Position numbers and translations under genes: made by a program | Notes under the pieces: generated by a model | The model's database searches: none | Seen by the model: the letters and a program-made list of their open reading frames with translations, nothing else | What the model was told of the DNA's origin: nothing | Assembly (NCBI GenBank): GCA_913041495.1 | Contig: CAJWHT010000044.1 | Coordinates: forward strand, 1 to 32,193 | Direction of reading: 5' to 3' | Length of the DNA stretch: 32,193 nt | Source: an uncultured Desulfobacteraceae bacterium | Lineage (GTDB): Bacteria > Desulfobacterota > Desulfobacteria > Desulfobacterales > Desulfobacteraceae | Shown here: positions 1-32,193 of the stretch, piece after piece | Numbering within the stretch: position 1 is the first letter of the stretch | Layout: each line of letters opens with the position of its first letter

Positions 1-949
1 GGTATTCTGGCGGATCATATCCGAGCACAAGGTCAAGACCCTGTTTACGGCGCCCACAGCTTTCCGGGCGATCAAGCGCGAAGACCCGTCAGCCCAGATG
101 ATGCGGGATTTTGATCTTTCTGATTTTAACTATCTTTTCCTGGCAGGCGAACGGACAGATCCCGATACCCTGGCATGGGCGGAAAACAGCCTTAAGGTAC
201 CGGTGATCGACCATTGGTGGCAGACGGAGACCGGATGGGCAATCGCTGCCAATTGTGTCGGTATTGAGCAGTTCCCGGTCAAACCGGGGTCTCCCACCAA
301 AGCCGCTCCCGGATGGAAGATGGATGTCCTGGACAGTGCCGGACACCCTGTGGCACCGGGTGACATCGGTGCCATTGTGGCCAAGCTGCCGCTGCCTCCG
401 GGCACCCTGCCCACGCTCTGGCAGAACGATGCCCGGTACAAGGATGCCTATCTTTCCGAATTCCCCGGCTACTATGAAACCTCAGATGCCGGTTACATAG
501 ATGAAGACGGATATATCTTCGTCATGGCCAGAACCGATGACATTATAAACGTGGCCGGCCACAGGTTGTCCACCGGCGCCATGGAAGAAGCCATTGCAGG
601 ACACCCGGATGTGGCCGAATGCGCAGTCATGGGTGTTGAGGACCAGCTCAAAGGGCAGGTGCCCTTGGGGATGGTGGTCTTGAACGCCGGTGTGGACAGA
701 GATGAAGATGAAGTGGTCAAGGAAGTGGTGCAGCTGGTCCGTGAAAAAATAGGGCCTGTGGCAGCATTTAAAACCGCCACAGTGGTCAAACGGCTGCCAA
801 AGACCAGATCAGGCAAGATATTGAGAGGGACCATGCGGTCCATTGCAGATAAAAAGGAATATAAGGTACCTGCAACCATTGACGACTATACCATCCTGGA
901 TGAAATCGAAGATTCGTTAGGCAAGATCGGGTATGGAAAAAAAGCGTAA
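1..949 (+). CDS. prpE: Propionyl/short-chain acyl-CoA synthetase, C-terminal part (PrpE type)
   Basis: The reading frame is open from base 2 and enters the window mid-gene, leaving about 315 C-terminal residues. It belongs to the AMP-forming acyl-CoA synthetases, which adenylate a carboxylate with ATP and pass it to CoA in the cytoplasm. Visible signatures are the HWWQTETGW segment (about 205-232), the TSDAGYIDEDGY hinge region (about 481-515), the RTDDIINVAGHRLS segment and the C-terminal PKTRSGKILR motif, whose lysine forms the adenylate in this family. The FTAPTAFRAIKREDP segment near base 40 and the VIDHWWQTE context resemble PrpE/ACSS3 more than acetyl-CoA synthetase Acs, so propionate is the best guess, with acetate or butyrate possible. 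The symporter 122 bases downstream fits uptake coupled to activation. The lysine is the usual target of acetylation, and a sirtuin gene lies at 20929. Confidence 0.88.
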   Translation, partial: VFWRIISEHKVKTLFTAPTAFRAIKREDPSAQMMRDFDLSDFNYLFLAGERTDPDTLAWAENSLKVPVIDHWWQTETGWAIAANCVGIEQFPVKPGSPTKAAPGWKMDVLDSAGHPVAPGDIGAIVAKLPLPPGTLPTLWQNDARYKDAYLSEFPGYYETSDAGYIDEDGYIFVMARTDDIINVAGHRLSTGAMEEAIAGHPDVAECAVMGVEDQLKGQVPLGMVVLNAGVDRDEDEVVKEVVQLVREKIGPVAAFKTATVVKRLPKTRSGKILRGTMRSIADKKEYKVPATIDDYTILDEIEDSLGKIGYGKKA

Positions 950-998
950 GCGGTTCATAAGCGTAAACCATAAGGAAAGGGGGTGGTTACATATGTCC

Positions 999-1019
999 TG
1001 ATTATCCGCTCGATAATCA
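999..1019. other. Small inverted repeat between synthetase and symporter
   Basis: TGATTATC and GATAATCA form a perfect 8-bp dyad around a 5-base loop in the 122-base gap before the symporter. No T-run follows, so it is not a standard terminator. It could be an intercistronic RNA hairpin or an operator; the sequence does not decide. Confidence 0.3.
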
Positions 1020-1071
1020 AACTGTAAATCCGATCAACCCAATTAAAAGGTGAAACAGGAGGAAACATAGT

Positions 1072-2853
1072 ATGGATCCAAAAATGTGGGTATATATCCT
1101 TTTAGGATTATACATTATTTACTGCTTTTGGTGGGGCCTGAGGGGCTTTTTTACTGAGAAGAAAGCTTCCGGCTACGCCATTGCCGGTCGCTCCATTCCT
1201 TTTATTGCGTTCTTGATGGCGGCAACCGCCGCATCCTTTTCCGGCTGGACCTTTATCGGGCATCCCGGCTTGATCTGGAAGGCAGGGCTGGTATACGCCT
1301 ATGCCTCTTTTTACGTATTAACCATTCCCATCACCGGCGCCTTTTTTGCAAAACGAAACTGGCTCCTTGGCAAACGCTACGGGTTTATTACCCCCGGCGA
1401 TATGTTTGCCTACTACTACAACAATGAGGCGGTCCGGTGGCTGACAGTCATCGCGGCTTTCCTCTACTCCATCTTCTACTCGGGCCTTCAGCTCATCGCA
1501 GCAGCCAAGCTGTTCTACTGGGTAGCAGGGGTTCCCCAGACAGCAGGCCTCATTTTCATGGCCTTCATCGTCTGGTTCTACGTTGTCACCGGCGGTCTTA
1601 AGGCCAGTACCTGGGTCGGCGTTCTCCAGTTCTGTCTGCTGGTGGGCGGTATTATCCTCTTAGGCTTCTTCACGATTACCTCGCCGCTGTTCGGCGGCTG
1701 GTCCGGTTTTGTTGCCTCAATGAACGGCCTTGAAGACAAATACATGCAGGTACCGGGACTGATCCACTTTGGTCTGGGTACGGGCGGCTGGACAGCGGTC
1801 ATGATCCTGACCTACATGTTTGCCCTCATGGGTATCCAGTCCTCACCGGCCTTTACCCTGTGGAACTTCGGTATCGCCTCTCCCAAGCCCCTGGCCTGGC
1901 AGCAGGTGTTCATGTCCACCTTTATTGTCGGTCTGGCCCTTTTCTTTTTCACCGCCTTCCAGGGCATTGGTGCAAGAATTTTGATGATGGCCGGAGAACT
2001 GGCACCCAAGGTTGACGGCGATGTGGTTCCCATGCTGATGACCAAATTCCTCCCGGGTCCGGTCCTGGGTCTGGTATTCTTAGGCGCCATTGCAGCCATC
2101 CACTCCACGGCGGCACCTTATATTGGTACCGGCGGTACCATCATCCAGAGGGACGTCTGGTGGCGGTATGTCAGAAAACAGGGCGGTTCCCACTCCGAAC
2201 AGATCTGGACCAACCGGATCTTTGCCACCATCCTGGCGGTAGCCGCGGTTGTGGTGTCTCTCACCTCATCTGACGCCATCGTTATGATCGGCGGTTTTGC
2301 CACGGCTTTCGGTACCATTATGTACCTGTGCCTGCTTGGGGTTCACTGGGGATTCAGGTATCCGAGCGTCGGCGTTGTGTTAGGTCTTCTGGCCGCCATT
2401 GCTGCCTGCTTTGTTACCTATTACATCTGGAAGTATCCCCTGTCCATCCATACGGCAGGATGGGGTATTTTCACCGGCCTTGCCGTAGCATATCTCTGCC
2501 GCGGTCTTGGTATGAAGGACAGTGAAGAAACCCAGGCCCGCCAGAAAGAGGTCCGTGAATGGCTGGATTCCGTAGACGGTCCCAGCGAAAACGGTAAAAG
2601 ATGGCGCGCACGGATGAAGATCATCGTTCCGCTGTGGTACCTGCTGGCACTAGGACCTGGCGTTCTTATCGGCAACTCTGCCATTTCATTCTGCGGTTTT
2701 CCGGCCATCTGGTCATGGCAGATTATCTGGTGGATCCTAGGCATCGTGATGATGTGGGCGCTGTGCTTTAAAGCGGAGATGTCCACCACCTCCGAAGAAC
2801 AGATCCGCCGTGCGGATACGGAAACCATGGATGTTACCAAGGAAGCCGATTAA
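1072..2853 (+). CDS. Sodium:solute symporter (SSS) family transporter
   Basis: A 593-residue polytopic inner-membrane protein with roughly 13 hydrophobic segments. The N-terminal pattern (a first span, then GYAIAGRSIPFIAFLMAAT and FSGWTFIGHPG) is typical of the sodium:solute symporter family, which imports small solutes with Na+. AGGAGG at 1057-1062 sits 9 bases before the ATG and fixes the start. Gene order suggests that it imports the carboxylate activated by the upstream synthetase; this substrate is inferred from position and not from residues. The C-terminal end is hydrophilic (about 570-593). A 28-residue membrane peptide follows 32 bases after the stop and is probably a partner. Distant relatives include the ActP/PutP group, and the exact subfamily cannot be settled here. 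Confidence 0.9.
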   Translation: MDPKMWVYILLGLYIIYCFWWGLRGFFTEKKASGYAIAGRSIPFIAFLMAATAASFSGWTFIGHPGLIWKAGLVYAYASFYVLTIPITGAFFAKRNWLLGKRYGFITPGDMFAYYYNNEAVRWLTVIAAFLYSIFYSGLQLIAAAKLFYWVAGVPQTAGLIFMAFIVWFYVVTGGLKASTWVGVLQFCLLVGGIILLGFFTITSPLFGGWSGFVASMNGLEDKYMQVPGLIHFGLGTGGWTAVMILTYMFALMGIQSSPAFTLWNFGIASPKPLAWQQVFMSTFIVGLALFFFTAFQGIGARILMMAGELAPKVDGDVVPMLMTKFLPGPVLGLVFLGAIAAIHSTAAPYIGTGGTIIQRDVWWRYVRKQGGSHSEQIWTNRIFATILAVAAVVVSLTSSDAIVMIGGFATAFGTIMYLCLLGVHWGFRYPSVGVVLGLLAAIAACFVTYYIWKYPLSIHTAGWGIFTGLAVAYLCRGLGMKDSEETQARQKEVREWLDSVDGPSENGKRWRARMKIIVPLWYLLALGPGVLIGNSAISFCGFPAIWSWQIIWWILGIVMMWALCFKAEMSTTSEEQIRRADTETMDVTKEAD

Positions 2854-2885
2854 CCGGTCCTGTTAACAATTAAGGAGATGATATT

Positions 2886-2972
2886 ATGGCACTTGAAGAT
2901 AAATATCTTATTGCAACCCTTATATTCTGCGTCCTTTTCGTGGCCTCTTTTGGCTGGGGATGGTGGGGATAA
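2886..2972 (+). CDS. Tiny single-span membrane protein, probable symporter accessory subunit
   Basis: This 28-residue open frame begins at an ATG preceded by a good ribosome-binding site (AAGGAG at 2872-2877, 8 bases upstream). The peptide has a short charged head (about residues 1-7, MALEDKY), one hydrophobic span (8-23) and an aromatic glycine-tryptophan tail ending GWGWWG. It lies between the symporter stop and a strong terminator, so it is the last gene of the transporter transcript. Several SSS transporters are known to be followed by very small membrane proteins, and this one fits that pattern, with a role in assembly or regulation of the symporter inferred. Its small size is the main source of doubt, but start signal, composition and placement all agree. 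Confidence 0.72.
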   Translation: MALEDKYLIATLIFCVLFVASFGWGWWG

Positions 2973-2999
2973 AGCAATCACTTGACATAACCTTATGAG

Positions 3000-3039
3000 A
3001 GAAGAAGAATTCCGGGCCTGTGCCCGGAATTCTTCTTTT
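3000..3039 (+). terminator. Strong intrinsic terminator after the symporter unit
   Basis: A perfect 16-bp stem (left arm 3002-3017, right arm 3022-3037) with a 4-base loop CTGT and a T-rich 3' end at 3036-3039. The arms are rich in GC at the loop end (CCGGGC/GCCCGG). It ends only 10 bases before the ATG of the sensor-exonuclease gene, so it may also affect read-through or translation of that gene. Confidence 0.85.
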
Positions 3040-3049
3040 GTGCCTTTAC

Positions 3050-5095
3050 ATGACCCAAACCAACCGATTCTGGAAATTTGTAGGCCTGAGTCTGACCGGA
3101 ATTCTCATCTTCACTGGATTTTTGGTGTTTTTGATATGGCGGAATCTTGGCGCAGGTCAAAGCCGTGTGCTGTATCAGATCTTTCAGGAAAATCTATACA
3201 CCCTTCTGGGCCTCGCCTTTTTGATCCTAGGCTCCCTGTGGGTGGTCTTTGACATTACCTACAATCGCTACATCCTTCCCCTCAAACGCATGGCCGCTGA
3301 AGCCGGCATGATTTACGACTCTAATCCTTCCCACCGTATCCGCGTCCGCGGCAGCCGGGATATCCGTGAAATGGCCAGAGTCATCAATGATTTTGCCGAC
3401 ATGTTTGAAAACCTCAACAAAACCATCACCCAGCAGATCCTGACGGCCAGAAAAGAAACAGAAAAGGAAAGAAACCTTCTGGCTGCGATCATGGGAGAAT
3501 TGCCCCAGGGTATCGTGGTCTGTAATAAAAACGGACGGATTATCCTGTTTAACTCTCTGGCCAAAAGCCTTTTTACCCCGGAACCCGCCTCAGGGTCTTC
3601 AGAGTTTTTTCTGGGACTTGGACGGTCCGTCTTTCACCTGGTGGACAAGGCATTGATTACCCATGCCATGGATGAAATCATCGAACAGATGAACACCCCA
3701 GACACCTCAATCGGTTCATTTTTTATCACCCCCATTGCCGCAGGTCGGCTCATCAGTGCCGAAGCCATTCCGGTTCTGGACAATGAGCGCCGGATGACCG
3801 GATTCATCCTGGCTTTAAAGGATGTGTCGGAACGCATTGAAAAATACCAGACCGTTGACAATAGTTTGAAAGCGTTCAGGCAGCTTATCCATGCCCCTGA
3901 GCCCATTTCACCAGAGGTGATGGTGGCCTCATTTGACCAAATGGCGCAAGTCATCAAAAACATAACCTTTTCAAGTCTTCCCCTGACCACGCTTCCTTTG
4001 GACACGTTCTTGCCCATGATTCAAAAAAAAGCCGCCTTTCAACTGGATGTCAGGGTAAATATCTTTCGCCCGCCCAACCGCTTGCGGATTCTGGCCGACA
4101 CCTATTCCATCACCCAGGTATTTTTATCTGTGTTTAAAACTTTGGCATCCGGGACCCGGATGCAAGAATTTGATCTAAGTGTATCCGACAATGAAAAACA
4201 GATCGGGTTCCACATCTCCTGGGACGGCACTTTTTGCACCATGTCATTGATAGAGGCCATGATAAAAGAGCGGTTGAACGGACTTCCCAGTCTCGGTTAC
4301 ATATTAAAGTTCAACAACGCCCGCCTTACGCCCCTCACCCGTGACAAAGAAAAGTGTACAGGGATCGGTCTTACCTTCCTTGCCGGAAAACCGTCCGGAT
4401 CTGCCAGAAAGTCCGGTGCACCGGTTATTTCCAATTCCAGACCCGAATACTATGACTTTAACCTGTTCAACGTCACGGACTCTGTTGAGAATGTTCTGGA
4501 CACCCCTTTAAAAAAACTGACCTATACCGTGTTTGATACGGAGACAACGGGATTAAATACGGAAACAGATGAAATCATCTCCATCGGCGCCGTTCGGATT
4601 GTCAATCAACGGATTGCCTACCAGGATTCCTTTGAAGAACTGATCAATCCGGAACGGGACATTCCCATCGCCGCCTATAAGATCCACGGCATCAGCTATG
4701 AGATGGTCAGGGAAAAGCCCACTATCAAGGCGGTGCTGCCGGCCTTTAAGACCTTTGCCTCAAATACGGTTCTTTTAGGCCATAACCTGGCCTTTGATAT
4801 GAAAATGATCAAAGTCAAAGAACCCCTCACCGGTATCCGGTTTGACAACCCCGCCCTGGACACCCTGTTGCTCTCAGCCGTACTTCACCCGGTTCACCAG
4901 CAGCATGACCTGGAAAACATTGCCCGCAGGCTCGGGGTCAATATCCTTGGACGCCACACGGCCTTGGGTGACGCTATCACCACGGCTGAAATTTTCCTGA
5001 AACTTCTACCCATACTCAACAGCAACGGGATACTGACGCTTAAAGATGCCCTGAGGGCTTCAAAGAAAACCTACTATGCAAGATTAAAATACTGA
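3050..5095 (+). CDS. Membrane PAS/degenerate-kinase sensor fused to DEDDh 3'-5' exonuclease
   Basis: 681 residues starting at ATG 3050; a GTG at 3020 would add 10 residues but lies inside the terminator. No Shine-Dalgarno is visible. Order of parts: two membrane spans (about 8-30 and 50-70); a HAMP-like linker (70-125); a PAS-like domain (140-255); a region resembling a histidine-kinase core (270-445) without a convincing phospho-acceptor histidine, N box or complete G boxes; and a DnaQ/PolC-epsilon-type exonuclease (488-650). The nuclease set looks complete: D496 and E498 in FDTETTG, D583 in HNLAFDMKM, and H636 and D641 in HTALGDAITT. The enzyme class removes nucleotides from 3' ends of DNA, RNA or small nucleotides. 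A membrane-sensing input with nuclease output is the likely logic, but the substrate is unknown. The LemA-like gene follows 76 bases later. Confidence 0.85.
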   Translation: MTQTNRFWKFVGLSLTGILIFTGFLVFLIWRNLGAGQSRVLYQIFQENLYTLLGLAFLILGSLWVVFDITYNRYILPLKRMAAEAGMIYDSNPSHRIRVRGSRDIREMARVINDFADMFENLNKTITQQILTARKETEKERNLLAAIMGELPQGIVVCNKNGRIILFNSLAKSLFTPEPASGSSEFFLGLGRSVFHLVDKALITHAMDEIIEQMNTPDTSIGSFFITPIAAGRLISAEAIPVLDNERRMTGFILALKDVSERIEKYQTVDNSLKAFRQLIHAPEPISPEVMVASFDQMAQVIKNITFSSLPLTTLPLDTFLPMIQKKAAFQLDVRVNIFRPPNRLRILADTYSITQVFLSVFKTLASGTRMQEFDLSVSDNEKQIGFHISWDGTFCTMSLIEAMIKERLNGLPSLGYILKFNNARLTPLTRDKEKCTGIGLTFLAGKPSGSARKSGAPVISNSRPEYYDFNLFNVTDSVENVLDTPLKKLTYTVFDTETTGLNTETDEIISIGAVRIVNQRIAYQDSFEELINPERDIPIAAYKIHGISYEMVREKPTIKAVLPAFKTFASNTVLLGHNLAFDMKMIKVKEPLTGIRFDNPALDTLLLSAVLHPVHQQHDLENIARRLGVNILGRHTALGDAITTAEIFLKLLPILNSNGILTLKDALRASKKTYYARLKY

Positions 5096-5171
5096 CCGGC
5101 TATTGATCCCATACCGGGTCAATGATAGAGGTGAATAACACGCATTGTAATAAATTCAGGAGGAATCATCC

Positions 5172-5798
5172 ATGAAAAGCCCCTGGGTCACGTTTGCAGG
5201 TATCTGTTCTCTGGTTTTCGGCATTGTCATTTTCAGCGTTATTTTCGGCGGTTACAGCAGCCTGCTGCGATCGCAAAACCGGATTTACACGGCAAAAAAT
5301 CAGCTTGTTACCCAATGCCGTGAGCAATTGGGCCTCATTGAGGATTTGCCTGGGGCTCAGATGGACGCACTTCCATTGGACACCATGACCCGTCTCAATG
5401 AGGCAACAGGGAAAATTAAACGCATATTGGACGCCATAGAGACCTCAAAAGAACCGCTTGAGCCGAATCTGGTCAACGATTTTGAGTTGGCCCAGATCCA
5501 GGTGAATCAGTCCATTGCCCTGGCGGCAGACCAGATGGGCACAGGTGAAGAGAATAAAGATTCGCCGTCAAATCAAGGGACCGCCGCCTTTAAAAAAAGA
5601 TCTTATGAACTTGAAACCGCGGTATTTATCATGGGGAAACGGTACAACAAGGAAGCGCGGTATTTTAACACCCGCACAATGGTATTTCCCGGATTTTTGA
5701 TTGCACGGCTCTTTGGGCTGGATCGCATAAAATTTCCAGAATTAGATGTCCGGCGCCTGGCACCTTCCGGTGACAAAAGGACCGCCAGTGCATCCTGA
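5172..5798 (+). CDS. LemA-family membrane protein
   Basis: 208 residues, started by ATG after CAGGAGG (5157-5163). An N-terminal span (about 8-28) is followed by helical segments that read as a LemA coiled bundle. The strongest match is the C-terminal stretch around residues 157-190, where RYNKEARYFNTR and FPGFLIARLFG mimic the LemA consensus (YN-x-x-V-R-x-YN ... FP-x-N-L-I-A-x-L-F-G-F). LemA proteins are small membrane proteins of poorly defined role, expected to expose most of the chain outside the cytoplasmic face. This copy is divergent in its first half (the usual RR-D-L-I-P-N-L segment is not clear) and carries an acidic insert near 125-135. It sits inside a putative signalling operon and its stop overlaps the start of the DUF294 gene. 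Confidence 0.7.
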   Translation: MKSPWVTFAGICSLVFGIVIFSVIFGGYSSLLRSQNRIYTAKNQLVTQCREQLGLIEDLPGAQMDALPLDTMTRLNEATGKIKRILDAIETSKEPLEPNLVNDFELAQIQVNQSIALAADQMGTGEENKDSPSNQGTAAFKKRSYELETAVFIMGKRYNKEARYFNTRTMVFPGFLIARLFGLDRIKFPELDVRRLAPSGDKRTASAS

Positions 5799-7680
5799 AA
5801 TCCCCCGCAACCCAGGTCTTCCCTTTGCCGCACTCACGTCGGATGAAGAACGCCGGCTGGTGGACAACCTGGCATTCATCACCATTGCCAAAGGACATGT
5901 CATATACACCCAGGAAATCAGCCGGGTGACCCAAATTTATATTATCGTCTGGGGCCGGCTGTCCTACAGGTTTACCCGTGGGACCGCAACCCTTTTGAGC
6001 GGAACCTTATCCACCAACGATATTTTCGGCGGCTTGTCAGTACTATTTAACGATCACATGGCCATCCATACCCTGGTGGCTTTGGAGGAATGCCGTTGCC
6101 TGGTACTGGACAAGGATCTGTTTACTGATCTTTGCCGGTGCAACCCTGACTTTTTTGATTATTTTGCCCTGCGGCTGGGCAGAGCCATGAAGGACAAAAC
6201 ATTTGCCGATGTTCTTGCCCGCAGGAAACTTGACAGATCCCTCAACCTGCCCTTTTTTAACCAGCCTGTCTCTGCTATTTTCAGGGCCAATATTGCCACC
6301 TGTGCCGAAGACGCCACCATCCGCGAGGCCGCCCGGAAGATGACCCGGCAAAAGGCCAATGCTATTTTGGTTAAATCCAAATCAAAACAAATTAAAGGCA
6401 TCGTGTCGGATTCGGACCTGCGCAGCCGGGTTGTGGCAAAAAACCTGCCCTTGTCCACACCGGTATCGGATATCTTTTCCGCCCCCCTCATTACCATTTC
6501 TTCCGATGCCCAGGTGTTTGAAGCCTTTCTGACCATGGTTAGCAAAGACAAACGCCATCTTGCAGTCACCGGCAACGCAGGAGATATCTCGGGTATCATC
6601 AGTGAAAAAGATCTGATTGATGCCCAGAGCAGATCCACCTTTCTGCTGATTAAATCCGTGCGCGCCGCAAAGGGGATGAAAGATCTGGATAACATCCACG
6701 CCCGGCTTGAACAAATGCTCTTAGATCCCATTGGAAACGGTGCAAATGCCGATTATATCACCCGCTTGATCACCACATTTTCAGATGCAATCATAGACAG
6801 GGTCATCACATTTGCACTGGAACGGTCCGGACCGCCTCCGTGCAGATTCGTCTTTCTGACCATGGGCTCTGAAGGACGCGGGGAGCAAACCCTGATATCG
6901 GACCAGGATAACGCCATTGTATTCGAGGATATGGAAGATGAAGGCGAGGCCAAAGCGGCAAAGGCCTTTTTTGATACCCTTTCTAAACGCATCTGCTCTA
7001 TGCTCGACCGCGCCGGTTATCGCTTTTGTGACGGAAACAACATGGCTCAGAATCCTGATTGGTGCCAGCCCCTGGGCGTGTGGAAATCCTATTTCAAACG
7101 CTGGATCCGGGCCGCATCCCCTGAAGACCTTCTTCATTCCAGCATATTCTTTGATTTCCGACCCACCTGGGGGCAGATTTCCCTGGCAGAAGAACTCAAA
7201 TCATTCCTATTAGCCGCCATCGGCGGCTGGTCTGGATTTCTGCGGAACATGACGGAAAACGCCATCTATTTTAAACCGCCGCTGGGGCTTTTCGGAAAAT
7301 TCATGGTGGAAACCAAAGGAGAGTACAAGGACGCTCTGGATATTAAGCTTTCCATGTTGCCCATTGTTGATTTTTCACGGATATATGCCCTTCAGAACGG
7401 TATCCCCCAGACCAATACCCTTACCCGTTTATTTCGTCTATATACCCGCCATGCCCTGACCTCCAGGGAGTATACCGATATTGTTCAGGCCTATAATTTT
7501 TTGATGGGGCTCAGATTCCGCCGGCAGATCACTGCCGTCATTGACGAAGAAGCAACCCCGGATAACTATATTTATCCCGGCAATCTATCCAGCCTCGACC
7601 AGATGATGCTCAAAGAAACCTTCAGATTGATTGAAAAACTCCAACAGAAGCTGAATATAGAATTTACCGGAGTTGCCTGA
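5788..7680 (+). CDS. cNMP-binding/CBS/DUF294 nucleotidyltransferase-like protein
   Basis: The start chosen is GTG 5788, preceded by AAAGGA with 6 bases spacing and overlapping the lemA-like stop by 11 bases; ATG 5746 is an alternative that adds 14 residues without a ribosome-binding site. From GTG the chain has 630 residues: a cyclic-nucleotide-binding-type domain (about 15-130), two CBS repeats (about 160-290), a DUF294 nucleotidyltransferase-like domain with the GSEGRGEQ signature and two aspartates (D372, D374 in SDQDN), and its C-terminal substrate-binding-like domain (about 440-625). The Pol-beta fold resembles GlnD, which uridylylates PII proteins, so nucleotide transfer to a protein or small molecule is plausible but unproven. 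cNMP and CBS domains suggest control by nucleotides. endonuclease IV starts one base after its stop. Confidence 0.88.
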   Translation: MHPEIPRNPGLPFAALTSDEERRLVDNLAFITIAKGHVIYTQEISRVTQIYIIVWGRLSYRFTRGTATLLSGTLSTNDIFGGLSVLFNDHMAIHTLVALEECRCLVLDKDLFTDLCRCNPDFFDYFALRLGRAMKDKTFADVLARRKLDRSLNLPFFNQPVSAIFRANIATCAEDATIREAARKMTRQKANAILVKSKSKQIKGIVSDSDLRSRVVAKNLPLSTPVSDIFSAPLITISSDAQVFEAFLTMVSKDKRHLAVTGNAGDISGIISEKDLIDAQSRSTFLLIKSVRAAKGMKDLDNIHARLEQMLLDPIGNGANADYITRLITTFSDAIIDRVITFALERSGPPPCRFVFLTMGSEGRGEQTLISDQDNAIVFEDMEDEGEAKAAKAFFDTLSKRICSMLDRAGYRFCDGNNMAQNPDWCQPLGVWKSYFKRWIRAASPEDLLHSSIFFDFRPTWGQISLAEELKSFLLAAIGGWSGFLRNMTENAIYFKPPLGLFGKFMVETKGEYKDALDIKLSMLPIVDFSRIYALQNGIPQTNTLTRLFRLYTRHALTSREYTDIVQAYNFLMGLRFRRQITAVIDEEATPDNYIYPGNLSSLDQMMLKETFRLIEKLQQKLNIEFTGVA

Positions 7681-7681
7681 T

Positions 7682-8542
7682 ATGAACCGGACCCACTTTT
7701 TCGGTGCCCACTTCTCGGTTGCCGGCGGACTTGAGAATGCCTTATACAGGGCTCAGGAACTCAATTGTGATGCGGCACAGATTTTCACCAAAAACGCGCG
7801 CACCTGGAAAGATCCGGAACTGACCCGGGAACAGGTGACCCGTTTTGATAATGCCAGAAAGAAAACCGGTATCACCCGGATCTTCTCCCATTGCACCTAT
7901 CTGATCAATATCGCGTCAACGGAACCTGAAAAACTTAAAAAATCCGTATCCGTTCTCAGGGCGGAGATGGCACGCTCCGGTACCTTGGGCTTAAAAGGCG
8001 TTGTTCTTCATCCCGGGGCCCATCTTGGCCGGGGCACCGAAGCCGGACTTGAGACGGCCCGGTCAAGTCTTAATGCCGTGTTATCCTTGGACGACGGCTG
8101 GTTTCCCGAACTTCTCATCGAAACCACCGCAGGCGCCGGCACCTGCCTGGGCAGCCGGTTTGAAGAAATCGGCCAGTTGATCCGAAGTCTTGACCGTCCC
8201 GAAGCGGTTGGGGTCTGCCTGGACACCAGCCATGTGTTTGCCGCAGGATATGATCTGCGCACCACCGCTGCCCTGAACGGGACTTTGGATGCCTTTCACC
8301 GGCATATCGGCATGCAGCGGCTCAAGTTGATTCATGCCAATGATTCCATTCCATCTCTGGGAAGCCGGAAAGACCGCCACACCCATATCGGCGCAGGCCT
8401 GATCGGCCGCAGCGGTTTTGGGGCACTTATGACCGATAACCGCCTTAAATTCCTACCCGTTATTCTGGAAACCCCGAAAGAAGCAGATGGGGCTGACATG
8501 GACGAAATCAATCTGAATTCGCTCAGAGAATTGGCACTTTGA
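7682..8542 (+). CDS. nfo: Endonuclease IV (AP endonuclease)
   Basis: 286 residues from ATG 7682, with GGAG at 7669-7672 and only one base after the upstream stop; TTG 7673 is less likely. Endonuclease IV cuts DNA 5' to abasic sites and removes blocked 3' ends during base excision repair. The trinuclear zinc ligands of the family are all visible at expected spacing: H70, H110, E147, D181, H184, H218, D231, H233 and E263, in segments such as VLHPGAH, LIETTAG, LDTSH, LIHANDS and RKDRHTHIG. Length matches the family (about 280). The close coupling to the DUF294 gene suggests co-transcription, though endonuclease IV is a housekeeping repair enzyme and need not share a pathway with it. Confidence 0.95.
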   Translation: MNRTHFFGAHFSVAGGLENALYRAQELNCDAAQIFTKNARTWKDPELTREQVTRFDNARKKTGITRIFSHCTYLINIASTEPEKLKKSVSVLRAEMARSGTLGLKGVVLHPGAHLGRGTEAGLETARSSLNAVLSLDDGWFPELLIETTAGAGTCLGSRFEEIGQLIRSLDRPEAVGVCLDTSHVFAAGYDLRTTAALNGTLDAFHRHIGMQRLKLIHANDSIPSLGSRKDRHTHIGAGLIGRSGFGALMTDNRLKFLPVILETPKEADGADMDEINLNSLRELAL

Positions 8543-8587
8543 TCCCAAAGGGCTGATAGTCTGCGAATAACCGCGCCAATTAGCACA

Positions 8588-8616
8588 TTGACAACCCCAG
8601 GTAAATTTAATACCAT
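8588..8616 (+). promoter_or_regulatory. Sigma70-like promoter for the receiver-ATPase gene
   Basis: TTGACA (8588-8593) and TACCAT (8611-8616) are separated by 17 bases. The first hexamer is perfect and the second keeps the important T, A and final AT. The predicted start of transcription near 8623 gives a leader of about 43 bases before ATG 8666. Confidence 0.55.
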
Positions 8617-8665
8617 GAAATAACCTGCATCGTAACCGGAACAATTCGCCAAAATCGGAGACAGT

Positions 8666-10180
8666 ATGAACAATCCCAAAAAACAGTATGCAAAAAGCGA
8701 GATGCTGTCATTTGCCGCGGAAGCCCCACAGGACAGGCCGCTTGCTCCCCATAAAAGCTTCAAACTGTTGATTGTGGATGATGAAAATGAAATCCATGTG
8801 ATGACAAAACTGGTTCTCAACGATTATCAATACCAGGATTACGGTCTTGAGTTCATCTCCGCATTTTCAGGTGCCGAGGCAAAAGAGGTGTTAAGGCAGA
8901 CGCCAGATATTGCCTGTTGCCTGTTGGACGTGGTGATGGAAACCAAAGATGCCGGACTGGACGTGGCCAAATTTATCCGGGAGGAAATCAATAACACCAA
9001 AATACGCATCGTACTGAGAACGGGGCAGCCCGGCAAAGCCCCGGAAAAAGATGTCATTCTCAACTATGATATCAATGATTACAAAGAAAAAACAGAACTG
9101 ACCAACCAAAAGCTTTTCACCACCATTACCACGGCGCTTCGTTCTTACATTCACCTGGTGGAACTAGAGGAAAAAAACAAGGAAATCAAGGCAAAAAATA
9201 TACGGCTGAACGAAGAAATCGCCCGAAGAATTGTTGCCGAATCCAACCTCACCAAGTACAACAGAAGCCTTGAGCGGATGATTGAAAGCAAAACCCAGCG
9301 GCTCAAAGACGCTCTGAGCACGCTTGAGGCCACGGAAAAGCAACTGATGGTCACCCAGAAAGCCGCCATTGTTTCCGACCTGTCCGCAGCCTCTCTGGAT
9401 TCCCTGACTTCCTCCAATGAGATGATCAGAAGCAATCTTTCAAAGATGACCCGGTATCGTCAGCAAATCACCTTTCTGCTTGAAAAATACAACACCCTTG
9501 AAGCGATCATCACGTCACATAAGGGAACCCGGCAGGAACTTGAAGCGGCGGCACGGGCCCAGACCCGTGAAATAGAGGCCTACAAATCTGAGATAGACCT
9601 GGATGCCATCCTCGAAAAATACCCCCAAATAATCCAGGATTCCATCGAAGGCATTCAGAAAATCGCCGATGCCATCAACGATATCAAACTCTTTGTTGCC
9701 ATCAATGATGAGCCCCATAAATCCGTCGATCTCAATTCACTGGTGAAGGATATCTCAGGCAGACTCACGTACCAAGACCGGCGTATTAATGTGCAGTTGG
9801 ATTTGCAGGAGATCCCTGAAGTCACCCTGCCAAAACAAAGTATCTGCCAGGCGATTCAGGCCGTTGTGGACAATGCACTCAAGGCCGTTGCCACCCAGGG
9901 CATCATCTCCATATCCAGCCGGTACGAAGATCCATGGATTTCCATCACAGTCAGTGATATCGGTGTGGGGATTACCCAGGAGGCCATGGAAAAGATATTT
10001 ACCCCCTACTACACCGGATGGCATAACGGCCATAAGGGGCTCGGCTTATCCTTTGCCAAAAGTACAATTCTAAGCTGCGGTGGTGATATCAAGGTATCGA
10101 GCACCGCCAGCGAGGGGACCACCGTGGTCATCTATCTTCCCAGTCAGACACCGGCTCCTGAAATTCCGCCCAGACCATAA
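8666..10180 (+). CDS. Receiver domain fused to kinase-like ATPase lacking the phospho-histidine
   Basis: 504 residues, ATG after GGAG (8657-8660). A CheY-type receiver (about 32-150) has the acidic pair D38/D39, phospho-acceptor D88, T119 and K140. A coiled-coil linker (155-235) follows, then a dimerisation-like segment and a HATPase domain (355-492) with N box N403, G1 box DIGVG (431-435) and G2 box GLGL (458-461). Where related kinases have HEINNP, this protein has D245 followed by SLTSS, so the usual phosphorylated histidine is absent. The ATP site looks intact. It may bind ATP without autophosphorylation, phosphorylate through another partner, or transmit receiver state by dimer contacts. 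There is no membrane span and no output DNA-binding domain, and no cognate partner lies next to it. Confidence 0.85.
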   Translation: MNNPKKQYAKSEMLSFAAEAPQDRPLAPHKSFKLLIVDDENEIHVMTKLVLNDYQYQDYGLEFISAFSGAEAKEVLRQTPDIACCLLDVVMETKDAGLDVAKFIREEINNTKIRIVLRTGQPGKAPEKDVILNYDINDYKEKTELTNQKLFTTITTALRSYIHLVELEEKNKEIKAKNIRLNEEIARRIVAESNLTKYNRSLERMIESKTQRLKDALSTLEATEKQLMVTQKAAIVSDLSAASLDSLTSSNEMIRSNLSKMTRYRQQITFLLEKYNTLEAIITSHKGTRQELEAAARAQTREIEAYKSEIDLDAILEKYPQIIQDSIEGIQKIADAINDIKLFVAINDEPHKSVDLNSLVKDISGRLTYQDRRINVQLDLQEIPEVTLPKQSICQAIQAVVDNALKAVATQGIISISSRYEDPWISITVSDIGVGITQEAMEKIFTPYYTGWHNGHKGLGLSFAKSTILSCGGDIKVSSTASEGTTVVIYLPSQTPAPEIPPRP

Positions 10181-10221
10181 AAATCAAGACCGTATCCCCC
10201 TGCCCTGTTGAAGTGTGACGA

Positions 10222-10593
10222 TCACAGCCTGAAGGATTTATTGCAATGGTCACAGGTGCTGACGCCCTGCACCTGTTTGCAGTGCAGGCATTTGTCTACA
10301 AGATAGCGAACTTTTCCCTGGGCCTTGCCGCACTCGCAGCAGGTCCAGTCTTTTTTGGTGGAAACCAGCCGAAAGCAATGGGGGCACTTGATGGGCACCC
10401 GTCTGAATATCAGAAATGATATCCCGGCCAAGAGGAAAAACGGGCCCATCAGCTTGAACTGGGGGCTGGATGCAAATTGATCCAATTCGGATGCACCGGT
10501 TAGTATGATGTACAAAAGAAAGGCAATGGTGGTGACGGCGAGGAATTTAAATCGAAAATGAAAAAACACGGCTTTCTCAGGGGAATTATCCAT
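10222..10593 (-). CDS. Two-span membrane protein with C-terminal zinc-ribbon pairs
   Basis: 123 residues, started by ATG with GGAGGAG 8 bases upstream. Two hydrophobic segments (about 14-31 and 49-64) are followed by a cysteine-rich tail with CxxC-like pairs at C70/C73, C85-C88, C102/C105 and C114/C117. This spacing suggests two four-cysteine zinc ribbons facing the cytoplasm. I do not recognise the family. It is the last gene of the minus-strand block and faces the end of the receiver-ATPase gene with about 40 bases between stops. Possible roles are a membrane-tethered zinc-binding adaptor, but no function is assigned. Confidence 0.7.
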   Translation of the reverse strand: MDNSPEKAVFFHFRFKFLAVTTIAFLLYIILTGASELDQFASSPQFKLMGPFFLLAGISFLIFRRVPIKCPHCFRLVSTKKDWTCCECGKAQGKVRYLVDKCLHCKQVQGVSTCDHCNKSFRL

Positions 10594-10605
10594 GGGTTTG
10601 GCTCC

Positions 10606-10678
10606 TCCGGTGTCTTGGTGAGATTCATTTCAAAAACAGGCGCAACGTCTTCTATTTTGTTTCAGAAAGCACACCGGA
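10606..10678. repeat. Widely spaced 8-bp inverted repeat
   Basis: TCCGGTGT (10606-10613) and ACACCGGA (10671-10678) form a perfect inverted repeat 57 bases apart in the gap upstream of the zinc-ribbon gene. Its left arm partly overlaps the ribosome-binding site of that gene. It could be chance. Confidence 0.25.
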
Positions 10679-10728
10679 AGTCAATCTTCTTTTACCGGGA
10701 ATCATCCGCCCAGGTGGGTCCTGATTTT

Positions 10729-11373
10729 CTACAGGTGCAGGCCGGGGGTCATCTTTTCCTCAAGTTTTTGCCGCTGATCCTCAAAAGAAAGAGTTTCCCT
10801 GTCCGGATAAAAGGGAGAATCAAAGCGCAGGGTGACCTTTGAAAATGGCCTGGGCAGCATAAACCGGTCCCAAGAGTTAAAAAACCATGCATCGTCCGCC
10901 TCTGTGTAGAAGGGAACGATAACAGCGTTGGTATCCAGGGCCATCTTAATGATACCGGGCTTTATCTTGCCGATGGGCCCTCTTGGGCCGTCCAGAATAT
11001 GGGCACCGAAACGGTGTTCCCGGATATGATCGATCATGGCATCCATGGCCGGTCTTCCCCCTCTGGAGGACGAGCCCCTGGGGGTATGCCACCCGGTTCT
11101 GTTTGCAACACCGGAAATCAGGTCCCCGTCACGGCTCTGGCTGATCATCAGCCCGGGGTTCAGGTTGGCATAGGTTTTAAAATGACGGATGGCCGAAAAA
11201 AACTGCTGATGCCAGGTACAGATGATCACCGTCTTTCCTTTGGCCAGAAGATGCCGGAAATTCTGCTCATTTTCCACATTGAAGCGGAATGTTTTCGAAT
11301 AGATCCGGATCAGGTAGTAGGCAAAAAAAATAAAGGCTCTGGTATAAATAATAAATTTAAGTCGTTTCAGCAT
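10729..11373 (-). CDS. DUF374-type lysophospholipid/LPS acyltransferase-like protein
   Basis: 214 residues, which is the usual length for the DUF374 group related to the lauroyl/glycerol-phosphate acyltransferases. An N-terminal hydrophobic anchor (about 5-25) precedes TWHQQF (W54, H55), the SRDGD segment (80-84), RGSSSRGG (99-106) and LDGPRGP (127-133), all strong family motifs. It most likely moves an acyl chain onto a lipid A or lysophospholipid precursor at the inner membrane. The exact acceptor cannot be read from sequence. It lies behind the large DUF748 protein, 107 bases after that stop, in a group of envelope genes. A weak ribosome-binding site precedes the ATG. Confidence 0.85.
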   Translation of the reverse strand: MLKRLKFIIYTRAFIFFAYYLIRIYSKTFRFNVENEQNFRHLLAKGKTVIICTWHQQFFSAIRHFKTYANLNPGLMISQSRDGDLISGVANRTGWHTPRGSSSRGGRPAMDAMIDHIREHRFGAHILDGPRGPIGKIKPGIIKMALDTNAVIVPFYTEADDAWFFNSWDRFMLPRPFSKVTLRFDSPFYPDRETLSFEDQRQKLEEKMTPGLHL

Positions 11374-11480
11374 TTCAGGTCTCTTGAGTTGTCAAATCAA
11401 TTGGCAAAGACCTGAAACTTACCAGATTCCCGCCGGAAATCAAGATGAAAGATCTCAGGCAGTCCGATAGCCGGCGACGC

Positions 11481-14400
11481 CTACTTGAGCTTGAACAAGG
11501 TTTTTACATGATGGGTGTCTGCATCCTTTTTTTCAGAAGGTCCCGGTTTATGGATGAAGATGCGGCCCGGATCAATCTTGCCGGAGGCCATGAGATACGA
11601 CTGTATGCGTTCACTTCTTTGCATAGCCAGGGCTTCCAGATCCGACTGAGTGACAGATATGGCCGTGATGAGCAATTTTTCCTTTTCATCGGTGCCGATA
11701 GGCATTTCTTTTCCTGAGGCATCTTTGGGTTTGGGGAAATCTGCCGCCGCGTATGCCGCATCAAGGGCAGCAGCCTTTTGTTCCGGGGTAACGGCGTTCA
11801 TCTTAAGGGCCTCAGGCGATACCGTATCCGTAAGATATCCGGCAAGCAGGGTATTGTAGCGTTGGGCACGCAATTGCGCCTCATCCCGATCCCTGTCAAA
11901 CCGTCCGAGAATTTCAAGGGAAATTTTTGGTTTTTCCACCAGCAGGGTGGCCAACTGGTCCAATTTTTTCCTGGTATCATCATCCAGGGTGTGGTCGCCG
12001 GGGGTGAATGCCACAAAACCGAGTTCTTCCCCTCCAAATCCCATAAGGCTGCCCAGAATTTTAAACGGTGCTTTAACAATGCTCAGCATCAGGTTCGACA
12101 CGGTTTTGAAAACCACACGGCCGTAGCTGAATTCCGGGTCACTGAGATCCCCTTTGACAGGCACATCCAGGTCGATTTCCCCTTTTGAATTCTTCAGAAG
12201 GGAAACCGCAAGCTCAACCGGCAGGCTTGTGGCATCATCACTTTCCACCCGTTTGCCCAGAGTAAATTGGTCAAAAAAGATACGATTAGACGAGTTGAGC
12301 ACGGTACCCTGGATATTGTACTTAAGATCCAGCATTAACTTGCCCTTTTCTATTTCATACCCCAGGTATTTACCCGCATAGGCGTTAAACTGCGGCAGTT
12401 CGATATTTTTGAACGATACCCCAAGATCCACCCCGGGCGTCTGCTTAAGTGGATCAATGGTGCCGGAAATATCAAGGGGGGAATGTGACCCGTGTAACCC
12501 CTTTAGCCGGACTGTCGCAGGTTTTGTTCCCCTGGAGGAAAGACCGGTCACACTTCCGGTGATATCTGTCATATTGGCTGTAAAATTAGGTTGGGTCAGA
12601 TAGTCCGTGAAATTCACGTGTCCGCCCTGGATGGTAATGGTGTCAATGGCCACATCTGGAAAGGGATCGGTTTTGGCTTGCGCCGTCCTGTTCGCCTCCC
12701 CGGTATCGACATCTTTTTTAACGATGATTTCACTGATATTCAAACGGCCTTCTTTTGACAAAACCGCTCGTTTGTAAAAATCGGTCAGAGAAACCTCCCG
12801 GACATGAACCTTTACCGGGTTTACCGAGACATCCATTCCTCCGAGATAAAATGTTTTGCACCTGAAAAAATCATTTCCCGAGACTTTGCTTTTAGAGGTA
12901 AAGTCGTTGACACCGGCCTCTCCTTGGAAGGAAACCACCGGATTTTCCAAATCCGCCCAGCCCAGGGCGACATCCCCTTTTGCCTGGATGTGACCGCTGC
13001 CGATGGTCAGGTTGAGGTAATCGCTGAAATACGGCTGAAGGGTGGTGAAATTGACCTTATTAAACCGGACGGCTATGTTTGCTTTAGCACCCGGGATATC
13101 CGTTGTGCCGTCCAACATCACTTTGCCCCCGCTTTTAAGGGTCATCTGCGCCGTGAAATCCCCTTTGTGATTCGCTTGGTCGGTCCCGAAAGGCCTGGCG
13201 CGTATCTTTATGTCCGACACGTTGATATTGACAGGTTCCCTGTGCATCTTATCTGAGAAACTGATGGCGTAATCGTCCACTGCCACCCGGTTGATTTTCA
13301 GGTCCCAGGCAGGTCTTTTTTCTTTGGTGGGTTCCGAATCTTTCTTGTCCTTTTCTGTCTTATACGTGCCGGAGGTTTTCATAACCGGAAGGTTCTGGAT
13401 GGTCTGTGCAATATTGATCATACCTTTCCGGTCCCTTACGGCCCGGATGCGTCCTTGGGCAGACGAGACAGATCCGATTACAAGCGTTTGATCTTCCAAG
13501 CCAAGGCGGATATCCGAGAGATTCAAATTGCCCAAATGAACCGCCGGGCCGTCTCCTTTTTGATCTGCCAAACGGATGTCCGACACGCTAAGATGCCCCT
13601 GACTCAACTCCCCGCCGGGCGTACCGCCTGATAGACCAAACTGATAATCCGCACCGATCCCCACAGAACCGATATCCAGTGCGTCTCCGATATAGGGGGT
13701 ATAATAGGGGTTGCAATTTGACGGCAGGATGCCTTCGGCTAAAAGGTTGCCTTTAAGATCTATGGCAGGGCCGCTGTCAGAGACGCCGACACTGGCCTCT
13801 CCCTTTACGGAAAGCTGTTTGACCGTTTCGCTGACTGCGGTCAAGGCATAGGTCAGTGTCAGTGTCTTGCCGGCTTTCAGATTCCGGACAATAAGACCTG
13901 CGTTCTTGACCTTGGTGTTGAACTCCGGAGACACAGACTTATCACGGAAATTGACAGTGGCGTTTTTAATCTCAGCCATACCGATGTCGATGGGAAAAGG
14001 AGATATTGCCGTACTAATAGGGGACTGTTTATCAGCGGTTTCGCTGGACCCATCGGTTTTGCCCAGCAGAAGCAAGGATTGTAATTCGCCTTCGCTTGTT
14101 CTTTCCAGGTGAACTTCAGGGCTGTCCGCAAGGATGCTGTTGATCTTGATTCCACCGGAAAGATAATCATCTACAGCCGTTTGGATGCTCAGTTTTGGCA
14201 TTGCTGCCAGCGGCAGGATTTCTGATGTGCCTTGGGGGCGGATGCCCAGTGAGAAATCATTCAGCGTCACAGGGCCGTTTACCCCGATCCTGGGCTTGGA
14301 TTCACGATCCTCATAATCAATGACAAGGGCGGCGTCAAGATTGCCCGGAGACTGAACAACAAAGCCTTCCGGCAGAGACACATAAGGAAGGTATGCAGCC

Positions 14401-15131
14401 AGTGCCAAGGCATTCATTTTCAGTTCAAGATGTGCCGAAGGTTTCTCTGCAAAGGGCAGACCGTTCATTTCGATGGCAATGGCCCCACCGTTGAGTGTGA
14501 ATCCAAGGCTTCCGGCAGCAGGGATATGGCGTTCTTTGGCCAGGCCTGAAACCAGGGGCAGGGTTAAGGATAGATTATCAATGCGGTGTTCGCTCCCTCT
14601 GATTCGGTCGTTAAAGGTAACCTGCCCACCGGAAAGCGTAACGTTGGAAAGCCTGAAGGGCAAACCACTGTTATTATTCTTTGCCGAAGCTGGTTCCGAT
14701 GCGGTTTCGCCGGAAAAGCGTTGAATAATATCTGATACATTTAGGGTGTTGTCCGCATTGAGTTCAAGGGCCAGCCGGGGGGTGTCCACCACCACCTGTG
14801 TTATGATCGGACAAAGGGCAAAGATCGAACGGCCGGACAAATCCACTTGAAGGGCCTTAACAGACAAAAGGGCGGTGGCTTGTCCGCTGTCCCCATTTTT
14901 ATCGGACGTATGGTGAGATGCGACAGCCAGTTGCTCTATCCCCCCTGCCAGGGTCCACGGGTTAAAATGGACATTGTCCACCTGAATAGGTCTTCCGATA
15001 ATCTTTTCCAAACGGGAATTTATGAACCACTTGGCAGTCATGGGAACAACCAAAAAGCCGGACAGGGTGTACAAAACCACCGCTGCGGCGATACCGATGC
15101 CGAGACGTTTAAGTAAAACTTTTTTGTCCAT
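11481..15131 (-). CDS. Large AsmA-like DUF748 envelope protein
   Basis: 1216 residues. The start at ATG 15131 has GGAGGAG at 15135-15141, which beats a frame-open extension of 17 residues. One N-terminal membrane span (about 9-30) is followed by a long, beta-rich periplasmic chain of repeated AsmA/DUF748 character. Near residues 1010-1070 the VVFKTVSNLMLSIVKAPF and SLMGFGGEELGFVAF segments are typical of DUF748 proteins, and a C-terminal stretch with GRFDRDRDEAQLRAQRYN looks OmpA-like. AsmA-type proteins are thought to bridge the envelope and move phospholipids toward the outer membrane. The gene lies 51 bases after the UbiD stop and upstream of a lipid acyltransferase, which agrees with an envelope role. 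Exact substrate unknown. Confidence 0.87.
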   Translation of the reverse strand: MDKKVLLKRLGIGIAAAVVLYTLSGFLVVPMTAKWFINSRLEKIIGRPIQVDNVHFNPWTLAGGIEQLAVASHHTSDKNGDSGQATALLSVKALQVDLSGRSIFALCPIITQVVVDTPRLALELNADNTLNVSDIIQRFSGETASEPASAKNNNSGLPFRLSNVTLSGGQVTFNDRIRGSEHRIDNLSLTLPLVSGLAKERHIPAAGSLGFTLNGGAIAIEMNGLPFAEKPSAHLELKMNALALAAYLPYVSLPEGFVVQSPGNLDAALVIDYEDRESKPRIGVNGPVTLNDFSLGIRPQGTSEILPLAAMPKLSIQTAVDDYLSGGIKINSILADSPEVHLERTSEGELQSLLLLGKTDGSSETADKQSPISTAISPFPIDIGMAEIKNATVNFRDKSVSPEFNTKVKNAGLIVRNLKAGKTLTLTYALTAVSETVKQLSVKGEASVGVSDSGPAIDLKGNLLAEGILPSNCNPYYTPYIGDALDIGSVGIGADYQFGLSGGTPGGELSQGHLSVSDIRLADQKGDGPAVHLGNLNLSDIRLGLEDQTLVIGSVSSAQGRIRAVRDRKGMINIAQTIQNLPVMKTSGTYKTEKDKKDSEPTKEKRPAWDLKINRVAVDDYAISFSDKMHREPVNINVSDIKIRARPFGTDQANHKGDFTAQMTLKSGGKVMLDGTTDIPGAKANIAVRFNKVNFTTLQPYFSDYLNLTIGSGHIQAKGDVALGWADLENPVVSFQGEAGVNDFTSKSKVSGNDFFRCKTFYLGGMDVSVNPVKVHVREVSLTDFYKRAVLSKEGRLNISEIIVKKDVDTGEANRTAQAKTDPFPDVAIDTITIQGGHVNFTDYLTQPNFTANMTDITGSVTGLSSRGTKPATVRLKGLHGSHSPLDISGTIDPLKQTPGVDLGVSFKNIELPQFNAYAGKYLGYEIEKGKLMLDLKYNIQGTVLNSSNRIFFDQFTLGKRVESDDATSLPVELAVSLLKNSKGEIDLDVPVKGDLSDPEFSYGRVVFKTVSNLMLSIVKAPFKILGSLMGFGGEELGFVAFTPGDHTLDDDTRKKLDQLATLLVEKPKISLEILGRFDRDRDEAQLRAQRYNTLLAGYLTDTVSPEALKMNAVTPEQKAAALDAAYAAADFPKPKDASGKEMPIGTDEKEKLLITAISVTQSDLEALAMQRSERIQSYLMASGKIDPGRIFIHKPGPSEKKDADTHHVKTLFKLK

Positions 15132-15182
15132 ATTCTCCTCCGACTTGAATTTTTGGTGGCGCGAACGAGACCATCGGCGCAA

Positions 15183-17009
15183 TTAAATCAGTCCGGCCAG
15201 CGGTCCCCCTGCCCTGCCCATTTCCCTGACCCGTCTTTCAATCTCAGGGTCAGGTTCTAGCGGGCTTGCGTGAAAAGGTTTTATCCTGGCGTCTATGATG
15301 AGAGAGCCGCTGCATCCCCAGTGCTTATGAACGATACGCTCATTAACGCCGTAAATGTCATGGGACGGGTTTGATCTCAAAAAGGTTACCCATAGAAAGT
15401 TGGCAAAGCTTTTGGCGGCAAAGGCAGGATCATCCGCTACCACAATCAGTGGTATCCCCTCCAGGCCTTCCACCTTTTCCAGGTGGCTTGTCAGCCGACC
15501 CATCACCCGGCCTTCGGACTCATACTCCTGAAACCCGGGGCCTTTGACCACGGCCATGCCCGGGGCGGCCATCACCGGCGCCTTGAATCCTTCCGGCAGG
15601 GAAAAGCCTTCCGGCAGAAAGGATTCAAGCGTTCTGATCCTGGGACCGGCCGCTGCAAAGACCACCTTGGATCCTAGGTTCAGCCCCCGGCCGGAATAAT
15701 CCAGCGTATCCATGGTGGTACGGGTGATAAAATGAATGTCCCTTGAAAAATCAATCCGCTCCAGCAGGTGCTTGAAAAAATCCTGCTCACAGTTCAGATC
15801 AAGGCCGGGATCGTCTTCATGCGCACAGATGCACAGGTACTTGGCCAGGGAAAGTTGCCCCGTGCCGAGAATGGCACTGGCATGGGTTAAAATTTCCCTG
15901 GGCTGCCGTGATTCATAAGGGACGTATCTCTCATGGGCCTTTGCCAGTAACAGCGGATGAACGCCTGCGTCATCCACGGCATTTACCCCGGTGACGCCGG
16001 GAAGGGTGTCCGTAATGGCTGTGCGGGTAATTTCGTGGATGAGGCGGCCAAAGTTAGAATCCTCCTGGGGGGGACGTCCCACCACCGTAAAAGGAAATAT
16101 GGCACCGGGACGGTGATACACGGCCTCTACCTTGAGATAGGGAAAGTCATGGGTCAGGGAATAATATCCCAGGTGGTCACCAAACGGGCCCTCTGGCTTC
16201 GTGGCGTGGGGCATGAGCAGGCCTGTAATACAGAAATCTGCATCTCCTGACAGAATGAATCCGTTTTCTTCCCGGTATCTGAAATTTCGGCCGGCAAGGG
16301 CACCGGCAAAGGCGATTTCAGGCACATTTTCAGGAAGCGGCATCACTGCCGCCAGGGTATGGGCCGGCGGGCCGCCGATAAATATGGACACCTTCAAAGG
16401 ACGGTCCATTGCCATGGCTTTTTTGTGATGGGCCGAAATCCCCCGGTGGATCTGGTAATGAAGGCCGATTTCCCGATTGGGTGCATAGGCGTTTCCGGTG
16501 AGCTGCACCCGGTACATGCCCAGGTTCGATGTCAGCATGGCGGGACGTTCAGGGTCCCGGGAAAAGACCTGGGGCAGCAGCACAAAGGCCCCCCCGTCCT
16601 TTGGCCAGCACTGGATCAGGGGCAGCCTGTCGATGGTGGTTTTCTGTGATAGGGCACCATGGGTCCGTACGGGCAGGGCATGGATCAGGGCTTTAGCGGC
16701 ATTGAGCCCCCTGGCCGGTGACCGAAGCGCAAGTGAAGGATCGGAGCGAAGGTCCACCAGCGCTTTGACCTGCGCCAACTGGGGCTCGAATATTTTCCGG
16801 GTCCGTTCCCAGGTGCCGAACAGGTTGGACAGGGCAGGAAAGCCGGCGTGTTTCACACGGGTAAACAGCAGGGCCGGTCCCTTAGCCCGGTGAACCTGGC
16901 GGGTGATTTCCGCCATTTCAAGGTGGGGGTCCACCTCATGGTCTATGACGGCAAGTTCGCCTATTTTTTGTAGAAAGGCTGCTGTCTCTTTCAGCGATGA
17001 GAATTTCAT
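15183..17009 (-). CDS. UbiD-family prenylated-FMN decarboxylase
   Basis: 608 residues, at the long end for UbiD enzymes. These reversible (de)carboxylases act on aromatic or unsaturated acids with prenylated FMN made by UbiX; no ubiX is in the window. The cofactor-binding segment (about 160-192: SNLGMYRVQL, REIGLHYQIHRG) and the EGPFGDHLGYYS motif (273-284) are clear. The protein could serve menaquinone synthesis, since sulfate reducers use menaquinone, or degradation of aromatic acids; the sequence does not choose. The ATG overlaps the stop of the preceding PPOX gene by four bases (ATGA), a sign of translational coupling. The partner is a flavin-type protein, but a shared pathway is only inferred. 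Confidence 0.9.
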   Translation of the reverse strand: MKFSSLKETAAFLQKIGELAVIDHEVDPHLEMAEITRQVHRAKGPALLFTRVKHAGFPALSNLFGTWERTRKIFEPQLAQVKALVDLRSDPSLALRSPARGLNAAKALIHALPVRTHGALSQKTTIDRLPLIQCWPKDGGAFVLLPQVFSRDPERPAMLTSNLGMYRVQLTGNAYAPNREIGLHYQIHRGISAHHKKAMAMDRPLKVSIFIGGPPAHTLAAVMPLPENVPEIAFAGALAGRNFRYREENGFILSGDADFCITGLLMPHATKPEGPFGDHLGYYSLTHDFPYLKVEAVYHRPGAIFPFTVVGRPPQEDSNFGRLIHEITRTAITDTLPGVTGVNAVDDAGVHPLLLAKAHERYVPYESRQPREILTHASAILGTGQLSLAKYLCICAHEDDPGLDLNCEQDFFKHLLERIDFSRDIHFITRTTMDTLDYSGRGLNLGSKVVFAAAGPRIRTLESFLPEGFSLPEGFKAPVMAAPGMAVVKGPGFQEYESEGRVMGRLTSHLEKVEGLEGIPLIVVADDPAFAAKSFANFLWVTFLRSNPSHDIYGVNERIVHKHWGCSGSLIIDARIKPFHASPLEPDPEIERRVREMGRAGGPLAGLI

Positions 17010-17503
17010 AACTCTATTTTGGCTCTCTGCGCGAATCCACGCCGGTTGTCCATGTAGTAGATGTCGTCGGGAACAAACCGGTAAGGCCTGGCGCGGTAAT
17101 GTGTTTTAAAAAAATCAATGGGATTGGCCCCAACAGCCTGAATGCCGAATCTTCTGGCATAGGCGCCGGCCGCACGTATCGTGTCAGGATCCGCCGGACA
17201 CGGTTCAATTCGTCCTGACATCTGGATACCCCGAAGCCGGGTCACATCCCTTGAATCTTCAAACAGGGATGCCGCACATGTCTTGCCGGCCCCGTTGACG
17301 ATATGCCGTGACCTAGGGCTGGAAAAAAAGAAAAAGCATGCAGCCCGGTACAGGTAATATACGGGTGCGGCCCAAGGATTTGTTCCGCCTGTGGAAAGGG
17401 TCAGGGTCCGGGTGGCGTTTATCAGCGAAAGGCACTCCTTCCGGATGTCTTGCCGGTCCTTTGGGTGTTGATCCGTAGCTATTCGGTCCGGATCAGTTGG
17501 CAT
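17006..17503 (-). CDS. Pyridoxamine 5'-phosphate oxidase-fold (YhbP-like) flavoprotein
   Basis: 165 residues in a split-barrel FMN-binding pattern: an N-terminal helix, then INATRTLTLSTGG, PWAAPVYYLY, FFFFSSPRSRHIVN and the RLRGIQMSGRIEP strand (about residues 28-101), all close to the YhbP/UPF0306 group. Typical PNPOx catalytic residues are not clear, so it should not be called PdxH. The ATG lies inside the M48 protease gene, overlapping its end by 11 bases, and its TGA overlaps the UbiD start by four. The three genes should be read as one transcript. A flavin or deazaflavin cofactor is likely; the substrate is unknown. Confidence 0.75.
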   Translation of the reverse strand: MPTDPDRIATDQHPKDRQDIRKECLSLINATRTLTLSTGGTNPWAAPVYYLYRAACFFFFSSPRSRHIVNGAGKTCAASLFEDSRDVTRLRGIQMSGRIEPCPADPDTIRAAGAYARRFGIQAVGANPIDFFKTHYRARPYRFVPDDIYYMDNRRGFAQRAKIEL

Positions 17504-18872
17504 ACCCCCACGCTTTCAACCGTTTATAGGCGTACTGGCTGTACTTGTTGGACGCATAATTGATCGCTTCCAGATAGTTGCGGTAAAGGGTGGCGGCCGG
17601 TGCTTTCTGTTTGTCCTTGTCCAGGGCGTACCCCCTGTAAAATGTCACCTGGGGGTTTCCGGGCAGCATCTGATCACAGCGGAGAAAATCCTGGTTGGCC
17701 TGGTTGAACTTATTGGCCGACAGGTTGGCCAGGCCGGAGATATAATGTCCCTGGGATTCTTCGGGATAAAGCTGTTTTGCCTTATCCGCATAGGAAACGG
17801 CCTGATCCGCTTTTTTCCGGATCAGCATGCATTTGGCCATGAGCACATGGGCGGTATAATCCTGATCCCATTTTCTGATGGCGGACAGGAATGCCGATTC
17901 AGCCTTGTCATACTCCTCTTTGCCCAGGTGCTGCTCACCCTGCTGGAGTAGCTTGACAGCCTCCTTTTTGCTTCTGAGGGCGGCGATATTGTCCATATAC
18001 CGGTCTCTGTGAAGCGGCAGGTCCCTTGTGGCGGCATATTCTCCGGCATCCCTTCGTATGGCAGCTTCCAGGCGTTCCGAACTCATGGGATGGGTGGAAA
18101 AGAGCATCTGCACACTTGAAGAATGCCCCTTGTTCAGATTATTGAGCATGTCCATCAAGCCCACAAATCCACGGGAATTGTATCGCGAGGAGGTCATATA
18201 CTGGTGGCCCAGCCGGTCTGCCTCCCGTTCGTTTGCCCTGGAGTAGCTGGAAAGAAAAAGACCGGTACTCAGGGCGCCCAATTGCTGGGTGAGTTCCCCC
18301 AGCCCGGGTGCCTGGGTGTTTGCGATAGCTGCCAACACCCCGACCACTTGGCCTGATATGGCGCTTTTGGACTGCTGTTCCGCCGTATGCCTGGCATTGA
18401 CATGGCCCAGTTCATGGCCGAGAAGTGCGGCCAGTTCCGCCTCATTCTGAAGTTCCAGCAAAATTCCGCGGGTAACGGCAATGGATCCGCCTGGAAAGGC
18501 GTAGGCGTTGATATAGGTGGCATTCACACATTGAAAATTGTAGGGCATATCCCGTCGGTGAACCACGGATTGCATCCCCTTTCCAACGCCTGCCACATAG
18601 TCGTTCAATGCACGGTCCTGGGTCACCCCGTAATCCGATGAGAACTGGAACGGTGATTGCTGGCGGTCAATGGCCACTTCCTGCTCCCTGGACATCAACA
18701 TCAACTGCTTCTGGCCGGTTACAGGGTCCACCGCACAACCGCTGAAAACGCTAAGCCCTGCCACGGGCAATGCCGCAAAGGCAGACAGCCGCAAGAAATC
18801 CCGGCGGGATAATGTGGTGCGTCTGTGCCCCTTCCCTGCCGGGCCTATCTGTTCAGATAATCCCGTCTTCAT
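17493..18872 (-). CDS. M48 metalloprotease with TPR repeats, Tat-type lipoprotein
   Basis: 459 residues. The N-terminus has a twin-arginine motif SRRDFLRL (22-29), a hydrophobic core and a lipobox-like FSGC (C46), so export by Tat and lipid anchoring in the periplasm are predicted. The zinc site is HELGH (153-157) with E217 in NEREAD as the third ligand. The tail (about 300-455) reads as TPR repeats. This layout resembles BepA/YfgC, which degrades misfolded outer-membrane proteins and helps LptD assembly. Here the signal is Tat-type and the chain is lipidated, unlike the Sec-exported E. coli protein. The gene heads an operon with the PPOX and UbiD genes, and a weak GGAAGG ribosome-binding site precedes the ATG. 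Confidence 0.9.
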   Translation of the reverse strand: MKTGLSEQIGPAGKGHRRTTLSRRDFLRLSAFAALPVAGLSVFSGCAVDPVTGQKQLMLMSREQEVAIDRQQSPFQFSSDYGVTQDRALNDYVAGVGKGMQSVVHRRDMPYNFQCVNATYINAYAFPGGSIAVTRGILLELQNEAELAALLGHELGHVNARHTAEQQSKSAISGQVVGVLAAIANTQAPGLGELTQQLGALSTGLFLSSYSRANEREADRLGHQYMTSSRYNSRGFVGLMDMLNNLNKGHSSSVQMLFSTHPMSSERLEAAIRRDAGEYAATRDLPLHRDRYMDNIAALRSKKEAVKLLQQGEQHLGKEEYDKAESAFLSAIRKWDQDYTAHVLMAKCMLIRKKADQAVSYADKAKQLYPEESQGHYISGLANLSANKFNQANQDFLRCDQMLPGNPQVTFYRGYALDKDKQKAPAATLYRNYLEAINYASNKYSQYAYKRLKAWGYAN

Positions 18873-18948
18873 ACCTAACCTTCCAAAAAAATGAATAATT
18901 AAAACCGTCTCATCGCGGATCCTATAGTCATGACATCCGCTTGTTGAA

Positions 18949-19224
18949 TCAGTGTTCTTTTACAAAAATGGCAACGATGAAAAAAAGCACTCCAAGTCCC
19001 ACCAGCACAGCGGACAGGTGAACCTCGTAGAAAAGAACATCAAGGGAATTGCGGACGCTTTCATAGGAAATAGCGTTCACAACGCTTTGCGCCACATCTT
19101 CGGACAGGGAAGAAAGCGTGATATCGGCCCAGATGTTGTCCGAATTGGTAAAACTGGCTATCATACTGAGCACTCCTACGGTAAACGCAGAGAGAAGAGA
19201 TACAATCCCGAGTTTTGAAAACAT
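18949..19224 (-). CDS. Small two-span membrane protein
   Basis: 91 residues from ATG 19224, with AGGA upstream; a TTG at 19266 would extend it but has no support. Two membrane spans (about 5-24 and 68-88) flank a polar loop rich in serine, aspartate and asparagine, and the end FVKEH is charged. I do not recognise the family. It is preceded by a good promoter (19268-19297) and stands 76 bases upstream of the M48 protease gene on the same strand, so it may be co-transcribed with it, though an imperfect dyad at 18915-18940 lies between them. Confidence 0.6.
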   Translation of the reverse strand: MFSKLGIVSLLSAFTVGVLSMIASFTNSDNIWADITLSSLSEDVAQSVVNAISYESVRNSLDVLFYEVHLSAVLVGLGVLFFIVAIFVKEH

Positions 19225-19267
19225 AAGTGTCGTTCCTGTGATCTTTGGTTTGTTTGCCAACCCCAAT

Positions 19268-19297
19268 ACTATATCGACCGGCCGTGCCGATAGTCAA
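19268..19297 (-). promoter_or_regulatory. Sigma70-like promoter for the 91-residue membrane protein
   Basis: Read on the minus strand, TTGACT (19297-19292) and TATAGT (19273-19268) stand 18 bases apart; each matches its consensus at five of six bases. The predicted leader to ATG 19224 is about 37 bases. Confidence 0.6.
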
Positions 19298-19363
19298 ACC
19301 TTTTTCACCGCCCCGCTTTATTTTGCCACGTGCTTGTGTTAAATCAGGTGCGGAACCAAGACA

Positions 19364-20950
19364 ATGACTACTTCATCTACCTTAAAAAAGATTGGATTCG
19401 CCTCGTTCATCATGATGGCGTCCGTGTTTGCAAGCCGGCTTATCGGACTGGTCCGCGAATCCACTATCGCCATGGTCGGCGGAAACAATGCCGGGGTTGA
19501 TGCCTACCAGGTGGCATTTGTCATCCCGGAGATCCTCAACCACGTGGTGGCTTCGGGATTTTTATCCATTACGTTTATTCCGATTTTCGCAACATACATT
19601 AAAGATAAAAACGAAGCCGAGGGGTACCGGGTTTTTTCCATTGTCATGAACGGCTGCGGAACGGCGCTTTTAGGGTTCATTGTACTGTCCATGATTTTTA
19701 CACCGGAACTGATCGGACTGCTCGCCCCAGGCCTCACGGATCCGGTCACGGTTTCCCAGGCCGTTCGCATGACCCGGATCATTATTCCCGCCCAGTTTTT
19801 TTTCTTTTGCGGGGGACTTTTTATGGCGGTTCAGTTTGCAGGTGAACGCTTTTTCATCCCGGCCCTGTCACCGCTGATTTACAATTTAGGCATAATCGCC
19901 GGCGGGACTTTCCTGCACCCCTTACTGGGAATGGAAGGATTTGCCTGGGGGGTTCTGGGCGGCGCATTCGGCGGAGCCTTCCTGTTGCAGTGGTTCGGTG
20001 CCCGAAAGGCCGGGCTCAGGTACCACCTGACTTTCAACCTGCACCATCCGGATTTCATTAAGTATATTCTTTTGACCCTGCCCCTGATGCTTGGCCTGAC
20101 CATGACGTTTTCCACAGAAGTGCTGATGAAGTTTTTCGGTTCCTTTTTGAATGAGGGAAGCATCAGTGCCATGAACTACGCGTTCAGGGTCATGGTGTTT
20201 CTGGTCGGTTTTTTCGGGCAGGCCGTTGGTACCGCCTCCTATCCCTATCTGGCACGGCTTGCTGCACAAAAGGATTTCACTGAGCTAAACCGGGTCATGA
20301 ACCAGACCCTGAAGTTTGTCTTTCTTGTGATTCCTTTTTCCGTGTTCTTCATGGTCGTTCGTTATGAAGTGGTTTCGATTCTTTTCAAACGGGGGGCCTT
20401 TGATCAGGATGCCGTAACACTGACCGCAGGCATTCTTCCTTTTTTTCTGGTGGGCACCTTTGCATTTTCTGCCCAGACCATTGTATCCAGGGGGTATTAT
20501 GCCACCCAGAATACCATCCTGCCCGCCCTGTTCTCAACCGTTGCCGTTCTGGCAGGCCTTCCCATCATATATGCCGGCATGACCTATATGGGCGTTAAGG
20601 GGCTTGCACTGGGATTGGCCCTGTCCGCCGCCCTGACCTGTTTTTTCCTGTTTGAAGCCTGGAGCCGCAAAAGCGAAAACACCCAAAAAACTTCTGTTTA
20701 CCTTTTCTTTTTTAAAATGGTAGGGTTAAGCCTGGGATTGGGTATGATTCTGTATGCGGTTTATCCTGTTGTCTCCGGAATCCTTTTGCCTGGAAAGTTG
20801 TGGACGGATCTAACCATCTGCGCCCTTTTAGGGCTGTTGTTTCTGACTCTGTTAGGTCTTGCCGGGCGGATGTTCCGCATCCCGGAGATCCATACCCTTT
20901 ACGGGAAATTGTTCAGGAGGCTTCTGCCATGGGGAAACAAGAAACACTGA
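19364..20950 (+). CDS. murJ: Lipid II flippase MurJ (MviN)
   Basis: 528 residues with about 14 membrane spans, the normal size and layout for MurJ, which flips lipid II to the periplasmic side for peptidoglycan synthesis. The N-terminal FASRLIGLVRES segment and the FIPIFATY segment after the second span are family hallmarks, and ATQNTILPALFST near residue 385 matches the second-half repeat. The ribosome-binding site is weak. The end of the gene overlaps the start of the sirtuin gene by 22 bases, so the two are probably on one transcript. Confidence 0.95.
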   Translation: MTTSSTLKKIGFASFIMMASVFASRLIGLVRESTIAMVGGNNAGVDAYQVAFVIPEILNHVVASGFLSITFIPIFATYIKDKNEAEGYRVFSIVMNGCGTALLGFIVLSMIFTPELIGLLAPGLTDPVTVSQAVRMTRIIIPAQFFFFCGGLFMAVQFAGERFFIPALSPLIYNLGIIAGGTFLHPLLGMEGFAWGVLGGAFGGAFLLQWFGARKAGLRYHLTFNLHHPDFIKYILLTLPLMLGLTMTFSTEVLMKFFGSFLNEGSISAMNYAFRVMVFLVGFFGQAVGTASYPYLARLAAQKDFTELNRVMNQTLKFVFLVIPFSVFFMVVRYEVVSILFKRGAFDQDAVTLTAGILPFFLVGTFAFSAQTIVSRGYYATQNTILPALFSTVAVLAGLPIIYAGMTYMGVKGLALGLALSAALTCFFLFEAWSRKSENTQKTSVYLFFFKMVGLSLGLGMILYAVYPVVSGILLPGKLWTDLTICALLGLLFLTLLGLAGRMFRIPEIHTLYGKLFRRLLPWGNKKH

Positions 20951-21714
20951 CACCGGATGCCCTGGCGGCTGTGGAAAAGATTGCCCGACACATCAAAAGG
21001 GCCAAAACGGTGGTTGCCTTTACGGGTGCCGGCATATCAACCGAATCCGGGATCCCGGACTACCGCAGCCAGGGCGGGTTGTGGGATAAATTTCAGCCCG
21101 TATATTTTGACGAATTCATGTCTTCCAAAGATGCCAGAATTGAATACTGGAAGCAACGGGTGGAAATGGAAAAAGGATTACGGCATGCCGCTCCTAATAA
21201 AGGCCATAAAGCCCTTGCCCGTTTGAGCCGGGCCGGCCGGCTGACAGCGGTCATCACCCAGAATATCGACGGACTTCATCAGGCATCGGGCATAGACGAG
21301 GAAAAAGTCATCGAACTTCACGGCAATTCCAGACGCATCCGCTGTATGTCCTGCAGCAGCCTCACCTCCTGGGATGACGCCATGAAGCGGATCAGCAACG
21401 GAGATTTGGCACCGGAATGTGACTGCGGAGGGTACTTCAAGCCGGATACGGTGTCCTTCGGCCAGGCCATGCCCGAAAGGGAGACCCGGGAAGCGGCAAG
21501 GTTGTCTTCCCAAAGTGATGTTTTTATCGCCACAGGCTCCACCCTGCTGGTGCAGCCGGCCGCCTCCATGCCCGAATATGCCAGAAGCGCCGGGGCGTTC
21601 GTGGCCATCATCAACCTGTCACAGACCCCTTTTGACAGCCGCTGTAATCTTATGATCCGGGAAAAGGCAGGCCCCGTCCTTGACGCGCTGGCAAACCGGG
21701 TATTGAACGAATAG
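20929..21714 (+). CDS. Sirtuin-type NAD-dependent protein deacylase
   Basis: 261 residues from ATG 20929, fixed by AGGAGG at 20915-20920; the frame is open further upstream inside murJ but without a start signal. Sirtuins remove acyl groups from lysines using NAD+. The NAD site GAGIST (33-38), GIPDYR (41-46), TQNIDGLH (110-117), catalytic H131, and zinc cysteines C139, C142, C164 and C166 are all present. The Tyr/Arg pair that marks CobB-type desuccinylases is not evident, so the acyl preference is open. Acyl-CoA synthetases of the PrpE/Acs group are classic sirtuin targets, and one is encoded at the left edge, but a 20-kb distance gives no direct link. A cobB label would be reasonable but is not used here. 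Confidence 0.93.
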   Translation: MGKQETLTPDALAAVEKIARHIKRAKTVVAFTGAGISTESGIPDYRSQGGLWDKFQPVYFDEFMSSKDARIEYWKQRVEMEKGLRHAAPNKGHKALARLSRAGRLTAVITQNIDGLHQASGIDEEKVIELHGNSRRIRCMSCSSLTSWDDAMKRISNGDLAPECDCGGYFKPDTVSFGQAMPERETREAARLSSQSDVFIATGSTLLVQPAASMPEYARSAGAFVAIINLSQTPFDSRCNLMIREKAGPVLDALANRVLNE

Positions 21715-21740
21715 CAAACCCCTGGGCTGTCAAAAGCGCA

Positions 21741-23417
21741 TCAGACCTTGAACGCTTTCATCATTTTGGCAAAGGATTCGGCCATTTTGGCAAGGTCCTC
21801 GGCCCCTGTGTTCAGGGTGTGACTTTCCTCCTGAACCTTGGCTGACATCGCCTCGACCCCCACGATATCCTTTGCAATCTCAGAGGCAACCTGTGCCCCC
21901 TGGGTGACGCTGGCATTCACTTCGGAAATTTTCCCGCTGACTTCATTTATGCTCTTGGCAATTTCAGAGGTGGTGACGTTCTGTTCCTCCACAGCGGCAG
22001 CGATGCCTGAGATGGCGTCGTCACTGGTTCTGACATCCCCGGCAAGAGCGGATACCTGGCCGATCAATTCCTGAACCGTGGTTTTAATTCCCACAAGTTT
22101 CTCGTCCGCATCCACCGTTGACCGGTTGGTGTCCTGGGCCAGTTCCGTGATTTCCTGGGCCACCACGGCAAACCCTTTTCCTGCGTCACCGGCCCGGGCC
22201 GCTTCAATTTTAGCGTTCAGGGCCAGCAAGGAGACCTGTTCAGAAATGGAACGGATTTCGTTGGTCACCTCATCCACATCTTCGGCACGGACACCCAACT
22301 CTTCGACGGCAGACAGGATGTCGGTAAAACTATCCACCACCCGTTCAATGATATGTTTCGACTCTGACGAGTTTCTGGCAATTTCACCGACTGTGGCACT
22401 CATTTCATCCACGGCGGCCGCAAGGGCATTCATGGACTCGGCCGCATCATCCATGGCCGTGGCAATGCTGGTGTTGTTGGCACTCATCTCTTCGGCAGCC
22501 GCGGACACGTTGGACGCCTTTTGGGAGGCCTCGGTACTGGATGCATCCAGAGTGTGGGCAATATCGTTCATCTTATGGGAAGAGGCTTCCAGAAGATGGG
22601 AGTTTTCAACAATACTCCGGATGGTCGTTCTCAGCTCGCCGGTAACCATATTGATACGGTTGAGGATATGTGAGATTTCATCACCGCGACCCACCATTGT
22701 CTGGTGGGTAAAATCTTTCTGCCTCATTCTTGAGGTGGCTGTCATCACCCGGGATACCTTTTTGTTGACCAGCAGGACAAAGATCAACCACACCAGAAAG
22801 ATAATCACGGCCAATCCGGCCACGGAAATCATAATGCTTGTGTTCCTTCCTGTCCGGATACTCTCTTGCATGGCGGTCATGGAAGAAAGAACGGAAATTC
22901 CCCCAAGCACCTCACGGTTGCGGCCATGGCAGTGAAAACATTTTCTTTCATTGAGGATCGGTTCATTTTTTATGACGAACCCTTCATCACCTGTGACCAT
23001 TTTTAAGGATGTGCCGGATGCGTTACCCGAGGCCAGCATCTCATTGATATCCGAGAGCCCTTCCGCATTGGTATAAGCGTCCATGGTCCTGCCCACGGCA
23101 TTAATGTCTGTTGAAAAAGACACCACCCCGTTAAAATCATATACGTAGACCTTGAGGTTCTGCACTTTTTCATTAAGCTGCCGGAACTGGTTTCTCACCG
23201 TATCGTTGTCTCCGATGGCCAGCGCATCAAACATGCCGCCTTCCACGGCCAGCGCAAGGATTTTATTTTGAGAGGCCAGTTGCTCGTGCGCGAATGTCTT
23301 CTGGGAGACGATGGAATACCACAACGAGGCGGTCATAACGAGTATCACTGCCATGGACACAGGAATCAGCACCTTTATCCATAGTCTGCTGTTGATCAGC
23401 TTAACTAGTTTTTTCAT
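21741..23417 (-). CDS. Methyl-accepting chemotaxis protein with periplasmic CxxCH heme motif
   Basis: 558 residues. TM1 (about 13-36) and TM2 (193-217) frame a periplasmic sensor region of about 155 residues; then come a HAMP segment (218-270) and the long helical signalling domain, with the conserved hairpin tip around 393-423 ([24 protein letters not shown]). No C-terminal CheR pentapeptide is seen. CFHCH (160-164) in the periplasmic region matches the c-type heme attachment motif, so the receptor may sense redox state or a gas through heme. It starts one base after the stop of the tetraheme cytochrome, which supports a redox role. No cheA or cheW is in the window. Confidence 0.93.
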
Positions 23418-23418
23418 A

Positions 23419-23877
23419 TTAATGGGCCCCGCCGTACATCAGTGGTTTGAAATCAAAATCCTCCACGCGTTCCTGGTTATGGCAGGTCCTGCAATTTTCC
23501 AACCCCATATCCAGCTTGATATCCTCCGGATCACCGGATTCAATGTGCAGTGAACCTGGGCCGTGGCAGACCTCACACCCCGCATCCTTAACCTGGGGGG
23601 TCTGTTTTTCAGATATAAAGCCACCGGGTTTTCCGTAACCTGTGGTGTGGCATTCAAAACACTCCTGGTATTCCTCAGGGGTCAGTTTCTTTTCCATTTT
23701 TTTGATGCTGCTGAAAGAATTGGCCTTTTTTGAGTGGGCCATGAAATTGTCATACTGCTCCTGATGGCATTCCTTACAGGCTGCAGATCCCACGTAGGCA
23801 TTTTCCCCGGCGTTTGCCCCTGCATTGTCCATGGTTAGGGCCAGTCCAACCGCAGAGATAATTAACCAATACCGCAT
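23419..23877 (-). CDS. Tetraheme c-type cytochrome (c554-like)
   Basis: 152 residues with an N-terminal signal peptide (about 1-23), so it acts in the periplasm. Four heme c attachment motifs are visible: CKECH (34-38), CFECH (73-77), CEVCH (101-105) and CRTCH (129-133). The [11 protein letters not shown] start and [11 protein letters not shown] segment match the c554-like multiheme family; extra histidines H48, H111 and H152 could be second axial ligands. A ribosome-binding site GGGAG lies just upstream. It probably shuttles electrons in the periplasm. The heme-motif chemoreceptor behind it suggests that the pair forms an electron-linked sensing unit; this is inferred from order. Confidence 0.92.
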
Positions 23878-23950
23878 CCTTTTCTCCCGGATCTATCCGT
23901 TAATATTGATTTTTCCGCAAAGCTAACAGTTTTCTAACGCAGAAAAAGGA

Positions 23951-23961
23951 TTAAGTCTTAA
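23951..23961. other. Short palindrome upstream of the cytochrome gene
   Basis: TTAAGTCTTAA is an 11-base palindrome about 75 bases upstream of the cytochrome start. Two CTAAC direct repeats (start-to-start 11 bases) lie between it and the gene. It could be an operator; no clear promoter hexamers were found around it. Confidence 0.25.
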
Positions 23962-24088
23962 CAATATTTTTGATCGGGTGCAAGGAGGAATCCAAAATAG
24001 GTTGACAAAAGTGTAAGTTAATTTTCAAATTGGGAAGCAAATAAATAAGCCGGTGATAATTCAATACATCCTAAAACCGGATAACAGG

Positions 24089-26992
24089 TTATACCCAGGT
24101 TACCGGTACCCTCACCTGAAATCCGGATTTGTTTTTGAATACCAGATAACGGTTGTCGCGGCCGTAGCGGTAAAGGTCCCGGGTCACCCGCACATCCTGA
24201 ATGCAGTATTTAACGATCTTGTCCAGTTCGCCCTGGGCCCACCATTCCAATGCCTGAAGGCCGTCGGCGCTTTTTTCCGCTCCCAATGTCTCTTTGGCCA
24301 GATGATCAAGACCCAGGCGGTATCCCAGGCGTTCATGGATTTTCATGAGCATGTCCAGGGTGGGCAGTTTTTGAAAATCGTAGGAATGGAGTCCGGAAAG
24401 CACCTTGTAATCAAACCGCAGGATGTTGAAACCGATAACCAGGTCGAGTGTTTTAAGATGAGCCACAAGTTTTTCCATATCATCCTGGTAATAGGTATGG
24501 TATTCGTCATCCCGTGAGTCATAGAGAACGGCACAACTGACACCCATCCGGTCCGCACGGTGCCAGCCCCCCACATCCTTTGCAGAACGACGGGTTTCGA
24601 TGTCCAGTACCCCGTAGCGTTCCGGCGGGACCTGCGCGTCAGGGCCCTTATCTTCGGGGAGCGGCAGGATCGCCTCTTTAGTCGGGCGCTCTGATTGGCG
24701 TACCACAGGGCAACGCGGGTCACCACCGCCGTTGAGAATCATCTGCAGAATGGTGCCTGCGGCGAATTTATCTATGGGCCGGTTACCCGAACCGCATTTC
24801 GGGGAATGGACGCAGGCCGGGCACCCCGTATCACAGGGACAGTCGGATATGGCTTCGTGGGTGCGTTTCATCAGCAACTGGGCATTGTCAAATGCCTGCC
24901 TTGAAAGGCCCAGCCCCCCTGGTGCACCGTCATATACGAAGACGGTGGCTTTATCGGTTTGGGGGTGGTAAGGGATTGAAATGCCGCCAAGATCGTTGCG
25001 ATCGGTCATTACCAACAGCGGCATGATTCCGATGGCGGCATGCTCCATGGCGTGGATGCCGCCCATAAAATGCATCTGCCGCATCTCCACATCCTCTCTG
25101 ACCCGGTCGGGAATCTCTATCCACAGCCCTTGGGTTTCATAGGTCATTTCGGGCAGATCAAGGGGAACAATGCCGATGGATTTTCCGGTGGAGACAAGTT
25201 TGCGGTCGTAGCCCGTGACCTGCTCTCTGATGCGCAGCGTGCCGTAACCGATCCGGGTATTTCCCACCAGGCAGGTCTCCTTCACTTCCAGGATTTCCGT
25301 ATGCTTGGACGATCTTGCCCGGGTGTAGTAATTGACGATCTCCGCTTTGCCCCGGACCACGCCTTTGACGTGGTCAAAGTGGGTAATGACGTATGTTTTT
25401 CCCCGGTGCAGATACACCGCCCCCTCGTGGGTTTCAAAAAAGGACCTGTGCCAGTCAATGTCTCCTAAGCTTTCCCGGGTCTCCTCCTTGAAAATGGGAA
25501 CCGTGCGTCCGGTGCCCCGGAGATTGACTTCCCGGTGCGGAGACTTTCTGGCCGAATACCACACCGAACCATCCCTGCTCTGGAGCAATAGTCCTTTGTT
25601 CACCATATGGCCGATGCCTTTGGCAACGATGGGCTCAGACACAAAGGGTTCGTGGGATTGCAGGGTCAGTTCGGCAGCGGCACAGTCCAGGTGACGGTGG
25701 AGCACGGTGGGGTTTTCCGGGTTGATGAGGGCTTTTTCCGGGGGCATGTCAAAAAAAATATCCGGGTGGTTGATGAAATACTGATCCAGGGCATCCTCGT
25801 GGGCAATGAGCACTAGGGCTGAGTCCTTACCGTCCCGCCCGACCCTGCCGGCCCGTTGCCAGGTGGACATGATGGTACCCGGGTAGCCCACCAGGATACA
25901 CAGGTCCAGATTCCCGATATCAATGCCGAGTTCCAGGGCGGAGGTGGAGACAACGGTGAGCAGTTCCCCGGACGCCAGCTTTTTTTCAATCTCACGTCGT
26001 TCTTCGGGAAGAAACCCGGCCCGGTAGGCCGATATCTTATCTGCAAAGGAAGCGGCTTTTTGGGATGCCCAGACGGCGATCAGTTCGGTGATCTTCCTGG
26101 ACTGGGTATAGACGATGGTGCGCAGTTTCCGGTGGACTGCCGCATGGATCAGGGTGATGGCGGTCTGGGCCGCACCGTCCAGTCCCCGCATCATGAGAAC
26201 TTCCTTCTTGCCCGAAGGGGCTCCCTGGACATCCACCACCTGTACGTCAAGCCCGGTGAGGTTGGCGGACAACTGGGCGGGGTTGGCTATGGTGGCGGAA
26301 CAGAAAATAAAGACAGGGGCAGCTCCGTAATGCCGGCAGACCCGCAGCAGGCGGCGAAACACCCAGGCCATGTTCGATCCCATCACCCCGCGGTAGGTGT
26401 GGACCTCGTCTACCACCACATATTTGAGGTTGGCAAAGAAGTCCTCCCACAGATGGTGGTGGGCCAGCATGGCCAGGTGGAGCATCTCCGGGTTGGACAG
26501 CAGCACATGGGGGGGATTTTTCCTGATCTTTGACTTTTGGTAGGCCGTGATGTCACCGTCATATACTCCGGCCTTTAAGGCCGGGGTCCCAAGCGTTATG
26601 GATCCTGCCCTCACCAGCATCTGCTGCACCGTGTCCATCTGGTCTCGGGCCAAAGCTTTCAGGGGAAACAGATACAATGCCCGGGCCGTAGGATCGGACA
26701 ACAGGGTATCGATGACCGGCAGGTTGTAAATCATGCTTTTGCCGGAGGCCGTCGGGGTGGCAATAACGGTATGGATGCCCTGACGGATCTTTCGGATCGC
26801 CTCGGCCTGGTGGATGTACAGCCGGTCTATGCCCATGTCCTTGAGCAGGGGGGTAAGATCGTTGGAAAGCCCCAATCCCAAGTTCTCCGGGGCATACACC
26901 CCAGGACTTGCCTGCCGAGTTCTGTGGCAGACGATGTCTCCGCTGAATCCTTTATAAGACTTCAGCGATTTAATATAATCGTTGAGGGACAA
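24089..26992 (-). CDS. MrfA-like DEAD/DEAH helicase fused to RNase H-fold exonuclease (MrfB-like)
   Basis: 967 residues. The start is TTG 26992: an in-frame TAA (the arginase stop) lies five codons upstream, so no earlier start is possible. Helicase motifs: TPTASGKS (79-86), DEVH (195-198), SAT (232-234) and QRAGRVGR (379-386). A DUF1998-type segment carries a cysteine cluster, C718, C720, C724, C727 and C733, likely a zinc site. The C-terminal 180 residues form a DnaQ-like exonuclease with D797 and E799 (DIET), D861 (LRFDY) and a YCIQD end (Y929, D933), the DEDDy form. In Bacillus subtilis, MrfA and MrfB are separate proteins that repair mitomycin damage; here both activities are in one chain. 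DNA unwinding linked to trimming is the expected role. Confidence 0.9.
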   Translation of the reverse strand: MSLNDYIKSLKSYKGFSGDIVCHRTRQASPGVYAPENLGLGLSNDLTPLLKDMGIDRLYIHQAEAIRKIRQGIHTVIATPTASGKSMIYNLPVIDTLLSDPTARALYLFPLKALARDQMDTVQQMLVRAGSITLGTPALKAGVYDGDITAYQKSKIRKNPPHVLLSNPEMLHLAMLAHHHLWEDFFANLKYVVVDEVHTYRGVMGSNMAWVFRRLLRVCRHYGAAPVFIFCSATIANPAQLSANLTGLDVQVVDVQGAPSGKKEVLMMRGLDGAAQTAITLIHAAVHRKLRTIVYTQSRKITELIAVWASQKAASFADKISAYRAGFLPEERREIEKKLASGELLTVVSTSALELGIDIGNLDLCILVGYPGTIMSTWQRAGRVGRDGKDSALVLIAHEDALDQYFINHPDIFFDMPPEKALINPENPTVLHRHLDCAAAELTLQSHEPFVSEPIVAKGIGHMVNKGLLLQSRDGSVWYSARKSPHREVNLRGTGRTVPIFKEETRESLGDIDWHRSFFETHEGAVYLHRGKTYVITHFDHVKGVVRGKAEIVNYYTRARSSKHTEILEVKETCLVGNTRIGYGTLRIREQVTGYDRKLVSTGKSIGIVPLDLPEMTYETQGLWIEIPDRVREDVEMRQMHFMGGIHAMEHAAIGIMPLLVMTDRNDLGGISIPYHPQTDKATVFVYDGAPGGLGLSRQAFDNAQLLMKRTHEAISDCPCDTGCPACVHSPKCGSGNRPIDKFAAGTILQMILNGGGDPRCPVVRQSERPTKEAILPLPEDKGPDAQVPPERYGVLDIETRRSAKDVGGWHRADRMGVSCAVLYDSRDDEYHTYYQDDMEKLVAHLKTLDLVIGFNILRFDYKVLSGLHSYDFQKLPTLDMLMKIHERLGYRLGLDHLAKETLGAEKSADGLQALEWWAQGELDKIVKYCIQDVRVTRDLYRYGRDNRYLVFKNKSGFQVRVPVTWV

Positions 26993-27007
26993 AGGCGGGT
27001 CAGTCCC

Positions 27008-27898
27008 TTACAATATGCTTTTTCCCAGGGCGGAAAGGGTCAGTTCCACCGCAAGTTCGGCGGTTTTATTTGCCACGTCCAAAATGGGATTGACCTCCAC
27101 CAGATCCATGGAGCCGAGTTTACCGGAATCCGAGAGGATCTCCATCAGCAGATGGGCCTCCCTGTAGCTGATACCACCGGGTACGGGAGTACCGACACCG
27201 GGTGCTTCCACCGGATCCAGGGCATCCATATCCAGGGTCAGATGGAACCGTTTGAGATGGGCGAACTTCATGACGGTTTTTGAGGCTATGGTGGATATCC
27301 CCTGCTCATCAATGTCTCTCATGGTGAATATGGTGATCCCCGAACGTTTTATCCGCCGTTTTTCCGCAGGGTCAAGGTCCCGCTGCCCGATCATCACCAC
27401 ATTGTCCGGGTGCACCTTCATTCCGGGCTTACCGACGTTCACCAGTGCGTCGTGGCCCTCTCCGATTAGTGCCGCCAGAGGCATACCGTGGATATTGCCC
27501 GAAGGAGATGTGTCCGGGGTGTTGAAATCACCGTGGGCGTCTACCCAGATGAGACCCACCGGCTCATTTTCCGCAACCGAGGCCACCGTTCCCACGGCAA
27601 TGGAATGGTCTCCTCCGAGAAATAGGGGAAAACGGCCCCTCTCCGCCACACGGCTGCCGGTATCGTAAACGGCCTGGCAAATCTGGGTGATCTCCCCCAC
27701 AAACTTGTCGTGGGCCACCTCCCGGTCCGCATCACGGATGGGAATTAAAACGTCACCCTCATCAATGACCTTGTGCCCCAGATCACGAAGCCGTGAGACA
27801 AGCCCCGTATACCGAAGCGCTGCCGGCCCCATATCCACTCCCCGAAGCATCTGCCCGAAATCCATGGGCACACCGATGATACTGATTTCTTTTGACAT
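27008..27898 (-). CDS. rocF: Arginase
   Basis: 296 residues, the normal arginase length; ATG 27898 has a GGGGGA ribosome-binding site and the longer open frame upstream lacks one. Arginase splits arginine into ornithine and urea with two manganese ions. Ligands are H98 (GGDHS), D120/H122/D124 (DAHGD) and D223/D225 (LDMDALDP). The first residues (IGVPMDFGQMLRGVDMGPAALRY) are arginase-like rather than agmatinase-like, as is the GTPVPGG segment. A helicase gene starts 15 bases after its stop on the same strand. Agmatinase is the main alternative. Confidence 0.87.
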   Translation of the reverse strand: MSKEISIIGVPMDFGQMLRGVDMGPAALRYTGLVSRLRDLGHKVIDEGDVLIPIRDADREVAHDKFVGEITQICQAVYDTGSRVAERGRFPLFLGGDHSIAVGTVASVAENEPVGLIWVDAHGDFNTPDTSPSGNIHGMPLAALIGEGHDALVNVGKPGMKVHPDNVVMIGQRDLDPAEKRRIKRSGITIFTMRDIDEQGISTIASKTVMKFAHLKRFHLTLDMDALDPVEAPGVGTPVPGGISYREAHLLMEILSDSGKLGSMDLVEVNPILDVANKTAELAVELTLSALGKSIL

Positions 27899-28002
27899 GT
27901 ATTCCCCCTGTAGCGGTTTGTTTGCTCTGCAGCCGCAGGTTTTATGCAGGCCGTGGCCTGTCCGGCATGATCTTACTGCAGCGTCAATATGGAGACTATC
28001 AA

Positions 28003-28031
28003 TTGACAGCTCATATAGCATAGGATATGAA
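28003..28031 (+). promoter_or_regulatory. Promoter with overlapping dyad upstream of the histidine-phosphatase gene
   Basis: TTGACA (28003-28008) and TATGAA (28026-28031) stand 17 bases apart. A dyad TCATAT (28011-28016) / ATATGA (28025-28030) covers the second hexamer and could be a regulator site. The leader to ATG 28107 is about 70 bases. The gap toward arginase also has a CAGGCC/GGCCTG repeat at 27947-27960. Confidence 0.45.
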
Positions 28032-28106
28032 ACCTGTTCAATGAAAATTCCTAACCCTGCCGGCACCTGACCGCCTGGCAACATTTGGATAATTTGGGAT
28101 AAAATT

Positions 28107-28799
28107 ATGGAACGAAAATACGAGTTAAGATCACAAGAGACCCTGGATACCATGACCCGCCTCCTGGACCGTGGCGTCACTAAAATGTCACTCATCCTGA
28201 GACACTCGGACCGCCATTACCATAAGGATCCCATGATGGAACCCTTTATGGGGCTGACTGAACCCGGTAAAACCTATGCCCTTGATTTGGGGGCCAAGAT
28301 GCCTGCCGTCCTTGTACCAAAGCTTTATGCCAGCCATTTCGGCAGATGCATAGAAACCGCCTACCTGGTGGACAAAGGCTTCACCCGCACCCATCACAGG
28401 CAACTGACACATACTGTGACCAGCCAAACCCTGGCCCCCTTCTATATAAAGGACATCCGAAAAGCCCTGGAACTGATGATGGCCAAGGGGGGGACGGCTT
28501 TTATCCGGTCCTGGTTTGACCGTGAAATCGATGGCAGCGTCATGGAAGACCCTGAGCATACGGCTGATGTGCTGACGGATTTCATGCTGGAGCGGCTGGA
28601 CGAACTGGATGAATCGGATGGGCCTGCGGCATCCGTTTGTATCTCCCATGACTGGAATATCTTTCCCATCAAAGAATTCAAACTCGGCCTGCCCCACGAA
28701 GGGGCCGGAGATGTCGGGTATCTGGACGGGATCGCTTTTTTCAGGGAAAACGGGGCAGCCTGGGCCACGACCTTCCAGACGGATCCGGTAAAGCTTTAG
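28107..28799 (+). CDS. Histidine phosphatase-superfamily-like protein
   Basis: 230 residues. The hallmark LILRHSDRH (about 29-37) holds the catalytic pair R32/H33; the FGRCIETA segment around R80 and the CISHDWN segment around H181 match the second arginine and histidine of the branch-1 histidine phosphatases. These enzymes form a phosphohistidine intermediate and act on phosphosugars, phosphoproteins or small phosphates. The substrate is not evident, and the protein is longer and more divergent than SixA. It has its own promoter, is divergent from arginase and converges on cmoB. The ribosome-binding site is weak. Confidence 0.77.
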   Translation: MERKYELRSQETLDTMTRLLDRGVTKMSLILRHSDRHYHKDPMMEPFMGLTEPGKTYALDLGAKMPAVLVPKLYASHFGRCIETAYLVDKGFTRTHHRQLTHTVTSQTLAPFYIKDIRKALELMMAKGGTAFIRSWFDREIDGSVMEDPEHTADVLTDFMLERLDELDESDGPAASVCISHDWNIFPIKEFKLGLPHEGAGDVGYLDGIAFFRENGAAWATTFQTDPVKL

Positions 28800-28823
28800 C
28801 CCATCAATCGCAACCGATTGGGG
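28800..28823. other. Bulged hairpin between convergent genes
   Basis: CAATCG and CGATTG pair around the loop CAAC, and CCC/GGG extends the stem across a 2-base bulge. It lies just after the phosphatase stop and could stop transcription from that side, but no T-run follows. Confidence 0.3.
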
Positions 28824-28848
28824 TGTGACGTTGATTTAGAAAACGTGC

Positions 28849-29823
28849 CTACCCCCGGGCCTCTGCCATAAACACCGCACGCACTGGCGCAGGATAGCCT
28901 TCAACCGTCTTTGACGGATCATCCGGATCAAGAAAATCCGCCAGGGATTCGGTTTGAATCCAATCCGTTTTCCGCTGCTCTTCCAGGGTGGTGGGACTTA
29001 CATCTACACAGCGGATGTTTATGAACCCCGCCCGGGCCAGCCAGGATTCCATGGCAGCCAGGTCCGGGATGAAAAAGACGTTGCGCATTTTAGCGTAGCG
29101 GTCCACCGGAAACAGACACAGATTCTTTCTGCCTTCCAGAACCAGGTTCTCCAGTACAATTTCACCGCCTTTTTTCAGGCTGTCGTGGATTTGTTTCAGC
29201 ATTTCCACAGGGGATTTGCGGTGATAGAGAATCCCCATGCAGAACACCAGGTCAAAATACCGGTCCGTTGCCGGCAGTTCATGGTAGGGGATGGGCAGGC
29301 AGAACACATTTTGCTGCCGTAAATATTTCTGGACCGCCAGATACTGAAAATAGAAAGAACTCTGGGGTTCAAGGCCGAGTACAAACAACGGGTTATGGTG
29401 GGCCAGTCGAAACATGTAATACCCGTTGGAAGACCCGATATCGAGGATCTTACGGTTGTCTAAACGCGGCAGGTGAGGTACCAGGCGATCCCATTTCATC
29501 CAGGACTGCCATTCCGTGTCAATGGCTATATCAAAAAGGGTGAAAGGCCCTTTCCGCCAGGGGCAAAGGTTTTTCAACCCTTCTGCCAAAGCCTGCTTTT
29601 TGCCCGCCGTCAGATCTGAATCCCTGCCCGCGCGCACCGCCTTCGCGTCAAGCTCGATATCGGAAGGAATCAGATCCGGCAGAGCATCCACAACTTTTTT
29701 AAACCGTAAAAAATTGCCCTTGGCATTGTCAAGAAATTGTCTTCGGTGGCGGACCACCGCGGACAATTGTGAATAGTATTGATCGAACCCAAACTCCCGG
29801 TGGTGTGCTAAAAATCGTTCCAT
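28849..29823 (-). CDS. cmoB: tRNA U34 carboxymethyltransferase CmoB
   Basis: 324 residues, the usual length. CmoB uses carboxy-S-adenosylmethionine to convert 5-hydroxyuridine at tRNA position 34 into uridine 5-oxyacetic acid, which widens codon reading. Residues aligned by position with those known from E. coli CmoB are kept: K91, W105, K110, G130, M196 and Y200. The LDIGSSNGYYMFRLA motif (127-141) is the cofactor loop. The gene follows cmoA by 17 bases on the same strand, so the pair makes the cofactor and uses it. Confidence 0.96.
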   Translation of the reverse strand: MERFLAHHREFGFDQYYSQLSAVVRHRRQFLDNAKGNFLRFKKVVDALPDLIPSDIELDAKAVRAGRDSDLTAGKKQALAEGLKNLCPWRKGPFTLFDIAIDTEWQSWMKWDRLVPHLPRLDNRKILDIGSSNGYYMFRLAHHNPLFVLGLEPQSSFYFQYLAVQKYLRQQNVFCLPIPYHELPATDRYFDLVFCMGILYHRKSPVEMLKQIHDSLKKGGEIVLENLVLEGRKNLCLFPVDRYAKMRNVFFIPDLAAMESWLARAGFINIRCVDVSPTTLEEQRKTDWIQTESLADFLDPDDPSKTVEGYPAPVRAVFMAEARG

Positions 29824-29840
29824 TATTTAGTTGTCGGCCG

Positions 29841-30575
29841 TTATTTAATTGCGAGCATGGAGGTGAAGTTAAACCACTTGAGCCATACGTTGAACAGGGA
29901 AAACCCTGCAACTCGTATCCGTTCTTCGTGCACTGCCACAGGTTCGGGAATAAGCACTTTTTCCAACGCATCGCGTTTCTGGCTTATTTCAAGCTCGGAG
30001 TAGCCGTTCTCCCTTTTGAACTGCCGGTAGAATTCAAGTTCCAGGTCGCACAATCCTGAGTCCGGGTGAACCGTTTTCTCTGTGAGAAGCATGATACCTC
30101 CCGGTTTAAGTCCTTGGAAAATGGAGCGGATAAGCCCGTCCCGCATCTTAGGGGATAAAAACTGGAGCGTCAGGTTGATGAGGACCACCGAGGCCTTTTC
30201 AATTTTCAGATCCTCCATCCCGCCGCACACCAGCTGGATATCCTGGCCTTCTCTGTCAGACTCCGAATCCATGAGGCGTTTTTTATACCTGTCTATCATG
30301 GGTTTGGAGTTATCCACACCCACCATGGTGAAAGGACGGTTTTCGAAGACATCCTTCACCAAAATCCCAAGGTTGCCGTGGGAGCACCCCAGGTCATAAA
30401 TCCGGCTGCCGTTCTGGTAATAGCGTTGAGTGATCCTGGCCTGCTGCTTTAAAGACTCCCCGTAGAACGGCACGGAACGGACCAGCATATCGTCAAACAC
30501 CTCAGCCACTTGCCGGTTGAACCGGAACGGGGTAAGGGTGGTTTGTTTTTGGGCAAATACTCTATCTTTTTTCAT
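29841..30575 (-). CDS. cmoA: Carboxy-S-adenosyl-L-methionine synthase CmoA
   Basis: 244 residues, close to the E. coli length. CmoA makes carboxy-SAM from SAM and prephenate for CmoB. The family start VFDDMLVRSVPFYGE (about 26-40), the methyltransferase loop YDLGCSHGNLG (60-70) and VGVDNSKPMI (85-94) are clear. It heads the cmoA-cmoB transcript. I see no good promoter hexamers in the region upstream. Confidence 0.96.
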   Translation of the reverse strand: MKKDRVFAQKQTTLTPFRFNRQVAEVFDDMLVRSVPFYGESLKQQARITQRYYQNGSRIYDLGCSHGNLGILVKDVFENRPFTMVGVDNSKPMIDRYKKRLMDSESDREGQDIQLVCGGMEDLKIEKASVVLINLTLQFLSPKMRDGLIRSIFQGLKPGGIMLLTEKTVHPDSGLCDLELEFYRQFKRENGYSELEISQKRDALEKVLIPEPVAVHEERIRVAGFSLFNVWLKWFNFTSMLAIK

Positions 30576-30882
30576 GGCTCATTCTTCTAATAAATCCGGC
30601 CCTCTATTACCCTATTTCGACAATTCCCGCAAGGCGAAACCTTAACCTGAGCGGCATTGTCATTTGCATCTGCCAAAATCCCTGCACTGTCGGCCAGCGG
30701 GCTCAAGGATAGAATTACCGCCTACCAGCCAAGTGCCAAAGACGCCCTTGAACAGGATGATTTAGAGGTGACCAAATAGGTGAAATCCGCCTTATTTCTT
30801 GACGGAACTGCGCTGCCGATGGTATCTTCCCATCAAACTTGTGTGGTCTTAAAGGCGCCCAAACAATTCAGGAGGTTTCGGA
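30576..30882. other. Intergenic region between cmoA and the actin gene
   Basis: This 307-base gap between divergent genes holds the actin promoter (30799-30828), an AGGTGA direct repeat (around 30765-30783, start-to-start 13 bases) and a short open frame of 40 codons (TTG 30657 to TAG 30779) without ribosome-binding site. No iterons or other centromere-like repeats are seen. Confidence 0.5.
30799..30828 (+). promoter_or_regulatory. Sigma70-like promoter for the actin gene
   Basis: TTGACG (30799-30804) and TATCTT (30823-30828) with an 18-base spacer; five and four of six bases match consensus. The leader to ATG 30883 is about 48 bases. Confidence 0.45.
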
Positions 30883-32022
30883 ATGGAAATAGTGGGAATT
30901 GATGTCGGTTTCGGATTTACCAAGGCTTACAACGGCAAAAACTCTGTGATATTCAAATCCCTGATCGGTGATGCCGCCGATATCCAGTTCCGGGCCTCCC
31001 TCGGAGATGCATCGGCCACGTCAAACCTGCATATCACCCTGAACGATAAAGCCTATTTTATCGGCAGTTATGCAGAGCTTCAATCCAACATTCCCGAATT
31101 TACCCTGGACCAGGAAAAACTGATAGAAGATTTTATCCAGATCCTTGCCATCACCGCAGCAGGTCTCTGTACGACGAGCACAGGCCCGATCAATGTGGTC
31201 ACCGGGCTTCCGGTGGGGTATCTTAAGCGGGATACCCGAAGGTTAAAGGATATGATCCGGGGCACCCACAACATCACCTTCCACAACCCGAACGGACAGG
31301 ACGATAGCCGCCGGATCAACATCGACAAGGTACACGTGATTCCGCAGCCCATTGGCTCCATCTTTAACCTGATCTTCGACGACAACGGCAAGATCTCGGA
31401 CCGCACCCTGGCCGGTTCCAAGCTCGGTGTGGTGGACATCGGATTTAAGACCACGGACGTCTCCATCTTCGATCATCTTCAGTATATCGAACGGGGCTCA
31501 TCCACCATGGATACGGGGATTTCCAAATGCTTTTCCGTGATCGCCAACAAACTGCGTCAGGAAAGCAACATTAATATCGAGCTTTACCGGATATTCAAAT
31601 TTGTGGAATCGGGTATGATAAAAATCAAGGGCAGGGAATACAATATTGCCAACCTGAAAAAGCGGGTATACACGACGTCCGCCTCCGCCATTGCCGAAGA
31701 CCTGAACCGGCTTTGGGAAAATGACTGGGATATCGATTCCATCGTTTTATCCGGCGGTGGGTCCGTTCCCCTGGCTGAGCACCTGATTCCGCGGATTGAA
31801 GGCAACGTTATTCCCATCCAGAAAAATATAGATGCCCGGTTTAACAACGTTCAAGGATACTGCAAGTTCGGCCACTACAAGTGGGGCGGCACCAGCAAAC
31901 CCGCTGCGGCGGCACCTGCCAAAAAAGCGGCCGCAGCGGAAGCCAAGTCTGAACCGGAGGACGACCCTGAGAAGGGCGAAAAATCAGGTAAAGGCCTGGC
32001 ATGGCTCAGACGGCAGAACTAA
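30883..32022 (+). CDS. ParM/StbA-like actin-family ATPase
   Basis: 379 residues, ATG after AGGAGG (30870-30875). The actin fold is visible in three segments: phosphate loop 1 GIDVGFGFTKAY (5-16, D7), phosphate loop 2 LGVVDIGFKTTD (181-192, D185) and the adenosine site IVLSGGGSVPL (287-297). The N-terminal part resembles the archaeal-type/ParM actin group. The tail (about 335-379) is low-complexity, rich in Ala, Lys and Glu, and likely disordered. Plasmid ParM filaments separate DNA copies with a ParR partner and parC repeats; neither is visible here, so this chromosomal form may have another job. Confidence 0.87.
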   Translation: MEIVGIDVGFGFTKAYNGKNSVIFKSLIGDAADIQFRASLGDASATSNLHITLNDKAYFIGSYAELQSNIPEFTLDQEKLIEDFIQILAITAAGLCTTSTGPINVVTGLPVGYLKRDTRRLKDMIRGTHNITFHNPNGQDDSRRINIDKVHVIPQPIGSIFNLIFDDNGKISDRTLAGSKLGVVDIGFKTTDVSIFDHLQYIERGSSTMDTGISKCFSVIANKLRQESNINIELYRIFKFVESGMIKIKGREYNIANLKKRVYTTSASAIAEDLNRLWENDWDIDSIVLSGGGSVPLAEHLIPRIEGNVIPIQKNIDARFNNVQGYCKFGHYKWGGTSKPAAAAPAKKAAAAEAKSEPEDDPEKGEKSGKGLAWLRRQN

Positions 32023-32034
32023 ATTGAGACACTT

Positions 32035-32054
32035 GCCGAAGCAGACCCTTCGGC
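32035..32054 (+). other. Hairpin between the actin gene and larB-like gene
   Basis: GCCGAAG and CTTCGGC form a 7-bp stem around the loop CAGACC, 12 bases after the actin stop. No T-run follows, so termination is uncertain and read-through into the next gene is possible. Confidence 0.35.
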
Positions 32055-32081
32055 CATAAAAACACTCCCATCAGGACCCAT

Positions 32082-32193
32082 ATGAACCCGGAAACCTTGA
32101 CCCGTATTTTGACCCGGGTCGCCAGTGGCGACCTGGATATTGAGGCTGCCAAAGCCCAGTTCAAACACCTCTCCTTTGAAGACATCGGCTTTG
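32082..32193 (+). CDS. larB: LarB-like pyridinium-bis-carboxylate synthase, N-terminal fragment
   Basis: Only the first 37 codons are in the window; AGGA at 32073-32076 precedes the ATG. The start reads as a short helical segment with VASGDLDIEAAKAQF followed by FEDIGF, as in LarB proteins, which carboxylate and hydrolyse nicotinic acid adenine dinucleotide in the synthesis of the nickel-pincer cofactor. The diagnostic PurE-like domain lies outside the window, so this is a likely but not certain call. Confidence 0.7.
   Translation, partial: MNPETLTRILTRVASGDLDIEAAKAQFKHLSFEDIGF

Follow-up and report, generated by a model that had tools for sequence, protein, structure and literature searches.

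The gene at positions 3050 to 5095 of the DNA analysed here (32 193 nucleotides from an uncultured Desulfobacteraceae bacterium, referred to below as the window) is predicted to join a membrane sensor with a degenerate histidine kinase core to a DEDDh exonuclease. We lean towards reading its product as a membrane one-component sensor with the exonuclease as output, working in a monocarboxylate module together with a DUF294 protein. The architecture, the degenerate kinase, the intact catalytic set and the gene partnership are supported by sequence comparisons and structural models. No earlier description of a kinase-dead sensor fused to a nuclease was found among the titles and abstract openings listed in searches of open-access literature.

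A total of 152 distinct family members were collected from Desulfobacterota, Beta- and Gammaproteobacteria, Chloroflexota and other groups, after removal of identical open reading frames and substrings (98 rows including the window, then a further 80, of which 26 were dropped as duplicates). The scan for relatives was keyed on the motif YDFDLF beside the nuclease, and is therefore blind to sensors that do not carry it; cultivable carriers of the fused gene named by it include Aromatoleum anaerobium and Desulfofustis glycolicus. By sequence comparison, the sensor–exonucleases form an old, widespread and conserved family.

The sensor–exonuclease gene (3050..5095) codes for 681 amino acids from the ATG at 3050, which is a likelier start than the GTG at 3020 because the latter falls inside a strong hairpin (3000..3039). 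This gene, its parts and its neighbours from the ligase gene to the DUF294 gene all lie on the plus strand. The earlier note on this DNA had described the frame as a membrane sensor–exonuclease with two membrane spans; relatives align over its full length, the closest, from the same taxonomic family, with up to 72% identity, and both spans were recovered by hydropathy and in the predicted model. Span 1 covers about residues 8–28 (3071..3133; helix 4–31 in the model) and span 2 about residues 49–71 (3194..3262); by hydropathy, the two hydrophobic stretches correspond to 19-residue windows starting at 7–18 and 48–53. Only about 20 residues separate the spans, so the protein has almost no periplasmic sensing domain.

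A HAMP-like part (residues 77–118; 3278..3403) and a PAS-like domain (residues 143–262; 3476..3835) had also been proposed. The former stays below the Pfam threshold (HAMP, E = 0.033) and is weak across the family (5 of 50 members match at E ≤ 0.1). The latter is better founded: PAS_4 matches the window protein at 1.4e-4 (22.5 bits, slightly below the cut-off of 23.1), the signal is firmer among relatives (PAS_4 at 1.2e-8 in locus L171; PAS_9 in 41 of 50 members), and C158, N168, G189, R192 and G251 are invariant in the 70 aligned members. Besides the window, this alignment (A3) comprises 69 loci out of 78 listed; a second one (A4) comprises, again besides the window, 43 loci out of 53 listed and nine near relatives. 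A signature linker, RPEYYDFNLFN (4436..4468; family consensus RPEFYDFDLF), is N-terminal to the nuclease. The full-length structure prediction has a low pTM (0.41), and the coupling between domains therefore cannot be read from it.

Residues 265–445 (3842..4384) are predicted, from profile, model and alignment columns, to be a histidine kinase fold (dHp and CA) from which the phospho-histidine and the ATP boxes have been lost, in agreement with the kinase-like but box-less core described in the earlier note. A search against HisKA and HATPase profiles, which that note had proposed, found neither HisKA nor HATPase_c among the Pfam matches to the window protein at E ≤ 1. HATPase_c was also absent among the 25 families listed for 50 family members, five of which matched HisKA weakly (best 0.0087). 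The kinship is distant and was detected with a profile of residues 265–466 and relatives, which matches solved histidine kinases (best 4.2e-7). An AlphaFold2 model (pLDDT 89.6) was closest to 4kp4 in a Foldseek comparison (1.0e-8), with 296 matches to histidine kinases at E ≤ 1e-3.

The catalytic positions were scored with kinase box patterns. The G1-box Asp is found in 0 of 147 members, 134 of which have Trp at the same column; neither DxGxG at the G1 position nor a complete N-box motif occurs in any of the 152 members. At the phospho-histidine column the window protein has Gln, the local H-box alignment being unsure in its own clade, and His is present in 5 of 145 members. At the N-box column the window protein has Thr, and Asn is present in 25 of 147 members. 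Pattern search alone revealed a GIGL string in the window protein and strings of the form GxGx in three relatives. In four members (L042, L060, L110 and L112), only 35–101 residues separate the PAS domain from the nuclease and most of the kinase core is absent; these proteins still align across the N-terminal membrane/PAS part and keep the DEDDh residues. Because the G1 Asp is missing throughout and His occupies the phospho-column in so few members, the alignment places the pseudokinase state as ancestral in the family. A recent decay of the kinase in the lineage of the window was rejected, the G1 Asp being absent from 147 of 147 rows in every phylum sampled.

The C-terminal domain (4508..5092) matches RNase_T (PF00929) over residues 494–649 with E = 6.9e-35 and 121.5 bits against a cut-off of 24. 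The five catalytic residues are exactly those listed in the earlier note, and they are invariant among the 152 members: D496 (151/151), E498 (151/151), D583 (149/149), H636 (147/147) and D641 (147/147), the gaps in these counts being due to the incomplete or stop-broken members L032, L113, L118, L122 and L166. By profile and catalytic residues the domain is thus assigned to the DEDDh (DnaQ-like) 3'–5' exonucleases, and it is very probably active. It passes the broader subfamily-domain model TIGR00573 (99.9 against 71.5) and misses the equivalog cut-offs of PolC (141.5 against 873) and dnaQ_proteo (99.2 against 222.7) as well as that of PRK09146, the stand-alone exonuclease type that pairs with DUF294 (NCBIfam; 61.8 bits against 266). 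Its best named matches are of the PolC, PRK07883, DnaQ and DinG types, with no dinuclease family among them, and its PHROGs matches are mainly phage polymerase or exonuclease families. It shares fold and catalytic residues with the DEDDh domains of PolC, DnaQ and DinG (2p1j, 1j53, 8h2f, 8zef); unlike them, it comes with a membrane sensor instead of a polymerase or helicase and belongs to a clade of its own. A role in defence was set aside, since the PADLOC matches (DEDDh CAS-associated and two PDC-S48 models) concern the DEDDh domain only and the neighbours are metabolic.

Upstream in the window are an AMP-forming acyl-CoA ligase gene whose 5' part is lost at the contig start (2..949; best match propionate-CoA ligase) and an SSF sodium:solute symporter gene (1072..2853), identified by domain matches and family neighbourhoods; the neighbouring genes suggest a monocarboxylate as the substrate of the symporter. 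Behind the latter is a 28-amino-acid membrane microprotein of conserved length, MALEDKYLIATLIFCVLFVASFGWGWWG (2886..2972). An 18-bp terminator-like hairpin (3000..3039; −29.8 kcal/mol, z −7.2) separates the symporter unit from the sensor gene; it was not picked up by a promoter/terminator consensus scan, which gave no clear excess over shuffles in the window. Downstream, a single small gene (5172..5798) separates the sensor gene from the DUF294 gene; it encodes a 208-amino-acid, weakly LemA-like membrane protein, detected only in nearer loci (single-sequence search, E ≤ 1e-8). The DUF294 protein (5746..7680) comprises cNMP-binding, CBS, nucleotidyltransferase (GSEGRGEQTLISDQD) and substrate-binding domains, and an endonuclease IV gene is found further downstream (7673–8542).

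The same functions recur around the family. Among 100 members flanked by 3 kb on either side, an SSF gene is found within 5 kb in 75, a DUF294 gene in 72 (none for the other 28), an AMP-forming ligase in 68 and a transporter-kinase in 42. At least one of these module genes accompanies 95 members, the exceptions being L033, L034, L120, L121 and L149; neighbours were classed roughly, by best match and length, and distances were taken to stop-to-stop open frames. The neighbouring kinases are called transporter-kinases on the strength of two of them (L167 and L188), whose first 560 residues match PDB 10ed_A at 5e-71 and 2.1e-80; this entry is a 606-amino-acid 'histidine kinase', which we take to be CbrA. 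Their membrane part resembles the local SSF proteins only weakly (best BLAST 2e-5; profile comparison probability 1.4%), and Pfam SSF has no match in them. The link to carbon supply suggested in the earlier note is thus favoured by gene context, through the symporter, ligase and DUF294 genes near most members. That note had overlooked the spread and age of the family, and also that, the symporter apart, no partner is as frequent as DUF294.

The association with DUF294 was examined in 50 genomes of the class, including the source genome (thresholds E ≤ 1e-15 for DUF294 and E ≤ 1e-10 for RNase_T). A DUF294 gene lies within 3 kb of 14 of the 19 fused genes and 5 of the 6 stand-alone genes of 240–320 amino acids, compared with 0 of 28 other RNase_T genes; the chance of such proximity is about 0.0016 per DUF294 gene, assuming a 4.1 Mb genome. 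Classes were set by open-frame length, and all 19 fused genes are also family matches; a 596-amino-acid frame (G014:C22), from a genome with no family match, was placed by hand in the class of 470–560 amino acids, and counting it otherwise gives 14 of 20 fused genes and 0 of 27 others. Of the five fused genes lacking a DUF294 gene within 3 kb, four also lack one within 10 kb on the contig. Each of the two RNase_T genes detected in the source genome has a DUF294 domain within 2 kb, and the second of them (L002) passes PRK09146 (275.4). Of ten named genomes, five have no RNase_T gene within 3 kb of DUF294; the Pseudomonas genomes examined pair DUF294 with a non-fused RNase_T gene.

In the nuclease tree, which has some long branches, 29 fused nucleases form one clade (100/99) and six DUF294-paired non-fused ones another (96/85), which gives no support for an origin of the fused nuclease from the non-fused type. 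Of the loci L225–L254, those whose frame did not match the family profile at E 1e-5 are absent from this tree. Non-fused frames from GC-rich genomes extend from stop to stop (up to 891 amino acids), and the bootstraps of this tree and of the DUF294 tree had not settled. One DUF294 clade (100/98) unites three partners of stand-alone nucleases from Pseudomonas with six proteins that accompany fused genes; of these six, five come from records labelled as Betaproteobacteria or as genera of that group, and one from a record labelled only as Proteobacteria. A joint diversification of DUF294 and one nuclease type was rejected: the partners are mixed instead of falling into two clean clades, the fused label needs 10 changes and 'unpaired' genes are interleaved. 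At least one of the latter, L273, stops at a contig edge; it may partner the incomplete fused member L122 of the same genome; L031 and four of the ten stand-alone loci (L002, L268, L269 and L270) have no row in this tree. As far as these trees can tell, stand-alone and fused nucleases belong to different clades yet take the same position next to related DUF294 proteins.

The closest known pair is PP_0353/PP_0354 of Pseudomonas putida, an RNase_T nuclease and a CBS protein in the acetate/pyruvate regulon of MxtR/ErdR (CrbS/R). According to PMC9927547, the two genes form an operon whose promoter is bound by ErdR (CrbR), loss of pp_0353 delays growth on pyruvate and loss of pp_0354 does not, and the pp_0353 homologue of P. 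aeruginosa adjoins actP. The last point fits the remark in the earlier note that short exonucleases occur near similar transporters. The description of the P. fluorescens target Pflu5625 suggests that pp_0354 is of the DUF294 type. PP_0353 is not fused, unlike the nuclease of the window, which is attached to a membrane PAS–pseudokinase sensor. Moreover, the stand-alone nucleases of the Pseudomonas pairs examined belong to the other clade, so the pp_0353 data transfer by analogy only. A functional partnership with DUF294 in monocarboxylate use is quite likely; the absence of a pyruvate phenotype in the DUF294-type deletion of P. putida counts against it.

The protein is most likely a signal-gated nuclease or phosphodiesterase that partners DUF294 in monocarboxylate use. 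A signal would be perceived by the PAS domain (or the membrane part) and relayed through the HAMP/coiled helix and a structural, non-catalytic kinase core to the DEDDh domain, which would cleave nucleoside-monophosphate bonds; that the sensor gates the nuclease in this way is fairly probable. The protein would act in a short-chain monocarboxylate module with an SSF symporter, an acyl-CoA ligase and often a CbrA-like transporter-kinase. The chemistry that we prefer, tentatively, is antagonistic: DUF294 would attach nucleotidyl groups, either to a protein or to the end of an RNA, and the nuclease would strip them again, which would let the sensor reset the mark. A precedent for a nuclease erasing a nucleotidyl mark is RNase Z acting as a deAMPylase (PMC12663964). 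More speculatively, the pair could be a phosphate-free counterpart of two-component systems, in which DUF294 marks a protein or RNA end of the monocarboxylate uptake pathway in response to cNMP or adenylate ligands and the membrane PAS–pseudokinase nuclease erases the mark upon a change in its signal, the eraser slot having been filled at least twice, by a free DEDDh nuclease and by a sensor–kinase fusion.

A membrane-anchored 3'–5' exoribonuclease, which would trim or decay specific mRNAs or sRNAs (e.g. for uptake or central carbon metabolism) when the PAS signal changes, with DUF294 acting separately or tagging RNA ends, is a minority possibility. Henriquez et al. speculate on a role of pp_0353 in mRNA decay (PMC9927547). 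The domain is nearest to PolC/DnaQ-type exonucleases; enzymes of this type cut single-stranded 3' ends. However, the Pfam matches of the window protein include no RNA-binding domain, a membrane anchor would be unnecessary for such a role, and the DUF294 pairing is left unexplained unless DUF294 acts on RNA. Less likely is a phosphodiesterase, comparable to a PAS-EAL or HD-GYP sensor but with a different output fold, whose substrate would be a small signalling nucleotide (a dinucleotide, linear pNpN or nucleotide-acyl compound) that DUF294 makes or handles. DEDDh-type enzymes do include the dinucleases Orn and NrnC, and the DUF294 protein has cNMP and CBS ligand domains; yet the best named matches (PolC, PRK07883, DnaQ and DinG) contain no dinuclease, and we know of no product of DUF294.

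A membrane-tethered exonuclease for DNA repair or proofreading is improbable: PolC and DnaQ are among the best family matches and an endonuclease IV gene is downstream, but that gene occurs beside only two other loci (L035 and L038; 195 loci, many with short flanks), for which reason a repair unit was set aside, the genes that recur nearby are for transport, CoA ligation and DUF294, and the PolC/DnaQ equivalog cut-offs are far from reached. Least credible, at a very low probability, is a core that still works as a histidine kinase with the nuclease as passenger, since the fold, the distant profile match and the scattered His and N-box Asn stand against a G1 Asp, a G1 DxGxG and a complete N-box that no member has, a core mostly gone in four members with the nuclease intact, and an invariant nuclease catalytic set.

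The signal-gated nuclease that we favour differs from the systems to which it can be compared. The core is a detectable relative of the SLC5(-STAC) sensor histidine kinases CrbS, CbrA and RpuS (52 bits to the neighbouring kinase in L167); here, however, the symporter is a separate gene, the sensor has two spans only, the kinase is predicted to be dead and the output is a nuclease instead of phosphotransfer. DivL and RetS, atypical histidine kinases with PDB entries among the matches, likewise have the fold without, or beyond, ordinary kinase chemistry; they act on other kinases, whereas the scaffold of the window protein is fused to its own enzyme. PAS-EAL and PAS-HD-GYP proteins are membrane sensors with phosphodiesterase-type output; the output here has a DEDDh exonuclease fold, with a pseudokinase in between. 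Because the family is widespread, the use of acetate, propionate and pyruvate may be under a further, so far unrecognised, control through nuclease output, sulfate reducers included. The family would also give testable access to pp_0353 and pp_0354, two genes of the CrbS/R regulon that lack an explanation, and to DUF294 proteins generally.

The sensor-exonuclease gene (3050–5095, + strand) codes for a protein of 681 aa. Two hydrophobic spans lie close to its N terminus with about 20 residues separating them, so sensing is likely to occur in the membrane or the cytoplasm. In Pfam searches, RNase_T matches residues 494–649 (6.9e-35), the PAS match is slightly below the cut-off and HAMP is weak; HisKA and HATPase_c give no match. 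This confirms the sensor–nuclease architecture described in the earlier note. The complete DEDDh set claimed there is also found, and is kept in every family row reaching those sites: in the alignment of 152 members (after duplicate removal, the window protein included), D496 and E498 are present in 151/151 such rows, D583 in 149/149, and H636 and D641 in 147/147. RNase_T is matched in all 50 members scanned (Pfam), and the nearest solved structures to the nuclease domain are the exonucleases PolC, DnaQ, DinG and ExoX. Judged from sequence, the predicted nuclease of the fused family looks intact. Among the matches listed, no NCBIfam equivalog cut-off is reached by the window protein or by L067, L171 and L188 (L numbers denote loci in other genomes or contigs). 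The PAS-domain cysteine C158 (3521–3523) is invariant in 70 aligned family members.

The kinase-like core had been described as lacking the phospho-histidine and ATP boxes, and this description holds. A profile of the middle part retrieves histidine kinases from the PDB (4.2e-7) and, with up to 52 bits, the kinases encoded beside relatives L167, L171 and L188; the model of residues 265–466 (pLDDT 89.6) resembles histidine kinases and related folds (phytochrome, LvrB) among the best 50 of 296 hits. In columns chosen from the alignments, the G1 Asp is found in none of 147 rows (Trp stands there in 134), and DxGxG is absent from the G1 position in all 152 members. One DAGHG string occurs in L172, away from that position, and GxGx strings occur in four rows, the window protein among them. 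The phospho-His column, whose alignment is unsure within the window protein's own clade, holds His in 5 of 145 rows; four of these (L097, L099, L107 and L172) resemble a true H box by eye. Despite Asn in the N-box column of 25/147 rows, the full N-box motif is found in no family member. HisKA is weakly matched in five of the 50 members scanned (Pfam). On sequence and model, the kinase core of the family is a pseudokinase. The PAS-to-nuclease spacing is 188–270 residues in nearly all members among the rows listed, and just 35–101 residues in at least four (L042, L060, L110 and L112), three of which also have a degraded linker motif; L093, with a spacing of 101 in a long, possibly misaligned ORF, was left out of these. 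The membrane spans, PAS and nuclease are therefore the most constant parts of the proteins.

The sensor-nuclease family is wide and old. Of 78 genomes from the window's own taxonomic family, 53 match at E ≤ 1e-10, full-length relatives reaching 72% identity, and at class level 93 of 192 match at E ≤ 1e-15; both counts take in genomes whose only matches are partial or stand-alone nucleases. The scan of one genome per species yielded at least 80 loci, with a family ORF in every one of those 80. Its motif, [EV][FY]YDF[DN]LF, lies immediately N-terminal of the nuclease, and the scan is thus blind to sensors lacking a nuclease. The record titles among the matches listed include Desulfobacterota, Zoogloea, Dechloromonas, Aromatoleum, Herminiimonas, Noviherbaspirillum, Pseudomonas indica, P. 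sagittaria, Competibacter and Chloroflexota, and single MAGs labelled Ignavibacteriae, Spirochaetia and Actinomycetota; the named loci nearest to the window protein (host genome of 5.77 Mb) are Desulfobacteraceae and Desulfobacula records.

Searches with the genes around the sensor in the window show that, at most loci, the symporter precedes the sensor-nuclease and a DUF294 open frame follows it, in many cases within tens of bases (distances are to open frames). Among 100 distinct members flanked on each side by 3 kb or more, 95 have at least one module gene within 5 kb: SSF in 75, DUF294 in 72, an AMP-forming ligase in 68 and a transporter-kinase in 42. The DUF294 genes are downstream on the same strand in 69/81 cases, and 77/81 keep the nucleotidyltransferase motif GSxGRxEQ....DxD. 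In Aromatoleum (L188) the genes run acetyl-CoA synthetase, transporter-kinase, lone receiver domain, sensor-nuclease and SSF; at the L167 locus of an Anaerolineae MAG they run DUF294, transporter-kinase, lone receiver domain, sensor-nuclease and acetyl-CoA synthetase. PDB 10ed_A, which we take to be CbrA, is matched by both transporter-kinases over their membrane part. The lone receiver (122–123 aa; L188 6575–6943, L167 6621–6986) follows the CbrA-like transporter-kinase and immediately precedes the sensor-nuclease gene, and may feed a phosphorelay into the nuclease protein.

In the window, a hydrophobic microprotein of 28 aa (2886–2972, +) follows the symporter. Neither Pfam nor NCBIfam matches it. 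Of 54 distinct loci whose symporter lies no more than 900 bp before the sensor gene, 53 encode a microprotein with the same pattern and a length of exactly 28 aa; compared with that of the window, 27 close copies show 231 synonymous and 100 non-synonymous codon differences. A very stable 18-bp terminator-like hairpin (3000–3039; −29.8 kcal/mol, z −7.2) lies after the symporter unit and ahead of the sensor gene, and suggests that the two are transcribed separately or that attenuation occurs. A promoter-like match (10/12) at 2982–3010 overlaps its start. Between the sensor-nuclease and DUF294 lies a gene for a 208-aa membrane protein, weakly LemA-like (5172–5798), detected in nearer relatives only. 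Downstream of the module, 8666–10180 codes for a receiver domain followed by an HATPase_c histidine-kinase end; similar genes occur near L035, L038, L039, L123, L125 and a few other loci.

The pairing with DUF294 was also measured without selection on the fused gene, from the distances between 53 RNase_T and 50 DUF294 matches in 50 genomes of the class, the window's included. DUF294 lies within 3 kb of 14/19 fused genes, 5/6 stand-alone genes of 240–320 aa and 0/28 other RNase_T genes; the chance expectation is about 0.0016 per DUF294 gene (4.1 Mb assumed), and 19/50 were observed. Both RNase_T genes found in the window's genome have a DUF294 domain no more than 2 kb away; in the window the 208-aa gene lies between the two. 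The second pair, DUF294 with a stand-alone RNase_T, is at G000:C180:555-2243 (L002, L263). Among ten named genomes, Noviherbaspirillum has the fused gene followed by DUF294, Desulfofustis glycolicus has one DUF294 pair of each type, and in P. indica, P. sagittaria and one Pseudomonas sp. DUF294 adjoins a non-fused nuclease, the fused gene being elsewhere; in the remaining five (Aromatoleum, Herminiimonas, Competibacter, an Actinomycetota genome and a Chloroflexaceae genome) DUF294 has no RNase_T gene within 3 kb.

In the exonuclease tree, whose bootstrap is not settled, the 29 fused nucleases share one clade (100/99) and six DUF294-paired non-fused nucleases share another (96/85), in which long branches meet; 12 other exonucleases stand apart. 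Glu replaces the third catalytic Asp in L002 and L257, and L002 is above the NCBIfam PRK09146 cut-off. The DUF294 tree unites in one clade (100/98) six DUF294 proteins paired with fused genes (L172, L176, L181, L182 and L195, with betaproteobacterial labels, and L190, labelled Proteobacteria) and three from Pseudomonas paired with non-fused nucleases; those that accompany fused genes in Desulfobacterota fall in a separate 30-row clade (100/99). The mixed clade means that DUF294 proteins related to each other have one or the other nuclease type as partner, and the simplest reading is that DUF294 needs the nuclease chemistry, not the sensor. The sensor-nuclease is a new variant of the membrane sensor with enzyme output, and of the DEDDh nuclease–DUF294 pairing; its output is unusual.

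In the open-access literature we found no paper naming both 'DUF294' and 'exonuclease', and none of the titles and abstract openings listed describes the sensor–nuclease fusion. According to PMC9927547, pp_0354 (a CBS protein) and pp_0353 (RNase_T) of P. putida form an operon whose promoter is bound by ErdR, both are dispensable on acetate and succinate, growth on pyruvate is delayed by loss of pp_0353 and not of pp_0354, and the P. aeruginosa homologues adjoin actP. In P. fluorescens the CrbS/R target Pflu5625 is reported to have cAMP-binding, CBS and nucleotidyltransferase domains, with nucleotidylation as its predicted action; we infer that pp_0354 is of the same type. The DUF294_C domain is classed together with C-terminal domains of the GlnD/GlnE type.

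The earlier interpretation stands in part: the protein is a pseudokinase sensor with an intact-looking nuclease, and the gene neighbourhood provides the link to carbon supply. A PAS or membrane signal would pass through the dead kinase scaffold to the DEDDh domain, which would strip nucleoside monophosphates from something that DUF294 makes or marks. The pyruvate phenotype, caused by loss of the nuclease and not of pp_0354, fits such an eraser, whose loss leaves the mark, and is also compatible with other models; decay of RNA and hydrolysis of small nucleotides by the DEDDh nuclease are both serious rivals to nucleoside monophosphate removal. Removal of nucleoside monophosphates in response to a signal relayed via the dead kinase is probably the function of the sensor-nuclease, and would adjust monocarboxylate use by tuning uptake and activation.
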